Assembly (NCBI GenBank): GCA_025963725.1
Contig: JAOQAE010000002.1
Location: 1,482,411-1,546,410, forward strand
Direction of reading: 5' to 3'
Origin: Bacteroidota bacterium
GTDB lineage: Bacteria; Bacteroidota; Bacteroidia; 2-12-FULL-35-15
DNA: 64,000 nucleotides
The notes under the pieces: model-generated
Told to the model about the DNA's origin: nothing
The model's input: only the letters and a program-made list of their open reading frames with translations
The model's database searches: none
Shown here: piece after piece, positions 1 to 64,000 of the stretch
How the letters are laid out: the number at the start of each line of letters is the position of its first letter
Numbering within the stretch: the stretch's first letter is position 1
Made by a program: the position numbers and the translations under genes

Positions 1-240
1 CCCGCAGGCAACAAGCACATTTACTTCTCCCAGCTGCTCGGCATGAGCGACCATATCAGCTTCAACCTTGCCAATGCAGGCTACAATGTGGCGAAGTATG
101 TCCCGTACGGGCCTGTGCGCGAGGTGCTGCCCTACCTGATCCGCAGGGCGCAGGAAAATACTTCCGTGAAAGGACAAACCGGCCGCGAGCTGAGTTTGAT
201 CATGAAGGAGAAAGAAAGAAGAAAACAAACCGGCAACTGA
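1..240 (+). CDS. Proline dehydrogenase, C-terminal fragment
   Basis: The frame is open from base 1 and ends at a TGA at 238-240, so this is the last 79 codons of a gene that begins outside the window. The tail contains the stretch VPYGPVREVLPYLIRRAQEN, which matches the end of the FAD barrel of proline dehydrogenases, where the paired arginines bind the substrate carboxylate. The family oxidises proline to pyrroline-5-carboxylate and passes electrons to quinone. The Met at 43 is internal, not a start. The assignment rests only on this C-terminal signature. Confidence 0.75.
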   Translation, partial: PAGNKHIYFSQLLGMSDHISFNLANAGYNVAKYVPYGPVREVLPYLIRRAQENTSVKGQTGRELSLIMKEKERRKQTGN

Positions 241-261
241 TCATTTGTGAACTTGCGTGTT

Positions 262-383
262 TGTCATTTCGTTTCACCTACGGCAAGCCTTCGGCGACCG
301 AAGGAGTTCGACCGGAGGGAGAGTATCGGGAAAGCGGGTGGGCTTGTTCTCGATATGCTCGTGCCTCGCTACTCGAACTGACG
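262..383. repeat. Intergenic palindromic repeat
   Basis: This non-coding stretch begins with GTCATTTCG and ends with CTCGAACTGAC, so its two ends are roughly inverted copies of a GTCA-TTCGAG motif. The same flavour of sequence recurs near 55.55-55.68 kb. It looks like one of the short dispersed repeats common between Bacteroidota genes. No coding potential is seen. Confidence 0.5.
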
Positions 384-459
384 CTAAAAAATCCCGGTAA
401 CCTGAACATATCCCCATAATAAATTCGTCGAAATTATTCCCGCGTATTGCTTTTCTTTC

Positions 460-467
460 TACTTTTG
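460..467 (+). promoter_or_regulatory. TAnnTTTG promoter box of the efflux operon
   Basis: TACTTTTG matches the -7 element TAnnTTTG of Bacteroidota housekeeping promoters. It lies 32 nt before the TetR start and directly abuts the palindrome at 470-487. I see no convincing -33 TTTG at the usual distance. Confidence 0.55.
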
Positions 468-469
468 CA

Positions 470-487
470 TTTAACCAAATGGTTAAA
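470..487 (+). promoter_or_regulatory. Probable TetR operator
   Basis: TTTAACCA-AA-TGGTTAAA is a perfect inverted repeat with 8-bp arms and a 2-bp centre. It sits where transcription should begin, between the promoter box and the TetR start codon. This is the classical position for autorepression by a TetR protein that also controls the downstream pump. The operator role is inferred from symmetry and position. Confidence 0.6.
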
Positions 488-499
488 CCATTCAATTAA

Positions 500-1117
500 A
501 TGAAACAGTTAAAAGATACTTCCGCCGAAGAACGCATCCTCGAAGCCGCCAAGGTGGTGTTCATGAAGTATGGTTTGTATGGCGCGCGCATGCAGGACAT
601 TGCAGATACCGCAGGTATTAACAAGGCGCTTCTTCATTATTATTTCCGGAACAAGGAGAAGATGTTCGACAAAGTGTTCGAAGGCGCGCTCCAGAAATAT
701 TTTCAGTCGGTGGATGTATTCGGCGACACCACGCTCCCGATCAAGGAACGCATTTTCAAATACATTGATAACATCGTAAGCTTTCTTTCAGAATACCCGC
801 AGATGACCATGTTCATCATTAAGGAAATCAGCATCAACCCTGAAATGTTCAAAGAAAAGCTGCAGGCGCTTAAAAGAGGCCGCACCGTGCGTTTTATCCA
901 GGCTTTAGAGGAGGAGATGAGTGCAGGAAAATTAAGGAAGATCGACCCGGTGATGTTCATGATCAACCTGCATTCGCTCTGCACCTATCCTTTCATCGCA
1001 GCACCGCTTTTCAAGCACGCCCTCAAAGCGAACGGCAAAGATTATGAAAAAGATTTTTCCCCCGAAAAGCTGAAACAATCGGCAAAAAACTTTGTTGAAC
1101 TAACACTTGGAAAATAA
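500..1117 (+). CDS. TetR/AcrR family transcriptional regulator
   Basis: This 205-residue protein has the usual TetR length. The N-terminal helix-turn-helix lies at about residues 29-50 and includes MQDIADTAGINKALLHYYF, the family DNA-recognition segment. The remaining helices form the ligand-binding and dimer domain. It is the first gene of a same-strand series followed within 12 nt by TolC-, HlyD- and EmrB-type genes. It is therefore best read as the local repressor of that efflux operon, with a matching palindrome at 470-487. The inducing compound cannot be told from the sequence. Confidence 0.9.
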   Translation: MKQLKDTSAEERILEAAKVVFMKYGLYGARMQDIADTAGINKALLHYYFRNKEKMFDKVFEGALQKYFQSVDVFGDTTLPIKERIFKYIDNIVSFLSEYPQMTMFIIKEISINPEMFKEKLQALKRGRTVRFIQALEEEMSAGKLRKIDPVMFMINLHSLCTYPFIAAPLFKHALKANGKDYEKDFSPEKLKQSAKNFVELTLGK

Positions 1118-1129
1118 TAACACAGCTCT

Positions 1130-2371
1130 ATGAAACGCTTAACATTTTTATTCGTCCTTTTTTCAGGCATGTGCTTCGGACAAACATTGTCCCTCGACTC
1201 CTGCATACAAATGGCGAAGCGCAATTACCCCCTCATTAAACAGAACAGGCTCATCTCGGAAAATGAAGAGAACACGCTGAAGGCCGATAACAAGAACTGG
1301 CTTCCGAAATTATCCTTTATCGGCAAAGCTACGTACCAGTCGGAAGTAGTTGAGTTCCTCGGCAACTCATTTCCGCACGACAGCTACATTACGGCGCTCG
1401 ACCTTGAGCAGACGGTTTACGACGGCGGACAGATCAAACAACAAAAGAACCTCGACAGGCTCAACAGCGAAACCGAACTGCTGAAGAACCAGGTGGAGCT
1501 CTACAAGCTTGCCGACCGCATCACGCAGCTGTACAGCAACATCCTGCTGCTCCGCGAGAATACAAAAACGCTGAACGTATATAAGGACGACATCAGCAAC
1601 AAAAAGAAGATCCTTTCCGCTTCCGTTGCCAACGGCCTGAGCCTGCAAAGCAACCTGGATGCGCTTGAAGCGGAAGAATTAAAAACGGAGCAATCGCTGA
1701 TCGAGGCAAAAGAGAACATTGCAGCGCTGTACCAGTCACTCGCGCTGTACATTAACAAAACGCTCGACGACAGCACCGACCTGAGCTCCCAGCCGATCAT
1801 GGCGGTGAGCGCCGGCAATGAGCTGAACCGCCCCGAGCTTAAATTATTCGAATCGCAGAAATCGCTGCTGGATGTGCGCCACAAGCTGAATACAAAGTCG
1901 GCATTCCCCCGCCTTGCATTAAGCGCGGAAGGAGCCTACGGAAGGCCCGGGCCTAACTTCCTGAACCAGGACCTGCGCTTTTTCGGGCAGGCTGCGGTAA
2001 GCCTGAAATGGAACATCGGGGCACTGTACAGCCTTTCCAATGAAAGGCAGAATATCAGCATCAGCAAGCAGATGGTGGATGTGCAGAAAGAAGTGTTCGA
2101 ATTCAACCTGAGAACGGCTATGCTGCAACAAACAGCACAGATCAATTCATTGAGAGAGATCATTGAAAAAGACAGGCAGATCATTGAAAAGCGCCACCGC
2201 ATCAGGGAAACCGCAGCCAAGCAGCTGGAGAACGGAAGCATCACCTCCACCGATTACCTTACCGAGCTGAACGCAGAGATGCAGGCCACACTTAATGAAA
2301 AGGTGCACGAGATCAAATTAATGAACGCGATCAGCAATTACAACACAAACAAAGGAATCAACAATTTTTAA
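1130..2371 (+). CDS. TolC-family outer membrane efflux protein
   Basis: The 413-residue protein begins with a signal peptide (MKRLTFLFVLFSGMCFGQ). It then has the two long, related coiled-coil halves rich in Gln, Asn, Glu and Leu that are typical of the OEP/TolC fold. TolC trimers form an outer-membrane channel continued by a periplasmic helical tunnel. The gene lies 12 nt after tetR and 12 nt before the HlyD-type gene, so it should supply the exit duct of this pump. It is somewhat shorter than E. coli TolC but complete at both ends. Confidence 0.9.
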   Translation: MKRLTFLFVLFSGMCFGQTLSLDSCIQMAKRNYPLIKQNRLISENEENTLKADNKNWLPKLSFIGKATYQSEVVEFLGNSFPHDSYITALDLEQTVYDGGQIKQQKNLDRLNSETELLKNQVELYKLADRITQLYSNILLLRENTKTLNVYKDDISNKKKILSASVANGLSLQSNLDALEAEELKTEQSLIEAKENIAALYQSLALYINKTLDDSTDLSSQPIMAVSAGNELNRPELKLFESQKSLLDVRHKLNTKSAFPRLALSAEGAYGRPGPNFLNQDLRFFGQAAVSLKWNIGALYSLSNERQNISISKQMVDVQKEVFEFNLRTAMLQQTAQINSLREIIEKDRQIIEKRHRIRETAAKQLENGSITSTDYLTELNAEMQATLNEKVHEIKLMNAISNYNTNKGINNF

Positions 2372-2383
2372 TAAAGCCTCTCA

Positions 2384-3496
2384 ATGAAAAACGAACACAC
2401 AGAAAATCAACCGAACGAAACCGCGCCTGAAAAGAAAAGCAAAAAAAAGCTTTTTATCATTGCAGGTATTTTAGGAGCCGCGCTGATCACCGGCATCATT
2501 TACTTTATCATTGCTGCAGGCTATGAAACCACCGATAACGCACAGCTGGATGCCGACATCGTTCCCATCCGCTCGAGCGTTTCAGGCTATATCAAAACCA
2601 TCCATTTCAAAGACAATGAGCATGTAAAAAAGGGACAGCTCCTGATCACGATCGACGATACCGACCTGAAAACAAAAGTAGCGCAGGCGCAGGCCGCCCT
2701 CGAGAATGCAAAAGCAAACCTCCTTTCTGTAAAAAGCAATGCCACTGCGGTAAGCCAGAATGCAGATGCATCGGTGCTCACCTCATCATCTGTAGAGCAA
2801 AATGTAAATTCCGCGAAAGCGCGCTTAACAAGATCACAGGAAGATTTCAAGCGGATCGAGAACATGTACAATGCGAAAGCAGCCACACAATCGCAATACG
2901 ATGCTGCAAAAGCCGACCTCGATATCGCGAAAGCGCAGTATGAAGGAGCCATAAGCCAGTACAAATCATCCTCCGCACAATCGCAGGGCATCCGCTCACA
3001 GGCGGAAGCTCAGCAGGCACAGATCACGCTGGCAGAAGCGCTGATCAAACAGCGCGAAGCGGAATTGGCGCTGGCACAAACGCAGCTTGACAATGCAACT
3101 GTCGAATCGCCATGCGACGGCATCGTTACCAGGCGCGCAGTCGAGGAAGGCCAGTACATTACCATTGCACAGCCTTTGTGCTCCACGATCGACAAAACGC
3201 ATTTATGGATCACCGCCAACTTCAAGGAAACGCAGGTAAAGAAAATAAAGCCCGGCCAGGAAGTGGATATAAAGATCGATGCTTTCCCCGACCTGAAGAT
3301 CAAAGGAAAAGTGGAATCATATATTGGCGCAACGGGAGCAAAGTTCTCTTTGCTTCCGCCGGATAACTCCACGGGAAATTTCGTGAAGATCATCCAGCGC
3401 ATTCCTGTACGCATTGAATTAACGGAGTATCCGAAGGAAGCGACAGATGAGCTGTTCCCGGGCCTGAGCGCTTTTGTGGAAGTGAATGTGAAATAA
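2384..3496 (+). CDS. HlyD/EmrA-type membrane fusion protein
   Basis: This 370-residue adaptor has a lysine-rich cytoplasmic N-terminus and one membrane anchor at about residues 24-46. A split biotinyl-lipoyl domain follows, starting near YETTDNAQLDADIVPIRSSV, with an alpha-helical hairpin at about 95-235 and beta-barrel elements. The family bridges an inner-membrane pump to a TolC channel. The YxTTDNAxxxA motif is characteristic of the EmrA/VceA branch that partners DHA2 transporters, which agrees with the EmrB-type gene downstream. The genomic order is adaptor after TolC. Confidence 0.9.
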   Translation: MKNEHTENQPNETAPEKKSKKKLFIIAGILGAALITGIIYFIIAAGYETTDNAQLDADIVPIRSSVSGYIKTIHFKDNEHVKKGQLLITIDDTDLKTKVAQAQAALENAKANLLSVKSNATAVSQNADASVLTSSSVEQNVNSAKARLTRSQEDFKRIENMYNAKAATQSQYDAAKADLDIAKAQYEGAISQYKSSSAQSQGIRSQAEAQQAQITLAEALIKQREAELALAQTQLDNATVESPCDGIVTRRAVEEGQYITIAQPLCSTIDKTHLWITANFKETQVKKIKPGQEVDIKIDAFPDLKIKGKVESYIGATGAKFSLLPPDNSTGNFVKIIQRIPVRIELTEYPKEATDELFPGLSAFVEVNVK

Positions 3497-3498
3497 TA

Positions 3499-3624
3499 TG
3501 CAACACGGAGAAGCGGAGATCACAGAGAAGCACAGAGAAAGAGATTGAAACAAGTAACAGGAAAAGTGCGGTAGCCTTGCGCGAAACTTTGTGAGGCTTA
3601 GTGGCCTCCGTGCCTCCGTGGTAA
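3499..3624. repeat. Intergenic inverted repeat of the CACGGAG/CTCCGTG type
   Basis: The left part has ACACGGAGAAGCGGAG and related CACAGAG units. The right part has GGCCTCCGTGCCTCCGTGG, roughly the reverse complement. This is a widespread type of intergenic repeat. It lies inside the efflux operon and extends into the 5' end of the longest possible reading frame of the EmrB-type gene. Confidence 0.55.
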
Positions 3625-3647
3625 AAGCTCTGAATACTAAGAAAAAA

Positions 3648-5225
3648 TTGGAAACAACAGCACACATAAAACCCGTTTACCCTACCGGCGCCACCAAATG
3701 GATCCTGATCCTTACGGCGGTATCCTGCGCCATTCTCGAGCTGATCGACACCACCGTGGTGAATGTGTCGTTGCGCGAGATCAGCGGCAGCATCGGCGCC
3801 ACAACCACCGAGATCGCCTGGGTGATCACAGCCTACGCGATCTCCAATGTGATCATCATCCCGCTTACGAGCATGCTTTCCGACCTCTTCGGAAGAAAAA
3901 CATATTTTACGGCATCGGTTATCATTTTTACTTTTTCATCGCTCATGTGCGGGCTCTCCACCAATCTCTGGATGCTCGTGTTCTGGCGCTTTGTGCAGGG
4001 CATCGGCGGAGGCGGATTATTATCAACGGCACAGTCGATCATTGTCGGCGCTTTCCCGCCGGAGAAGATCAGCACCGCTAACGCGATCTTCGGAATGGGT
4101 ATCATCCTCGGGCCAACATTCGGACCTGCATTGGGAGGATTCATCACCGATAACTTTTCATGGCACTGGATCTTTTTCGTGAACATTCCGATCGGGATCG
4201 TGGCCACTATACTCGCATGGACCTATGTTACCGACATGCCCGGAGCAAAGAAACCGCGGAAGATAGACTGGTGGGGAATTATATTTCTGGTCGCCGCGGT
4301 AGGCTCGCTGCAGTTCGTGCTGGAAGAGGGTACTGCCAAGGATTGGTTCGAAAGCCCGGAGATCATTACTTTTTCGCTGGTTGCGGCGATCGGGCTGGCA
4401 GCATTCATTTACCGTGAGCTCAACATCGATTACCCTGCTGTGAATATACGGCTGTACAAAAATTACAACCTCGCCATGGGCAGCTTTATGAATTTCATGC
4501 TGGGCCTGCTCCTGTTCGGAACCGTATTTATTTTTCCCTTGTTTGCACAGATCTCGCTGGGCTGGACCGCCACGCAAACCGGAACGTTCATGATCCCGAG
4601 CGCCTTATGTACCGCTGTTTCCATGCCGATCGTAGGGAAGCTGCTGGGCTCCGGGAAAAATCCGAAGACCATCATTCTCATCGGCATCTTCATTACGTTC
4701 GGCTTTCTGATGATGATGGCATTCTCGTCGCCCGACTCTAGCAAGAATGACTTTTACTTTCCGTTTGTGCTGCGCGGCGTAGGGCTGGCATTTATGATGT
4801 CGCCTATCCTTTCACTTGCCGTTGCCGGACTTCGCGGGAAGGACATGGCGCAGGCGATCGGGCTGGCCAACATGATCCGGCAGCTGGGCGGTGCCGTAGG
4901 CATCGCATTGCTGAATGTATTCCTGACGCATAAGAACGCAGAAGTAAGAGGCAGCATGCTTGGCTACATTACAGATTATAACACCGCGGCTACAGAGCGC
5001 ATTTCAATGCTTACACAGAATTACCTGTCGAAGGGATTTAGCGCGGAAGACGCACAAATAGCGGCATACAAGGCCATGGAAGGAATGCTTTACAAACAGC
5101 AGGCACTTGTGGCCTACGACCAGGGATTTTTCGCGGTCGGCATTTCCATCCTCATCTGCATCCCGATCGTGCTGCTCATCCGGTATAAAAAGGGTGTTCC
5201 AGCAAAACCGATCGCGGATCATTGA
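3648..5225 (+). CDS. DHA2-family (EmrB/QacA) MFS drug transporter
   Basis: The frame encodes a roughly 525-residue hydrophobic protein with about 14 membrane spans, typical of drug:H+ antiporter family 2. The N-terminal motif LELIDTTVVNVSLREISG (motif D1) and the loop LSDLFGRK (motif A) are clear. It should pump lipophilic compounds through the HlyD- and TolC-type partners encoded just upstream. The frame is open from a GTG at 3591, but that stretch is intergenic repeat. The TTG at 3648, which follows an A-rich stretch and precedes a family-like N-terminus, is a better start; the GTG at 3618 is also possible. Confidence 0.9.
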   Translation: METTAHIKPVYPTGATKWILILTAVSCAILELIDTTVVNVSLREISGSIGATTTEIAWVITAYAISNVIIIPLTSMLSDLFGRKTYFTASVIIFTFSSLMCGLSTNLWMLVFWRFVQGIGGGGLLSTAQSIIVGAFPPEKISTANAIFGMGIILGPTFGPALGGFITDNFSWHWIFFVNIPIGIVATILAWTYVTDMPGAKKPRKIDWWGIIFLVAAVGSLQFVLEEGTAKDWFESPEIITFSLVAAIGLAAFIYRELNIDYPAVNIRLYKNYNLAMGSFMNFMLGLLLFGTVFIFPLFAQISLGWTATQTGTFMIPSALCTAVSMPIVGKLLGSGKNPKTIILIGIFITFGFLMMMAFSSPDSSKNDFYFPFVLRGVGLAFMMSPILSLAVAGLRGKDMAQAIGLANMIRQLGGAVGIALLNVFLTHKNAEVRGSMLGYITDYNTAATERISMLTQNYLSKGFSAEDAQIAAYKAMEGMLYKQQALVAYDQGFFAVGISILICIPIVLLIRYKKGVPAKPIADH

Positions 5226-5260
5226 TGAATACTTTGTTCGTCTTCTGAAAATAAAACTAA

Positions 5261-5290
5261 AAAAAGCCTGAATTTTACTTCAGGCTTTTT
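5261..5290 (+). terminator. Rho-independent terminator of the efflux operon
   Basis: AAAAAGCCTGAA and TTCAGGCTTTTT form a 12-bp stem around a 6-nt loop, ending in a T run. It lies 36 nt after the EmrB-type stop. The symmetry would let it work in both directions. Confidence 0.85.
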
Positions 5291-5293
5291 CCA

Positions 5294-5380
5294 TTACTTC
5301 TTCACGATTGCTATTACTATAGACGTGATGATTTGGAGGATACCAAGTATCACTCCCCAATTTACTTTAAACTTTCTCAC
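5294..5380 (-). other. Possible relic of a small membrane-protein gene in a 350-bp gap
   Basis: The 5226-5572 gap holds the terminator above and little else. On the minus strand a short frame ending at TAA 5294-5296 reads KFKVNWGVILGILQIITSIV and then AIVKK. This is a plausible single membrane helix with a basic end. It has no ATG and an in-frame stop not far upstream, so if real it is a decayed or truncated gene. No clear promoter is visible for the downstream hydrolase. Confidence 0.2.
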
Positions 5381-5572
5381 TGGTTTTGAAGGTTGTATAA
5401 CCGAGACCTGAAAAGTTGATCTACGATTATGCTAAGCGTAAGCTTAGAAGAACGAAAAGGCTTAATAGCAATTTCACTACAAAGATAGAAAACTATCGGG
5501 CTTAAAAACCGTTCATCACAAATCTGCATCAAATCCCTCAGCCAGCATGTAATTTTAAATAAAAAAGAACAC

Positions 5573-6889
5573 ATGAAAAGGAACATCTTTCTATCCGTGC
5601 TGGCCGTATTGCTGATGCAGACATCTTCTTTTAGCCAGGACCTTCCCCGTTCGGCATCTTTCGGTGCCGCAGTCAGCGATCTGAATGACAGCTCGAGAGC
5701 AGCACTGCGGCTTTCTTCACTGTCCGGCAGCCTTATAAATAAGGTCATTGCAGGTGGCTCCGCCGAGAAGGCGGGGTTCAGGGCTAATGATGTGCTTATC
5801 TCAATTGATGGGACGAATATTGAAAACACCACTCATTTTTTGACACTACTGAAAAAGTATCATGGAGACGATAAGGTTAAAATAGCTTTTTACAGGGAGG
5901 CGAAACGCAGCGCCGTCACCATGCTCTTATTGCCAAGGCAAATGGAAACAAGCGATGCTTACGACATCGTTTATTCATCTGTAGTGTCAGGCAGCAACCA
6001 GCTGAGAACGATCATAACGAAGCCGAAGGGCGGCGGTATCCATCCTGCAGTGCTTTTAATAAGCGGCGTTGGATGTTACAGCATCGACAATCCCTTCAGT
6101 ACGGAGATCAGGTCGATAAAAATGTGGAGTGATTCACTGACCAGGAATGGGTTTGTTACGATGCGCGTAGAAAAAACAGGTATGGGGGACAGTAAAGGTA
6201 TGCCTTGCAATGAAAGCGATTTCACTACAGAAACCCAGGCATTTTTAGCCGGATTGAAACAGCTTAAATCATTGCCTTATGTCGATAAGAAAGATGTATT
6301 CATTGCAGGCTTCAGCATTGGCGGAGTGATTGCCCCGCTCCTTGCGGAGAGGGAACCTGTGAAAGGAATAATTGTATATGGCACCGCAGGCAAGAACTGG
6401 CTGGAATACGAGCTTGATAATTCCTTACGCCAGCAATTGATGGCAGACAAGCCTGCCGATTCCGTCGACCTGTATATGAGAGCAGAATACATCCGCCTCT
6501 ATGGCTTATTTGTTGAAAAGAAAACGCCTGAACAGATCATGAAGGAACATCCTGAAAGCACAGTCAGCTTTTATCCATACCCGATGCGGATAGAATACTT
6601 TCAGCAGGTGGCCGATGTAAATATCTGCGGGCTGTGGATGAATACGAAAGCAAAGGTACTGGCCCTGCACGGGAGCTCCGACTTCGTTTCCTCGGCTGCC
6701 GAACATAAGCAGATCGCCGAAACGGTAAACCATTATAACCCGGGAAATGCTACCTATATTGAGATCGCCGATTCGGACCACTGGAGCTTATTCACTGAAA
6801 GTGAAATAATAAGCGCACGTCATGAGCGCACGCAGCTGAATCCTGCTCCGCTGCTGATCTCCATTGAGTGGCTGAAAGCAAATTCCTGA
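5573..6889 (+). CDS. Secreted PDZ-alpha/beta hydrolase fusion
   Basis: This 438-residue protein has a signal peptide (residues 1-22, ending in SFSQD). A PDZ-like domain at about 45-120 contains GSAEKAGFRANDVLISIDG. An alpha/beta hydrolase of the dienelactone/prolyl-oligopeptidase type spans about 145-438. The nucleophile elbow GFSIGG gives Ser248; Asp370 (HGSSD) and His403 (DSDHW) complete a plausible triad. It is likely a periplasmic or secreted esterase or peptidase, with substrate unknown. It stands alone between a terminator and a convergent DUF4258 gene. Confidence 0.8.
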   Translation: MKRNIFLSVLAVLLMQTSSFSQDLPRSASFGAAVSDLNDSSRAALRLSSLSGSLINKVIAGGSAEKAGFRANDVLISIDGTNIENTTHFLTLLKKYHGDDKVKIAFYREAKRSAVTMLLLPRQMETSDAYDIVYSSVVSGSNQLRTIITKPKGGGIHPAVLLISGVGCYSIDNPFSTEIRSIKMWSDSLTRNGFVTMRVEKTGMGDSKGMPCNESDFTTETQAFLAGLKQLKSLPYVDKKDVFIAGFSIGGVIAPLLAEREPVKGIIVYGTAGKNWLEYELDNSLRQQLMADKPADSVDLYMRAEYIRLYGLFVEKKTPEQIMKEHPESTVSFYPYPMRIEYFQQVADVNICGLWMNTKAKVLALHGSSDFVSSAAEHKQIAETVNHYNPGNATYIEIADSDHWSLFTESEIISARHERTQLNPAPLLISIEWLKANS

Positions 6890-6923
6890 AATTGATCTAA
6901 GCTGAAGAGATAGAGAAAAATAA

Positions 6924-7340
6924 TTATTTACAATCGCAGGAATCTTTCTCCATCCGCAGATCGATCGCGGTAACAACCCTGGAGACCGTATCGCAATCGG
7001 CGATCACAATGCGTACGTTTTGTCCGTCGGCAGTATTGCCTTCCACGGCATAAGTGCCGAAAGGCTTATCGTGCACATTGCTTTTATCGTAATTGATCTT
7101 GCCTGTTTTTAATACGTCCCTGATCTCGGCTTCGGTGATATTCCTGCACTTCATGCGGCATTCGCCATGCACGCTCAGCTCCAGCTTCTGGTAGCTCAGC
7201 TCTTCCAGCTTTGCAGAGCCCGGCAGCTTACAGCCGCGGCCTTTGAAGATGATGCTTACCGCGAGGCAGCCCAGCACAAACCCGAAACCGTAAAATCGTA
7301 ATCGCCTGTAAAGGTCAGTGTTCTTGGAAGGTAAGGCCAT
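6924..7340 (-). CDS. DUF4258 domain-containing protein
   Basis: The 138-residue protein has an N-terminal membrane helix (about residues 14-30) and then a DUF4258-like domain. Its signature is SVHGECRMKCRNITEAEIRD, followed by strands ending in ADCDTVSRVVTAIDL. The domain resembles small RelE/BrnT-like folds, but the biological role of this membrane-anchored form is not known. It lies 59 nt downstream of alanine dehydrogenase on the same strand and may be cotranscribed. No antitoxin-like partner is adjacent, so I do not call it a toxin. Confidence 0.7.
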   Translation of the reverse strand: MALPSKNTDLYRRLRFYGFGFVLGCLAVSIIFKGRGCKLPGSAKLEELSYQKLELSVHGECRMKCRNITEAEIRDVLKTGKINYDKSNVHDKPFGTYAVEGNTADGQNVRIVIADCDTVSRVVTAIDLRMEKDSCDCK

Positions 7341-7399
7341 AATTATTTAATGGGAAAATGGATGATGGTAAACGTAAAAATGGAAGCTTAAAATGAGCC

Positions 7400-8617
7400 C
7401 TACATTCCTGCCATGAATAAATTGATGTCCTTGTAAGGGAGCTTGAACATTTCACCCAGCACTTCGCTGGTAAGCACGCCGTTGTACACATAGATCCCGT
7501 TACGTACGCCTTCATCCCTGCGGAGCACATTCTCCACGCCGCCTTCCTCGCCGATGTTCAACAGGATAGGTGCAAAAATGGTGCTGAGCGCATAGGAAGC
7601 TGTGCGGGAAACACGCGAGGCAATGTTCGGCACGCAGTAATGGATCACGCCATGCTTTCGGAATACAGGCTTTGAATGATTGGTAACTTCAGAGGTTTCA
7701 AAGCAGCCTCCCTGGTCGATGCTCACATCAATGATCACGGAGCCCACTTTCATTTCGCTCACCATCGATTCGGTAACAACGCAGGGTGTCCTGCCTTTTG
7801 AAGCGCGGATCGCGCCGATGACCACATCCGCCGTTTTTAAGTGCTTTGCAAGCACGCGGGGCTGGATCACGGAAGTGAAGATCCGTGTGCCGATGTCGCT
7901 CTGAAGGCGCCTGAGCTTATAGATGGAATTGTCGAACACTTTTACGGAAGCGCCCAATCCCAATGCCGCACGTGTGGCGAATTCGCCAACCGTTCCTGCA
8001 CCGAGGATCACCACTTCGGTAGGCGAGATCCCGGAAATACCGCCGAGGATGGCGCCCTGCCCGTTATTGACATTACTTAAATATTCTGCTGCGATGAGGA
8101 TGGAAGTGCCGCCTGCGATCTCCCCCATGGAGCGGATCACGCTGTAAATGCCGTCCTGGTCCTTGATCCAGTCGAACGCGATGGCAGTGATCTTTTTCGC
8201 CATAAGCTGCTTGAGGAAATCTTCGGGCTGAACGGTAAGCTGCAGGGCGGAGATCAGCGTTTGCTTCTGCTGCATCATCTCGATCTCCTGCGGGGCCGGA
8301 GGGGCCACTTTTAATATAATATCTGCTTTGTAAACATCTTCGGGGCTGTACGCGATCTGCGCACCTGCTTCGCTGTAATCATGGTCCTGGAAATTGGCCA
8401 TTTTGCCTGCATTGGTCTCCACCACTATGCGGTGGCCGTTGTTCACCAGCAGTGCAACCGCATCCGGCACAAGCGCCACGCGGTTCTCCTGGAAGGAGAT
8501 CTCTTTAGGAATGCCAATGAATAATTTCCCTTTTTTGCGCCCTACTTCCAGCATTTCTTCCTGGGGCATTAAAGCGGTTTGGGTAAGCGAAGCTAATAAT
8601 TCCTTAGATGTTTTCAT
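7400..8617 (-). CDS. ald: Alanine dehydrogenase
   Basis: This 405-residue protein belongs to the alanine dehydrogenase/transhydrogenase-alpha family. The N-terminal domain has IGIPKEISFQENRVALVPDA (pyruvate/alanine binding). The Rossmann nucleotide site is at GAGTVG, residues 206-211. It should interconvert L-alanine and pyruvate plus ammonia with NAD+. About 30 residues precede the usual family start, which is common in Bacteroidota homologues. A TAnnTTTG box lies 28 nt upstream on the minus strand. The nearest gene upstream on the same strand is a separate, terminator-bounded adhesin. Confidence 0.88.
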   Translation of the reverse strand: MKTSKELLASLTQTALMPQEEMLEVGRKKGKLFIGIPKEISFQENRVALVPDAVALLVNNGHRIVVETNAGKMANFQDHDYSEAGAQIAYSPEDVYKADIILKVAPPAPQEIEMMQQKQTLISALQLTVQPEDFLKQLMAKKITAIAFDWIKDQDGIYSVIRSMGEIAGGTSILIAAEYLSNVNNGQGAILGGISGISPTEVVILGAGTVGEFATRAALGLGASVKVFDNSIYKLRRLQSDIGTRIFTSVIQPRVLAKHLKTADVVIGAIRASKGRTPCVVTESMVSEMKVGSVIIDVSIDQGGCFETSEVTNHSKPVFRKHGVIHYCVPNIASRVSRTASYALSTIFAPILLNIGEEGGVENVLRRDEGVRNGIYVYNGVLTSEVLGEMFKLPYKDINLFMAGM

Positions 8618-8645
8618 TCATTCATTTTTTTAGCCAGAGAGAAAA

Positions 8646-8653
8646 CAAATTTA
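8646..8653 (-). promoter_or_regulatory. TAnnTTTG promoter box of alanine dehydrogenase
   Basis: On the minus strand the bases read TAAATTTG, 28 nt before the ald start codon. No clear -33 element is seen. Confidence 0.45.
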
Positions 8654-8692
8654 CAAAAACTATTACATTATTATAGTTTAAATTTAAAACAA

Positions 8693-8722
8693 AACGCCCC
8701 CCGGCAATCTGCGGGAGGCGTT
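8693..8722 (-). terminator. Terminator after the type IX adhesin
   Basis: On the minus strand AACGCCTCCCG and CGGGGGGCGTT form an 11-bp stem with one wobble around an 8-nt loop, followed by TTGTTTT. It lies 26 nt after the adhesin stop. Confidence 0.8.
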
Positions 8723-8748
8723 CTGTAAATTTACTCAGAATCCTTTGC

Positions 8749-11052
8749 TTACTGCAATACGATCTTTCTGTAAGCCTTATTTCCGGTGCCGGTAATTTCA
8801 AGGAAATAAACTCCTTTATCAACACCGCCAAGGTCAAATGTATGGCTGTACATTCCTGCAAAGCGGGAAAGGCTTTCTGCAGCCACCACTTTACCCTGTA
8901 CATCCATGATCCGCACGGTAAGGTCGCCGCTCAGCAGCTGGCTGTAGCTAACGGTGAGGGTTCCTGTGGAAGGGTTCGGGTAAACATTGAGGCTTTCAAG
9001 GCCTGCTGCATCAGCTATCCCGGTGCACAGGTCTACTACGAGGTTCTCAGTATCCGTACCGCTGCAGCCATTGGCGTCGGTATATGCATAGCTGATCGCG
9101 TATGTTCCCGCGCCGATGCCGGTATCAAATGAGCTTCCGCTCACGCCCGTACCTGTGTAGGTACCGCCGGCAGGAGTTCCCGGGCTCAGGCTGATCACAC
9201 CTGAATAGATGCAATACAGCGGGAAGGAAGCCAGGTCAACAGTTGGCAGGGGATTCACCGTAACTGTGATCATAGCAGTATTTGTACAGCCGGTGGCTGT
9301 TGTTGTTCCCGTTACCATATACATGTTAGTAGCTGCCGGCATAAAGGCAACACCATCGGTAACGCTGTTATCCCATGTGTAGGTGTCTGCACCGCTTCCC
9401 GACAAAGTAACTGCGGAACCTGCACAAACTGCATCGCCTGCAGCATCGGAGCTGGCATTCACTGCTGGAAGAGAATTCACAGCGATGGTGATCATAGCTG
9501 TATTTGTACAGCCTGTAGCGGTTGTGGTTCCCGTTACAGTGTACATCATTGTAGCCGCTGGTGTGAAAGCAACAGCATCGGTAACGCTGTTATCCCAACT
9601 GTACGAATCTGCTCCGCTGCCTGTGAGCGTTACTGCGCCACCATTACAAACTGCATCTGCCGGTGCATCAGAGCTTGCGCTTACTGTCGGCAGGCTGTTC
9701 ACCGTGATCGTGATCATGTCTGTATTTGTACAGCCTGTTGAGGTTGTTGTTCCTGTTACGGTGTAAGCCATTGTTCCTGCTGGCGTAAATGCTGCGCCAT
9801 CGGTAACGCTGTTGTCCCATGTGTAGGAATCAGCACCGGTTCCCGTTAATGTTACAGATGTTCCCGCACACACCGTATTTGCAGGGGCATCAGACATTGA
9901 TCCCACTGTTGGCGCTGCATCCACTGTAATTGTATTGGTTGCCGTTTGCACACAACCGTAAACATCGGTAAGCGTATAGGTTAATGTTTGCGTACCTGCA
10001 GCAGGGTCAAAAAATGAACCGCTAACGCCGGTTCCGCTGTATACTCCGCCAGCCGGTGATCCGCCCGCGATGGAGATGACACCTGCATTGCTGCACACAG
10101 CAGCCGGGGAAACCGTTAATGCTGCTCCGCCTGTAGGACAAACAGTAGTTATTGAATATGAATTGCTGCCGGAACATCCGCTTGCATCCGATACAGTAGC
10201 GGTGAAGTTAAATGTACCGGTTGCGGTAGGTGTTCCGCTGATGGTACCGCTTGCTGAAAGCGTAAGTCCCGGAGGCAAAGCACCTGCAGTTATCGAGTAA
10301 GAAGGAGCTCCGAGAGCGCCTGTCTGGCTCAGTGAAGTGGAATAAGCGGTACCCGCAGTGCCACCTGTTAAAGGGCCTGAGGTTGTCATTGTAAATGCAG
10401 GGCATACGTACGGCGTATACACCACGTTATCGATCCCGATATAATCCGAGCTGGTTCCGGAGAAACCTGCACCGGTCACATAATAACGGAATGCGATGCG
10501 GCCGGAAGTAGGGGCCGGCAAGCCGCTGATGGTGACCGTATAAAGCGTCCATGTGGTAGGATAAACGCCTAAAACCAGCGTTGGGTTAATGCTCAGCATT
10601 AAGGTTGTATAATCGCCAACAGCGGTTCCTGTTCCAACAACGGTGCTTGAGCCGTTCGTGCTCATGCGCACTTCGAGGCGGTCGGCATACGAATCCGGCG
10701 CAACCTTGCGCGTGTAAAATGTGATCACATCGCCGTTCCTTAATGTACGGGTTGGTGTGATCAGCCAGTTGCTGATAGTCCCTGTGCTTCCTGTGTTATT
10801 ATAGTTAGCGCCAATGTATGCATTGGCAGCTCCGTTATATGCATCAAACGGGCCTCCACCTGCAACGCTTGTGCCCTGGAACCAGTTGGTGCTCCCAACA
10901 GCCGCGCTTGCATTGGTCATTACCCAGCCGTTGGCGGCGAGTGTTGTGATGTCGTCAAAATTTTCAGTAAAGGTCTGAGCCTTTGTACTGATTGCAGCTG
11001 CTGTGATCAATGCAGCTGCCATGAGTGATTTTAAAGTAATTGTTTTTTTCAT
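8749..11052 (-). CDS. Type IX-secreted adhesin with choice-of-anchor J domain and Ig-like repeats
   Basis: This 767-residue protein starts with a signal peptide (ending STKAQ). A cleaved-adhesin/choice-of-anchor J domain covers about 27-215 (FTENFDDITT through GIDNVVYTP). A putative-Ig (He_PIG-like) module at about 228-300 contains LPPGLTLSASGTISGTPTAT. Three nearly identical 74-residue modules and another Ig-like module follow. The end (NVYPNPSTGTLTVSYSQ to the basic C-terminus) is a type A sorting domain, so it should cross the outer membrane through the Por system and be anchored or released. A 106-residue coiled-coil gene lies 12 nt upstream in the same transcript. Confidence 0.88.
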   Translation of the reverse strand: MKKTITLKSLMAAALITAAAISTKAQTFTENFDDITTLAANGWVMTNASAAVGSTNWFQGTSVAGGGPFDAYNGAANAYIGANYNNTGSTGTISNWLITPTRTLRNGDVITFYTRKVAPDSYADRLEVRMSTNGSSTVVGTGTAVGDYTTLMLSINPTLVLGVYPTTWTLYTVTISGLPAPTSGRIAFRYYVTGAGFSGTSSDYIGIDNVVYTPYVCPAFTMTTSGPLTGGTAGTAYSTSLSQTGALGAPSYSITAGALPPGLTLSASGTISGTPTATGTFNFTATVSDASGCSGSNSYSITTVCPTGGAALTVSPAAVCSNAGVISIAGGSPAGGVYSGTGVSGSFFDPAAGTQTLTYTLTDVYGCVQTATNTITVDAAPTVGSMSDAPANTVCAGTSVTLTGTGADSYTWDNSVTDGAAFTPAGTMAYTVTGTTTSTGCTNTDMITITVNSLPTVSASSDAPADAVCNGGAVTLTGSGADSYSWDNSVTDAVAFTPAATMMYTVTGTTTATGCTNTAMITIAVNSLPAVNASSDAAGDAVCAGSAVTLSGSGADTYTWDNSVTDGVAFMPAATNMYMVTGTTTATGCTNTAMITVTVNPLPTVDLASFPLYCIYSGVISLSPGTPAGGTYTGTGVSGSSFDTGIGAGTYAISYAYTDANGCSGTDTENLVVDLCTGIADAAGLESLNVYPNPSTGTLTVSYSQLLSGDLTVRIMDVQGKVVAAESLSRFAGMYSHTFDLGGVDKGVYFLEITGTGNKAYRKIVLQ
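9240..9905 (-). repeat. Three in-frame 222-bp tandem repeats
   Basis: The landmark GATCATAG/GATCATG recurs at 9268, 9490 and 9712, a period of exactly 222 bp or 74 codons. Each unit encodes the same Ser/Asp/Ala-rich module with TWDN/SWDN and GTTTATGCTNTAMIT-like segments. The copies are close at DNA level, so expansion or contraction by recombination is plausible. Confidence 0.85.
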
Positions 11053-11064
11053 GTTTGCTGATGA

Positions 11065-11385
11065 TTATTTTTTAGTGACAAGGCTCAGTTCTTTCTCAAT
11101 TGCAGCTACGGTTGCTGCGTCTTTTGCATGAATGCTTTTCTGATTCTGCAGCTCTTTCTCGTAAGTAGCGTAAAGCGCGGTAACTTTTTCCTGTGCTGCT
11201 GCTGCATTGCTTCTCGAGGTAGAGGCCACTGCAGTTTCCGCTTTGGCGATCTGGCCTGCAAGGTCCTTTAATACTGTAATTTCCTGTAACGCAGGCGACG
11301 AGAGTAATTTTGTGGCGCCATCCTGCGCCATTACTGCACTACTCATCCAGCCGAGCACCAGCACCAATAGTAATTTTCTTTTCAT
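11065..11385 (-). CDS. Small exported coiled-coil protein
   Basis: The frame starts better at the ATG at 11385 (MKRKLLLVLVLGWMSSAVMAQ, a clean signal peptide) than at the longer open Met at 11454. That gives 106 residues. The mature part is almost all helical, rich in Ala, Glu, Lys and Gln with heptad character, and ends in LSLVTKK. No family is recognised. It lies 12 nt ahead of the type IX adhesin, so it may be a periplasmic helper or stalk protein made with it. That role is only inferred from position. Confidence 0.65.
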   Translation of the reverse strand: MKRKLLLVLVLGWMSSAVMAQDGATKLLSSPALQEITVLKDLAGQIAKAETAVASTSRSNAAAAQEKVTALYATYEKELQNQKSIHAKDAATVAAIEKELSLVTKK

Positions 11386-11511
11386 GTTTAGATGTGTGAT
11401 TTTAGTTCTGTTAATAAAAAATCGGGATAGGGTAAAAGTAGCCCATTTATCCATAGGGCAACAGGCTTGGATAAAAAACTATAAAGTGTTTATTAACAGA
11501 AAAAGAGGATG

Positions 11512-11922
11512 TTAAAACGTGATGATGCGCGACTCGCCATCCTTTGTGATGGCCACCTTATCATATTCGAGCGGCATGAGCTCCTGGATCTTCTCCGGCC
11601 ATTCGATAAAGCAATAGGCCTTTGAATAAAAGTAATCTTCATAGCCAAGGTCGTAAGCTTCGTCCACATTCTTAAGGCGGTAAAAATCGAAGTGATAGAT
11701 CTTGATCCCTTTTGCAGACATGTATTCATTAACGATGGAATACGTAGGGCTGCTGATGGCGCTCATTACGCCGAGCTCTTCGCAGATGGCTTTGATGAGC
11801 GTGGTCTTCCCCGCGCCCATCTCGCCGTAAAAGGCGATCACACGCTGTCCGTCGAAGGATTTTATCAGCTGCCTTGCTGCGGCAGGTAATTCTGAAATAT
11901 CGCTGACAATGATCTTTGACAT
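11512..11922 (-). CDS. tsaE: tRNA threonylcarbamoyladenosine biosynthesis ATPase TsaE
   Basis: The 136-residue protein has the TsaE length and its P-loop GEMGAGKTT at residues 33-41. Switch-like SSPTYSIVNEY follows, then the family motif IYHFDFYRLKN. TsaE is the ATPase that resets the TsaB-TsaD complex making the t6A37 modification on ANN-decoding tRNAs. It is 13 nt downstream of a small exported protein gene and belongs to the porX transcript. The C-terminus (EWPEKIQELMP) is typical. Confidence 0.93.
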   Translation of the reverse strand: MSKIIVSDISELPAAARQLIKSFDGQRVIAFYGEMGAGKTTLIKAICEELGVMSAISSPTYSIVNEYMSAKGIKIYHFDFYRLKNVDEAYDLGYEDYFYSKAYCFIEWPEKIQELMPLEYDKVAITKDGESRIITF

Positions 11923-11935
11923 GCTGAGAAAATGA

Positions 11936-12286
11936 TTATTTGGTTTTGATGAATTCTTCGTTCCCTTTTTTCCACTGCTTAAGCTCCAGCGTATTGTAAT
12001 CGATCAGCGTGATGGTGTAATGCCACTGCTTTTTTTCTTCACACTTAATGAAGATCTTTCTGCCTTTGAGCTTATAAGGGCAGCTTTCGGTTTTCACGCC
12101 TTCGGGTGTGATGCTGGTGGATGTGTAAAGCGTATCCACGAAAGAAATGGTTTGCATGGTAGTATCCTTGCAGCGCACACACTTCCAGGTGCCGCTCAGC
12201 AGGTCGCCGTTGGAGCGGCGGGATTCCACACGCTTCTGTGCGAATGCAAACTGGCTGAGCAGCAAAAAAACAACTACAATCCTCAT
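11936..12286 (-). CDS. Small exported protein, lipocalin-like size
   Basis: This 116-residue protein has a signal peptide (MRIVVVFLLLSQFAFAQ). The mature part starts with GTWKCVRCKDTT and continues in alternating beta-strand patterns. Length and the GTWxC start resemble lipocalin-like small domains, but I cannot assign a family firmly. The gene begins 3 nt after the porX stop and ends 13 nt before tsaE, so all three are probably one operon. A Cys-x-x-Cys pair and two further Cys residues could form disulfides. Confidence 0.65.
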   Translation of the reverse strand: MRIVVVFLLLSQFAFAQKRVESRRSNGDLLSGTWKCVRCKDTTMQTISFVDTLYTSTSITPEGVKTESCPYKLKGRKIFIKCEEKKQWHYTITLIDYNTLELKQWKKGNEEFIKTK

Positions 12287-12289
12287 TTT

Positions 12290-13843
12290 TTATTTGGCTG
12301 AAAGGGTAATGAACGGAATGATCATCTCCTCCAGCGAAACGCCTCCGTGCTGGAAGGTATTGCGGTAATAGCCCACATAGTAATTATAATTGTTCGGGTA
12401 AGCGAAGAACATATCTTCCTTCACAAACACAAAGGCCGTACTTACGTGCTGCTTCGGCAGGAATGCATCTGCAGGGTTGCGCACCTCGAACACATCCTTC
12501 TTCACATAATCGAGGCTCTTGCCTTGCTTATAGCGAAGGTTTGTATTTACATTTTTATCGCCCACTACTTTGGATGGCTCTGTAACTTTAATAGTTCCAT
12601 GATCGGTAGTGATCACCAATTTGCATTTCTTCGCAGCGATCTGCTTGATGATCTCGTGCAGGGGCGAATGCTCGAACCACGAGAGTGTGATGGAACGGTA
12701 TGCGCTTTCATCGTCGGCCAGCTCGCGGATCACTTCCATTTCGGTGCGCGCATGCGAAAGCATATCCACGAAGTTGTACACGATCACATTCAGCTTGTTC
12801 TGCATGAGGTTGCTCATGTTCTCCGATAATTTTTTTCCGGCGGCATGATTGGTGATCTTGTGATAGCTCATTTTCACATCCTTGCCCAAACGCTTCAGCT
12901 GCTCGGCAAGCAGCTCTTCCTCGTGCATGTTCTTTCCGCCTTCTTCCTCATCGTTCAGCCATAATTTCGGGAAGCGCTTTTCGATCTCGCTCGGCATCAG
13001 CCCCGCGAAAAAAGCATTCCGTGCATACTGTGTTGCGGTTGGTAAAATGCTGCAATATAATTCTTCGCTTTCTACTTTAAAATAGTCCGAAATGATCGGC
13101 TGGATCACCTTCCACTGGTCGTAGCGCAGGTTATCGATGAGCACCACGAATGTAGTTTCATCCTTGTCCAGCATCGGCGCAACACGCTGCTTGAAAATGG
13201 TATGGGAGAACATCGGCGGGTTCGGATTCTTTCCGTTCAGCCAGCCGATGTAATTGTTCTCAATGAATTTTCCGTATAATTTATTCGCTTCCGATTTCTG
13301 CATCTTCAGTATTTCCGACATGCTTTCATCCTTGCTGCTATCCAGCTCCAGCTCCCAGTACACAAGCTTTTTATAGATCTCCTGCCACTCCGGCCAGTTA
13401 AGCCTGTCGCCCATCGTCATCCCGATCTGGCGGAATTCCTGCTGGTAGTTCGATGTTGTTTTTTCGGAAATAAGCCTCCTGTTGTCGAGTGTTTTTTTCA
13501 GCGAAAGCAGGATCTGGTTCGGGTTCACCGGCTTGATGAGGTAGTCGGAGATCTTGGAGCCGATGGCATCTTCCATCAGGTGCTCCTCCTCGCTTTTCGT
13601 GATCATGATCACAGGCAGGTCGGAATATTTTGCTTTGAGGCGGTTCAATGTTTCAAGCCCCGATAATCCCGGCATATTTTCATCGAGCAGCACTACCGAA
13701 TAATCATTTTTTTCGGCCAGCTCCAATGCTTCATCACCGCTTGCTGCAGGCTGCACATCGTAGCCTTTATCCTTTAAAAATAAAATATGCGGCTTCAACA
13801 GGTCTATTTCATCATCGGCCCACAAAACATTAATTCTTTCCAT
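12290..13843 (-). CDS. porX: PorX, type IX secretion response regulator with PglZ domain
   Basis: The 517-residue protein has a CheY-like receiver at residues 1-120, with acidic Asp10/Asp11, phosphoacceptor Asp54 (LLDENMPG) and Lys in DYLIKP. A helical linker follows, then a PglZ/alkaline-phosphatase-like domain (FVVLIDNLRYDQW near 240, TTDHGTI near 425). This architecture is that of PorX, which with the histidine kinase PorY controls type IX secretion genes. The PglZ part of PorX has been reported to hydrolyse phosphodiesters of nucleotides. No porY is nearby, as is usual. It heads an operon with an exported protein and tsaE. Confidence 0.93.
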   Translation of the reverse strand: MERINVLWADDEIDLLKPHILFLKDKGYDVQPAASGDEALELAEKNDYSVVLLDENMPGLSGLETLNRLKAKYSDLPVIMITKSEEEHLMEDAIGSKISDYLIKPVNPNQILLSLKKTLDNRRLISEKTTSNYQQEFRQIGMTMGDRLNWPEWQEIYKKLVYWELELDSSKDESMSEILKMQKSEANKLYGKFIENNYIGWLNGKNPNPPMFSHTIFKQRVAPMLDKDETTFVVLIDNLRYDQWKVIQPIISDYFKVESEELYCSILPTATQYARNAFFAGLMPSEIEKRFPKLWLNDEEEGGKNMHEEELLAEQLKRLGKDVKMSYHKITNHAAGKKLSENMSNLMQNKLNVIVYNFVDMLSHARTEMEVIRELADDESAYRSITLSWFEHSPLHEIIKQIAAKKCKLVITTDHGTIKVTEPSKVVGDKNVNTNLRYKQGKSLDYVKKDVFEVRNPADAFLPKQHVSTAFVFVKEDMFFAYPNNYNYYVGYYRNTFQHGGVSLEEMIIPFITLSAK

Positions 13844-13908
13844 AAAAAATTCGATTTAATTTTAGTTTATAAAGTTATGAATTTAAAGCCTTCCAACTCA
13901 CAGTTTCT

Positions 13909-13916
13909 TATCTTTG
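13909..13916 (+). promoter_or_regulatory. TAnnTTTG box only 5 nt before an ATG
   Basis: TATCTTTG ends 5 nt before the ATG at 13922. Because the -7 box lies a few bases before the transcription start, the mRNA would start almost at the initiation codon. Confidence 0.45.
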
Positions 13917-13921
13917 CCTTA

Positions 13922-15151
13922 ATGAACACATTTTCCAACAAGCTGAAGATCTTTAACGATCCAATTTACGGTTTCGTATCCATTCCCTTTGAAATCATTT
14001 ACGACCTGATCGACCACCCCTATTTTCAGCGGCTGAGAAGGATCAAGCAGCTGGGGCTTACCAACCTTGTGTATCCCGGCGCGCTGCACACCCGCTTTCA
14101 TCACGCTATGGGCGCCATGCATCTTATGGGACAGGCGATCGAGGTGCTCAGATCAAAAAATCATACCATCACCGACGAAGAGGCAAAAGGGGTAACCATT
14201 GCCATCCTGCTTCACGACATCGGCCACGGCCCTTTTTCACATGCCCTCGAGCACAGCATCGTGAGCAACATCAACCATGAGGATATTTCCGAGCTGCTCA
14301 TGAGCAGGCTCAACGTTGAGTTCAAAGGGGAAATGGACCTTGCCATCCGCATTTTTCAGAATAAATACGAAAAGAAATTCCTGCACCAGCTGGTATCGAG
14401 CCAGCTGGATATGGACCGCCTCGATTATCTCAAGCGCGACAGCTTTTTCACCGGTGTCTCCGAAGGCGTGATCAGCTCCGACCGCATCATCAAAATGCTG
14501 AACGTGGTGAACGATGAGCTGGCCATAGAGGCGAAAGGCATCTATTCCATTGAAAAATTCATCATCGCCCGCCGCCTCATGTACTGGCAGGTATATCTTC
14601 ACAAAACCGTGCTGAGCGCGGAAAACCTGCTGGTAAACATCCTCACGCGGGCAAAGGAGCTGGCGGAGAAAAAGGAAGAGCTGTTCTGCACGCCGCAGCT
14701 GAAAACCTTCCTGTACAACAAATACAGCAAATCCGACTTTATCACAAAGCCCGAGCTGCTCGACACCTTTGCACGCCTCGACGATTACGACATTATGGCT
14801 TCGATCAAGGTTTGGGCCGACCACAGCGACAAGGTTTTATCCATGCTCTGCAAACAGCTCGTGAACAGGGAGCTCTTCAAAGTGGAGCTTCAGAAAGTCC
14901 CGTTCAAGGAGGAAAAGATCAAACCGATCTGCGCCGAAGTGAAAGAGCGCTTTGACCTGAATGATAAAGAGGCGAAATATTTTGTGTTCTCCGGAACAGT
15001 GGCGAATGACGCTTACCGCGCCGACAAGATCCACATCAACATTCTTTCGAAGGACGGCAGCGTTTCCGACATTACCGAGGCTTCCGACCAGCTGAATGTG
15101 GAAGTGCTGGCGAAAACGGTGAAGAAGTATTATTTGTGCTATCCGAAGTAG
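13922..15151 (+). CDS. HD-domain phosphohydrolase (SAMHD1/dGTPase-like)
   Basis: I choose the ATG at 13922, giving 409 residues that begin NKLKIFNDPIYGFVSIP, the usual family N-terminus. Open Mets at 13787 and 13877 lie upstream but overlap the divergent porX promoter region. Metal ligands are visible in TRFHHAMG (near residues 58-64) and LLHDIGHGPFSH (His98-Asp99). The family includes SAMHD1-like dNTP triphosphohydrolases; the true substrate here is unknown. It is divergent from porX and lies upstream of the lipid A genes. Confidence 0.85.
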   Translation: MNTFSNKLKIFNDPIYGFVSIPFEIIYDLIDHPYFQRLRRIKQLGLTNLVYPGALHTRFHHAMGAMHLMGQAIEVLRSKNHTITDEEAKGVTIAILLHDIGHGPFSHALEHSIVSNINHEDISELLMSRLNVEFKGEMDLAIRIFQNKYEKKFLHQLVSSQLDMDRLDYLKRDSFFTGVSEGVISSDRIIKMLNVVNDELAIEAKGIYSIEKFIIARRLMYWQVYLHKTVLSAENLLVNILTRAKELAEKKEELFCTPQLKTFLYNKYSKSDFITKPELLDTFARLDDYDIMASIKVWADHSDKVLSMLCKQLVNRELFKVELQKVPFKEEKIKPICAEVKERFDLNDKEAKYFVFSGTVANDAYRADKIHINILSKDGSVSDITEASDQLNVEVLAKTVKKYYLCYPK

Positions 15152-15241
15152 GCGGGAGACCGGAGGCGGAAGGCCTTTCTTTTCAACCCGGAATTGTGTA
15201 CAAAAATTCCCCTAAAGCGGCTATCAGCTCAATAATTTGTA

Positions 15242-15249
15242 TAAATTTG
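15242..15249 (+). promoter_or_regulatory. TAnnTTTG promoter box of the lipid A operon
   Basis: TAAATTTG lies 89 nt before the lpxD start. No clear -33 element was found, and the long leader has no obvious structure. Confidence 0.4.
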
Positions 15250-15338
15250 AAATATTAAAATTTCAGGGAAAAGCTTTAAAGGATTGATCAGGGCGAAGGC
15301 CATACTCATTCATTATTTTCCCGCTTAAAAAAGATGAA

Positions 15339-16391
15339 ATGAAGTTTACTGCACAGCAAATAGCAGGATTATTAGGCGGAACCGTTGAAGGAGATGCAAA
15401 TGCAAGCGTTAATAAGCTGGCAAAGATCGAAGAAGGCATTCCCGGCTCGATCTCATTCCTCGGCAACCCGCAATATGCCCCCTACCTCTATACCACAGAT
15501 GCAAGCATCGTGATCGTCGGCAACGACCTTGTGCTTGAAAAGCCTGTTAAAGCTACCTGCACACTGGTGCGCGTGGCCGAGCCGAGGGCAAGCTTCGCCG
15601 TGCTGCTGGAGGCATACAACCAGATCAAAAACAATAAAACCGGCATTGAGCAGCCTTCCTACATTGCCAAATCGGCAACGCTGGGCGAGAACTGCTACGT
15701 GGGCGCTTTTGCATACATCGGGGAAAATGTGAAGCTGGGAAACAATGTGAAGATCTACCCGAACGCCGTTGTGTCGGACAACACCACCATTGGCGACAAT
15801 ACCACTGTGTACGCAGGTGTGAAGATCTACACCGACTGCGTGATCGGCAATCACTGTACTTTCCACTCCGGCGTGATCATCGGCAGCGATGGATTCGGCT
15901 TTGCGCCCAACAGCGAGAACAATTATAAAAAAGTGCCGCAGATCGGGAACGTGGTGATCGAAGACCACGTGGAGATCGGCTCCAACACTACGGTTGACAG
16001 GGCAACGCTCGGATCCACCATCATCCGCAAAGGCGTGAAGCTGGATAACCTGATCCAGGTAGGACACAATGTAGAGATCGGCGAGAACACCGTAATTGCT
16101 GCACAATCGGGCGTTGCAGGCTCCACCAAGATCGGGAAGAACTGCATGATCGGCGGACAGGTTGGCATTGTGGGACACCTCACGATCGCCGACGGGGTGA
16201 AGATCGCCGCCCAATCGGGCATCGGCAACAGCATCAGCAAGGAAAACGAGGTAGTACAGGGCTCTCCCGCATTCGGCATCGGCGATTACAAACGCTCATA
16301 CGTGATGTTCAGGAACCTCCCGGAGATCAGCAGCAAGCTGAAAGACCTTGAAAAAGCCGTAAACGGCATAGCAGAGAATTCAAAGAAATAA
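15339..16391 (+). CDS. lpxD: UDP-3-O-acylglucosamine N-acyltransferase LpxD
   Basis: This 350-residue protein has an N-terminal uridine-binding domain (ISFLGNPQYAPYLYTTDAS) and a left-handed beta-helix of hexapeptide repeats (about 108-310). A C-terminal helix follows. The catalytic-base histidine is His243 in DNLIQVGHNVEIG, and the second conserved histidine is His280 in GIVGHLTI. Their spacing of 37 equals that of His239/His276 in E. coli LpxD. It adds the second 3-hydroxyacyl chain in lipid A synthesis. It begins the lpxD-lpxC/fabZ-lpxA series. Confidence 0.95.
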   Translation: MKFTAQQIAGLLGGTVEGDANASVNKLAKIEEGIPGSISFLGNPQYAPYLYTTDASIVIVGNDLVLEKPVKATCTLVRVAEPRASFAVLLEAYNQIKNNKTGIEQPSYIAKSATLGENCYVGAFAYIGENVKLGNNVKIYPNAVVSDNTTIGDNTTVYAGVKIYTDCVIGNHCTFHSGVIIGSDGFGFAPNSENNYKKVPQIGNVVIEDHVEIGSNTTVDRATLGSTIIRKGVKLDNLIQVGHNVEIGENTVIAAQSGVAGSTKIGKNCMIGGQVGIVGHLTIADGVKIAAQSGIGNSISKENEVVQGSPAFGIGDYKRSYVMFRNLPEISSKLKDLEKAVNGIAENSKK

Positions 16392-16439
16392 ACGGCATTT
16401 CCTTTCGGAGAAAGGTGAGCAAGAAAAAAATAAGAACAG

Positions 16440-17861
16440 ATGAGCGTAAAGCAGAGAACATTAAAATCAGCCGTATCCATTTCAGGTGTTGGCTTACATA
16501 CAGGCAAGCAGGTGAACCTTACGTTCATCCCTGCGCCTGAAAATCACGGTTACAAATTTCAGCGCGTGGACATTCCGGGCAACCCGATCATTAATGCAGA
16601 TGTGGATAATGTAGTGGACACTTCCCGCGGGACCACGCTTGAGCAGAACGGTGCCAAAGTGCATACTACAGAGCACGTGCTGGCTGCGCTGGTTGGCCTC
16701 GAGATCGATAACGTGCTGATCCAGCTGGATGGCCCCGAAATGCCGATCATGGATGGAAGCGCCATGCCATTTGTTAAAATACTGGAAGAGACCGGCGCCA
16801 TAGAACAGAATGCAGAGCGCATTTATTTTGTGCTTACCGAAAATCTCACCTACGAAGACCCGATCAAGAAAGTGGAAATGCTGGCTGTGCCGCAGGACGA
16901 ATACAGGGCGACCGTAATGGTGGATTACAACTCGGATGTGCTCGGAACGCAGCATGCTTCCATGTACCATATCGGGGAATTTAAATCGGAGATCGCAATG
17001 TGCCGCACCTTTGTATTCCTGCATGAGCTGGAAGCATTGCTTGCGCACAACCTGATCAAAGGCGGCGACCTCAACAATGCGATCGTGCTGGTGGATAAGG
17101 AAGTTTCGAAAGAGCAGATCGCCCACCTGCAGAAGGTGTTTCACCGCGAAGATGTGGAGATCAAAGGCAAAGGCGTGCTGAACAACACCACGCTCCATTA
17201 TTTCAACGAGCCTGCACGCCACAAGCTGCTCGACATCATCGGCGACCTTGCACTTGTGGGCACACCGCTGAAAATGCATGTGCTTGCAGCACGTCCCGGC
17301 CATGCCGGAAATGTGGCCTTCGCAAAAAAGATCAAGGAGCTCATCAAATCCAAAAAGAAAGCGGTTGTAAAATTCGACCTCGACAAAGAGCCGATCTATA
17401 ACATCAACGATATTACACGCATGCTGCCTCACCGCTATCCTTTCCTGATGGTGGACAAGATCATGGAAATGGACAGCAAGGGAATTGTCGGCGTAAAGAA
17501 TGTAACGATGAACGAGCCTTTTTTCCAGGGGCATTTCCCTGACAACCCGGTATTTCCGGGCGTGATGCAGATCGAAGCAATGGCGCAGGTAGGCGGCATT
17601 TTCGCCTTATCGCAGGTGGATACGCCTGAATTATACAGCACGTATTTTATGAAGATCGACGGTGTGAAGTTCAAGCAAAAAGTATTGCCGGGCGATACCA
17701 TCGTGTTCAGGCTTTCGCTGGAAAGCCCTATCCGCAGAGGATTGGTGAACATGCGCGGAGTTGCCTATGTGAACGGCAAAGAGGTGTGTGAAGCGGTGAT
17801 GCTGGCACAGATCGTAAAAGACAAACAACCTAAAGATGCCAAAGCGGCTGTAACAGCATGA
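16440..17861 (+). CDS. lpxC/fabZ: Bifunctional LpxC deacetylase / FabZ dehydratase
   Basis: The 473-residue protein fuses two enzymes. Residues 1-305 are LpxC, the zinc deacetylase committing to lipid A, with ligands His79 (TTEH), His261 and Asp265 (ARHKLLD) and general acid His287 (RPGHAGN). Residues about 318-465 are FabZ, a hot-dog dehydratase, with His331 (LPHRYPF) and Glu379 (VMQIEAMAQ). The fusion is a recognised Bacteroidota trait and couples fatty-acid supply to lipid A. Its stop overlaps the lpxA start by 4 bp (ATGA), implying translational coupling. Confidence 0.96.
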   Translation: MSVKQRTLKSAVSISGVGLHTGKQVNLTFIPAPENHGYKFQRVDIPGNPIINADVDNVVDTSRGTTLEQNGAKVHTTEHVLAALVGLEIDNVLIQLDGPEMPIMDGSAMPFVKILEETGAIEQNAERIYFVLTENLTYEDPIKKVEMLAVPQDEYRATVMVDYNSDVLGTQHASMYHIGEFKSEIAMCRTFVFLHELEALLAHNLIKGGDLNNAIVLVDKEVSKEQIAHLQKVFHREDVEIKGKGVLNNTTLHYFNEPARHKLLDIIGDLALVGTPLKMHVLAARPGHAGNVAFAKKIKELIKSKKKAVVKFDLDKEPIYNINDITRMLPHRYPFLMVDKIMEMDSKGIVGVKNVTMNEPFFQGHFPDNPVFPGVMQIEAMAQVGGIFALSQVDTPELYSTYFMKIDGVKFKQKVLPGDTIVFRLSLESPIRRGLVNMRGVAYVNGKEVCEAVMLAQIVKDKQPKDAKAAVTA

Positions 17862-18631
17862 GCAATTTAAGCTATATCCATCCCGAAGCAAAGATCGGTG
17901 AAAACGTTACGATCTCCCCCTTCGCCTGCATTTATGAAAATGTAGAGATCGGCGATGGCACCTGGATCGGGCCGAACGTCACCGTTTTCCCCGGGGCACG
18001 TATCGGGAAGAACTGCAAAATATTCCCGGGCGCTGTGATCGCTGCCATTCCGCAGGACCTTAAATACAAAGGCGAGGACTCTGTAGTGGAGATCGGCGAC
18101 AATACCACCATCCGCGAATGCGTAACGATCAACCGCGGAACGGTGGATAAAATGAAAACAAGGATCGGCAGCAACTGTTTGCTGATGGCCTACGTGCACA
18201 TTGCGCATGACTGCATCCTCGGCGACCATATCATCATCGCCAATAGCGTAAACCTTGCAGGCCACGTGGATATTGAAGATTACGTGATCATAGAAGGCGG
18301 CACCGGTGTAGGACAGTTTGTACGGATCGGCGCTCACGCTTTTATTTCAGGGCTTACCGGCGTCCGCAAAAATGTGCCTCCTTTCACCAAAGCGGCGCGC
18401 GAACCATTGCAGTATGTAGGAGTAAATTCAGTTGGGCTTCGCAGAAGGGGCTTCAGCAACGAAACCATTTTACAGATCGAAGATATTTACCGGACATTGT
18501 ATGTTAAAGGGCTGAACGTATCGAACGCACTTGCGGTGATCGAGCAGGAAGCGCCTGCATCCAAAGAGAAAGACCAGATCCTGAATTTCATCCGCAACTC
18601 AAAGGATGGGATCATGCGGGGGATTTCTTAA
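17858..18631 (+). CDS. lpxA: UDP-N-acetylglucosamine O-acyltransferase LpxA
   Basis: The 257-residue protein has N-terminal hexapeptide repeats forming a beta-helix and a C-terminal helical domain starting near residue 190 (GLRRRGFSNETI). His117 in VHIAHDC corresponds to the catalytic His125 of E. coli LpxA. It performs the first, reversible 3-hydroxyacyl transfer to UDP-GlcNAc. The start overlaps the lpxC/fabZ stop. The downstream 140 bp are repeat sequence rather than the next gene. Confidence 0.95.
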   Translation: MSNLSYIHPEAKIGENVTISPFACIYENVEIGDGTWIGPNVTVFPGARIGKNCKIFPGAVIAAIPQDLKYKGEDSVVEIGDNTTIRECVTINRGTVDKMKTRIGSNCLLMAYVHIAHDCILGDHIIIANSVNLAGHVDIEDYVIIEGGTGVGQFVRIGAHAFISGLTGVRKNVPPFTKAAREPLQYVGVNSVGLRRRGFSNETILQIEDIYRTLYVKGLNVSNALAVIEQEAPASKEKDQILNFIRNSKDGIMRGIS

Positions 18632-18635
18632 AAAA

Positions 18636-18765
18636 GTTTGTAGTTAGGAGTTTTGTAGTTCGTAGACGGTTAACCGGAACAGTTCGGTACTTATCATAAA
18701 TTTCAGAATAAAACATTAAACTGTGCAGGATCCGTTCCCCTCTGGAGAGGGGACAGGGTGTGTAA
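18636..18765. repeat. Compound repeat between lpxA and the ABC gene
   Basis: Two elements are visible. At 18636-18680 there is GTAGTTAGGAGTTTTGTAGTT with GTAGACGGTTAAC, which recurs near 55459-55500. At 18725-18765 there is GCAGGATCCGTTCCCCTCTG with GAGAGGGGACAGGGTG, related to the 20.2 and 23.8 kb repeats. The ABC frame opens 9 nt further on. Confidence 0.6.
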
Positions 18766-18773
18766 GACACTGA

Positions 18774-19418
18774 TTTAAAAAACCACAAATCATCATCACC
18801 TTAAACAACATAGGAAAACGCTACAATTACGAATGGATCTTTCGTAAGGTAAATCATGAATTTACGAGCGGCAACAACTATGTGATCCTCGGTTCGAACG
18901 GCAGCGGAAAATCAACGCTGCTGCAGGTGATCGCCGGCAGCATGATCCCATCCGAGGGAGAAGTTCTCTTCCGTGATCCCTTTTCCGAAAAAAAAAACAT
19001 CCCCGAAGAAGATGCTTATAAATATGTGAGCTATGCCGCCCCGTATCTCGAATTGTTCGATGAATTTACACTAAGGGAATCCATCGAGTTCCAGGCTCAG
19101 TTCAAGCCTTTCCGAAAGGGCTTAACCACAAAAGAGATCATCAGCATCACAGACCTTGAGAAGGCAAAGGATAAGCCCTTGAAATATTATTCATCAGGTA
19201 TGAGACAGCGCGTGCGGCTTGCACTTGCCGTATTGGCCGACACTCCCCTGCTCCTGCTGGATGAGCCTGCATCCAATCTTGATAAAAAAGCGATCGGCTG
19301 GTACCAGGAGCTTGTGGGCAACCACGCACAAAACCGCATGGTGATCGTTGCTTCCAATCAGCAGGAATATGAATATCCGTTTTGCAACAAAGAATTGAAG
19401 GTGGAAGATTATAAATAA
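18774..19418 (+). CDS. ABC transporter ATP-binding protein, start codon missing or non-canonical
   Basis: Family-like protein sequence starts well before any usual start codon. From the codon after TGA 18771-18773 the frame reads through ITLNNIGKRYNYEWIFRKVN to Walker A (GSNGSGKST). The signature YSSGMRQRVRLALA and Walker B LLLLDEPAS follow. The only canonical start, GTG at 18882, would remove the first two strands of the nucleotide-binding fold. Initiation at one of the ATC codons (18789-18795) or loss of the start is possible. It is a lone ATPase with no permease beside it. A damaged copy of its end follows directly. Confidence 0.7.
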   Translation, partial: FKKPQIIITLNNIGKRYNYEWIFRKVNHEFTSGNNYVILGSNGSGKSTLLQVIAGSMIPSEGEVLFRDPFSEKKNIPEEDAYKYVSYAAPYLELFDEFTLRESIEFQAQFKPFRKGLTTKEIISITDLEKAKDKPLKYYSSGMRQRVRLALAVLADTPLLLLDEPASNLDKKAIGWYQELVGNHAQNRMVIVASNQQEYEYPFCNKELKVEDYK

Positions 19419-19439
19419 TGAGCTTTTACTCACCGGGTT

Positions 19440-19628
19440 GGACATCCTGGCCGATGCTTTCCTGCTCTTGCGGCCTTAACCGCATTTCATCCTAACAGGG
19501 GCAATCGACTGGTACCAGGATTGAGGTCAACTATCACTCTCAGCACCGGATGATCATCGTTGTTTCCAAACCAGCGGGAATACGGTCATCCGTTTTGTAA
19601 CCATGTGTTGAGAGTGGAAGAGCACATG
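19440..19628 (+). pseudogene. Decayed partial duplicate of the ABC ATPase 3' end
   Basis: This stretch aligns with 19226-19418 at an offset of about 211-214 bp; for example GGTACCAGGA occurs in both. Part of it translates as SNQREYGHPFCN..LRVEEH, against SNQQEYEYPFCN..LKVEDY in the intact gene. Stops and shifts (for example TTGA after the shared GGTACCAGGA) break the frame. It is a tandem duplication remnant covering about the last 60 codons. Confidence 0.7.
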
Positions 19629-19646
19629 CTCTTCTGGGCAATGTGG

Positions 19647-19970
19647 TTACTTCATTGTATAGGTGTTGAACGTTTTGTTCCTTACTTTCCTTACTTTTTT
19701 CTTTTTATCGGCAGGAAACCATTTGGTGCTTGCAAAGCCGTTACCGTCCACTTTGCGGCCATTGGCGCACTGCTCTCTTCTTACTGCAGTTCCATTGTGA
19801 CGGATCGCTTTATCCGGTTTTTGCTTTGCGAAATGAGAAACCTGTTTTTTCACTTTCACTTTTCCTTTGAACATGCTTTGTTTCTCATTTCCAAGATGTG
19901 ATGCAGTTTGTGCTGTTGCGAAACCTGAGATGCCTAAAATCAGGCTTGTTATGAAGATAAATTTTTTCAT
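19647..19970 (-). CDS. Small exported basic protein
   Basis: The ATG at 19970 gives 107 residues starting with a signal peptide (MKKFIFITSLILGISGFATAQ). An upstream Met at 19997 would spoil it. The mature protein is very rich in Lys and Arg (KGKVKVKKQV, DKKKKVRKVRNK) and has no recognised domain. It faces the ABC gene remnant in convergent orientation. Its function is unknown; it may be an envelope-associated basic protein. Confidence 0.55.
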   Translation of the reverse strand: MKKFIFITSLILGISGFATAQTASHLGNEKQSMFKGKVKVKKQVSHFAKQKPDKAIRHNGTAVRREQCANGRKVDGNGFASTKWFPADKKKKVRKVRNKTFNTYTMK

Positions 19971-20220
19971 TGTATGTAGATTTTTTAATTGTTTCAATTT
20001 TGTTTTCTACTTACACTATAGAAAATGAAGTGCCGTATGCGCCTGAAAACAGCGCGGAAAGGGCAAAAGGAGCATATCAGGATTTAAGAATGCATTTTCG
20101 CATGCCAAGTGAACGGAAAAACAGCCCGGGAAATTTTCACACGTTAACCCTGGAAGGCTGTATTTGTGGGGAATTGGGGAAATGCAGCCCGGCAATACAC
20201 TATAATTCCCATTTTTTATA

Positions 20221-20435
20221 GCTTGCAGGATCAGCTCCCTCCTCTCAGGAGGGTCGGGGTGGTACAGCACAAACCACCCCTAACCCCTCCTGCAAGGAGG
20301 GGAATACATTGTGCAAGCGAGAGATCTTTTAAAAATAATGATAGAGTACAGCAGTATCTGCTCCCTCCTCTCAGGAGGGCCGGAGTGGTACAGCACCAAC
20401 CACCCCTAACCCCTCCTGCAAGGAGGGGAATGCTT
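20221..20435. repeat. MITE-like repeat pair
   Basis: Two head-to-tail units contain GCTCCCTCCTCTCAGGAGGG with GGGGTGGT, joined to AACCACCCCTAACCCCTCC with GCAAGGAGGGGAAT. The first unit has the spacer CATTGTGCAAGCGAGA, also found at 23.78 and 23.87 kb. The ends are mutual inverted repeats. There is no open frame or transposase. The flanking 19971-20220 shows no gene or signal I can support. Confidence 0.75.
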
Positions 20436-20510
20436 CCTGCTAAACAATAACATCATCTTTGAAATCTGTGAATCTGTGGCAGAGTAAAGCCCGGCCTTGT
20501 CGTAAATAAA

Positions 20511-20533
20511 AAAACCTCCATCACAGGAGGTTT
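20511..20533 (-). terminator. Terminator after the CotH protein gene
   Basis: AAACCTCC and GGAGGTTT form an 8-bp stem around a 6-nt loop. On the minus strand it is followed by a T-rich run (TTTTATTT). It lies 24 nt beyond the CotH gene stop. Confidence 0.75.
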
Positions 20534-20556
20534 CTTTATTCTATATATAATGACAC

Positions 20557-23004
20557 TTATTCCTTGGAAATCATGATCGTCTTCGAGTTTTCGCCGGCCT
20601 CCAACTTCATAATATAAAGCCCGTTTGCAAGCCCTGCTCCCTTTAAGGAAAAGGGAACAGTATGCCTTCCGCCCTTTTGCAGGGAGCCGCCAACAACGTT
20701 CATTACTTCATTGCCCATCACGGAATATAATTTCAGGGACACCTCGGTATCCTCCGGCAGCTCGTATGACACGGTTACTTGATCGGTTCCCGGGTTAGGA
20801 AATGCCTGAAGGGCAAACTCCGTGGCTTCAAAATGTGCTACGAACTTATCATCCGAGCTGATATTCCTTTCAAAGGAAACATTCTTGCTCTCTTCCCCTG
20901 CATTGGATGTCCATGATGTAAACTTATAACCGGGATTCGGCAATGCGGTGATCCTTACGGGTACGCCATCGAAGTAAACGCCTGTCCACGGTAGCGAATC
21001 CGGCACCACAGTGCTGATCCTGATCTTTCCCGCTCCTGCCGGCATTACATCCAGGTCAACATTCACTTGTCCGCTCAGGTTGAACTCCGATTCTATATGA
21101 TCCCTTGCGCGCTCCCTTCTGTCCTCGTTAAAATCCATCATCCCGCTGATCGCGCTGCTCCAGGACGAATAGGATCCGCCCCATTTATTAAAATGCATGG
21201 TCATGATCGAGTTGACCTCATCACGCATCTCGTATGCCACCTTGTGTACATTCTCCTCCGTATAAACGGTATTGATCAGGTCGGCATAGCGGTTCACAAA
21301 ATAATTCCTGAATTGTGTATTGTTCAGCAATGCATCGAACATATCGGAGTGTTCGTTCGGAAGGAATGGATAACGTGCCTTGTTCAGGTAATTTGTATAT
21401 GGCGAGCTGTACAAGCCCATTCCAAAATCAAGGTCCCACAAAATATATCTCCATTTACCTCCCTGCATGCGCGGCCTCCAGAGCTTGATGTTGTTCACCC
21501 AGTCGCCTACCCAGTCCCTGTTCCCGTAATACGTTTCCGCGATGAAATAGTCGCAGAAGTTTTCAATGTCGAGCATTTTTGCAGCGTGCGTATAATAATC
21601 GGGGGAGGAAGCATTGGCCGTGGTGATATAATTGTACATATTATAGAATCCGGTATCCGAGCCGGCGATGGTGTAGATCATGCCCGAATGCTCGAGAAAA
21701 TCTATTTTGTCGGCAGTATAGCCCATGTTCTTTTCAATGTAAGCCTCGTCTTCCCTTTCGCGGATCTCATAAAAGCCCCAGAAATTGCCATTCAGGTAAA
21801 CAACAGCAGGCTCATAGGCCATATAATCCACATGCTCTTTTTTCAGCAGACGCTGCATAAATGCATCCCGGTAATGGGTGCCTGCATTGTCGGTGCCGCC
21901 GTTCCGGAGAATAATGTCGCGGTAAGAGTTGATGTATTTCTTTTCAGGGATCAGCGAGCAGTTTACTTCAGGAGTGCCGTAATGCGCCCTGCATTTCACC
22001 TTAAAGCTCTTTTGGGCGAAAGCGCGGGAATAGCCGCCAAAGATCTTTAACCCGGCAGGAGTGCTGAACTGCTTTATTTTGTTTTTGTCGAAATACTCTA
22101 TATAGCAGGGTTTTTCTATGTCTTTCCAGTAGTTGGCGCCGTAATGCGGAAGGGCGGTATCGGCGGCAGGGCCTTCCACATACATTCCTGTAAGGGAATC
22201 AAAAAGGTCGAGTGAATCGATGGTAAGGGAAAAGATCGGCACATCAATGTTGCTTTCATTGATAAAATATGTTTTTTTAACAACGGGGCTTGGCAGCAGG
22301 CCGCTGGTGCTGAAGCTGCGCACAGCAAGTACTTTGGTGGAAGTAAGCGTAAGCGGGCCTGCATAAACGGGGGAAGCGGCAGTTGGTATGGATCCATCCT
22401 CCGTATAGTGCACCTCTCCTGCTGCAGAAGCAACCGTTACCGTTTGCGGATCATTGAAAAAGCCGCCATTCCCTGAAATAACGGGCGCAGGCTCATAACC
22501 AGCATAGCAGGCAGAGCTGTTGTTGGAGGCATTGGGAGTTGGTGTCTTAAAAAAGCACCAGTTGGAGGAGCCGTCCGGGTTCCTGCCATAGGAATGATCC
22601 GTTTGCAGCGAAGGCTGGATGTAATACTCGTCGATCTCCGCCCCCATGCTGTTCTTTAAAGTGAGCTTATAGTCGCCGCTGGAGATCTTAAAGGAAATAT
22701 GCCTGAACACGCTGCTGATGATCGTATCGCGACCGGAAGCCAGCAGTACCAGGTAGCTGTGCGAATAGATGGTCATGGATGGAAAATGCCACTCCTTGCC
22801 GCTGGTTTTGCTGATCGAATAATGGTTAAGGTTTACCGCGCTGCTCCCCGCATTGTACAGCTCGATCCAGTCCTCAGGCTGCGCTACCTCATTGTTATTA
22901 ATGGAAGCATTGGTATGGGAAACCTCGTTTATCACCACCTGCGCGCCAAGGCGGGAGGCAGATAAACAGAAAAGCAACAGAACAGAGTAGTATACGTGTT
23001 TCAT
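20557..23004 (-). CDS. Type IX-secreted CotH-kinase-family protein with lamin-tail domain
   Basis: The 815-residue protein has a signal peptide (1-21). A lamin-tail domain at about 22-160 contains EDWIELYNAGSSAVNLNHYS. A chitobiase-type C-terminal-like module lies at about 185-245 (TVTVASAAGEVHYTEDGS). A CotH-like domain at about 255-600 contains LKIFGGYSRAFAQKSFKVK and YILWDLDFGMG. The end (FALQAFPNPGTDQVTVSYEL onwards) is a type A sorting domain. CotH proteins in spore formers are atypical protein kinases; activity here is untested. It is monocistronic between two terminator or repeat regions. Confidence 0.87.
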   Translation of the reverse strand: MKHVYYSVLLLFCLSASRLGAQVVINEVSHTNASINNNEVAQPEDWIELYNAGSSAVNLNHYSISKTSGKEWHFPSMTIYSHSYLVLLASGRDTIISSVFRHISFKISSGDYKLTLKNSMGAEIDEYYIQPSLQTDHSYGRNPDGSSNWCFFKTPTPNASNNSSACYAGYEPAPVISGNGGFFNDPQTVTVASAAGEVHYTEDGSIPTAASPVYAGPLTLTSTKVLAVRSFSTSGLLPSPVVKKTYFINESNIDVPIFSLTIDSLDLFDSLTGMYVEGPAADTALPHYGANYWKDIEKPCYIEYFDKNKIKQFSTPAGLKIFGGYSRAFAQKSFKVKCRAHYGTPEVNCSLIPEKKYINSYRDIILRNGGTDNAGTHYRDAFMQRLLKKEHVDYMAYEPAVVYLNGNFWGFYEIREREDEAYIEKNMGYTADKIDFLEHSGMIYTIAGSDTGFYNMYNYITTANASSPDYYTHAAKMLDIENFCDYFIAETYYGNRDWVGDWVNNIKLWRPRMQGGKWRYILWDLDFGMGLYSSPYTNYLNKARYPFLPNEHSDMFDALLNNTQFRNYFVNRYADLINTVYTEENVHKVAYEMRDEVNSIMTMHFNKWGGSYSSWSSAISGMMDFNEDRRERARDHIESEFNLSGQVNVDLDVMPAGAGKIRISTVVPDSLPWTGVYFDGVPVRITALPNPGYKFTSWTSNAGEESKNVSFERNISSDDKFVAHFEATEFALQAFPNPGTDQVTVSYELPEDTEVSLKLYSVMGNEVMNVVGGSLQKGGRHTVPFSLKGAGLANGLYIMKLEAGENSKTIMISKE

Positions 23005-23152
23005 AAGAAGTATTATTTAGATCCGGCATTCGCCGCCATAAAGAGCGGGCAATGAGGTATACTACATTTTCATGCCTCCCGGTTTTCCCGGGAAAAGCAC
23101 CCGGCTGGCGCGTCTTTTGTGGCATAGTTTGTACAATCAAACCATTAGAAAT

Positions 23153-23371
23153 ATGAGCCAGGCATTTGTAAAAGAAGGAGACGATCAGTGGCTGCACGAG
23201 ATCCAGCCTACACTGAACGCATTAATAGTGTACCTTACGAGAGAGAACGGCGGGATCCGCATTTATGAGAAAAAAAGCTATTTTAGCAAGGAGTTGGGCC
23301 GGGAAGTTCATGAAATGAACGATGGTTTAAGCTATGCGCTGAATGAAGAAGGAAAATGGTACGTGCTGTAA
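23153..23371 (+). CDS. Small conserved hypothetical protein
   Basis: The ATG at 23153 gives 72 residues beginning MSQAFVKEGDDQWLHEI. The longer open frame from 23072 includes non-family-like sequence. The protein is soluble and alpha/beta-like, with IQPTLNALIVYLTRENGG and a conserved-looking end LSYALNEEGKWYVL. I cannot name a domain. It is divergent from the CotH gene and followed by a cold-shock gene with its own promoter. It may be a small stress-related protein, but nothing in the sequence proves that. Confidence 0.6.
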   Translation: MSQAFVKEGDDQWLHEIQPTLNALIVYLTRENGGIRIYEKKSYFSKELGREVHEMNDGLSYALNEEGKWYVL

Positions 23372-23446
23372 CACCTGTAGAATAAGGATTTTACCATCTA
23401 AATGATTTAAATAGCAATAAATGTTTCCTATTTGGAAATAAAGTCG

Positions 23447-23454
23447 TATCTTTG
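23447..23454 (+). promoter_or_regulatory. TAnnTTTG promoter box of the cold-shock gene
   Basis: TATCTTTG lies 28 nt before the start codon. The leader is very AT-rich. No -33 element at the usual spacing is seen. Confidence 0.5.
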
Positions 23455-23482
23455 TCTAAATTAATTTAAATACTATTAAAAA

Positions 23483-23674
23483 ATGAACACAGGAACAGTA
23501 AAGTTCTTTAACAACGCGAAAGGTTTCGGATTTGTTAAAGATGAACAAACAGGAAAAGAAATTTTTGTACACGTATCAGGACTGGTTGACGAGATCAGGG
23601 AAAATGATACCGTAACGTACGAAGTACAAGAAGGTAAAAAAGGATTAAATGCAGTAAATGTAAAACTAGCTTAG
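23483..23674 (+). CDS. Cold-shock domain protein (CspA family)
   Basis: This 63-residue single-domain protein begins MNTGTVKFFNNAKGFGFVKD. It contains RNP1 (KGFGFV) and RNP2 (IFVHVSGL), the nucleic-acid-binding strands of the OB fold. Such proteins melt RNA structure and bind single-stranded nucleic acid in cold or growth transitions. It has its own promoter box and terminator, so it is a single-gene unit. The AT-rich leader may itself be thermo-responsive, as in other csp genes, but I see no clear cold-box. Confidence 0.93.
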   Translation: MNTGTVKFFNNAKGFGFVKDEQTGKEIFVHVSGLVDEIRENDTVTYEVQEGKKGLNAVNVKLA

Positions 23675-23698
23675 TTATATATTATCATTTAATAGAAG

Positions 23699-23730
23699 GT
23701 CCTCTGTGAAAACAGGGGACTTTTTATTTT
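23699..23730 (+). terminator. Terminator of the cold-shock gene
   Basis: GTCCTCTG and CAGGGGAC pair (one G-T wobble) around a 6-nt loop, followed by TTTTTATTTT. Confidence 0.75.
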
Positions 23731-23752
23731 ATATAACTTCACTAAAATCGGG

Positions 23753-23957
23753 AACCACCCCTAACCCCTCCTGGAAGGAGGGGAATGCATTGTGCAAGCG
23801 AGAAGGTATTGGTAAAGTATAATAATAGTATAATATAGCAGGATCAGCTCCCCCTTGGAAGGAGGGGATGCATTGTGCAAGCGGGAAGATATTGGTAAAG
23901 CATAATAGTCTAGTATAGCAGAATCAGCTCCCTCCTCTCAGGAGGGTTGGGGTGGTT
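23753..23957. repeat. Composite MITE-like repeat upstream of efp
   Basis: It starts AACCACCCCTAACCCCTCC and ends AGGAGGGTTGGGGTGGTT, near-perfect terminal inverts. Inside are two copies of GAATGCATTGTGCAAGCG or a close form, two copies of TATTGGTAAAG, and two copies of ATAGCAGAATCAGCTCC-like sequence. It fills most of the 23675-24063 gap and ends 30 bp before the efp promoter. No coding potential. Confidence 0.75.
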
Positions 23958-23986
23958 TATCCTTCCTGTTTCGGACCTCACTCAAA

Positions 23987-24017
23987 TTTGCAAATCCGCC
24001 CATAAATCCTATCTTTG
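23987..24017 (+). promoter_or_regulatory. Full-consensus Bacteroidota promoter of efp
   Basis: TTTG at 23987-23990 is separated by exactly 19 nt from TATCTTTG at 24010-24017. This is the textbook TTTG-N19-TAnnTTTG arrangement, 46 nt before the efp start. It is the best promoter in the window. Confidence 0.8.
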
Positions 24018-24063
24018 CAGACCAATTTAAAAACACAACCTTAAATTTTAATTCAATTATCCA

Positions 24064-24624
24064 ATGGCAAATTCAGGCGATATTAACGTAGGCTCTGTGA
24101 TCCGTTTCAACGGTGAGCTTTGCAGGATTGAAGAATACCAACACCGTACACCGGGAAACTTACGTGCATTCTACCAGGCGCGCATGCGTAACTTAAAGAA
24201 CGGCAAGATCGTGGAGAACCGCTTCCGCGCTGGCGAAGCAGTGGAAGTTGTGCGTGTTGAGTACAAGCAGATGCAGTTCATTTATCCTGAAGGCGAATTC
24301 ATTGTGCTGATGGACAACGATACCTATGAGCAGATCCATTTACCGTCTTTCCTGCTGGGCGACAGCATTAAATTCCTGAAAGAAGGAATGGAGGTTAAAG
24401 TTTCCTTTGAAGGCGATGAGCCGATCCTGGCGGAAGCCCCTGTTTTTGTGGAGCTGGTGATCACCTATGCCGAGCCGGGCGTTAAAGGCGATACCGCCAC
24501 CAATACGCTGAAGCCGGCTACGCTGGAAACAGGCGCCGTGGTGAACGTTCCCTTGTTCATCAACGAAGGCGAAAAGATCAAGATAGATACACGCACCAAC
24601 TCTTATGTGGAGCGCGTAAAATAA
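24064..24624 (+). CDS. efp: Elongation factor P with unusual tip loop
   Basis: The 186-residue protein has the three EF-P domains, ending in the typical VPLFINEGEKIKIDT and RTNSYVERVK. EF-P rescues ribosomes stalled at proline runs. The loop that reaches the peptidyl-transferase centre reads HRTPGNLRAF here, where most bacteria have PGKG-type loops. The tip position usually filled by a modified Lys or Arg is Asn32, two residues before Arg34. The usual EpmAB or EarP modification therefore seems unlikely at that position. It has its own consensus promoter and terminator. Confidence 0.93.
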   Translation: MANSGDINVGSVIRFNGELCRIEEYQHRTPGNLRAFYQARMRNLKNGKIVENRFRAGEAVEVVRVEYKQMQFIYPEGEFIVLMDNDTYEQIHLPSFLLGDSIKFLKEGMEVKVSFEGDEPILAEAPVFVELVITYAEPGVKGDTATNTLKPATLETGAVVNVPLFINEGEKIKIDTRTNSYVERVK

Positions 24625-24643
24625 TTTCAGCACATAATTTTAT

Positions 24644-24675
24644 AAAAAACGTCCCGCAGTGCAGGGACGTTTTTT
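24644..24675 (+). terminator. Terminator of efp
   Basis: AAAAAACGTCCC and GGGACGTTTTTT form a 12-bp stem around an 8-nt loop, ending in a T run. The rest of the gap to 24870 shows no gene or clear promoter. Confidence 0.88.
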
Positions 24676-24870
24676 ATTTCCCCAACCCTGTATATATACT
24701 GAATTTCTGCCTGTTACCCCATCATTCCGTCCCGTTCCCAACACCTGGAAATAGTGGCAGTATTTCCACACTTTTCCAAGCCGGCCCTTAACTTGCACTT
24801 GATTTTCAGCCTGTTCACAAATGGCATAGTTTTTCTTTTCAAAAGGGGAAAATAAACTAAATCACCCTGT

Positions 24871-27519
24871 ATGAATATCCTGGATCTGAACATTATGAGA
24901 GGGCCTAACTACTGGTCTAACTACCGTCAACATATTATCATTATGAAGCTCGACATCGGCAAGTATGAAGAGCTTCCTACCAATAAGATCGAAGGATTTT
25001 CCGAGCGGATCGAAAAGATGTTCCCTTCGATGTACGAGCACCGCTGCTCCGAAGAGCATGCAGGTGGCTTCTTTGAGCGCATCAAGGAAGGGACCTGGAT
25101 GGGGCATGTGGTGGAACACATCGCGCTGGAGATCCAGAGCCTTGCCGGGATGGAATGCGGCTATGGCCGTACACGCACTGCCGGCTCTTACGGGATCTAT
25201 TATGTGATCTTCTCCTATGAGATCGAAAACGCGGGCTTATATGCCGCAGAAGCCGCTATCCGCATTGTGGAATCCCTGATCAACAATACGCCATACAACC
25301 TTGAGGACGATATCAATGAATTAAAGAGGATCCACCGCCGTGAGGCATTCGGCCCGAGCACACAATCCATCATCAACGAGGCAAAAAAGCGCAATATCCC
25401 TTTTAAGCGCCTGAACAAAGGATCTATGATCATGTTCGGACAAGGCATTCACCAGAAGAAGATCCGCGCATCCATGACCTGCCAGACCTCCTCTATTGGG
25501 GTTGACCTCGCAGGCGATAAGGATGAAACCAAGAAAATACTGAAAAAAGCATACATCCCCGTTCCTACGGGAGAAGTGATCTCCGATGAGGATGAGCTGA
25601 GGGACATTCTGCAGGAAATGAGCTTCCCGGTAGTGATCAAGCCGATCGACGGCAACCACGGCCGCGGAATCACCACCAATATCCGCAACGTGGAGCAGGC
25701 TGTTGCCGCCTTTCATATTGCGAAAACAATTTCCGACGATGTGATCGTGGAGCGTTTCATTGAAGGCTACGATTACCGCTTCCTCGTGATCAACTATAAG
25801 CTGGTGGCTGTTGCAAAGCGTACACCCGCCATGGTGATGGGCGATGGCATTTCCAGCATCAGCGAGCTGATCGATCAAACCAACCTCGATCCGAACAGGG
25901 GCGAAGGACATGAGAAGATCATGACCAAGATAAAAGTGGATGAAGTAACTGAAAATATTCTTGCAGAAAAAGGATTAACGCTGAAATCGGTATTGCCGAT
26001 GGGCCAGATCCTGCTGCTGAAAGATACCGCAAACATAAGCACAGGAGGAACATCCCGCGATGTAACCGACTTGGTGCACCCCGAAAATGTATTCATGGCC
26101 GAGCGCATTGCACGCATCATGAACCTTGATATCTGCGGGATCGATGTTGTCGCAAAAGACATTGATATCCCGATCACGAACGAGATCGGCGGCGTTGTGG
26201 AAGTGAATGCCTGCCCGGGATTCAGGATGCACCTGAGCCCTGCAAAAGGCCTTGCACGCAACGTGGCGGAGCCGGTAATGAGCATGCTGTTCCCCGAAGG
26301 ACAGCCGGCACGCATCCCGATAGTTGCCGTTACAGGCACCAACGGAAAAACAACCACCACCCGCCTTGTAGCGCACATGGCGAAACAGGCAGGCCACCGC
26401 CCGGGCTTTACCACTACCGATGGCATTTATATCAACGGCAACCTTGTTCACTATGGCGACTGTACCGGCCCTGTGAGCGCTGAAGCGGTTTTAAGCGACC
26501 CTACTGTCGACTTTGCCGTGCTCGAATGTGCGAGAGGCGGGATCCTGCGCGCAGGCCTTGGCTTCGACAACTGCAACATCAGCATCGTTACCAATATCAC
26601 TGAAGACCACCTCGGGCTGAAAGGAATTGAAACCCTTTCCGAGATGGCGAAAGTAAAAGAAGTGGTGGCTCGCAGCACTTTCGACGACGGCTACTCTATC
26701 CTGAATGCGGATGATGACCTCGTGTACGACATGCGTGAAGAGCTGGATTGCAACATTGCATTGTTCAGCATGGAGGAGAATAACGAGCGCGTTGCCCGCC
26801 ATTGCAGGAGAGGCGGCATGGCTGCTACCATCGAAAAAGGATACCTCACGATCACAAGAGGCGAATGGCAGACCAGGGTTTGCAGGATCGATAATGTGCC
26901 ATTGTCGTTCGGCGGCAAAGCCACGTCAATGGTGAAGAACATTTTGGCGGCAACGCTTGCCGGCATCATCAGCAACTTTAAGCTGGAGGATATCCGCGCC
27001 GCATTGCTTTCATTCATGCCTTCCCCTGAGTTCACTCCCGGGAGAATGAATGTGTTCAAGTTCAGCAATTTCGATGTAATGATCGATTATGCGCACAACA
27101 CCGGCGGATTTATCGAATTAAAAAAGTACGTTGACAACGTAAGCTCACCGGCTAAGATCGGCATCATTACAGCTGTTGGCGACAGAAGGGATGAAGACAT
27201 CCGTAACATCGGCTATCATGCGGCACAAATGTTCAGCCAGATCGTGATCCGTCACGATAAGGACCTGCGCGGCAGGCCGGCGGAAGAGATCACCGCGCTT
27301 CTTACAGACGGCATCAACAGTGTAAACAAGAATATTCCCGTATCCATTATTCCTGACGAACATGATGCATTGCTGCATGTAATGAACAATGCAGTGAACG
27401 GCGCATTCATCTTTGTGTGCACCGATAACGTAAAGCGCAGCATTGATTTTGTGAAGGAGCTTAAAAAAGAAAGTGAACGCCCTGACAGCAGCATGTTCAC
27501 CCTGTCAAGAGTTTCATAA
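24871..27519 (+). CDS. cphA: Cyanophycin synthetase with HxxEH N-domain
   Basis: The 882-residue protein has the three CphA domains. The N-domain (about 1-165) begins MRGPNYW and contains GHVVEH at 78-83, an HxxEH metallopeptidase-type motif. The ATP-grasp domain (about 166-480) has AGDKDETKKIL, KPIDGNHGRG (251-266 region) and EVNACPGFRMH, and adds Asp. The Mur-ligase-like domain (about 481-882) has P-loop TGTNGKTT at 488-495 and adds Arg to the Asp side chain. The product is the storage polymer multi-L-arginyl-poly-L-aspartate in the cytoplasm. It is convergent with the isoaspartyl peptidase gene. Confidence 0.95.
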   Translation: MNILDLNIMRGPNYWSNYRQHIIIMKLDIGKYEELPTNKIEGFSERIEKMFPSMYEHRCSEEHAGGFFERIKEGTWMGHVVEHIALEIQSLAGMECGYGRTRTAGSYGIYYVIFSYEIENAGLYAAEAAIRIVESLINNTPYNLEDDINELKRIHRREAFGPSTQSIINEAKKRNIPFKRLNKGSMIMFGQGIHQKKIRASMTCQTSSIGVDLAGDKDETKKILKKAYIPVPTGEVISDEDELRDILQEMSFPVVIKPIDGNHGRGITTNIRNVEQAVAAFHIAKTISDDVIVERFIEGYDYRFLVINYKLVAVAKRTPAMVMGDGISSISELIDQTNLDPNRGEGHEKIMTKIKVDEVTENILAEKGLTLKSVLPMGQILLLKDTANISTGGTSRDVTDLVHPENVFMAERIARIMNLDICGIDVVAKDIDIPITNEIGGVVEVNACPGFRMHLSPAKGLARNVAEPVMSMLFPEGQPARIPIVAVTGTNGKTTTTRLVAHMAKQAGHRPGFTTTDGIYINGNLVHYGDCTGPVSAEAVLSDPTVDFAVLECARGGILRAGLGFDNCNISIVTNITEDHLGLKGIETLSEMAKVKEVVARSTFDDGYSILNADDDLVYDMREELDCNIALFSMEENNERVARHCRRGGMAATIEKGYLTITRGEWQTRVCRIDNVPLSFGGKATSMVKNILAATLAGIISNFKLEDIRAALLSFMPSPEFTPGRMNVFKFSNFDVMIDYAHNTGGFIELKKYVDNVSSPAKIGIITAVGDRRDEDIRNIGYHAAQMFSQIVIRHDKDLRGRPAEEITALLTDGINSVNKNIPVSIIPDEHDALLHVMNNAVNGAFIFVCTDNVKRSIDFVKELKKESERPDSSMFTLSRVS

Positions 27520-27541
27520 TTATTTAATTGGTTTGTGAAAA

Positions 27542-27580
27542 CTAAAAAGCCCTCATGCAATTTGCATGAGGGCTTTTTAG
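27542..27580. terminator. Bidirectional terminator between cphA and the isoaspartyl peptidase gene
   Basis: A near-perfect 39-bp palindrome, CTAAAAAGCCCTCATGCAA and its reverse complement around one T, separates the two convergent genes. Each side provides a T run for its strand. Confidence 0.9.
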
Positions 27581-27598
27581 TATTAATACTTAACAGGA

Positions 27599-28534
27599 TC
27601 AGTCGTTATAGATCCCGATAAAGAAATCTTCCCCGGATCTTTTCATTGCGCGGTACATTCCTTCGGAGTTAAAAGGCATTTCAATATTTCCGGATGTATC
27701 GATCGCGATCAGGCCGCCTTCTCCGCCGGCAGTCACCAGCTTTTTCATTACCACATGTTCGCAGGCCTCTTTCAGCGACAAGCCCTTATATTCCATCAAA
27801 CATGATATATCGTAAGCTACAACGGAACGGATAAAGTATTCGCCGTGCCCTGTGCAGGAGATGGCGCAGGTGTTGTTGTTCGCGTATGTTCCCGCGCCTA
27901 TGATCGGGCTGTCGCCTACCCTGCCCCAGCGCTTGTTCGTCATGCCGCCGGTTGACGTTGCAGCTGCAATATTTCCGTGTATGTCGAGCGCAACAGCGCC
28001 CACAGTCCCGAATTTTTTTTCATCTCCCGGTGTGGTATGGTCGAGAACGATCTGCCCTTCTTCCCTTGCCACCAGCAGCTGATCGTAGCGGTGCTGCACA
28101 AAAAAATATTCATCCGGCGCAAATTCAAGCCCCATATCCTTTGCAAAATCTGCCGCGCCGGAATTCGCAAGCAGCACATGCTCCGATTTTTCCATGATGG
28201 CTTTTGCAAGCAGCACCGGGTTCTTCAGGTTCCTGATCCCGGATACGGCGCCGGCCATTAATGTTTTTCCATCCATAATGGCCGCATCCATTTCATGCTT
28301 CCCTTCGTGGTTAAACACCGATCCTTTGCCCGCATTGAACAGCTCGTTGTTCTCCATCACCCGAACGCTTTCCGTGATCGCATCCAGTGCGTTGCCTCCT
28401 TCTGCAAGTATCTTGTCGCCCGCTTCAATGGCCTCTGTAAGTGCCGCTTTGTATGCCGCTTCGAGCTCCGGGGTAAGCCCGCTCCTTGTAATTGTCCCGG
28501 CCCCGCCATGTATTGCTATTGCATGCTTTTTCAT
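27599..28534 (-). CDS. iaaA: Isoaspartyl peptidase / L-asparaginase (plant type)
   Basis: This 311-residue Ntn-hydrolase starts AIAIHGGAGTI and has the autocleavage site FGTVGAVALD. Thr177 should become the N-terminal nucleophile of the beta subunit. The binding segments GRVGDSPIIGAGTYA and TGHGEYFIR also fit the family. There is no signal peptide. It cleaves isoaspartyl dipeptides, including beta-Asp-Arg, the product of cyanophycinase. Its place between two cyanophycin synthetase genes therefore suggests the final recycling step to free Asp and Arg. It is on the opposite strand, so it is separately regulated. Confidence 0.92.
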   Translation of the reverse strand: MKKHAIAIHGGAGTITRSGLTPELEAAYKAALTEAIEAGDKILAEGGNALDAITESVRVMENNELFNAGKGSVFNHEGKHEMDAAIMDGKTLMAGAVSGIRNLKNPVLLAKAIMEKSEHVLLANSGAADFAKDMGLEFAPDEYFFVQHRYDQLLVAREEGQIVLDHTTPGDEKKFGTVGAVALDIHGNIAAATSTGGMTNKRWGRVGDSPIIGAGTYANNNTCAISCTGHGEYFIRSVVAYDISCLMEYKGLSLKEACEHVVMKKLVTAGGEGGLIAIDTSGNIEMPFNSEGMYRAMKRSGEDFFIGIYND

Positions 28535-28719
28535 ATTTCCGTTTAATTAATTCCCTGCTAAATTATACATTATTATTCCCTTAAAAAACATGCTAAGCAA
28601 AGTATCTGCTGTAATGGGGCGCTGGGTATTTTTTTTCACAGGAATTTATGCTGTTGCTTTTCCCTAAACGGGCATGTTCTTTTATAAGTGACAAACACAA
28701 CCTTAAAACCCTATACACT

Positions 28720-29316
28720 ATGAAAACAAAATCAGCAAGCAAAAAATCAACAGCAGAGTACGGCATTGAAGAGTCGAAACTTATGAAATTATTTGAAGAC
28801 GAATTAAAGGATATTTACTGGGCAGAGAAAGCGCTGACAAAAGCATTACCGAAAATGGTGAAAAATGCAACTAACGAAGACCTGATCATGGCATTGGAGA
28901 ACCACCTGGAAGAAACAGAAGGACAGATTGAAAAACTGGAGCAGGTATTTGAATCGATCGGAAAGAAAGCACAGGCTAAAAAATGCGAAGCAATGGCTGG
29001 CCTTGTAAAAGAAGCTGAAGAGATCATGAAAGAAACCGACAAAGGCGCAATGCGCGATGCAGGGATCATTTCTGCAGGACAAAAAGTAGAGCACTATGAA
29101 ATTGCTTCTTACGGCACATTACGCCAGTTTGCAAAAACACTGGGCCTTGAAGATGCGGCAGAGCTGCTCGAAGAGATCCTGGATGAAGAAAAAGCGGCAG
29201 ATCAGAAGCTGACTGATATTGCTGAAGCAAACATCAACATGCAGGCTGCAGAGGAAGAAGAAGGTGAAGAAGAAGAAGCGCCTAAAAAAGCAAAAAAAGC
29301 TGCTAAAAAGAAATAA
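28720..29316 (+). CDS. Ferritin-like DUF892 (YciE/YciF family) protein with charged tail
   Basis: The ATG at 28720 gives 198 residues beginning MKTKSASKKSTAEYG; a longer frame from 28648 is not family-like. The DUF892 four-helix ferritin-like domain covers about 20-175, with KLFEDELKDIYWAEKAL and HLEETEGQIEKLEQVF supplying Glu/His metal ligands. The end is unusual: an acidic run (EEEEGEEEEAPKK) followed by a Lys/Ala tail. The family is linked to stress, but its function is poorly known. It sits in the cyanophycin locus with its own terminator before the second synthetase. Confidence 0.88.
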   Translation: MKTKSASKKSTAEYGIEESKLMKLFEDELKDIYWAEKALTKALPKMVKNATNEDLIMALENHLEETEGQIEKLEQVFESIGKKAQAKKCEAMAGLVKEAEEIMKETDKGAMRDAGIISAGQKVEHYEIASYGTLRQFAKTLGLEDAAELLEEILDEEKAADQKLTDIAEANINMQAAEEEEGEEEEAPKKAKKAAKKK

Positions 29317-29323
29317 AGAATAG

Positions 29324-29350
29324 CGGGAGCAAATAAAAAATTTGCTCCCG
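29324..29350 (+). terminator. Terminator between the ferritin-like gene and the second synthetase gene
   Basis: CGGGAGCAAA and TTTGCTCCCG form a 10-bp stem around a 7-nt A-rich loop, then ATTCTTTCT. The T run is modest, so partial read-through into the second synthetase is possible. Confidence 0.7.
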
Positions 29351-29378
29351 ATTCTTTCTAAACAAACCCAAGAGGCCT

Positions 29379-31934
29379 ATGTTTGAGATTACTGAAACGA
29401 AAGTGATGCGGGGGCCCAATCAATGGTCGGATCAGCACACGAAACTTATTGTATTAAAACTAAAGGTGGACGGCGAAGTAAAAGCCGGACTGCTGAAGGA
29501 GATCACTGCCCTTTTCCCGGAAGTGCATCCGCATGAGCCTGTGGCAAATGAGGCAGCTGAAGCATTCAGGATCCTCGCCATCGGGCTGCAGCGCAGGGCG
29601 GGGATGAATGTGGAGTTCGGAGCGGCATCGGCAACGCCAAAGCCGGATACGTTCCGCATCCTCTTCTCCTATGAATATGAAGACGCGGGAAAAGAAGCCG
29701 CAGCTGCAGCGCTGAAGATCATGGAGGCGCTTGCGCTTGATAAGCCGGCAGGCATCGATGAGCACCTCGAAGAGCTGCGTGATACAAGAGCGTCTGAAGA
29801 CATGGGCGCTACCACCTCTTTCATCCTGAACGAGGCTCTGAGCCGGGGCATTCCATACAAGCGATTCGACAACGGATCACTCATCACGCTGGGCTACGGA
29901 AGAAAGCAAAAGAAAATGCGCACCGCCCTTGTGGATTCCACGAGCGGCATTGGCATAGAGCTGGCAGGCGATAAGGAAGAAACGAAGAAAATGCTGGAAG
30001 AAGCAAAGCTTCCGGTACCAAAAGGTGTGATCGTGTACGACGAAGAAGATCTGCTGAAAGAAATACAAGGCATGCAGTTCCCGCTCGTGACAAAACCGCT
30101 CGACGGGAATCACGGACGCGGCGTTACCACAGAGATCAACAGCATTGAAAAGGCGCTGCACGGATTACAGGTAGCACAAAAAATATCAAAGGCTGTGATC
30201 GTGGAAGAATTTATCCGCGGCGATGATCACCGCTTTCTCGTGATCAATTACAAGCTGGTGGCGGTTGCAAAGCGCACGCCTGCAAATGTTACGGGCGACG
30301 GCAAATCAACCATACAGCAGCTCATCGACAAGGAAAATGAGCATCCCGACCGCGGATCCAGCCAGGAACACCCGCTGGCACTGATCAAGGTAGATGATAC
30401 TACCAAAAAGATCCTGAAGGAAAAATCACTCACACTCGAAACCATTCTGCCGGAAGGCGAAACATTATACCTGAAAGAGATCGCGAATATCAGCGCGGGC
30501 GGCACTTCCACCGACGTTACCGATATTGTGCACCCCGAGAATGTTTTCATGGCGGAGCACATCGCAAAGCTCTTCAGCCTCAATATCTGCGGCATTGATA
30601 TACTTACAACGGATGTAAGCCAGCCGCTTGCTAAAAAGAACGGCGCCATCATTGAAGTGAATGCCGGCCCGGGCATCCGCATGCATACCAACCCGACGAT
30701 AGGCATTCCGCGCAATGTGGCAAAGCCGATCATCGATATGCTGTTCCCCGATAACGATACGCGCATTCCGCTGATCGCCATCACCGGAACGAACGGCAAA
30801 ACCACCACTACCCGCTTAACAGCACATATTTTAAAAGAGACCGGCAAAACGGTCGGATATACTACAACGGAAGGAATTTACATCGACGACCATATCATTG
30901 AAAGCGGCGATTGCACGGGATCACAAAGCTCGCAAACCATCCTCTTCGATCCTACGGTTGACATTGCGGTGCTTGAATGCGCACGCGGCGGGATCATCCG
31001 CTCGGGCCTGGGCTTCGACAGCTGCGACATCAGCATTGTTACCAATGTTTCCGACGACCACCTCGGAACTAAGGACATTGAAACGCTGGAAGAGCTTTCA
31101 AAAGTGAAGCTGGTTGTTGCGAAAAGCACGAAGAAAGACGGTTATGCCATCCTGAATGCAGATGATGATATTGTATACGACATGCAGCAATATACCAACT
31201 GCAGGATCGCGCTGTTCAGCATGGACGAGAACAGTCCGCGCATAAAAGCGCATTGCGAAAGCGGCGGAGTTGCAGCAGTGATCGAGGAAGGCTACCTCAC
31301 GATCTATAACGGCGAATGGAAAACAAGGATCGCAAAGATCGAAAGCATTCCGCTGAGCTTTGAAGGCAAAGCGGAGTTCATGATCCAGAACATACTTGCG
31401 GCAACGCTGGCAGCCATGCTGCAAACAGAGTTCAATTCGGAAGTGGTGAGAAAAGGATTATTATCCTTTATCCCTTCACCTGAAAAAACGCCGGGAAGGC
31501 TCAATATTTTCAAATTCAAAGATTTCGATTTCATTATCGATTATGCACATAACAAAAGCGGCTTTATGGAGCTGAAAAAATTCCTCGACAAAACCAATGC
31601 TTCCGAAAAGACCGGGATCATTGCAGCCACCGGCGACCGCAGGGATGAGGATATCCGGAACCTCGGCCGCTATGCGGCTCAGATGTTCGACAATATCATT
31701 ATCCGCCACGACATCGACCTGAGAGGCCGCCCGGAAGCAGAGCATTCCAAGCTGCTGATAGAAGGCATCGAGGAAGTGAACAAGCTGATCCCTGTAAAGG
31801 TGATCCCCGATGAAAAAGAAGCCATCACCTATGCGATCTCGAAAGCAAAAAAAGGATCGATGATCCTGGCATGCGCCGATAATGTGCACGCAACCATCGC
31901 CTTTGTATCGGAAACAAAATTACGCGAACAATAA
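29379..31934 (+). CDS. cphA: Second cyanophycin synthetase, N-domain motif lost
   Basis: The 851-residue paralogue keeps both synthetic sites. The ATP-grasp domain has AGDKEETKKML, KPLDGNHGRG and EVNAGPGIRMH. The Mur-ligase-like domain has P-loop ITGTNGKTT at 468-476, and YTTTEGIYI and RGGIIRSGLGFDSCD follow. The N-domain (about 1-145) begins MRGPNQW but is shorter. The HxxEH positions of the first synthetase align here with Glu61, Arg64 and Ile65. Because the P-loop is intact I do not call it CphA2. Cyanophycinase follows 9 nt downstream, so synthesis and breakdown genes are cotranscribed. Confidence 0.93.
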   Translation: MFEITETKVMRGPNQWSDQHTKLIVLKLKVDGEVKAGLLKEITALFPEVHPHEPVANEAAEAFRILAIGLQRRAGMNVEFGAASATPKPDTFRILFSYEYEDAGKEAAAAALKIMEALALDKPAGIDEHLEELRDTRASEDMGATTSFILNEALSRGIPYKRFDNGSLITLGYGRKQKKMRTALVDSTSGIGIELAGDKEETKKMLEEAKLPVPKGVIVYDEEDLLKEIQGMQFPLVTKPLDGNHGRGVTTEINSIEKALHGLQVAQKISKAVIVEEFIRGDDHRFLVINYKLVAVAKRTPANVTGDGKSTIQQLIDKENEHPDRGSSQEHPLALIKVDDTTKKILKEKSLTLETILPEGETLYLKEIANISAGGTSTDVTDIVHPENVFMAEHIAKLFSLNICGIDILTTDVSQPLAKKNGAIIEVNAGPGIRMHTNPTIGIPRNVAKPIIDMLFPDNDTRIPLIAITGTNGKTTTTRLTAHILKETGKTVGYTTTEGIYIDDHIIESGDCTGSQSSQTILFDPTVDIAVLECARGGIIRSGLGFDSCDISIVTNVSDDHLGTKDIETLEELSKVKLVVAKSTKKDGYAILNADDDIVYDMQQYTNCRIALFSMDENSPRIKAHCESGGVAAVIEEGYLTIYNGEWKTRIAKIESIPLSFEGKAEFMIQNILAATLAAMLQTEFNSEVVRKGLLSFIPSPEKTPGRLNIFKFKDFDFIIDYAHNKSGFMELKKFLDKTNASEKTGIIAATGDRRDEDIRNLGRYAAQMFDNIIIRHDIDLRGRPEAEHSKLLIEGIEEVNKLIPVKVIPDEKEAITYAISKAKKGSMILACADNVHATIAFVSETKLREQ

Positions 31935-31943
31935 AAAAAACTT

Positions 31944-32972
31944 ATGTCACAAAAAATACCGAAAGGAACATTAATACTCATTGGAGGGGCCGAAGACAAA
32001 GGCGACGGCAGCAGCAATCAAAAGAACAGGGAATACGAGCGGTTCGAGATCCTCAGCGAGCTGCTCCCCAAAAAAGATTCCCATAAAAAAAAGAGGCTGG
32101 AGATCATCACCACCGCATCGCGCGTACCTGTTGAGGTAAATGAGATGTACCGCGACGCATTTAAAAAGATCGGCTTTAAGGAAGTCGGCTTTATAAATAT
32201 GATCAACAACCCGGAAGCCGACGATCCGAAATTAGTAAAGCGGATCAATGATGCCCATGCCGTGCTTTTCAGCGGCGGAGATCAGTTCCGGCTCGCCACT
32301 ATTCTTGGAAGCTCCGATGTGATCGATGCGATCAAGGAAAAATATTTCAATGACCCGGAGTTCATTGTTGCCGGCACAAGCGCAGGCGCAATGGCCATGT
32401 CGGTGCTGATGCTGTATGAAGGAGAGAACAATGAAGCCATGCTTAGCCAGACAGTTAAATTCAGCTCCGGCCTTGGATTCATTGAAGGCTGCATCATCGA
32501 CACGCACTTTATCAAGCGGGGCCGCTTTGGAAGGCTTGCCCAGTCGATCATAATGAACCCGGCCTGCATCGGGATCGGGCTTGGGGAAGATACCGCCCTT
32601 GTGATTAAAAAGGGAAATGAAGCGGAATGCAAAGGCTCCGGGATGGTGATCATCATCGACGGGAAGGATGTTGGCCATACCAACATTGCTTATGCAAGGC
32701 AATATGCACCGCTCTGCATCGAGAACCTCAGGGTTCATATTCTTTCCAAGGGCAATGGCTATACGTTAAGGGAACGCCGGTTTGTGCCTTCAAAATCGGA
32801 TCTCCAGGAAGAGCAGGAAACAAAAGGAACCACTACGCCAACTAAACTATTACAACCGAAGAAACGTCCGGCCTCGAAAAAGCAGGTTTCCAAAAAAACA
32901 GCTGAAAAGAAAAGTGCAGCAAAGAAAACAATAAAAAAGGCAGTAAAAAAGAAGGCAGGAGCGGGGCGTTAA
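31944..32972 (+). CDS. cphB: Intracellular cyanophycinase with Lys/Ala-rich tail
   Basis: The 342-residue protein has a peptidase S51 domain at about 5-285. The nucleophile is Ser146 in GTSAGAM and the histidine is His188 (DTHFIKRGR). That spacing of 42 equals Ser132/His174 in Synechocystis CphB. GGDQFRLATI is the family substrate-pocket segment. No signal peptide is present, so it acts in the cytoplasm, cutting cyanophycin to beta-Asp-Arg. Typical CphB is about 270-290 residues. The extra 55 residues here are a Lys/Ala/Thr tail (KKTAEKKSAAKKTIKKAVKK), like histone H1. Confidence 0.93.
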   Translation: MSQKIPKGTLILIGGAEDKGDGSSNQKNREYERFEILSELLPKKDSHKKKRLEIITTASRVPVEVNEMYRDAFKKIGFKEVGFINMINNPEADDPKLVKRINDAHAVLFSGGDQFRLATILGSSDVIDAIKEKYFNDPEFIVAGTSAGAMAMSVLMLYEGENNEAMLSQTVKFSSGLGFIEGCIIDTHFIKRGRFGRLAQSIIMNPACIGIGLGEDTALVIKKGNEAECKGSGMVIIIDGKDVGHTNIAYARQYAPLCIENLRVHILSKGNGYTLRERRFVPSKSDLQEEQETKGTTTPTKLLQPKKRPASKKQVSKKTAEKKSAAKKTIKKAVKKKAGAGR

Positions 32973-33040
32973 TTTCCCGGTTTCCTGGACAACGCGGGCT
33001 GGTATATCCTTTGATTTAACGATTGCAACTCTTTGTAAAA

Positions 33041-33286
33041 ATGGAAACTACCCAACAAAAAAAAACGTTTATGGAAACACTGATATTAAAAATGATGCTC
33101 TCCTGGGCGATACTGATCATTGGCTTTGTAGCGCTGTTTGCGGGATGCAACAACGTGCCCGACAGGAATGCCCCCACCAGCGCCTACCCGGATGCGTCCG
33201 ACGATTCGGTTCCCGATAACACGCGCACCGATGGCATCATGCAAAAGAGCATGGCGGATACTGCCGCTGCACATAAAACAAATTAA
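33041..33286 (+). CDS. Small putative lipoprotein
   Basis: From the ATG at 33041 the protein is 81 residues; ATGs at 33023 and 33071 are alternatives, and the latter gives a more compact signal peptide. A hydrophobic segment ends in the lipobox-like LFAGC, followed by an acidic, Pro/Asp-rich disordered tail. No domain is recognised. It lies 68 nt after cphB and before a strong terminator, so it may be the last gene of the cphA-cphB transcript. Confidence 0.5.
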   Translation: METTQQKKTFMETLILKMMLSWAILIIGFVALFAGCNNVPDRNAPTSAYPDASDDSVPDNTRTDGIMQKSMADTAAAHKTN

Positions 33287-33304
33287 CCAGGAAAAGAACA
33301 AAAT

Positions 33305-33333
33305 AAAAAATGCCGCATCGAGCGGCATTTTTT
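33305..33333. terminator. Bidirectional terminator
   Basis: AAAAAATGCCGC and GCGGCATTTTTT form a 12-bp stem around a 5-nt loop between convergent genes. It ends the cyanophycin-side transcript and the stress-gene transcript on the minus strand. Confidence 0.88.
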
Positions 33334-33348
33334 GTTTTACTATTCCGT

Positions 33349-34032
33349 TTATTCGTACCAGAGCATAATGTGCTCTCCTATCGTTTTCACAAGCTTCTGG
33401 TCCTTTACAAGATCCATCTTCCAGCCGCTCTTCATCTTCCGGATAATTCCCAGCTGTTCATCGTTCAGCATGATCTCCAGCTCGAAGCAAACTCCATCAT
33501 GGCAGGTATCAATGATTGGCAGTGCTTCACCTTTGTATTTCGTGCTTTTGTGCTCGAACTCCAAGGGGATAGGCTCCTGCTGCAGCTGTTTGATCATCTT
33601 CTTCAGAAAGGCTACAAGGTGCTTCCGCTGTGTTTTTGCGGTGGCGCTCCATTTTTCTTTGTCGGCACGCTTATGGGCAAGCTTGTATTTAAGCCCGGTC
33701 ATCTCGGTGGTATAATCGTTTGCATCCAGCTTTTTAACCACCTGGTGCGCGAAGACATACCAGTGATAGCCGGTGCCCACCGGAACACCTGAGCCTTCCG
33801 GGGCATGCGCCATTCTTCTTTTCGTCACAGCATACGAGATCTCCCACAGATCGGGAGTGATCTTTGTTTCTTTCCAGGTGCCCTGGTCATAATGCCATTT
33901 ATGCCCCCGGCCAATTTGCATCCCTGTGTAGGTATGTCCCTCGAACTGCTTAAAGCGGTCAAACGAATTTATCTTCGGCTTCTTTTTGGCCGCCTTCGCT
34001 TTTTTCTTTTTAGGAGCATCTGCTGTTGCCAT
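33349..34032 (-). CDS. Hypothetical protein with Lys-rich N-terminal tail
   Basis: The ATG at 34032 gives 227 residues beginning MATADAPKKKKAKAAKKKPK, a histone-H1/PAKKA-like tail. The rest is soluble and Lys/Trp/Tyr rich (HTYTGMQIGRGHKWHYDQG, TGYHWYVFAHQVVKKL). I do not recognise the domain, although it reads like a conserved Bacteroidota protein. The upstream 66 codons of the longer frame lie over the wrbA end and are probably not used. It lies 22 nt downstream of wrbA and is likely cotranscribed. Confidence 0.65.
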   Translation of the reverse strand: MATADAPKKKKAKAAKKKPKINSFDRFKQFEGHTYTGMQIGRGHKWHYDQGTWKETKITPDLWEISYAVTKRRMAHAPEGSGVPVGTGYHWYVFAHQVVKKLDANDYTTEMTGLKYKLAHKRADKEKWSATAKTQRKHLVAFLKKMIKQLQQEPIPLEFEHKSTKYKGEALPIIDTCHDGVCFELEIMLNDEQLGIIRKMKSGWKMDLVKDQKLVKTIGEHIMLWYE

Positions 34033-34054
34033 AGCCCGAAACTGTATTAGTTTA

Positions 34055-34666
34055 TTATTCCTTTCCTTTTTTGATCCAGCCCGCCACCTGCAGCACACGC
34101 TTAGCCTGGTGCATTACAGCGTCTTTCACATCCTCCTTCATCTTGCCTTTCTCATCCACAGAAACACTGGTGCCATAAGGGTTTCCGCCTGCTGCAAACG
34201 TTACAGGATCGGTATAGCCCGGTGCAACAACAATTGCCCCCCAGTGATACATGGTAGTGTATAATGCCAGCACCGTCTGCTCCTGCCCGCCGTGCGCGTT
34301 CATCGCGCTGGTCATACCGCTCACCACCTTGTTCATTAATTTACCTTTCTGCCAAAGGCCGCCCGTGGAATCGAGGAACTGTTTCATCTGCGCAGGCAGG
34401 TTCCCGAAGCGTGTCGGCATTGAAAAGATGATCGCATCAGCCCAGTCCAGATCGTCGGGCTTTGCTTCTGCAATATCTTTTGTCTGCTCCGCATGCGCTT
34501 TCCAGCCGGGATTTCCATCGATCGCCTCCTTCGGCGCAAGCTCTTTCACTTTTACCACTTTCACTTCCGCGCCTTCCTTCTCTGCGCTTTCCGCAGCCCA
34601 TTGTGCGAGCTCGTAATTGGTGCCGGTAGAGCTGTAATACACCACCAGCAATTTTAGTTTTGCCAT
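34055..34666 (-). CDS. wrbA: NAD(P)H:quinone oxidoreductase WrbA
   Basis: The 203-residue flavodoxin-fold protein has the FMN phosphate loop VVYYSSTGTNYELAQ at its N-terminus and family segments MPTRFGNLPAQMKQFLD, MTSAMNAHGGQEQT and GGNPYGTSVS. It reduces quinones by two electrons and protects against redox stress. It is preceded 12 nt by a small acidic protein gene on the same strand. That gene in turn follows an MscS channel, making a small stress-type gene group. Confidence 0.93.
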   Translation of the reverse strand: MAKLKLLVVYYSSTGTNYELAQWAAESAEKEGAEVKVVKVKELAPKEAIDGNPGWKAHAEQTKDIAEAKPDDLDWADAIIFSMPTRFGNLPAQMKQFLDSTGGLWQKGKLMNKVVSGMTSAMNAHGGQEQTVLALYTTMYHWGAIVVAPGYTDPVTFAAGGNPYGTSVSVDEKGKMKEDVKDAVMHQAKRVLQVAGWIKKGKE

Positions 34667-34678
34667 CGTTGAATGATT

Positions 34679-35029
34679 TTAAATATTATTGGTTTCTTCC
34701 AGGTTATCGTGCGCATCTCCTCCAATGCTGTAGGAGTTGTTCTCCTCATCCTCCGAGCCTTTTTTCTCCTGTGCATCATCCAGTTCGGCACCGGGAACAT
34801 CAAGGTCCTTTCCTGTGAAATCAACCGGGTGTACCCGGTGCTTCAGGTCCTCATCGTCGCCCATGTCCATGCTCAGGTCTTTCGGGCCAAGCGCTTCAAG
34901 ATCTTCTTTTGTAACGTCTGCCTCATTTCCCGGAACAAGCTCGATCTTATCGGCTTCGGGCAGCTTATCCTTTTTCTCTTCCTGTGCAGGTGATTTATCT
35001 TCTGCTTTCTTTTCTTTCTCGTTTTTCAT
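34679..35029 (-). CDS. Small acidic, probably disordered protein
   Basis: The 116-residue protein is almost free of hydrophobic stretches. It is rich in Glu, Asp and Lys (KNEKEKKAEDKSPAQEEKKD), and its end DDAQEKKGSEDEENNSYSIG looks conserved in related organisms. It has no enzyme motif. Its composition resembles stress- or desiccation-type disordered proteins, but that is inference. It sits 12 nt before wrbA and 63 nt after the MscS gene. Confidence 0.6.
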   Translation of the reverse strand: MKNEKEKKAEDKSPAQEEKKDKLPEADKIELVPGNEADVTKEDLEALGPKDLSMDMGDDEDLKHRVHPVDFTGKDLDVPGAELDDAQEKKGSEDEENNSYSIGGDAHDNLEETNNI

Positions 35030-35092
35030 CTCGTACTATTTTAGGTGATTTCAATAATGATTGCAAAAGAGAAAGAGGTAAAATACATGCCA

Positions 35093-35902
35093 TTAGCCGG
35101 AGAAGCTATAGTCTGCTTCCCGCAGCTTTTCAAATACGGCAAGCATGATCTCCGATTTTTTTTCGGAGAAGGAGAATTTGAAGTTTACCGTATCGAACCA
35201 GAAAACCACCGTTACTTTTACCTTATCGCCGTTCAATGCTTCCGCGATCACCTTTACGGGCTTTTCAGGGGTTTGCAGCACATGATCGAAATCATGCACC
35301 GTATCCTTTATGAGCGCAATAGCTTTCGGCGCGTCAGCGGGGGAAATGTTAATGCTGAACTGCTGGCTCAGGTCATTCACATCCTTGTAGCGCGAGAGCG
35401 GATTTTTAATGATCATGGAATTGGGCACAAGAATAATCTTTCCTTCATCCGATTCGATCGTGGTTTGCCGCAGCGTCATATTCTTTACAACACCTTTCAC
35501 ATCCTCGCATTCGATAAGACTGCCTACATGAAAAGGCCTGCTGAAGGCAAGGATGAGGCCGGCGAGGAAGTTTTCCCCGATGTCCTTCAGCGCAAAGCCA
35601 ACCACAAAGGTGGTGATCCCCGCTCCGGCAAGGATCTTATTGGAGATCGTTCCAAGCCCCAGGATCCCCAGCGCAAGCACTGTTCCGAGAATAAAAAACA
35701 CAGCCCATACGATCTTGCCTATAAAATTCGCGATCAGCGTATCCTTCGTTCTTCTCAGGGCATATTTTGATGAGAGCTTCGACAGGAAATTGGCAATGAA
35801 CAACGTGGCTATAAAACATACTATCCCGCCAAGCAGCGCAGGGAGGTAGCCCATAAAATTATTCAGGGAAAGATGGAATGTTTTCAGAAATTTATCGAGC
35901 AT
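35093..35902 (-). CDS. MscS-family mechanosensitive ion channel
   Basis: This 269-residue protein has three N-terminal membrane helices, the third (about 88-115) with the Gly/Ala-rich pore pattern AGAGITTFVVGFALKDIGEN. A beta domain follows (HVGSLIECEDVKGVVKN, ILVPNSMIIKNPL), then a C-terminal alpha/beta domain. It fits the minimal MscS architecture of a turgor-release channel in the inner membrane. It starts the minus-strand stress gene group and is divergent from the SemiSWEET gene. Confidence 0.92.
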   Translation of the reverse strand: MLDKFLKTFHLSLNNFMGYLPALLGGIVCFIATLFIANFLSKLSSKYALRRTKDTLIANFIGKIVWAVFFILGTVLALGILGLGTISNKILAGAGITTFVVGFALKDIGENFLAGLILAFSRPFHVGSLIECEDVKGVVKNMTLRQTTIESDEGKIILVPNSMIIKNPLSRYKDVNDLSQQFSINISPADAPKAIALIKDTVHDFDHVLQTPEKPVKVIAEALNGDKVKVTVVFWFDTVNFKFSFSEKKSEIMLAVFEKLREADYSFSG

Positions 35903-35971
35903 GCAGACCTAAAAAATTTATAATTATTTTAAAAAATCTCGTGCCAGCCCTTTCACGGTATAATTTTTTCA

Positions 35972-36247
35972 ATGAACCGTTATATGAGTTTAAATCCCAA
36001 CATTATCGGTATAGCTGCGGGTGTGTTCACCTCAGCTGCCATGCTTCCCCAATTATTCAAGATCATTAAGGAAAAAAAAGCGGGAGATATTTCCATTCCC
36101 ATGGTGCTGATCCTTCTTACGGGGCTTTCCCTCTGGATCTGGTACGGGTTCATGAAGGAGGATTGGGCCATCATTGCCACCAATATCTTTTCACTGCTGG
36201 TGAATCTTGCAATGCTGTTTTTCGGGTTTAAGTATAAGGATCGCTGA
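35972..36247 (+). CDS. SemiSWEET sugar transporter (PQ-loop)
   Basis: The 91-residue protein (or 87 from the ATG at 35984) has three membrane helices and the PQ motif MLPQLFKIIKEK. This is the single-repeat SWEET fold, which works as a dimer to pass sugars across the inner membrane. LTGLSLWIWYGFMKEDW also fits the family. It follows a Pribnow-like TATAAT 9 nt upstream, not a clear TAnnTTTG. The substrate cannot be told. Confidence 0.88.
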   Translation: MNRYMSLNPNIIGIAAGVFTSAAMLPQLFKIIKEKKAGDISIPMVLILLTGLSLWIWYGFMKEDWAIIATNIFSLLVNLAMLFFGFKYKDR

Positions 36248-36270
36248 TCTTTCAACAAAAAAACAATAAC

Positions 36271-37851
36271 ATGAAAAAAACATCCGCTTCTCTGTCTTTA
36301 GTCTTTACCATGCGATACGCGGGGCTCCTGGCTGTTACATTTGCCTTTTTTAATACATTGGATGCTCAAAATTTCACATGGGCTAAGCCCGCCCCGGTTC
36401 CTGCAGGAATTATTGTCAACGGACTCCTCAGGGATAATTCCGATAATACGTATTTATACGGGGCCCGTTATTCTTCATATACGAGCTATATGCCTGCTGC
36501 TGATACAACAGGAAGCTATTTCGCCAAATTTGATTCTTCCGGAAATCCTGTTCTAAGCAAACAATGGAAAACAAGCTTCTTTATTACAACAATGAAATTT
36601 TATAATAACAGGTTCTATGCCACCGGGTATTTTAACGGAAATATTTTAATTGACGGCATCTCGCTTGTGAGCTCCGGTGCCTACGATGGCTTCACAGGCG
36701 AAATCGATCTTAACGGGAACTTCCAATGGATCAAACCAGCTGGAGGAGTAAACTGGGACTTTTCCATTGGGCTTGCCATCGACCCCACAAATAATAACAT
36801 TGTTGTGACAGGTGGAACGCATCTCGAACATCCTTCAGGCATCGACTCGAGCAAAATATTCATTCATTCGTATGACAGCGGTGGGAACCTGGACTGGACA
36901 AAGGAACTTGACTTTTTTTCCAGCTATCACTATGGCCCCAATCTCGGAAAGGAACTATTTATCGACTCCGCCGGAAATTATACTCTTTTAGCACTACGCG
37001 CAGGTAATCATCCGGTAAGCGGCCCCGCACCCTTTGGCGGGTATATCCTGATTAACTTAGATGCAAACCGTGATACTGTATGGACACATAATTTCACAAA
37101 AAGCACTTATAATTATTCCCTTGAAACCATTTCAAACCTTTGCTCAAACGGAACAGAATTGAAACTGCTGAGTCATTGTGAACGGTATGGCAGCAATGAG
37201 CCTTATGATTATGTATATACAATTGCAAAATCTACCGGAATTTATTCTGGTTCATACACTAATAACAGCAGGGCATACAATGATATTATTTCTGACGGGC
37301 TCTCCGGTTATTTATGCGGCAACGAGGGAGCAAGTGTTTATTACGGCAACCCCTATAATGATTTTGGATACGAGGTGCTGAAAAAAACGGATGAAGACAA
37401 TCTACTGCTTTGGGAAAAAAGATTCAATAATTCCCAAATAAGTTATCTCAATAAAGACCGCAGCGATCTGGTTATTTTTGGCTTCCTGGGAGCTGATACA
37501 ATCCAGACACAAAATGGAGATGTAAGCAATACAGGTTCCTTTATTGCACGGCTTACCGATGATGCGGTTAATATCAACACAATTGAAAGTCCGGCTTCCT
37601 CGTTTACCGTTTATCCCAATCCTTCAGTGAATATATTTAATGCGCTTGTTCACACCACCGGGCTGAATGAAAATGCTTATCTCACTCTAAGAAATGCAAT
37701 TGGACAGATTATTATGAAAAGAGTAATTTTATCATCTGAGCTGCAGCGCGAGGAATTTACCATTGATCTAAGCCATCATCCCAAAGGGATATACTTTGTA
37801 CAGCTTGAATCAGGCAAGCTGAACGAAACCCGGAAGCTTGTATTGCAATAA
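36271..37851 (+). CDS. Type IX-secreted protein with propeller-like repeats
   Basis: The 526-residue protein has a signal peptide (ending NTLDAQN). A long beta-rich body follows, with recurring segments such as GEIDLNGNFQWIKPAGG and DPTNNNIVVTGGT that resemble SBBP/beta-propeller blades. A type A sorting domain from about residue 448 begins FTVYPNPSVNIF and ends with KLVLQ. It should be exported by the Por system and attached outside the cell. Its ligand is unknown. It lies 23 nt after the SemiSWEET gene and may share its transcript. Confidence 0.83.
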   Translation: MKKTSASLSLVFTMRYAGLLAVTFAFFNTLDAQNFTWAKPAPVPAGIIVNGLLRDNSDNTYLYGARYSSYTSYMPAADTTGSYFAKFDSSGNPVLSKQWKTSFFITTMKFYNNRFYATGYFNGNILIDGISLVSSGAYDGFTGEIDLNGNFQWIKPAGGVNWDFSIGLAIDPTNNNIVVTGGTHLEHPSGIDSSKIFIHSYDSGGNLDWTKELDFFSSYHYGPNLGKELFIDSAGNYTLLALRAGNHPVSGPAPFGGYILINLDANRDTVWTHNFTKSTYNYSLETISNLCSNGTELKLLSHCERYGSNEPYDYVYTIAKSTGIYSGSYTNNSRAYNDIISDGLSGYLCGNEGASVYYGNPYNDFGYEVLKKTDEDNLLLWEKRFNNSQISYLNKDRSDLVIFGFLGADTIQTQNGDVSNTGSFIARLTDDAVNINTIESPASSFTVYPNPSVNIFNALVHTTGLNENAYLTLRNAIGQIIMKRVILSSELQREEFTIDLSHHPKGIYFVQLESGKLNETRKLVLQ

Positions 37852-37903
37852 AGCTTTCATGGCTAATGGCTTTCTCCGAAAAATCGCGAAGCAAATATTT
37901 CCG

Positions 37904-37911
37904 TATATTTG
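37904..37911 (+). promoter_or_regulatory. TAnnTTTG promoter box of the second lpxD
   Basis: TATATTTG lies 27 nt before the start codon of the LpxD paralogue. No clear -33 element. Confidence 0.5.
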
Positions 37912-37938
37912 AAAGCAACGAACCATTAGCACCACAGC

Positions 37939-38874
37939 ATGAAACTACCGGCAGCACATACGCTTAAAAGCATCGCTTCTATTATACAATGTGAATTTGA
38001 AGGGAACGCGGATCACCTCATCACCGGCCTCAACGAGATCCACATGGTGGAAGCGGGCGACATTGTTTTTGTAGACCATCCAAAATATTACGACAAGGCG
38101 CTGGCATCCAAAGCCACCACCATCCTCATCAATAAAAAAGTGGAATGCCCTGCAGAAAAAGGGCTGCTCATCTCTGACGATCCCTTCCGCGATTACAATA
38201 AGCTCGTACGTCATTTTTATCCGCTCAACTATTCCTCAAAACCACAAAGTGATACTGCACAGGTGGGACAGAACACCGTGATCATGCCCGGCGTGTACCT
38301 CGGTAACCGCGTAACCGTGGGCGATAACTGCGTGCTCCACCCGAATGTGGTGGTGTACGACGATTGCCACATCGGCAACAACGTGATCATCCATGCAGGC
38401 ACCGTGATCGGTGCGGACGCTTTTTACTACAAGAAGCGCCCTACCCATTTTGACAAGATGATCTCCTGCGGAAGCGTGGTGATCGAAGACCATGTGGAGA
38501 TCGGCGCGTTATGCACGATTGACAAAGGCGTTTCAGGCGTAACCAGGATCGGCGAAGGTACCAAGATCGATAACCATGTGCAGATCGGGCACGACACGCA
38601 GGTGGGCAAAATGTGCCTGTTCGCATCGCATGTGGGCGTGGCGGGCGTGGTGACCATCGAGGATGGCGTTACGCTTTGGGGACAATCGGGCGTACGGAGC
38701 GATGTTACTTTGGGCAAAGGCGCAGTGCTGCTTGCACAGGCCGGGCTTGGAGAGGACATTGCAGCCGGCAAAACGTATTTCGGATCCCCGGCCGGCGAGG
38801 CAAGGGCGAAGATGAAGGAAGTGGCCGCCCTGAAAATGCTTCCCGACCTCATTAAAAAGATCAGCGAAAAATAG
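37939..38874 (+). CDS. Divergent LpxD-like acyltransferase
   Basis: The 311-residue protein has an N-terminal LpxD-like domain (GDIVFVDHPKYYDKALAS) and a hexapeptide beta-helix (about 105-290). It is 39 residues shorter than the first LpxD. His218 in DNHVQIGHDTQ keeps the catalytic-base position. The second conserved histidine (His280 in the first LpxD) aligns with a non-His position near Ser254/Asp255. It is likely an acyltransferase on a sugar nucleotide, perhaps not the lipid A step itself. A promoter box lies just upstream. Confidence 0.85.
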   Translation: MKLPAAHTLKSIASIIQCEFEGNADHLITGLNEIHMVEAGDIVFVDHPKYYDKALASKATTILINKKVECPAEKGLLISDDPFRDYNKLVRHFYPLNYSSKPQSDTAQVGQNTVIMPGVYLGNRVTVGDNCVLHPNVVVYDDCHIGNNVIIHAGTVIGADAFYYKKRPTHFDKMISCGSVVIEDHVEIGALCTIDKGVSGVTRIGEGTKIDNHVQIGHDTQVGKMCLFASHVGVAGVVTIEDGVTLWGQSGVRSDVTLGKGAVLLAQAGLGEDIAAGKTYFGSPAGEARAKMKEVAALKMLPDLIKKISEK

Positions 38875-38956
38875 CATTTGGCATTTTTTAAGGAAAGCAG
38901 GTCGCCGCTATTCGGGATTTTGTCTAAATTATGAAGGCTTCATAGCGGTAATAAAT

Positions 38957-38964
38957 TAAATTTG
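38957..38964 (+). promoter_or_regulatory. TAnnTTTG promoter box of the SpoIIE phosphatase gene
   Basis: TAAATTTG lies 20 nt before the start codon. Confidence 0.45.
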
Positions 38965-38984
38965 TATAAGATCTAAAACGCTGT

Positions 38985-40211
38985 ATGGCCACTCCAGTAA
39001 ATAAAAACTTATCGAAACGAATTAAGGATATCAAGCTTAATTCGTTATTGGAGATCACCAAGGCGATCAACAACAATTTTTCCACCGAGCAGCTGCTGCA
39101 GATCTTCGAGGATGTGCTGGAAAACCAGCTCAGCATCGGCAAGCTCGTGCTCTTCAGCAACGAGAATGAAAAAGGCTGGAGATGCATCCTTAAATACGGT
39201 GTTGGAGCAGAATACAACGAGATCAATGTGGAGCGCGACCTGCTCCCGATCACCGAGATCGGCACCATTAACTTTTCAAAAAAGCAGCTCAACAAAGCCT
39301 TCGAGATCGTTGTGCCTGTATACCATAAATCGCAGCCGCTTGCCTATGTGCTTATCGGCGACCTTGAGGACAAGGTGGAAGTGAGCCCCGCCATCAAGCA
39401 TTTGCCTTTCGTGCAAACGCTCACAAGCATTATCGTAGTGGCCATCGAAAACAAAAAGCTGGCGAAGGAGAACATCCGCCAGGCAGCCCTCCGCCGCGAG
39501 CTGGAGCTGGCTTCCGAAATGCAGTCGATGCTGTTCCCAAGCAAGCTTCCGCAGGATAATAAGCTCGACACCGCAGCCTTTTACCTGCCGCACCAGCAGG
39601 TGGGCGGCGATTATTACGACTTCATCTGGCTCAATGAGAACGAATGCGCCTTTTGTGTTGCCGATGTTTCGGGCAAAGGCGTTGCCGCGGCCTTGCTCAT
39701 GTCCAACTTCCAGGCGAACCTCCGCATCCTTTTCAATCACACCACTTCCCTCACCGAATTGGTGAAGGAGCTGAACACAAAGGTGATGGCGAGCGCAAAA
39801 GGAGAAAAATTCATCACGCTCTTCATTGCAAAATACAACCTCATCACGCGTACCCTAACCTACGTAAATGCTGCGCATAACCCGCCGCTGATCGCAACGG
39901 AAAACTCCATCAGCAGCCTGAAGATCGGCTGCACGGGCCTTGGCATGTTCGACGAGATCACCAAGATCAAGGAAGGCATTGTGAACATTACGCCGGGCAC
40001 TACCATTGTGTGCTATACGGATGGACTGGTGGAGCTGGAAAATGATAATTCGGAGGATTTCGGCATGGATTCCCTGAAGGAGATCATTAAGAACAATCCG
40101 AAGCTGGATATGAAATCGCTGAACAAGCTGATCATGGAAACCATTATTACCTACAAGCAGAGCAAGCCGTATATTGATGACATCGCGCTTTTCAGCGTGC
40201 ACATTCACTAA
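38985..40211 (+). CDS. SpoIIE/PP2C-family phosphatase with GAF-like sensor
   Basis: The 408-residue protein has a GAF-like domain at about 15-165 (LLQIFEDVLENQLSIGKLVL), a short linker helix (ELELASEMQSMLFPSKLPQ) and a PP2C/SpoIIE domain at about 190-405. Metal-binding motifs are GGDYYD and DVSGKG, with CYTDGLVE further on. Such phosphatases dephosphorylate anti-anti-sigma or other partner-switch proteins. No such partner is next to it. Its stop overlaps the convergent Wzy-type gene by 4 bp. Confidence 0.9.
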   Translation: MATPVNKNLSKRIKDIKLNSLLEITKAINNNFSTEQLLQIFEDVLENQLSIGKLVLFSNENEKGWRCILKYGVGAEYNEINVERDLLPITEIGTINFSKKQLNKAFEIVVPVYHKSQPLAYVLIGDLEDKVEVSPAIKHLPFVQTLTSIIVVAIENKKLAKENIRQAALRRELELASEMQSMLFPSKLPQDNKLDTAAFYLPHQQVGGDYYDFIWLNENECAFCVADVSGKGVAAALLMSNFQANLRILFNHTTSLTELVKELNTKVMASAKGEKFITLFIAKYNLITRTLTYVNAAHNPPLIATENSISSLKIGCTGLGMFDEITKIKEGIVNITPGTTIVCYTDGLVELENDNSEDFGMDSLKEIIKNNPKLDMKSLNKLIMETIITYKQSKPYIDDIALFSVHIH

Positions 40212-41671
40212 AGGCCGCTTGCAGGCTCTTTCTCTTTCTCCCCTTCGTTTGCTTCTCCCCTGTCGCTGTGATACACATCGATGGCTACGATCATGGCCAC
40301 AAACCCCCAGAAAGGAACGGAAGCTTTATCCGTATCGAGGAAGTTATTGAGGGCGCCGTGTGTAATATAGGTGATGAAGCCAAGCAGCGTGGTAAGCACC
40401 AGCAGTCGCACCTCATAATCCTTCAGTGTATAATACAGGCGGAAGCCCGTTGAAAGCACACAGATGATAATGGTGACGAACGTAAGCAGGCCTAAGAAAC
40501 CGGATTCGCACAGCGGCCCGATGTATTCGCTATGGGCATTTCCCCTGTCGCCCATGTTGGTGCTGATAATGGTTTTTTCTTTCGCATGCTGGAAAGGCGC
40601 ATATTCAAAGCTGTAGGTTCCCGGGCCCCAGCCGAAGAACGGCCTTTCATGGAACATCCGGAACGCTGCATTCCATCGGTTGATGCGCTCGAGGTTGGAA
40701 GCGTCGGTGGAAATGTTCGAGATCGATTCAATGTGCTTGTCAAAATCCTGCGATGCGTCCTGCCTGTTCTTCTCCAGCTTCATCACGATCTCCGTCTGGT
40801 ATGCGAACGCGATTGCAGCCACACCCATAAAGGCGATCAGCAGCACGCGGAATTTCACCTTCATCTTTAAAAGGATAAAAGCTATCAACGCAACCGCAAG
40901 GCTCACCCAGGCAGCCCTTGTGTAGGAAAAGATGAGCCCGAGGATGTAGATCACCAGCAGCAATATCGCCGCAAAGCGGATGCTTGCCGAATACCTGCGG
41001 TTCAGGCAGAAGAACAGCAGCACAGGAAAGAACATGGCAAGCATGGCGCCGTATACCGTATGGTCGTTGTAGAACGGCGACATAATGTAATTCGCGATCT
41101 GCTCATCAAAGTTCACCTGCGCATGGCAAATGAGCGTATAAACAATGATCACCCCAAAAGGAATAAGGTACAGCCAGATGAAGGTTTTGATATTGCTGTA
41201 GTTCCGGAATAAACGCGTGCCCAGGAAATAGAACACCACCACAAACCACAGGCGCGCGATCAGGAATTTAAAGGAAACGACCGGGAGGTCGCTCGTGATG
41301 GAAGTGATGAAGATCCAGGTAAGGTTCATCACCACCGCAATGGTAACGGGATGCCGGATCACCTTCGCATCGAAGCTCAGCTGGTGAAGCTGCTTAAGAA
41401 GGAAGATGAGCATGATCCCGAAAATGATCGGCTCGGTGGGAAGGCTGAGCCCGAGGCCGCCTTCAAGGTCCTGCAGGTTGATCGCAAAAGGCGTGAGAAA
41501 TACCACCATCATGATGAGCTTGTCGAGCGAGAATATCGCAAGCAGCACCACAAGTATTACGGCAGGTACAAGGTTGAAATAGTAGAATTCATAATAGGTG
41601 CACACCGCGTTGATCAGGATAAACGCGATGGCCAGTGTATAGACCCATTTTAAATTCTTTTCTTTGATCAC
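40208..41671 (-). CDS. O-antigen ligase/polymerase family protein (Wzy_C)
   Basis: This 487-residue membrane protein has about 11-12 spans. A large periplasmic loop near residues 325-410 contains NAAFRMFHERPFFGWGPGTY, the Wzy_C/ligase-family signature with HSEYIGPLCESGFLG. It should polymerise or ligate surface polysaccharide at the periplasmic face. The stop overlaps the next gene's end convergently by 4 bp. Upstream it overlaps the first Wzz-like gene by 4 bp, so translation is probably coupled. Ligase and polymerase cannot be told apart by sequence alone. Confidence 0.87.
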   Translation of the reverse strand: MIKEKNLKWVYTLAIAFILINAVCTYYEFYYFNLVPAVILVVLLAIFSLDKLIMMVVFLTPFAINLQDLEGGLGLSLPTEPIIFGIMLIFLLKQLHQLSFDAKVIRHPVTIAVVMNLTWIFITSITSDLPVVSFKFLIARLWFVVVFYFLGTRLFRNYSNIKTFIWLYLIPFGVIIVYTLICHAQVNFDEQIANYIMSPFYNDHTVYGAMLAMFFPVLLFFCLNRRYSASIRFAAILLLVIYILGLIFSYTRAAWVSLAVALIAFILLKMKVKFRVLLIAFMGVAAIAFAYQTEIVMKLEKNRQDASQDFDKHIESISNISTDASNLERINRWNAAFRMFHERPFFGWGPGTYSFEYAPFQHAKEKTIISTNMGDRGNAHSEYIGPLCESGFLGLLTFVTIIICVLSTGFRLYYTLKDYEVRLLVLTTLLGFITYITHGALNNFLDTDKASVPFWGFVAMIVAIDVYHSDRGEANEGEKEKEPASGL

Positions 41672-42624
41672 GCCCGGTTCTCCTGAATTCTTTTCCTGAA
41701 ATCGTTAAGAATGACCATGGCGAACAGGAACATGTTTGCTGCCACCACGGAGATAAGCACGATCAGCCAGCGTACCGGGTAAGCTTTCTTATCCGACGGG
41801 GTTGGCGTAGATACCACATAGGTATAGCTGAACTGTTTATTCAGCTCCCTCAGCACATTGTCGTACTCGGTACGCACCGTATTATAGCCCGCGAGGACCC
41901 CGTCATACAATACTTTCGTCCTGTAATACTCGCCGCCTTTTTCTTCGAGGTTCCTCATCATCACATCAATATCCTTGGAGCCTCTTCCGCTTGCAAGCGA
42001 TTTCATGTAGCCCTGCGTTACTTCCTTTACCTGGATGTTGTAATCGAGGATCTGGTATTTCACGCGCAGCTCCTGCAGGTCTTTATCCAGCGAATCGAGC
42101 TGCTGCTTTTTCGAATTCATCTGGCCTTCCACGATCCTCAGCACTTCGCGTGATTTCTCCTTGTGAAGGGTGCTGATCTTGTTGTTGAGCTGGAAAATGA
42201 TCTCATTCACCATATCGCTCGCCATCTTCGGATCAGTGTCGGTCACTTCAATGTCAACCGATTCATACTGGTTCTTCGCAATGCTTACAAATGTGCGGTA
42301 CATTCCGTAAAGCGCGGCATGGCCTTCCTTCGCTGCCGTATCAATATTATAATGCGCGGCAAGGCTGAACTTCCGGATCACAGCATCGCGGATATACGTT
42401 GACTGCAGCATCTGGAGGATCTGCTCGGTGGTGCTCTCCTCGCTGAAGGACACAACGTTTGCAGGGTATACGGTGGCGCTCGACTTATAGCGGGGCTTGA
42501 TAAAGAACTCACTTGAAAAGATGGCTGCAGCAGCTGCGGCCACCACGGTGATCACGATGAACTGGATTTTCCATTTTGAGAAGAGCCTTACATAATAAAG
42601 GGCACTTTGTCTGTATTCTTCCAT
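41668..42624 (-). CDS. Wzz-like chain-length determinant protein (1)
   Basis: The 318-residue protein has N- and C-terminal membrane helices (about 20-42 and 285-308) flanking a long helical periplasmic domain (LHKEKSREVLRIVEGQMNSK). This is the polysaccharide co-polymerase architecture without a tyrosine kinase domain. A TPTPSDKKAYPVRW element precedes the second helix. It should set sugar chain length together with the Wzy-type protein, whose gene it overlaps. It is paralogous to the next gene. Confidence 0.87.
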   Translation of the reverse strand: MEEYRQSALYYVRLFSKWKIQFIVITVVAAAAAAIFSSEFFIKPRYKSSATVYPANVVSFSEESTTEQILQMLQSTYIRDAVIRKFSLAAHYNIDTAAKEGHAALYGMYRTFVSIAKNQYESVDIEVTDTDPKMASDMVNEIIFQLNNKISTLHKEKSREVLRIVEGQMNSKKQQLDSLDKDLQELRVKYQILDYNIQVKEVTQGYMKSLASGRGSKDIDVMMRNLEEKGGEYYRTKVLYDGVLAGYNTVRTEYDNVLRELNKQFSYTYVVSTPTPSDKKAYPVRWLIVLISVVAANMFLFAMVILNDFRKRIQENRA

Positions 42625-42672
42625 TAGAAGCGGTATTTATGAATTAATGTGTCAGATGAGCGGAAAGCGGGA

Positions 42673-43689
42673 TTATCGTAAACGGAATTGCTTGATGTTC
42701 TCCACCAGCAATATCGTGATCACCGCAATAAGCAGCGACGACAGGGTTGATACCACAACGATCAGCCAGCGGATCGGGTACGATTTCTTTTCCGCAGGGT
42801 ACGCATTGCTCACCACAAATTTCTGGGAAAGCACCTGCTCGGCATCCACTTTCGCCTCATCGTATTTTGATTTCAGCAGGTTCAGCTGCTTGCGCTGCAT
42901 GTACATGTTGTCGCGCAGTGAAACGTAAGCGCTTCCGTATTTTCCGATGATCTGTAATTTCTCCTCCAGCGATTTCATTGCGCGCTGGTCGTTCTTCGCG
43001 ATCGCGATCGCATACTGCTCGCTCGTCACTTCCGATTGCGATTCATAATCAAACACGCCGTAGCTGTTGATCATTTTCAGGGAATCCTCCATTACCCGGA
43101 TCTCCGCCAGCTTCGAAAGGTATTCGCGCTCCACGATCTTCATTGCTTCCCTTGCGCGGTCGTGCTGAATGCGTGTTTTCGTGGAATCATGCAGGGCCGC
43201 AATGTCATTCGCCATCATGGCCGCAGTATCCGCGCTGTAGTCCATCACCTCGATCTTCACCGACATGAACTCGGTGCGCTTGAAATTGATGTTCTGCAGG
43301 AACTCGTCGTATAGTTTTGTACGCTTGTAAGGGTCTTCAGGGTCGATCCCGTAATGCTCCATCAAATGATACTTTTCGCAGATGCGGCTGCGCACCTCGT
43401 CGGAGCTGAGCACCTGGAGCATTTGCTCCGCCTCTTCCTCCTCGCCGAACTGGAGCACATCCTCCTTGCTCGTGGCATTATCGCTCAAAAGGGCTTTGGA
43501 GATGGAATTGGTGGTGGCAGGGAAAAGGATTACGGTGGATTTGTATTTTTCCTGGATGGTAAGGGCAATGATGCAGGAAATGATAAATGCGGAAACTCCA
43601 ACAATCGCTAATTGTTTGCGCCATTTGTAGATGAAAAATAATACATTCAGTGAATTGAAATCATCTGGCGCTGAAGTTCTCTTATTCAT
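42673..43689 (-). CDS. Wzz-like chain-length determinant protein (2)
   Basis: The 338-residue protein has the same layout as its neighbour: a membrane helix near 28-50, a coiled-coil periplasmic part (HDRAREAMKIVEREYLSKL) and a second helix near 305-328, preceded by YPAEKKSYPIRWLIVVVS. It is the first gene of the minus-strand polymerisation set (box at 43722-43729) and lies 48 nt before the other Wzz-like gene. Two such proteins suggest either a heteromeric regulator or control of two chain-length classes. Confidence 0.87.
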   Translation of the reverse strand: MNKRTSAPDDFNSLNVLFFIYKWRKQLAIVGVSAFIISCIIALTIQEKYKSTVILFPATTNSISKALLSDNATSKEDVLQFGEEEEAEQMLQVLSSDEVRSRICEKYHLMEHYGIDPEDPYKRTKLYDEFLQNINFKRTEFMSVKIEVMDYSADTAAMMANDIAALHDSTKTRIQHDRAREAMKIVEREYLSKLAEIRVMEDSLKMINSYGVFDYESQSEVTSEQYAIAIAKNDQRAMKSLEEKLQIIGKYGSAYVSLRDNMYMQRKQLNLLKSKYDEAKVDAEQVLSQKFVVSNAYPAEKKSYPIRWLIVVVSTLSSLLIAVITILLVENIKQFRLR

Positions 43690-43721
43690 ATTTCGGGTTA
43701 TAAATTTTCACTTTAGGACGA

Positions 43722-43749
43722 CAAAATTAGAAAAATTTGCTAAACCGCC
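43722..43749 (-). promoter_or_regulatory. Promoter of the Wzz-Wzz-Wzy set
   Basis: On the minus strand TAATTTTG (43729-43722) lies 32 nt before the start. A TTG (43752-43750) stands 20 nt further upstream, close to the -33/-7 spacing of Bacteroidota promoters. Confidence 0.55.
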
Positions 43750-43763
43750 CAATTAATAGGCAC

Positions 43764-45245
43764 TTATCCATATTTCAGCAGGCGGTAGATGCCTTTTAAG
43801 CTGATGATGCCGGTGATGAAGGCCCATAAGCCGCAGGAAATGACCATAATGGAGAATTTAATGATCCAGTGCGAATGCAGCAGCTCATGGCTCGCGTAAT
43901 TAATGGCGATCACTCCCACCGTGTACATAATGAGGGTATTGATAAGCCTGTAATTGACCCTGAACTTAAAGATCCGCTGGGCAATGACCACCTGGATCAT
44001 GGCGGTGAGGAACTGGGTGATCATGCTGGAAATGGCGGAGCCGAAAGCTTCCATCCGGAGGATCAGGAAGTAATTGAGCGTTACATTGAGCACCATCCCG
44101 AAGGCAGCCATGATGTTCAGCTGCTTCATGTTACCGTTGGCCGTGAGCAGCGTCCCGAAAATATAGGTGGTGGATACTGCAATAAAGCTCAGCATCAGCA
44201 GGCCGAAAATGCTTGACGACTGCTGCAGGTGTAAGGCATAAACGGTAAGCGATTCTTCAGGATGCCGCGGGTACAGCATCTCCATCAGCTCTTTCCCGTA
44301 AAAAGCACAGCCTACGCCTATCACAATAGCCGGCGTAAGCAGCAAGGTGCTGATGAGCTTCACCAGCGGCTCTACGGATTCCTTGTATTTCAGCATTCTC
44401 GAAAAAACAGGCAACAGCATCCCCGCTGTGAGGAAAGCGATCATATTTGTGGCATCCAGCAGCCTGAACGCCTGCGCATAAATTCCCGACTGCACATCCC
44501 CGTCGGGCAGCAGGCGCTCGATCATTACAGAGTCGATGCGGTTATAGAACGACATCAGCAATGTAAGAATGGCAAAGGGAAGGCTCTTTTTGAGGATCAT
44601 GAGCGAAAAAGGGAAATTCCACTGGAACTTGAAGGAATGTGTTTTGCTCAGGATAATAATGAAGGCAGTAATGGCGCTCACAAGATAAGCGAACGTTTGC
44701 GCATACACGAAATACATGATCCCGTCCCCCTCCGGGTCGCGCAGGATGCCCGTTTTCAGCATAATGATGCACAGGATGATCATGATGGAGCGGTCGAGCA
44801 CCGAAACGATGGCATCGGTCCTGAACAGGTGAAGCCCCGCCAGGTTGGAACGCAGGTAATTGATAAAGAAAAGCAGGAACATGTTAAAGCCCTGCACCAG
44901 CAGCAGCTTCATCAAACGCGTATCATAGCCGATCAGCAGGCCCGTAACGATCACCACAATAATGTAGATCACGGCAAGGATCAGCTTCAGCGTGAACAGC
45001 CCCGAAAAATGCTTGGTAAGCAGGTGGTTGTTCTGGGCAATGTTCTTATTGTTGAAGTTGGTGATCCCGAAATCCAGGATGATGGTGAGGATAAAGGAAA
45101 AATTGAAGATGGCAAAATAGGTCCCGAACTCCGCCGCACCTACCTCGAGCTGCACCGCCCTGTCGAACCCGAGAATATACACGGATTTGATCAGCAGGTT
45201 CAGTACAAGTAAAAAAGCAAGATTGGTTACGAACTTCTTTTGCAT
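43764..45245 (-). CDS. Wzx-type polysaccharide flippase
   Basis: The 493-residue protein has about 12-14 membrane spans and the MATE/PST (MOP superfamily) pattern, with FGTYFAIFNFSFILTIILDF near the N-terminus. It should flip lipid-linked sugar units to the periplasm, feeding the Wzy and Wzz proteins encoded next. It is 18 nt after the FkbM methyltransferase gene on the same strand. There is an independent promoter between it and the Wzz set. Confidence 0.9.
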   Translation of the reverse strand: MQKKFVTNLAFLLVLNLLIKSVYILGFDRAVQLEVGAAEFGTYFAIFNFSFILTIILDFGITNFNNKNIAQNNHLLTKHFSGLFTLKLILAVIYIIVVIVTGLLIGYDTRLMKLLLVQGFNMFLLFFINYLRSNLAGLHLFRTDAIVSVLDRSIMIILCIIMLKTGILRDPEGDGIMYFVYAQTFAYLVSAITAFIIILSKTHSFKFQWNFPFSLMILKKSLPFAILTLLMSFYNRIDSVMIERLLPDGDVQSGIYAQAFRLLDATNMIAFLTAGMLLPVFSRMLKYKESVEPLVKLISTLLLTPAIVIGVGCAFYGKELMEMLYPRHPEESLTVYALHLQQSSSIFGLLMLSFIAVSTTYIFGTLLTANGNMKQLNIMAAFGMVLNVTLNYFLILRMEAFGSAISSMITQFLTAMIQVVIAQRIFKFRVNYRLINTLIMYTVGVIAINYASHELLHSHWIIKFSIMVISCGLWAFITGIISLKGIYRLLKYG

Positions 45246-45263
45246 CCGGTAAAAATAAGTATT

Positions 45264-45995
45264 TTAGGCAGGTATGAAGATAAAATTCTGCTTCACGTGG
45301 ATAGCGGGATCGAACAGCACCAGCTTGTCGCTGATGGCCACATGGGTCCTGTAACCCAATGACGCGAAAAGGCCGAAGCATTTGTACCTGTTCTCATTAT
45401 CCCAGAGCTCGGCATATACTACGGGCCTGTTCTTCGCGATCAGCTTTTTAGCGCCGTCCAGCACAAAGAACTCGAAGTTCTCCACATCTATCTTTATCGC
45501 GCTGATGCGTTTCCCGGCATCCAGCTCCTGCATATTATCCAGCATCCTCAGCGGCACGCTGAAGCGCTCGCCTTCATTGTTCTCCGGGATCGACTCATGC
45601 ACCACGTGGCTCAGTCCCTGCATCCGCACCGCGCTGATCACGGGCATCACCATTTCCGCCGTGCCTTCCGAATTGCCGAGGGCAACCTCGAACAGCTTTA
45701 CATTCTTCAGCTTAAAATAGCGGATGATCCGGTTAAAGGCATCAATATTATTTGGCATAGGCTCGAAGCTGTACACCATCGAATCTTTGATCCCCGCAAG
45801 GTGAACCGTCATGATCCCGATGTTGGCGCCAATATCCAGCACAGCAGTGCCTTCCGGGATCAGCCCCATGAACTGGAAAAAATCCTTCTCCTTCCTGTCG
45901 CGCTTCAAGGTATAGATCTTAAAAAGCGAAAAAACGAAAAGGTAGTTTTTAAATCCTAAGAGTTTATGCAGTATGTATTTTGCAGCATTTTTCAT
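45264..45995 (-). CDS. FkbM-family methyltransferase
   Basis: This 243-residue protein carries the SAM-binding signature AVLDIGANIGIMTVHLAG and the FkbM pattern AIKIDVENFEFFVLDGA. In polysaccharide loci such enzymes usually add O-methyl groups to sugars; the exact target is unknown. It is upstream of the flippase gene and divergent from a GT4 gene. The first 25 residues are basic and aromatic, suggesting membrane-surface association. Confidence 0.88.
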   Translation of the reverse strand: MKNAAKYILHKLLGFKNYLFVFSLFKIYTLKRDRKEKDFFQFMGLIPEGTAVLDIGANIGIMTVHLAGIKDSMVYSFEPMPNNIDAFNRIIRYFKLKNVKLFEVALGNSEGTAEMVMPVISAVRMQGLSHVVHESIPENNEGERFSVPLRMLDNMQELDAGKRISAIKIDVENFEFFVLDGAKKLIAKNRPVVYAELWDNENRYKCFGLFASLGYRTHVAISDKLVLFDPAIHVKQNFIFIPA

Positions 45996-46040
45996 CCGGG
46001 CTGTAAAAGTATAAATAAATCCTTATTTTCGCTGCTTCAC

Positions 46041-47168
46041 ATGGAGATTGTAGTAAACACGCGCCTGTTACTGAAGAATAAGCTGGAAGGCATCGGCTGG
46101 TTCAGCTATGAAACGCTCCGGCGGATCACCGCAGCGCATCCCGAGCATCATTTCATCTTCCTGTTCGACCGTGAGCCGGATGAGGAATTCTTCTTTTCCG
46201 GTAATGTGACCCCCATCATTCTTTCGCCCCAGGCAAGGCATCCTGTGCTTTTTTACCTCTGGTTCGAGTTTTCGGTGGGCAGCCTGCTCAACAAGCTGAA
46301 GCCGGATCTATTCCTTTCCCCGGACGGATACCTTTCGCTCCGCGCCAGCTGTAAGCAGCTGCCCGTGATGCACGACCTCAACTTTGAGCATTATCCGAAC
46401 GACCTTACTTACCTTGTACGGAAATATTACAAGTACTTTTTTCCCCGGTTTGCCCGGAAAGCCACGCGGATCGCAACAGTGTCGGAGTTCTCGAAGGCCG
46501 ACATCGTAAAAACCTACGGCATCAGCCCGGAAAAGATCGATGTGGTGTATAATGGCTGCAACACGGCTTATCTTCCCGTTTCGCAGGAGCTGCAGCGCCT
46601 CACAAAAGAAAAGTACAGCATGGGGAAAGAATACTTTCTCTTTGTCGGCGCACTGCATCCCCGCAAGAATATTTCAAGATTGTTCAAGGCTTTCGACATT
46701 TTTAAGAACACCTCCTCCAGCGATGCAAAGCTGGTGATCGTGGGTGTTAAATATTACTGGACCAGCGAGATCAAGGAAGCTTACCTCGGCATGCAGCACA
46801 AGGCGGATGTGGTGTTTACCGGCCGTGTGGACAGCGATGCATTAAGGAACATTCTCGGCGCTGCGCTGGCGCTTACCTATGTTCCTTATTTTGAAGGCTT
46901 CGGGATCCCGATCCTGGAGGCGATGAACACGGATACGCCTGTGATCACCGGCAATGTAACCTCTATGCCGGAAGTGGCAAAGGATGCCGCCCTGCTGATC
47001 GACCCATTTTCGGAACAATCCATCGCGGAAGGCATGCTCCGGATCCACAATGAGCCGGAGCTGCGGAAAATACTGATCGAGAAAGGAAGGCTGCGCAGGC
47101 AGGATTTCAGCTGGGACAAAACAGCCGCTGCCCTCTGGGAAAGCATTTTAAAAACAGTTAACTCTTAA
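46041..47168 (+). CDS. Glycosyltransferase family 4
   Basis: The ATG at 46041 gives 375 residues starting MEIVVNTRLLLKNKLEGIGW. The 25-codon extension from 45966 overlaps the FkbM gene region. It has the GT-B fold with FLFVGALHPRKNISRLFKAF and the conserved acceptor/donor segment YVPYFEGFGIPILEAM (EX7E-type). It is a retaining glycosyltransferase, likely adding one sugar of the surface polysaccharide. Its stop overlaps the convergent hypothetical gene by 4 bp. Confidence 0.9.
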   Translation: MEIVVNTRLLLKNKLEGIGWFSYETLRRITAAHPEHHFIFLFDREPDEEFFFSGNVTPIILSPQARHPVLFYLWFEFSVGSLLNKLKPDLFLSPDGYLSLRASCKQLPVMHDLNFEHYPNDLTYLVRKYYKYFFPRFARKATRIATVSEFSKADIVKTYGISPEKIDVVYNGCNTAYLPVSQELQRLTKEKYSMGKEYFLFVGALHPRKNISRLFKAFDIFKNTSSSDAKLVIVGVKYYWTSEIKEAYLGMQHKADVVFTGRVDSDALRNILGAALALTYVPYFEGFGIPILEAMNTDTPVITGNVTSMPEVAKDAALLIDPFSEQSIAEGMLRIHNEPELRKILIEKGRLRRQDFSWDKTAAALWESILKTVNS

Positions 47169-47551
47169 AACCCTTCCGGGCAAAGCAGCTCATAGTGGCT
47201 GATCACGATGAGCTCCGGGTTTCTGAACCTTACCTTCGGCACAAACATCTCATTTCCCTTTTTATAGGTATGCGCAAAGTGCAGCGTTTGCCGCTCCCCT
47301 ACAAAAGCCTGCAGCCGCTTCAGCTGCTCCGCTTTGAATTCGAGCTCCTTATACGAGGCCACGAGGTCGCCCTGCTCCGTTTTCAGCTTTAGCGAAGCCC
47401 CGTTCTTCCCCAGCTCGATGAGCGCATGAAAGGGGCCCGGCTCCCCTTTTCCCAGCAGCGCTTCATAGGATTTGCCGGCCTGGTACTCGGAAGGATAAAT
47501 GATGCCCAGCCGGTGAGGCTTATCCTTGTATAGTTTTACGATCAGTTGCAT
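47165..47551 (-). CDS. Conserved hypothetical protein
   Basis: The 128-residue protein is soluble, mixed alpha/beta and Lys-rich (MQLIVKLYKDKPHRLGIIYP ... KVRFRNPELIVISHYEL). I do not recognise the family. It is convergent with the GT4 gene and ends inside its last codons. A few repeat copies lie upstream. There is no signal peptide or membrane helix. Confidence 0.55.
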   Translation of the reverse strand: MQLIVKLYKDKPHRLGIIYPSEYQAGKSYEALLGKGEPGPFHALIELGKNGASLKLKTEQGDLVASYKELEFKAEQLKRLQAFVGERQTLHFAHTYKKGNEMFVPKVRFRNPELIVISHYELLCPEGF

Positions 47552-47604
47552 GCTGTAAAATTAAGCCCGGAATATGCGCTTGCTGGCTATGAATTATAGT
47601 TTGT

Positions 47605-47870
47605 TAAGAGATTCTTCGCTTCATACAATTGGCTTGTCATGCTGAGGCACGAAGCATCCCGTAATAAAAGAGATTCTTCGCTTCATTTCATTCCGCTCAG
47701 AATGACAAGCTGCTCAAATCAAGCTATTGGATTAGCTTGTCATGCTGAGGCACGAAGCATCTCAGCGATAAAGAGATTCTTCGCTTCATTTCATTCCGCT
47801 CAGAATGACAAATTGCTCAAATCAAGCTATCCAATTGTTTGTCATGCTGAGGTACGAAGCATCTCTTTTT
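47605..47870. repeat. Multi-copy intergenic repeat (GTCATGCTGAGG family)
   Basis: Three copies of TTGTCATGCTGAGGCACGAA/GCAT alternate with AGATTCTTCGCTTCATTTCA and CCGCTCAGAATGACAA. The units are inverted relative to each other and could fold. They fill most of the 47552-47988 gap between two divergent genes. The rest of the gap holds the rnhB promoter. Confidence 0.75.
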
Positions 47871-47962
47871 TTGACACACAGATTCGTATTATTCGTATGA
47901 ATTCGCTATCCCTACCTCAAAAATTGTGGAAAACTCCTTAAAGATCATTCCTCCATAAATCG

Positions 47963-47970
47963 TACTTTCG
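47963..47970 (+). promoter_or_regulatory. Likely promoter box of rnhB
   Basis: TACTTTCG differs by one base from TAnnTTTG and lies 18 nt before the start codon. Confidence 0.4.
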
Positions 47971-47988
47971 CAATAGGAAGAAAAGCCA

Positions 47989-48606
47989 ATGCTCAAAAAA
48001 TACTTTGATAAGGTACTGGTAGAAGCCGGCTGCGATGAAGCCGGGCGGGGATGCCTCGCCGGGCCGGTATTTGCAGCGGCAGTGATCCTTCCTAAAAAGT
48101 TTAAGAGCAGCCTGCTCAACGATTCCAAAAAGCTGAACGACAAGCAGCGCAGGGAGCTCCGCCCTATCATCGAATCATCGGCCATTGCATGGGCCGTAGC
48201 GCAGGTAAGCGCCGAAGAGATCGACCAGGTGAATATCCTGAACGCTTCCTTTTTAGCCATGCACCGCGCGATCGACCAGCTGATGGTGATCCCCGAAAGC
48301 CTGCTGATCGACGGCAACCGCTTTAATAAATACAAGGACATTCCGCATCACTGCATCATTGAAGGCGATGGTAAATACATGAGCATTGCCGCAGCCTCCA
48401 TCCTTGCCAAAACCTACCGCGACGATTATATGCAGGAGCTGCATCATTCGTTCCCGCATTACGACTGGATCAACAACAAGGCCTACGCGACCAGGAGCCA
48501 CCGCAGCGCCATCCTCGAGCACGGTATCACCGAGCACCACCGGAAAAGCTTTACGCTGAAGCCCGATCAGCTGGAGCTGGAATTAGATATTTCCGAACTG
48601 GAATAG
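47989..48606 (+). CDS. rnhB: Ribonuclease HII
   Basis: The 205-residue protein has the RNase HII signature [20 protein letters not shown] with the acidic residues Asp16 and Glu17. Further family segments are [15 protein letters not shown] and [20 protein letters not shown]. It cuts RNA-DNA hybrids at single ribonucleotides. It is a single gene with a likely promoter box, followed by an unrelated DUF3352 gene. Confidence 0.95.
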
Positions 48607-48684
48607 CCGATTTACGGTTCCTTCATCAACCCCTTGCTGTTAGTAAGTTCCTCCTCCATGCAGGGCAGTCCGGTGCCCATTCGC

Positions 48685-48692
48685 TAATTTTG
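48685..48692 (+). promoter_or_regulatory. TAnnTTTG promoter box of the DUF3352 gene
   Basis: TAATTTTG lies 21 nt before the start codon. Confidence 0.45.
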
Positions 48693-48713
48693 TAATGATC
48701 CATTACCCGGTAA

Positions 48714-51455
48714 ATGCTAAAAAAAATAATCTTCGGTGTTTTTATTGCCCTTTGCCTTGCCGGCGGCGTTTACTGGTTTGTGTACACGAAAGAGCTCCGC
48801 ACGCCCGTAACGGAAGGGATCAACGCCATACCGGCCAGCGCCGCCCTTATTTTTGAAAGCAGGCAGGCCAAGAATACCTGGAAAAAATTATCGCAAACCA
48901 ATATCATGTGGGAAGAGCTGCTCGGCACAGAAATGTTCCGGAAGCTCAACCTCCAAGCCCGCTGCATCGATTCCATCCTTCAGCTTAACCCAAACGTTTC
49001 CGCGCTGCTCGACGAGCATTCCGTTTTTATTTCCGCACACCCCGCCGGAAAAGAGAGCTTTCATTTCCTGTTTGTGTACAGCCTGCCTAACCGTACCTAT
49101 CAGCCCGACCTGGAAGAGTTCCTTGAAAAGCAGAACAAGGGTAAAGAGATCGTATACGCCGATTATGAGAACAGGCGCATGGGAAAGCTGGAAGTACCCG
49201 GAAAGGGAACATGGCACTTCTCCTTCGTGGAAGGCACACTGATCATGAGCACCGATGAGCTGCTGCTGCAGGAAAGCATCCGCCAGCTGAACAGCGGCAT
49301 TTCACTCGCCAGGGATAAGGATTTCAGCAAAGTGCTCACTACTGCCGGAAAAAAAGTAGATGCCAATGTTTACATCAACTATAAAACATTCCCGGGAATG
49401 CTTACACAGCTCATCCGCACAGAATGCAGGGACGACCTCGCCGGGCTGGCCGATTTTGCCGGCTGCTCGGGATGGGATGTTACCGTAAAGCCAAATGCGC
49501 TGATGCTAAGCGGCTTCACCGCCACAGATGATTCCAGCCATAAAAGCTACCTTGATATTTTCAGCAACCAGAAGCCCCAGTCCATAGGGCTTACAAGCAT
49601 TATCCCTTCCAAAACGGCGCTGATGATCTTTTACGGGATCAGCAATACCACCGCCTTCCGGAACGATTACAAACGATACCTGGAGGCATCCGCCACATTG
49701 CCTGCTTATGAGGAGTTCATCCGCTCGGCCGGAACAGCGTGGCACCTGGATATTGAGCACAGCATGGCCGGCTGGATCGACAACGAGATCGCGCTGGTGG
49801 TGACGGAGCCTGCAGGGCCGGATTTCAGCGACAATACATTTGCAGTGATGCATTCCAATACCATCGCTGAAGCATTGGCATCGCTCAATGCCGCTGCCGA
49901 TTCTGTGGCGGCGGCAAGCGGAGAAAGATACGATACCGCTTCCTTCCGCGGGCATGTGATCAACCGGCTGAACATTCCGCGCTTGCTGCCACAGCTTTTC
50001 GGGCCGCAGTTCAACAGGATCAGCAACTGCTATTTTACACCTGTGGGCGATTACATTGTGTTCGGAAATTCGGAAGATGCACTCCGGAATTTTATCGGCA
50101 GCTTCGAAAATAACAAGACGCTTGCCGCCGATAAAAATTACATCTCCTTCGCCGAGAACATTTCCTCGGAGGCAAACATTTATGTATACTCTGCTATTGC
50201 CCGCTCGGCAAACATTTATAAAAATTTCAGCAGCCCCGCGCTTTCCACCGATATCGACAAGCGGCTGGAGCTCTTTCACAAGTTCGAAGCGGCAGGCATC
50301 CAGTTCTCCTCCAACAATAATTTATTTTACAGCAATGTGTACTTAAAATACAATCCGGCTTACAAGCAGGAAACAGGCACGCTCTGGGAATCGAAGCTGG
50401 ATACAACCCTGAGCGCACGTCCTTACCTTGTGACCAACCACAATACAAAAGCAAGGGAAGTGCTTGTGCAGGACGACGCTAATAAGATCTATCTCATCAG
50501 CAACACGGGAAAAGTGATCTGGACAAAACAGCTGCATGAAAAAATAATGAGCGAGGTGATCCAGGTGGATGTGCTGAAGAACAACAAGCTCCAGATGGTG
50601 TTCAACACACGCTCATTCATTTATATGTTCGACCGTAACGGCAACGACATGAAAGGCTTTCCTGTTCAATTAAGATCGCCGGCCACCAACGCCATCTCCG
50701 TAACTGATTATGAGAACAACCGCGATTACCGCATTTTCATTGCCTGCGAGAACCAGCGCATCCTCGGCTACAAGGCCACAGGGGAGCCGGTTGCCGGCTT
50801 CGAAGCAGAACGAACGGCAAACCCGGTATACCTCCCGCTGCAGTATTTTAATGCGGGCAACAAGGATCACCTCTGCGCTGTGGATGTAAAAGGGAAAGTG
50901 TACATTTTCGACAGGCATGGCGCGATCCGCGTAAAGATGAAGGAACAGCTGCCGCAGGGCGCCCGTAATTTTTATGTTGAAGCGGGCAAAGATTACAAGC
51001 GCTCATACATCGTCGCAGCCGATACGCTCGGAAATATTACGAGGCTCAGCCTTTCGGGCGACAAGGAAAAGATGAAGTTCCAGGATTTTGAAACATCGCC
51101 TTATTTTGAGTACCGCGACATCAACAACGATAAAACAAAAGAATACATTTTCCTGGGCCGCAAGGAGCTGAAAGTGTTTGATGCCGGCAAATCGCTGCTG
51201 TTCAATTATGAGTTCGGCGATGAGATCACACAGGCGCCTCAGTTCTTCCTGTTCCCCGATGGCAGTGGCAAGATCGGAGTTACCTCCGAAGCTTCCGGCG
51301 AGCTTTACCTGTTCAATGATAATGGCTCGCTGTTCAACAGCTTTCCTTTAAAGGGAAAAACCGCGTTCAGCATCGGCGACCTGAACAATGAAGGCAGCTT
51401 CAACCTTATAACAGGCAGCGCCGACAACAGCATTTATGTGTACCAGCTGCAATAA
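48714..51455 (+). CDS. Large DUF3352-type exported protein with propeller C-half
   Basis: The 913-residue protein has an N-terminal membrane anchor (about 4-24). A DUF3352-like region follows (about 30-560, e.g. GINAIPASAALIFESRQ, FSFVEGTLIMSTDELLL). A C-terminal part (about 580-913) resembles a PQQ-/WD-type propeller with KIYLISNTGKVIWTKQLHEK and YIFLGRKELKVFDAGKSLL. It ends YQLQ without a type IX sorting domain, so it is likely periplasmic, facing from the inner membrane. Function is unknown. It is 65 nt ahead of the OmpA gene. Confidence 0.75.
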   Translation: MLKKIIFGVFIALCLAGGVYWFVYTKELRTPVTEGINAIPASAALIFESRQAKNTWKKLSQTNIMWEELLGTEMFRKLNLQARCIDSILQLNPNVSALLDEHSVFISAHPAGKESFHFLFVYSLPNRTYQPDLEEFLEKQNKGKEIVYADYENRRMGKLEVPGKGTWHFSFVEGTLIMSTDELLLQESIRQLNSGISLARDKDFSKVLTTAGKKVDANVYINYKTFPGMLTQLIRTECRDDLAGLADFAGCSGWDVTVKPNALMLSGFTATDDSSHKSYLDIFSNQKPQSIGLTSIIPSKTALMIFYGISNTTAFRNDYKRYLEASATLPAYEEFIRSAGTAWHLDIEHSMAGWIDNEIALVVTEPAGPDFSDNTFAVMHSNTIAEALASLNAAADSVAAASGERYDTASFRGHVINRLNIPRLLPQLFGPQFNRISNCYFTPVGDYIVFGNSEDALRNFIGSFENNKTLAADKNYISFAENISSEANIYVYSAIARSANIYKNFSSPALSTDIDKRLELFHKFEAAGIQFSSNNNLFYSNVYLKYNPAYKQETGTLWESKLDTTLSARPYLVTNHNTKAREVLVQDDANKIYLISNTGKVIWTKQLHEKIMSEVIQVDVLKNNKLQMVFNTRSFIYMFDRNGNDMKGFPVQLRSPATNAISVTDYENNRDYRIFIACENQRILGYKATGEPVAGFEAERTANPVYLPLQYFNAGNKDHLCAVDVKGKVYIFDRHGAIRVKMKEQLPQGARNFYVEAGKDYKRSYIVAADTLGNITRLSLSGDKEKMKFQDFETSPYFEYRDINNDKTKEYIFLGRKELKVFDAGKSLLFNYEFGDEITQAPQFFLFPDGSGKIGVTSEASGELYLFNDNGSLFNSFPLKGKTAFSIGDLNNEGSFNLITGSADNSIYVYQLQ

Positions 51456-51520
51456 GCTCATTTTTTGTTAGGATTTCAAAAAATCATTACCTTCACATTC
51501 ACATTAATTAAAACATCCCT

Positions 51521-53995
51521 ATGATGAAAAAGCTACTTCTGTTATTCATTTCAGTTCTCTCTCTTTCTTACAGCTCCAGGGCCCAGGATTTTTTAGGGTA
51601 TATCAACAGTAATTATTCCGGCGTTACAGGCGTTGACCTTAATCCGGCCAACGTAGTGAACAGCCGCTACAAAGTGGATGTAACGCTGTTTGGCGCAAGC
51701 GTTGCCGCTTATAACAATTACGTGGGGCTGAAGCGCAGCGCGCTTAAAAAAGACCAGTATGGAAATTACTATGCCTTTAAGGACACGGCCTTTGCGGACC
51801 ATTATCTCAGTCCGCGCGATGGCAACAATATCAACAAATCGGTTTATATATCGAACCAGATCTACCTGCCTTCTTTTCTTGTAAGCATCAACCCAAAGAA
51901 TGCGATCGCACTGAAAACGAAAGTGAGGACGCTGATGAATGCAGACGGCATCGAGCCCGACCTTGCACGCCTCGCGTACCACAGCCTCGATTATCCCGAC
52001 CTCTGGAACATGAAGCTCAGCAACCAGAACCTCAGCATCCAGACGATGACATGGGCTGAATACGGCTTATCATACGGACATGTGTTCCAGGATGATGGCC
52101 CGCATTTCTTCAAGGCAGGGATCACCGCAAAATATATCCAGGGCCTGCAGTCGGCTTACATGAATGTGCAGAACCTCGATTACGAGTTCACGGATGATAC
52201 CACCGCATCGCTTTTTCATTCGGATGTAAGCTATGGCCACTCCACCAACTACGAAGGCGAAAAGCTTGAAGCCGGGTATAAGAATTCGGCATTGTTCTCC
52301 TGGGGCCTCGACCTTGGTGTTGTTTATGAATGGCGCCCCGATTACCAGTCATACAAATATGATATGGACGGACAAACCAACCTCTGGAGAAATGACAAGA
52401 ACAAATACAAGTTAAAAGTAGGCCTTTCCGCGGTTGACATCGGCTGGGTAAAATTCAAAAAAGGAAGATACTCCCGCGATTTTACCGCCGACATCACTGC
52501 ATGGAACCTTCATGAATTTGATACCGTGGCCTCGTTCGACGAGTTCGACAGCCTCCTGAACTACCATTACCCGATGAACAAGGGCGACCAGTATTATAAA
52601 ATGAACCTGCCTACTGCATTCAGCCTGCAGATCGATTACAACATCTACAAAGACTTTTATGTGAACTTCACACCGTACTGGTCTCCGCGCTTTAAAAAGG
52701 ATAAGGAAAAAGTGCACGACATCACCACGTTCAGCTTAACGCCGCGCTGGGATCACAAATGGTTCGGCGCATTCATTCCTTTCTCGTACGATGTTACGGG
52801 GAATTTCAAGGCCGGCCTCGCGCTGCGCATAGGGCCGCTGATCGTTGGTACCAACAGCCTTGGCCCATGGGTGGCACGCAAGGATATTTACGGGGCGGAT
52901 GCCTATGCAATGCTCAAGATCCCGATCATGTACGGACATCCGAAAGACAGGGATAAGGATAAAGTTTCCAATAAAAAAGACAAGTGTAAGGATGTACCGG
53001 GAACATGGGAATTCCTTGGCTGTCCTGACCGCGACGGCGACCACATCCAGGATAAGGATGATGTTTGCCCTGACGTAGCGGGATTACCGCAGTTCCATGG
53101 CTGTCCTGACAGGGACGGTGACGGCATCATCGACAGCCAGGATGCTTGTCCTGACACTGCCGGTTTGGCTGAATTCAACGGCTGTCCTGATAAAGACGGT
53201 GACAAGATCATCGACAAGGAAGATGCTTGTCCGGACGTTGCCGGCTTGCCTGCATTCAAAGGCTGCCCTGATAAAGACGGCGACGGCGTAATGGACAAGG
53301 AAGACCGCTGCCCGGAAAAACCGGGCCCTGCAAGCAACGACGGATGTCCTGAAACAAAACTGATCCTGGTCGATCCGCAGGGCAACCCGCTGAAAACAGC
53401 TACGATGGGCAAGGACAAGAGCTTCAGCTTCGATGAGCTGCCGGCCGATGAGCTGGTGCTGTTCAGGCTGGAAGGCGATGATGTGGAAGGCATCACCGAA
53501 GTGAAAGTAATGGTAGGCGGCATCGCGAAGAGGGCATTAAAGGACGGTAAAGACCACTTGTTCCGCTTCATCGTGATCAAGCCGGATAACAACGGACTGA
53601 AACCGGAAGCCGAAAAAGATGTGGCGATCAAGCTGAACAAGGAAGAGGAAGAAGTGCTGAAAAAAGCGTTCAACAACCTCGAGTTCGCTTCAGCGAAGGA
53701 CATCATCAAGCAGGAATCGTATGCGTCACTTGATGAGCTTGCCGCACTGATGGCGAAAAAACCAAACTGGAGACTGAAGATCTCCGGCCACACCGATAAC
53801 CAGGGCGGTAAAACCACGAACATGAAGCTTTCCGAGAAGCGTGCGAAAGCCGTTCAGAAATACCTGGTGAGCAAAGGCATTGCTGCTGACAGGTTCAAGG
53901 TGGAATGGTTCGGACAAACAAAACCGATCGCGGATAACAAGACCGAAGCAGGCCGCCAGAAGAACAGGCGCGTGGAAATGCTGATCATCGAATAA
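51521..53995 (+). CDS. OmpA-family outer membrane protein with calcium-type repeats
   Basis: The 824-residue protein has a signal peptide and a DUF5723-like outer-membrane barrel region (about 22-480). A run of thrombospondin type 3-like repeats (DxDxDG pattern, about 485-615, e.g. DRDGDGIIDSQDACPDTAG) follows, then a linker. The OmpA peptidoglycan-binding domain (about 710-824) has ISGHTDNQGG and LSEKRAKAVQKYLVSKGI. It should link the outer membrane to the cell wall. Met 51524 is an equally likely start. Confidence 0.92.
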   Translation: MMKKLLLLFISVLSLSYSSRAQDFLGYINSNYSGVTGVDLNPANVVNSRYKVDVTLFGASVAAYNNYVGLKRSALKKDQYGNYYAFKDTAFADHYLSPRDGNNINKSVYISNQIYLPSFLVSINPKNAIALKTKVRTLMNADGIEPDLARLAYHSLDYPDLWNMKLSNQNLSIQTMTWAEYGLSYGHVFQDDGPHFFKAGITAKYIQGLQSAYMNVQNLDYEFTDDTTASLFHSDVSYGHSTNYEGEKLEAGYKNSALFSWGLDLGVVYEWRPDYQSYKYDMDGQTNLWRNDKNKYKLKVGLSAVDIGWVKFKKGRYSRDFTADITAWNLHEFDTVASFDEFDSLLNYHYPMNKGDQYYKMNLPTAFSLQIDYNIYKDFYVNFTPYWSPRFKKDKEKVHDITTFSLTPRWDHKWFGAFIPFSYDVTGNFKAGLALRIGPLIVGTNSLGPWVARKDIYGADAYAMLKIPIMYGHPKDRDKDKVSNKKDKCKDVPGTWEFLGCPDRDGDHIQDKDDVCPDVAGLPQFHGCPDRDGDGIIDSQDACPDTAGLAEFNGCPDKDGDKIIDKEDACPDVAGLPAFKGCPDKDGDGVMDKEDRCPEKPGPASNDGCPETKLILVDPQGNPLKTATMGKDKSFSFDELPADELVLFRLEGDDVEGITEVKVMVGGIAKRALKDGKDHLFRFIVIKPDNNGLKPEAEKDVAIKLNKEEEEVLKKAFNNLEFASAKDIIKQESYASLDELAALMAKKPNWRLKISGHTDNQGGKTTNMKLSEKRAKAVQKYLVSKGIAADRFKVEWFGQTKPIADNKTEAGRQKNRRVEMLIIE

Positions 53996-54005
53996 AATAA
54001 AATAC

Positions 54006-54033
54006 AAAGGAAAGCCAGCAACGGCTTTCCTTT
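54006..54033 (+). terminator. Terminator after the OmpA gene
   Basis: AAAGGAAAGCC and GGCTTTCCTTT form an 11-bp stem around a 6-nt loop, followed by a T run. Confidence 0.88.
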
Positions 54034-54049
54034 TTTTAACCTGTTTTTA

Positions 54050-54057
54050 TACATTTG
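54050..54057 (+). promoter_or_regulatory. TAnnTTTG promoter box
   Basis: TACATTTG lies 20 nt before the start codon of the 211-residue exported protein, just after the OmpA terminator. Confidence 0.5.
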
Positions 54058-54077
54058 CAAGACCAAAAAGAACTGCT

Positions 54078-54713
54078 ATGAAAAAACTATTTTCTCTTAC
54101 TGCTATTGTGATTGCAGCATTGGGCCTGAAGGCGCAGACTGCAAAAGATGCATTCAATGCAACTGAAATTGTATGGTACGGACTTGATTTTACAAAGGCG
54201 AAGTTCGTTGGCCAGTTCGACCAGGGATTCGGCGCCATGCCGGCCACAGGAACCGACATGCGCAACAAATGGATCCCGCAGTGGAACTCGCTTATTGCAA
54301 AGGAGCCGCAGAATTTCAAGATCAAGGATGCTTTCCGCAAGGACAACATATATTATGACCTCGCACCTTTGAATGAGCTGAACAGCAAGATAGATGTGGA
54401 CAACTGCATGAGCTTTAATCCAGGCAAGATAGAAAGGGCCGACATCGACGCAATGGTGAAACAATACGGCGAAGGCGATAAAAAATCGGGCATCGGCCTT
54501 ACGTTCATTGTTGAGAACTTCAATAAGAACATGGAGATGGCGGATGTGTATGTTACCTTCTTCGACATCGCAACAAAAAAAGTGCTGTTCACAGAAAAGG
54601 TGTCGGGAAAAACGCTCGGTATGGGCATGAGGAATTACTGGGCCGGCGCTATCAAGAATATCCTGAAAGAGATCGATGCAGGCCAGTATAAAGCCTGGAA
54701 AGCAAAAGCATAA
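54078..54713 (+). CDS. Conserved exported hypothetical protein
   Basis: The 211-residue protein has a signal peptide (MKKLFSLTAIVIAALGLKAQ) and a soluble alpha/beta body (GLTFIVENFNKNMEMADVYV, FFDIATKKVLFTEKVSGKTL). It reads like a conserved Bacteroidota secreted or periplasmic protein of unknown function. The C-terminus has no type IX sorting domain. It has its own promoter box and is followed by a hairpin before the next lipoprotein gene. Confidence 0.7.
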   Translation: MKKLFSLTAIVIAALGLKAQTAKDAFNATEIVWYGLDFTKAKFVGQFDQGFGAMPATGTDMRNKWIPQWNSLIAKEPQNFKIKDAFRKDNIYYDLAPLNELNSKIDVDNCMSFNPGKIERADIDAMVKQYGEGDKKSGIGLTFIVENFNKNMEMADVYVTFFDIATKKVLFTEKVSGKTLGMGMRNYWAGAIKNILKEIDAGQYKAWKAKA

Positions 54714-54732
54714 GCACGATCGAATACAAATG

Positions 54733-54765
54733 ATCCCCCTGCACTACTGCGGGGGGATTTTATTT
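54733..54765 (+). terminator. Hairpin terminator between two exported-protein genes
   Basis: ATCCCCC and GGGGGAT form a 7-bp GC-rich stem, followed by TTTTATTT. It ends close before the lipoprotein start and may allow read-through. Confidence 0.65.
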
Positions 54766-54771
54766 CCGCAC

Positions 54772-55458
54772 ATGAGAATTATCCCAGCATTTATCATCAC
54801 CGGCTTACTGTTTTCCTGTAACCAGCCCGGCAACCCTGTCCAGCTCAAAAGCCCGGCGCCTGTACTTGCCAACGACACGCTGCGCATCACAAAGGAGCTT
54901 ACGGGCATTTACAGGGATGACAATGTTACGTTCATCCCCTGCGATCAGCCCGGGATGACCTACCGCGTAAATGATGATGCAAAGCTGCACGCTGCTTTCA
55001 AAAAGATCCTGCCGAATGCTTATCCCGGCGAAGCGATCTTTCTGAAAATGAATGCAGAGCTCAGCGCGATCAATTCAAAAATATATGCAGGATTGCTGGA
55101 AGTAAAGGACATACTGAAAACAGAGCAGAAGAATTTTGAGAACACTTGTATTCCCTATGATTTCTGGTGCATGGGAACCGAGCCGTTCTGGCAGCTGCAG
55201 ATCTCGGAAAAGGAAAACCTGATCGACCTGTATAACCCGATGGAGCAGAAGACCATCCATGCCGCTTATGTAAAACCGAAAACGGAAAACGGATCGATCA
55301 CTTATACTACATTGAACAATGTGAAGGAACCCAATTTCCGGATCGTGATCATAAAGAAAAAGTGCAGCGATGGAATGAGCGACCGTGAATATGATTATGA
55401 GGCGACTGTAATTGTGAATGGCACAACATATAAAGGCTGCGCAGTGAAAGGGAAATAG
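54772..55458 (+). CDS. Lipoprotein with GTEPFW-type domain
   Basis: The ATG at 54772 gives 228 residues beginning MRIIPAFIITGLLFSCNQPG, a lipoprotein signal with lipobox LFSC. The C-terminal half carries FWCMGTEPFWQLQISEKENL and CSDGMSDREYDYEATV, then GTTYKGCAV. This signature belongs to the COG3650-like envelope proteins, whose biochemical role is not established. Upstream frame sequence overlaps the terminator and is not used. The following 300 bp are repeats. Confidence 0.75.
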   Translation: MRIIPAFIITGLLFSCNQPGNPVQLKSPAPVLANDTLRITKELTGIYRDDNVTFIPCDQPGMTYRVNDDAKLHAAFKKILPNAYPGEAIFLKMNAELSAINSKIYAGLLEVKDILKTEQKNFENTCIPYDFWCMGTEPFWQLQISEKENLIDLYNPMEQKTIHAAYVKPKTENGSITYTTLNNVKEPNFRIVIIKKKCSDGMSDREYDYEATVIVNGTTYKGCAVKGK

Positions 55459-55680
55459 TTAGTAGTTCGGAGTTTGTAGTTCGGAGTCGGTTAACATTGA
55501 TAATTATAGTTCCGGGCTGTCAGGCGAAGGGTTAAAATGTCGAAGTGGGTTGGTCACTCTGAGCTTGTCGAAGAGTGTGCGAAGGCCGACGCAGATGTTT
55601 CGACAGGCTCAACATGACAACGCGCAAAATGCCGCTTCGATTCAGTCATTTCGAGCGAAGTTGAGAAAGTGCGAAAGCTT
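55459..55680. repeat. Compound intergenic repeats
   Basis: First, TAGTAGTTCGGAGTTTGTAG with TTCGGAGTCGGTTAAC, shared with 18.64 kb. Then, near 55548-55620, GGTCACTCTGAGCTTGTCGA and GTTTCGACAGGCTCAACATG, an inverted pair. Then TCAGTCATTTCGAGCGAAGT. They fill most of the 304-bp gap; the promoter box at 55733 follows. Confidence 0.65.
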
Positions 55681-55732
55681 ATACCTCACTTCATAAGTAA
55701 TAAGATTAATAGTTAATAGCAACACAGATTCG

Positions 55733-55740
55733 TAAATTTG
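55733..55740 (+). promoter_or_regulatory. TAnnTTTG promoter box of the MBL gene
   Basis: TAAATTTG lies 22 nt before the start codon. Confidence 0.5.
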
Positions 55741-55762
55741 TACAGATTCGTTATCCGCACCC

Positions 55763-56623
55763 ATGAAATTACACACCATCAACACAGGAAATTTTAAGCT
55801 CGACGGAGGCGCCATGTTCGGCGTAGTGCCGAAATCGTTATGGAGCCGCACCAACCCGGCAGATGAGAACAACCTTTGCACCTGGAGCATGCGCTGCCTG
55901 CTCATCGAGGATGGCAACAGGCTGATCCTTGTCGACAATGGCATCGGCGACAAGCAGGATGCAAAGTTCTTCGCACATTATTACCTCAGCGGGAACGATA
56001 CGCTTGAATCTTCCCTGAAAAAAGCCGGCTTCAGCACCGGCGATGTTACCGATATGTTCCTTACCCATCTTCATTTCGATCATTGCGGGGGCAGCATAAA
56101 GTATAACGACAACAGGAATGGTTATGATACCGTATTTAAAAATGCGATCTACTGGAGCAATGCGGAACACTGGGAATGGGCAACCAAGCCGAACAACCGC
56201 GAAAAGGCAAGCTTCCTGAAAGAGAACATCCTCCCGATCCAGGAAAGCGGGCAGCTGAAATTCATTGAGGGCGAGGAATCAAAACAGCTTGGCGAGAACA
56301 TTTCCATTTCATACATGCGCGGGCATACCGATGCCATGATGATCCCACAGATAAAGTATAAAGGCAAAACGCTTGCTTTCATGGCCGACCTGCTCCCTTC
56401 CACGGGGCACATTCCTTTGCCTTACGTAATGGGCTATGATACACGCCCGCTGCTTACACTTTCAGAGAAGGAAAAATTCCTGAAGCGCGCTGCGGACGAA
56501 GAGTTCATTCTTTTTCTTGAACATGATTCGGTGAACGAATGCTGCACGTTGCAGAATACGGACAAAGGTGTGAGGCTGAAGGATACGGGAACGCTGGAAG
56601 ATTTTTTTGGAAAACAATCCTAA
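55763..56623 (+). CDS. MBL-fold metallo-hydrolase
   Basis: The 286-residue protein has the metallo-beta-lactamase motif THLHFDHCGG for two metals and a further ligand in MRGHTDAM. Length and the N-terminal KLDGGAMFGVVPKSLW place it near the lactonase-like/alkylsulfatase-unlike hydrolases often labelled N-acyl homoserine lactonase family. The substrate is unknown. No signal peptide. It is a single-gene unit whose stop overlaps the convergent GT39 gene by 4 bp. Confidence 0.88.
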   Translation: MKLHTINTGNFKLDGGAMFGVVPKSLWSRTNPADENNLCTWSMRCLLIEDGNRLILVDNGIGDKQDAKFFAHYYLSGNDTLESSLKKAGFSTGDVTDMFLTHLHFDHCGGSIKYNDNRNGYDTVFKNAIYWSNAEHWEWATKPNNREKASFLKENILPIQESGQLKFIEGEESKQLGENISISYMRGHTDAMMIPQIKYKGKTLAFMADLLPSTGHIPLPYVMGYDTRPLLTLSEKEKFLKRAADEEFILFLEHDSVNECCTLQNTDKGVRLKDTGTLEDFFGKQS

Positions 56624-58203
56624 TACCAGGTGGGATCAGGGGCTTGTATTCTTACTACTGCAGGATCGTTAAGAATATAATCCGGAAGCTTTCCATTATC
56701 GATCACGGCCAGCTTTATGTTTTGCTTTTTCAGCTGCAGGTAAGTATTGTATTCCAGTGGCTTGTCATACGCGATAAAATCCGTATAAAACATAATACCG
56801 ATATTCTTTTCTTCCTTACAGTTAAAAATAACATAATCAGGGGAAGGCAGGATCGTTGCCAGCGATTTTATAAAAGCTGCATCCCTGATCTTATCTGCCC
56901 TCTTATCATTATCATTCGGCTTCACTTCAAGCGTATGCTTATAGGCGATCTTATACAGGTTTAGGTTTCCCCAGCAGATCAGCAAAAGTGTTAACACCAT
57001 GAAGCCTTTCTGAAATGCTGCACGCTTAAACAACTTTTCCTTCACCAAACCGAGAATATCCTTAATAAGCGCTGCAAGCGAAAGAAAAATAAAAGGGCTT
57101 ACAATGAAGCAAAACGCGATCATCTTTGTAGCCGCTAAAGAGAAGAACAGGTAAACAATGATGATGTATGAAAAGAACGCGATCCTGAATTTATTTTCAG
57201 AGATTTGCCTGTACAGGAAAATGAATGAGATGAGGATAACAAATGGCACCAGCTGGCCATCGCCATAAACCTTACGCAGATTATCAAAATAATAAAAGGC
57301 ATCGCCACCATGGCCTTCCACCACTTCAAAAAAATGTTTTGTATTCAGTGCATATTCGGCACTGCTCTCGGCAGGAAAGGCTTTTGATATGTAGAGCTGC
57401 CATGGCAGGAAGACGATCACACAGGCAACTAAGCTCAGTGCGGGATCAATATACGATCGTAAGCAAGCCCTTTTTTGTTTGTCGCCTAAAATAGAAATCC
57501 CCCAACCCGAAAAAACAAGAAGGCCTGTCAGCCACTTCACAAGTACCGCGCAGCCACTGAACAAGCCGATGAGAACAAGCCAATACTTTTTTCCAGACGC
57601 CTCATACTCTACCCACGCCCAGATGCTTGCGGCAATATAAAAAAGAAAGGCAATGTCGTTATGATCACTTGGAGGGAGTCCTGTACAGAGCTCATGAACG
57701 AAAAAAGCGGAAGCAAAAAGCAGGGCACCATAATACGCTGTCCGCTCATTTAAAGAAAGTTTACCGATACGGTAGATCATCAGCGGGATTATGCTCATCA
57801 TTAAAACCGAAGGTATCCTCACAGCAAATTCATTTAAGCCGAACAGCTTTAAGCTCAAAGCGATCTGCCACAGGAACAATGGCTGTTTGTGCAGCCAGAT
57901 GTGGTTGGAGATCCAGCTTGCAGGATCATATTCAAGAAGCGGATGATCGTATAGGGCCGGAATGAAAGGATGTTTTAAAAAGTTTTTGGCCACAAGGGCA
58001 TGAAACTGCTCGTCCCAATTGTTCAGGAAAGGATCGAGAAGAGCTGAAAAGGAACACATGAATATTCCTGCTGCGAAAAGAAGGAAAAGGCTTGCTTTCG
58101 TGTTATTCCGGAATTCAAATGAAATGATGCTGCAGGCAAGCAGTACAAACCCTGTGATAAGGCTTAAGAATGCATTTGGCTCAAGAAAGTAAATGGTTGC
58201 CAT
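56620..58203 (-). CDS. Glycosyltransferase family 39 (PMT/ArnT-like)
   Basis: The 527-residue membrane protein has about 11-12 spans. A first periplasmic loop begins with NNWDEQFHALVAKNFLKHPF, carrying the Asp-Glu pair typical of GT39/ArnT enzymes, followed by the KQPLFLWQ segment. It transfers a sugar from a polyprenyl phosphate donor to a protein or lipid at the periplasmic face. It is convergent with the MBL gene and 13 nt downstream of the GH16 gene, so probably in the same transcript. Confidence 0.87.
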   Translation of the reverse strand: MATIYFLEPNAFLSLITGFVLLACSIISFEFRNNTKASLFLLFAAGIFMCSFSALLDPFLNNWDEQFHALVAKNFLKHPFIPALYDHPLLEYDPASWISNHIWLHKQPLFLWQIALSLKLFGLNEFAVRIPSVLMMSIIPLMIYRIGKLSLNERTAYYGALLFASAFFVHELCTGLPPSDHNDIAFLFYIAASIWAWVEYEASGKKYWLVLIGLFSGCAVLVKWLTGLLVFSGWGISILGDKQKRACLRSYIDPALSLVACVIVFLPWQLYISKAFPAESSAEYALNTKHFFEVVEGHGGDAFYYFDNLRKVYGDGQLVPFVILISFIFLYRQISENKFRIAFFSYIIIVYLFFSLAATKMIAFCFIVSPFIFLSLAALIKDILGLVKEKLFKRAAFQKGFMVLTLLLICWGNLNLYKIAYKHTLEVKPNDNDKRADKIRDAAFIKSLATILPSPDYVIFNCKEEKNIGIMFYTDFIAYDKPLEYNTYLQLKKQNIKLAVIDNGKLPDYILNDPAVVRIQAPDPTWY

Positions 58204-58216
58204 TGAGCCAAATTTA

Positions 58217-59488
58217 CTAATTACACACGATCTTTCTCAGATAAATATTTTGCCTGCAGATGATTTCTGCGAAATAGATTCCTTTAGGCAGTTCGGAGAT
58301 ATCGATCTTCATCAGATAATTCTCATCACTGTTCTGCAACCATACTTCCTGGCCCATTGAATTGCGTAGTATTAACCTTTGGATAGGATCCTCTTTATCC
58401 ATCTGAACAATAGAAAACGCTCCTTTTGCAGGATTGGGATAAACATTCAGATATTCGGAATCCTTTTCTTCCGGAAACGACTGGAGCGTATCCTGCTGCG
58501 TATAAATCCTTACATAGTCAATTAAAAACTCTTTAGGGAAATCTCCGCGGTCGAAGCCGACAGCAGTATTTAAAACAAAATTCATTCCGATGCCCTTTTC
58601 CGGGAACGTATTAAAAACAGTATACTTTTGCGAGCCATTAATTTCATTACAATCTTTCACAGGCACCGCCGAGCCGTATAGCGGGCCGTAAGGAAGCGGC
58701 GGAGAGATGGTCCAGATCCTGTATACTTCCCTTACCACCCTGCCGTCCAGCTGCCAGATGATCTTATTTTCATCCCATTCAACAGAATACACATGAAAGT
58801 CGTCCGAGAGGTTCATTCCTGTTATTCTTGTAAATCCGTTATCGCATTGGCCTTCCTCCACGTGATTACAGTGATTTTGCTTGTGATACGACATAATCAT
58901 GTTCCCTGAATCGGTATTCGCATTTGAAGTTTCATCCTTATTGATAAATTCAAATCCGTCAATTTCCTGAGCACAGCCGCCAGCGAACCAGAACGCCGGC
59001 CATACCCCATCAATGTATGGGATCTTGCAGCGTGTTTCAAACCTGCCCTCCTGGAAAGTAATCTTGCTGCACACCATTCCGGAAGTATATTTAAAAAAAA
59101 CATCCATAGAAGGGAAGTCGGGATCCGGCGGCCTGTAACCAGGATCCACTTTTGTTACCAGGTGAAGAAAACCATTGTCCACATATACATTCTCATCAAG
59201 GTAATACTGCCTTTCCCACCCGGTGCCTGACTGGCTGTTGTGCAGCGACCTGCCCAACCAGGGATAACAGGTAAGCCAGCTTCCGCTATCCAGCGTATCA
59301 TCAAAATTGTCTTCAAAGATCAGCTGATAATCCCCGCTTTTGCAGCGGATGGTATCATCCTGATTAAAAGACAATCCATTGTATGTATAGCTACAGCCAT
59401 TAAGCAGGAAGTTGGTCGGATATATCTGTGCGCGGAGGCCGATGCATAAGAATAGCACAGTAATTGTCGCAAGAAAATATGCTTTCAT
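58217..59488 (-). CDS. Type IX-secreted GH16 glycoside hydrolase
   Basis: The ATG at 59488 gives 423 residues with a signal peptide (MKAYFLATITVLFLCIGLRA). The GH16 catalytic motif is EIDGFE with Glu175 nucleophile, Asp177 and Glu180 acid/base, plus RFETRCKIPYIDGVWPAFWF. The end (YLNVYPNPAKGAFSIVQ) is a type A sorting domain. GH16 enzymes cut beta-1,3/1,4-glucans such as laminarin. The start overlaps the barrel gene stop by 4 bp. A longer frame up to 59575 is not family-like. Confidence 0.9.
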   Translation of the reverse strand: MKAYFLATITVLFLCIGLRAQIYPTNFLLNGCSYTYNGLSFNQDDTIRCKSGDYQLIFEDNFDDTLDSGSWLTCYPWLGRSLHNSQSGTGWERQYYLDENVYVDNGFLHLVTKVDPGYRPPDPDFPSMDVFFKYTSGMVCSKITFQEGRFETRCKIPYIDGVWPAFWFAGGCAQEIDGFEFINKDETSNANTDSGNMIMSYHKQNHCNHVEEGQCDNGFTRITGMNLSDDFHVYSVEWDENKIIWQLDGRVVREVYRIWTISPPLPYGPLYGSAVPVKDCNEINGSQKYTVFNTFPEKGIGMNFVLNTAVGFDRGDFPKEFLIDYVRIYTQQDTLQSFPEEKDSEYLNVYPNPAKGAFSIVQMDKEDPIQRLILRNSMGQEVWLQNSDENYLMKIDISELPKGIYFAEIICRQNIYLRKIVCN

Positions 59489-60312
59489 TGTTTTCCCAGG
59501 ATGAAATGAATACCTGCGTTGATTCCTATGCTGCTGAATGGATAATATTGCCGCAGCTGCTGCCTGTGCGACCATCCGGCCGAAGGATTGTAATTGGTTG
59601 CTGTATAATTATCCAGGAAATCTATTTCCTTCTGGGAGGGGCTCATGTTTGGGATCATGTCCACACCATCGATCTCGTAGCGGGTAAGTATTCCTCTTTT
59701 CGGCCCCCAGGACTGGCTGATCATATCGAGGCCGGCAAATATCGCCAGCTTCGGATTAAGAAGGTATATTGCCCCGGCAGAGGAGCTCAACCCTAATGAG
59801 AAACCTTTTGAATATTTCCATGTCGAGCGGGTTTCGCTTTGAGTCTGCAGGTCAACATACATGTCGTCTATCCAGATATTTCCTGTGAGCCTGAAAACCA
59901 CCCCGAGGGTAATATACGGCCTTATCTTTCCCTCGGCAAGATTGAGCCGGAATGCTGGTGTAAGGCGCAACATCGTTGCCGACAATGTTGTTTTTTCCAC
60001 AAAAGCATTCTCCCTCCTGTATTCACTCCTGTAGTTCCAGCTATCCAGGTAAGAAACATTTATTTCAAGGCCAGTTTTAGGCCGCAGTAAATAACCCACA
60101 GAGCCATTTAGATGAAAGCCTTTACCAAGAGATCCCCTGACTACCGAAGCCGATGTGTGTATATTTCCATTATTAACATTGGATGCAAGGCTCTGGGAAG
60201 CCATGCTTAAACCGTAGCCTGCTGCAAACCCCGCATACATTTTCTGGGCACAGGCAGAACTACAAACCGTAAAGAAAGCGCCAATCACCCACAACTGCTT
60301 CAATCGATGCAT
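59485..60312 (-). CDS. Outer-membrane beta-barrel protein
   Basis: The ATG at 60312 gives 275 residues (MHRLKQLWVIGAFFTVCSSA, signal peptide). The mature chain alternates aromatic and polar residues in strands, with a Tyr/Gly/Asn-rich pattern (YAGFAAGYGLSMASQSLASN), and ends ISAGIHFILGKQ-like, typical of a small barrel. It overlaps the GH16 gene by 4 bp, so the two are coupled. It may help glucan handling, but this is only inferred from position. Confidence 0.7.
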   Translation of the reverse strand: MHRLKQLWVIGAFFTVCSSACAQKMYAGFAAGYGLSMASQSLASNVNNGNIHTSASVVRGSLGKGFHLNGSVGYLLRPKTGLEINVSYLDSWNYRSEYRRENAFVEKTTLSATMLRLTPAFRLNLAEGKIRPYITLGVVFRLTGNIWIDDMYVDLQTQSETRSTWKYSKGFSLGLSSSAGAIYLLNPKLAIFAGLDMISQSWGPKRGILTRYEIDGVDMIPNMSPSQKEIDFLDNYTATNYNPSAGWSHRQQLRQYYPFSSIGINAGIHFILGKQ

Positions 60313-60363
60313 ACATAACATGCACCTAAAATAACACATTTTATGCACGAATCAAATTAAGCT

Positions 60364-61215
60364 TTAAAACTCTATCTTCTCCTCTTTCATTACGGCACCA
60401 TCCGTCATCATTTTCGCATAATATGTGCCCGACGGAAGCTGCGAAGTATTGAAGGTATAGAACAGCTTGTATTCGCCGCGTGCGTGTGCCTGCCTTTCGA
60501 ACAGCAGCTGTACCTGCTTCCCTTCACTGTTAAAGATCGCGATCGTTACCTTGTTGTCGATGTTCAGCGAATAGGCAAACACGCCCTCCACCTTCACCGG
60601 CCTTCCTGCCACGCTGCCCTCATTCTGCTGCTTGTACACCACATCATACGCGGGGATCGGCCTGCCGGTGATCTGTGAAACATAGTTGCGAAGGTTTTGT
60701 ACATCTTCCCTGCTTCCGCATTCAATGCTGGCGATGGAATTATTATCGGAAACCACCCATACCGCCTGCTGCGCAGTGTAATTGCTGTAATATTTATTCT
60801 TATCGATAAAGCTTGCCAGCTTCACCAGGTTGGTGTCGGCCATTTTACCCACGGTGTACACCGACTTGGGCGATGGGGCGCTGTTATGCGCCTGGCAGCA
60901 CATGCCGGAAACATTATAAGAGCGCTCCTGGTTGGCGGCAAGCGCAAAGCTTTGCTGCTGCGTAACCAGGATATCCTGCTCCGAGTTGTTCTGTGAATCA
61001 AGCCTTCTCCCCGCTTCCACCCTAAGGCTGATCGGCGCATTCGTTACATTGCGGATCTTCATCTCGATCACTTCACCCGTGTATCCGCCCTTGCCTTTAA
61101 TAATTAATTTCACAAGGCCCTTCTTAGCTGCTTCTTCAACGGTTAATACATTACCTGCAACTAAGGCATCTGCACTGATTGCCGATGCAAGGATCATTAG
61201 ATTGAGAATTTTCAT
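60364..61215 (-). CDS. Exported protein of unknown function with CTD-like end
   Basis: The 283-residue protein has a likely signal peptide (MKILNLMILASAISADALVA). A Ser/Ala-rich beta domain contains MCCQAHNSAPS near residue 105, and an unusual central part follows (ASIECGSREDVQNLRN). The C-terminus (FNTSQLPSGTYYAKMMTDGA) resembles a short type IX/FlgD-like beta-sandwich, but lacks the YPNP opening. An AAGGAGG 5 nt before the ATG is an unusually strong Shine-Dalgarno for this genome. No family assigned. Confidence 0.6.
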   Translation of the reverse strand: MKILNLMILASAISADALVAGNVLTVEEAAKKGLVKLIIKGKGGYTGEVIEMKIRNVTNAPISLRVEAGRRLDSQNNSEQDILVTQQQSFALAANQERSYNVSGMCCQAHNSAPSPKSVYTVGKMADTNLVKLASFIDKNKYYSNYTAQQAVWVVSDNNSIASIECGSREDVQNLRNYVSQITGRPIPAYDVVYKQQNEGSVAGRPVKVEGVFAYSLNIDNKVTIAIFNSEGKQVQLLFERQAHARGEYKLFYTFNTSQLPSGTYYAKMMTDGAVMKEEKIEF

Positions 61216-61372
61216 TGCGCCTCCTTTTTAAGAATGTGTAGGGAAAGAATTTATCTTATAACGGAGCGCAAATAAAAAGACACAGATTTTCGAAAGGAAT
61301 TTAATTCGTGGAGGAGATACTAAATGTGAAGGCGATAACGTTACGCGATGCTGCAGGCAAGGGATATACTGC

Positions 61373-61735
61373 TTAAAACAGCTTCCACACAGTTTCCTTA
61401 AAACCGATGAACACGCCGGCTTCGCGCACTTCAACAGGATATGTTTCCACCACATCACCCAGCCCGCTTTTGGCACGGCCGGTCTTTAAGTCAAAATGAT
61501 AACGGTGCAGCGGACAAACAACGCTTCCTTCGGCCGTGCAATAACCGTTTCCCAATGAAGCACCATTGTGCGGGCATTTATCATTCACAGCGAAAAAGCC
61601 TTCGGCAGTATGCGCGAGGCAGATCTTCTTTTTCCCCACATGCATCGTTGTCACGTGCCCTTCCTTTACCATCATGGCGGCAGCTTCAGCGGAATCAAAC
61701 AGCTTATACCAATTGAGCTTTTTCTCGAATAGCAT
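61373..61735 (-). CDS. Rieske [2Fe-2S] protein
   Basis: The 120-residue protein carries the Rieske ligands in VNDKCPHNGASLGNGYC (CxH) and GSVVCPLHRYHFDL (CxxH), holding a [2Fe-2S] cluster. It is single-domain with no signal peptide, like ferredoxin components of oxygenases or small NirD-type proteins. No oxygenase partner is adjacent, so its electron partner is unknown. A TAnnTTTG box sits only 4 nt before its ATG. Confidence 0.9.
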   Translation of the reverse strand: MLFEKKLNWYKLFDSAEAAAMMVKEGHVTTMHVGKKKICLAHTAEGFFAVNDKCPHNGASLGNGYCTAEGSVVCPLHRYHFDLKTGRAKSGLGDVVETYPVEVREAGVFIGFKETVWKLF

Positions 61736-61739
61736 AGAT

Positions 61740-61747
61740 CAAACTTA
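61740..61747 (-). promoter_or_regulatory. TAnnTTTG box only 4 nt before an ATG
   Basis: On the minus strand TAAGTTTG ends 4 nt before the Rieske start codon at 61735. As with the HD gene, this predicts a nearly leaderless transcript. Confidence 0.45.
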
Positions 61748-61804
61748 CGGAAATATTACTAAACTTCATGTCGTAACACGGCATGACATAATCTCAGTGA
61801 TAGC

Positions 61805-64000
61805 TTATATCCTGTGCTTCCTCTTCAGCATCGAATAATCAAGGTAATACAGCAGCCTGATGGAAAAGCTGTTGGATTGCGGGGAGCGGAACGTTTCATC
61901 CACGTCATCCGAGAAATCTTCGATCACCTGCCGGCCGAATGTATAGATCGCATTCTTCCAAACAAAGCTTACTTCGCTGCCTGGGGAGAACTGCCATTTA
62001 TAAACGAGGTCGATGTTGAAGGCATTAAAATTCACATTGGAATTGCCGGCATACTGGTTATCATCAAACAGCAATCCCTTATCGCCGAGCGTATAATATT
62101 GCCTGTACTCCGCTTTCGACCAGTAATGGCGGCCGCGGAGCGAGAGTGACATTTTATTCGTAAAAATATAATTTACGTTCAGCTCGTTCGTGATGGTCAG
62201 CACGCTTCTCCTGCCGAAGGTGATCACATCCGAACTCTCATCGTAATTCACAAAGCCGATGTCGTCATGCTGGTACAGCCTGTTGTAGCTGTACACAAAG
62301 GAAAGCTTGTTGTTCACGCGAAAGCGCGGATCGAACCCGAATGAGATGTTATAGCGGTTGTTCTCCTCAAAGTACCGGTAGTTCACGCGGCCGTCGAGGG
62401 CAAAGCGCCTCCGGTAATCGGAAGAGAACCAGTAATAGCCCGTGTAATCCTTTGGATAGGCGTAGTAATGGCCTTTCACCCTCGGCTCCCAGTGGTCGTA
62501 GGTAACAATGGGCTCGAGGTTAAATCCTGCGCCGGTGGAAAGGAATGAGCGCGTGAATGTGGTATAGGCCTCGCCGAAGATATTGAAGTTCCATAAAAAG
62601 CCCGGCTGGTAAAGACGCGAATAACCCACGCCGCCGGAAACTGCGAAATCATTCAGTCTCCAGAAGGGCGTGAAAATATTATATCCTGCATTCGCGTATG
62701 TTTCCACGGTATTGTTCATGAAAGAGATCCCCAGGTCGTTCGGATCATAGGTATCACTTTTTACATTCGCTGAAATGCTGTACGTCAGCTTTCCGCTGAT
62801 CTTCCCGGCACGCAGGGCGTATGCATATCCCAGCACCGGCTTCGCAGAATCGGAAAAGTACAGCTGGCTTACAGCCCCGTTGCCATTAATGGCATACGTA
62901 TTTTTTTTGTCGGCGAATTTAAATTCGGTGCCGGTCACATTCGCATCATACGCTTTTCCTTCGCGTGTTACATTGGTATTGATCAGGCTGATGTAGGAAT
63001 TATTTTTCAGGGCCTGGTCAAACACCAGCACGTTGTAATTGGTAAGCGGCTGCGTGAGCACCTTTCTTGTATTCCCGGCAGAATCAGAGATCACCGCGTA
63101 GGTATTCGCGGATGTTGCATTGAACACCCCGATCCCGAGGTTTCCCCTTGTACGGCCTGAAAGTTTGGTTGCATTGATCAGCTGTGTACTTCCGGGATTT
63201 TCCTTTACGTATTCGCCTTCGTGCAGCTCCGCATAGGGCGCATAATAATCCAGCGGAACACCGCCCACGCGCCTCGAATAGAACAGCCCGCCCTTATTGA
63301 ACAGCTCCGTGCCTTCCGTAAAGAACTGCCGGTTCTCATTATACTGCACTTCAAAAGGCGAAAGGTTCAGTACCTGGTTATCGCTTTGCACCTGCCCGAA
63401 ATCGGGAACCAGCGTCATATCCAGCGTGAAGCTTTCATTGATGCCGTACTTGATGTCCATGCCGCCGTTAAGTGAATATGTATTATTGCTCTTCCCCGGA
63501 AGGTCATACGGATAGTTTTCGAGGTAGGCCGAAACGTATGGCGTAACGGAAAGCCGTAAAGGTGATTTAATATCCGTAATACCGTTGAGGTCGCCGCTCT
63601 GGTTGATCAGCCCGTCAGCTTCCGGCTTTATCTCATTCCAGAATGCATCCTCACGCGTGCGCCTCACCTTCCGGATAATGTTCAGGCCGAACTTTTGCTC
63701 GGCTACATTTGGAAAGCGCAATGCGGAATAAGGGATCCTGAATTCGACAACCCATCCTTTATCGCTGATCTTCACCTGGCTTTGCCAAACAGCGTTCCAG
63801 TTCAGGTCCTGCCCCTGCGAGGAATAGCGGGCATCCAGCTGAACACCGGCGGCAGTGACAAAAAAACCATAGGCATTGATATCGTCGTTGTAAGTATCGA
63901 GAAAAAATCCGAAGGCATCGGCGTTGGCTTCATTATCGCGCTGGCTGAGCTCGTGGAGAATGCTGTCGGGGTTGCTGTCGTACAGCATAGCGCCTACATA
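61805..64000 (-). CDS. DUF5916 outer-membrane protein, 5' end missing
   Basis: The frame is open to the window edge; the first 4 codons visible (YVGA) precede the internal Met at 63988. About 731 residues are visible. They match the DUF5916/CBM9-associated family: DSNPDSILHELSQRDNEANA and DTYNDDINAYGFFVTAAGVQ near the visible start, then NEIKPEADGLINQSGDLNG. A long Tyr/Asn-rich series of strands is typical of a large outer-membrane barrel. Function is unknown; many DUF5916 proteins sit with polysaccharide genes. Confidence 0.88.
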   Translation of the reverse strand, partial: YVGAMLYDSNPDSILHELSQRDNEANADAFGFFLDTYNDDINAYGFFVTAAGVQLDARYSSQGQDLNWNAVWQSQVKISDKGWVVEFRIPYSALRFPNVAEQKFGLNIIRKVRRTREDAFWNEIKPEADGLINQSGDLNGITDIKSPLRLSVTPYVSAYLENYPYDLPGKSNNTYSLNGGMDIKYGINESFTLDMTLVPDFGQVQSDNQVLNLSPFEVQYNENRQFFTEGTELFNKGGLFYSRRVGGVPLDYYAPYAELHEGEYVKENPGSTQLINATKLSGRTRGNLGIGVFNATSANTYAVISDSAGNTRKVLTQPLTNYNVLVFDQALKNNSYISLINTNVTREGKAYDANVTGTEFKFADKKNTYAINGNGAVSQLYFSDSAKPVLGYAYALRAGKISGKLTYSISANVKSDTYDPNDLGISFMNNTVETYANAGYNIFTPFWRLNDFAVSGGVGYSRLYQPGFLWNFNIFGEAYTTFTRSFLSTGAGFNLEPIVTYDHWEPRVKGHYYAYPKDYTGYYWFSSDYRRRFALDGRVNYRYFEENNRYNISFGFDPRFRVNNKLSFVYSYNRLYQHDDIGFVNYDESSDVITFGRRSVLTITNELNVNYIFTNKMSLSLRGRHYWSKAEYRQYYTLGDKGLLFDDNQYAGNSNVNFNAFNIDLVYKWQFSPGSEVSFVWKNAIYTFGRQVIEDFSDDVDETFRSPQSNSFSIRLLYYLDYSMLKRKHRI

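Follow-up and report, generated by a model that had tools for sequence, protein, structure and literature searches.

Gene content of the cyanophycin locus

The window analyzed here, a 64,000-nucleotide stretch of a Bacteroidota genome, carries two neighboring genes for the synthesis of cyanophycin, a nitrogen-storage polymer. Both predicted synthetases scored above the TIGR02068 cut-off for CphA1 membership (850 bits): CphA-a (882 aa; positions 24871–27519, forward strand) with 1,225 bits and its paralogue CphA-b (851 aa; 29379–31934, forward strand; also identified by a residue table and a tree, see below) with 1,026 bits. A gene for an IaaA-type isoaspartyl aminopeptidase (Asparaginase_2; 27599–28534, reverse strand), recognized by PF01112 (E = 3e-115) and by its position in the cluster, is convergent to CphA-a. 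It is followed by a gene for a DUF892 protein (28648–29316, forward strand; PF05974, E = 1.6e-59), which we take to be a ferritin-like protein of the YciE type, immediately upstream of CphA-b. A CphB cyanophycinase gene (31944–32972, forward strand; TIGR02069, 213 bits against a cut-off of 126.6) begins 10 bp after CphA-b. CphA-a stands alone in its direction, and CphA-b lies in a DUF892-CphA-b-CphB arrangement with gaps of ~60 and ~10 bp; hence, the two synthetase genes are neighbors rather than parts of one operon. The initial annotation treated the two as a pair, which needs one correction, as the genome also contains a third CphA (discussed below). At the protein level, the DUF892 product ends in an acidic run and then a Lys/Ala tail, and CphB has a long Lys/Ala-rich end (SKKTAEKKSAAKKTIKKAVKKKAGAGR) past its TIGR02069 match (residues 10–271).

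An N-domain cutting site present in CphA-a and lost from CphA-b

In the primer-independent CphA1 of Synechocystis sp. UTEX2470 (SuCphA1; PDB 7LG5, 7TXU, and 7TXV), the N domain acts as an endo-cyanophycinase, at a slow rate, and has a metal site formed by C59, H79, and H83, with E82 serving as the base (Sharon et al. 2022, PMC9262961). Cutting of polymer by this Cx19HxxEH site, which is found in 83% of nr70 CphA1s, makes primers (PMC9262961), in agreement with the N-domain hydrolase that the initial annotation had mentioned. CphA-a shares the three-domain layout of SuCphA1 and aligned with it (7LG5) end to end (phmmer E = 7.6e-268), and PF18921 covers its whole N domain (E = 5e-46). The translation of positions 25099–25125 reads MGHVVEHIA, placing H79 at 25105–25107, E82 at 25114–25116, and H83 at 25117–25119, and the coordinates and numbering first given for this HxxEH were therefore right. 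Based on the SuCphA1 alignment and the functions described in PMC9262961, codons H79-V-V-E82-H83 (25105–25119, forward strand) encode predicted metal ligands and the general base, while codons H57-R58-C59 (25039–25047, forward strand) supply the putative third ligand, Cys59, and a supporting His57. The initial annotation had missed Cys59. An assignment to the M16 inverzincins was rejected, as the third ligand is by alignment this upstream Cys rather than a downstream Glu, Asp, or His.

All eight N-site residues compared (H57, C59, F67, R70, H79, E82, H83, and E87) are the same in CphA-a and SuCphA1, with identical residue numbers, and CphA-a thus carries the complete Cx19HxxEH, with supporting H57 and R70, that marks primer-independent CphA1s. 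Moreover, C59, H79, E82, and H83 occur together in 150 of 176 aligned rows of CphAs gathered from Bacteroidota genomes (references and a few truncated genes included). Given this conservation and the identity with SuCphA1, the motif in CphA-a is not a chance occurrence. The synthetic sites (DHRRNSR, TGTNGKTTT, and TEDH) have the catalytic residues of both the G and M domains, taking residue functions here and below from PMC9427784 and PMC9262961. CphA-a departs from the SuCphA1 synthetic residues at two positions (E215 to Asp and Phe692 to Ser) and, unlike TeCphA1, has no adenine-stacking aromatic at 692 in the M site. Most a-clade enzymes have Cys, Ser, or Ala at position 692, where the b enzymes have Phe or Tyr; the sole CphA of one genome (G442) is an Ala692 enzyme. 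By analogy with the characterized enzymes, CphA-a is predicted with good confidence to self-prime.

CphA-b is 52% identical to CphA-a, and alignment places Pro, Glu, Arg, and Ile at C59, H79, E82, and H83. The aligned residues reported at the outset, E61, R64, and I65, are borne out (codons E61-A-F-R64-I65, 29559–29573, forward strand), to which we add the replacement of Cys59 and the deletion of the loop with F67 and R70. The Cx19HxxEH of primer-independent CphA1s is accordingly absent. The N domain is shorter than that of CphA-a (138 versus 157 residues), and PF18921 matches only its second half (E = 4e-9). AlphaFold2 models of both synthetases were built from few alignment rows (pTM 0.40–0.45, G domain poorly modeled); at this quality, the CphA-b model suggests a folded N domain in which a helix at 58–73 replaces the active-site helix.

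The synthetic sites of CphA-b (EHRRNSR, TGTNGKTTT, and TEDH) likewise have the G and M catalytic residues. Every residue checked is retained (SuCphA1 numbering): E215, H267, R309, R323, N394, S396, and R458 in the G domain, and the TGTNGKTTT P-loop, T522, E558, D585, H586, F692, R731, and H748 in the M domain. In gene coordinates, the H267 counterpart (His245) is encoded at 30111–30113 and the P-loop at 30783–30809, both on the forward strand. The initial annotation was therefore correct that the second enzyme retains both of its synthetic ATP sites. A CphA2 identity was considered and rejected, as the M P-loop, D585/H586, and Ser396 are all kept, leaving the M site intact. CphA2 (probable examples PDB 7TA5 and 8FXH) resembles CphA-b in being a second, motif-less CphA-family enzyme in a genome, but it has a single active site, with a non-functional M domain and no use of free Asp, whereas the G site, the M site, and Ser396 are all retained in CphA-b.

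Because the N site is lost and the synthetic sites are kept, CphA-b is predicted, with good confidence, to be primer-dependent. A published counterpart is TmCphA1 of Tatumella morbirosei (PDB 7LGN), which has none of the four Cx19HxxEH residues and requires a primer (PMC9262961); as in CphA-b, its F67/R70 loop is deleted and its G and M sites are intact. TmCphA1 differs in not being described as one of a pair, and it is only distantly related to CphA-b, such that the loss of the motif is convergent. Taken with the behavior of the enzymes in PMC9262961, these residue states make it a strong prediction that CphA-a starts chains without primer and CphA-b extends them, as the initial annotation proposed, although such a division of labor is not forced by motif loss (see the single-copy enzymes below).

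Inheritance of the split and divergence by domain

Among the 176 aligned rows, 26 were without the full motif: nine b-type, seven c-type, and three family f49 sequences, five truncated genes, TmCphA1, and the window copy a second time. In a tree of the G and M domains, with the N domain left out, the b enzymes formed one clade (UFBoot/SH-aLRT 100/100), which was recovered again with more rows (SH-aLRT 99%). The G domain strongly rejected a grouping of a and b enzymes from the same genus (AU test, P = 9e-48). Genes of the b type occur in nine genomes from two families, comprising the window's genus (g1: the window genome G000, G007, G014, G016, and a degenerate form in G006) and a second family (f41: G307, G423, G430, and G437). 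A b-profile search across the phylum (395 genomes) gave no further clear b member. The split is inherited in several relatives, a positive outcome for the comparison of Bacteroidota CphA pairs suggested in the initial annotation. A full-motif CphA is present in all nine b-clade genomes, and a-type genes are also found in many genomes that have no b. However, 93 of 123 genomes in these families have a strong CphA match and full-motif CphAs are common there, so that their presence in every b genome lends weak statistical support to dependence of b on a. As a side note, the N domain of one a-type gene (L097, G329:C7:316792-319191) is interrupted by an in-frame TGA, and the start of this gene therefore looks broken in the G329 assembly.

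Sequence divergence differed markedly by domain, based on comparing the window copies with those of G014, G016, and G007 (together, the four g1 genomes in which b is complete). N-domain identities were 90%, 79%, and 80% for CphA-a versus 73%, 53%, and 43% for CphA-b. In the G domain, they were 93%, 89%, and 87% for CphA-a and 93%, 91%, and 82% for CphA-b, and in the M domain 93%, 81%, and 85% for CphA-a and 94%, 80%, and 85% for CphA-b. The same N-domain pattern was found in f41 (57%, 53%, and 61% for b versus 85%, 73%, and 73% for a). As the G and M domains are equally conserved in both enzymes and the N domain changes fast in b, the enzyme has been kept and its N domain alone released. N-domain net charge, considered as a marker of polymer binding, showed no useful contrast between a and b.

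The fast-changing N domain could also be the mark of a decaying CphA-b with little or no synthetic activity. One b-clade member fits such decay: the G006 enzyme (L084:6042-8216, G006:C10; 724 aa) has intact G residues but has lost the M P-loop and catalytic residues (ADYPEAATL in place of TGTNGKTTT), its lid is truncated, and it would be at most a G-only synthetase. Nonetheless, b open reading frames are intact in eight genomes, conservation of the G and M domains equals that seen in a, dN/dS is ~0.04–0.05 (window versus G014), and none of the catalytic residues checked in the G and M domains is missing from the window CphA-b; decay is thus very improbable. The b enzyme of G430 carries H267Q, and this substitution, together with the loss of the M site in G006, indicates that not every b enzyme is a complete elongator.

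A further reading, also raised in the initial annotation, is that the two synthetases assemble into a hetero-oligomer, with CphA-a bringing the N-domain cutting site to the shared particle. CphA1s occur as dimers or tetramers, and SuCphA1 heterodimers engineered to have the N site on one protomer are functional (PMC9262961). Trp672, at the tetramer contact, is kept by the a and b enzymes of g1 alike. Moreover, in M segment 651–690, a and b resemble each other more within a lineage than between lineages, and across SuCphA1 columns 626–740 the likeness of a and b within a lineage exceeds that of orthologues, possibly through gene conversion. This similarity was not significant, as M-only trees were mixed and the AU test rejected neither grouping, and gene conversion would account for it equally well. 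On the same grounds, we dropped the idea that a and b have evolved in concert, or co-evolved, at the tetramer contact. With no interface signal surviving testing, separate transcription units in the window, only 52% identity between the two proteins, and many a enzymes and type I enzymes occurring without b, we regard a heteromer as improbable.

Motif loss in other CphAs

The third CphA of the window genome (L003:1249-3801; G000:C4:681820-684105) also lacks the N-site motif. Its G loop reads GHQGNG instead of GNHGRG (H267 to Gln), and an IaaA-like gene of its own lies downstream. In the c clade (seven members), motif loss is common to all and H267Q is found in most, and every c-clade genome also has a full-motif CphA (7/7). 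Nearest to this clade is a CphA on a Chryseobacterium plasmid (NZ_CP041688).

We considered whether motif loss is always accompanied by a partner enzyme, and rejected this, as three f49 genomes (G092, G218, and G393; L178, L176, and L177) each have a single CphA with HVIQH or HVIYH at the HxxEH position and without Cys59. HVIQH corresponds to the inactivating E82Q substitution as it occurs in nature. Tatumella likewise has a single CphA without the motif (PMC9262961). Hence, an enzyme without the motif can occur without a partner, and loss alone is no proof of pairing.

The cultured organism Deinococcus deserti VCD115 has two CphAs, on plasmids 2 and 1 (L211 and L212; NC_012529 and NC_012527). 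One has the complete HC..HxxEH, and the other has lost the motif and loop while keeping G and M, with identities between the two of 80% (G), 75% (M), and 57% (N). Judged from these sequences, it is an independent repeat of the split, resembling the a/b pair in its residues but differing in its independent origin, its location on two plasmids, and the absence of an adjoining CphB or IaaA gene from the b-like copy. Tentatively, we suggest that CphA paralogues may have diverged repeatedly into one enzyme that primes itself and initiates chains and another that lacks the motif and elongates them, with two or more such events in Bacteroidota (the b and c clades) and one in Deinococcus.

Gene order and the supply of primers

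Gene order bears on how CphA-b may be primed. In g1, the order is EF-P, CphA-a, IaaA (opposite strand), DUF892, CphA-b, and CphB, such that one CphB and one IaaA serve the cluster of both synthetases. In f41, it is DUF892, CphA-b, (CphB), and IaaA, then CphA-a, CphB, and IaaA, with a nearby IaaA for each synthetase and usually a cyanophycinase for each as well. The DUF892 gene is immediately 5' of b in all eight full-length b loci, and CphB follows b in most.

We propose that CphA-a is an ordinary self-priming CphA1 and that CphA-b is a primer-dependent elongator, fed most simply by primers from CphA-a, a reading to which we assign a probability of about 0.5. The G and M domains of CphA-a would build (beta-Asp-Arg)n, and its N-domain zinc site would cut some chains into primers, with the activities of intact and lost sites inferred from the published enzymes. 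CphA-b would be an old paralogue with a drifting N domain that has no cutting site and with G and M domains under full constraint. It would extend primers made by CphA-a, reaching it in trans as soluble oligomers, and may also be primed by chain ends from the cyanophycinase of its own operon. The isolated SuCphA1 N domain, supplied in trans, rendered TmCphA1 primer-independent (PMC9262961), and we infer by extension that CphA-a may feed CphA-b in vivo.

The f41 arrangement is the best argument for a different interpretation, in which DUF892-b-(CphB)-IaaA and a-CphB-IaaA, with their separate degradation genes, are parallel, separately regulated systems, the DUF892-CphA-b-CphB genes being used under a different condition such as stress. 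CphA-b would then be primed by leftover cyanophycin, independently of CphA-a, and loss of its N site would be tolerated rather than a specialization. The constant association of b with DUF892, and commonly with CphB, fits such a module, as do the single motif-less CphAs, for which leftover strands have been proposed as primers (PMC9262961). However, a and b adjoin in seven of nine genomes across the two families despite the rearranged order, and g1 has a single CphB and a single IaaA for both synthetases. We consider independent operation a serious, though less probable, alternative to priming by CphA-a.

Relation to known systems and significance

Neighboring cphA copies are already known elsewhere (PMC10687191 and PMC5178258), as are motif-less CphA1s. 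Accumulibacter, Tetrasphaera, Sideroxydans, and Ralstonia eutropha have two synthetase genes adjoining or in one genome (PMC10687191, PMC5178258, and PMC11362209), and these three papers yielded no comparison between the N domains of the two copies. No report of a motif-split CphA pair was found in searchable papers, and no paper using the name gargaphycin was found in the literature.

In 2022, a cutting site within a single enzyme was shown to explain how cyanophycin synthesis obtains its primers. The locus described here is a natural, inherited case in which one of two synthetases is without that site and has apparently lost nothing else. The pair offers a direct natural test of whether enzymes can share a primer supply and whether control over the number and length of chains lies with the cutting site. 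It is also relevant to engineering cyanophycin yield, which the N site shifts about twofold in Escherichia coli (PMC9262961). If the proposed division of labor is true, the number of cyanophycin chains would be determined by one enzyme and chain length by the other, placing the number and size of granules under the control of two enzymes.
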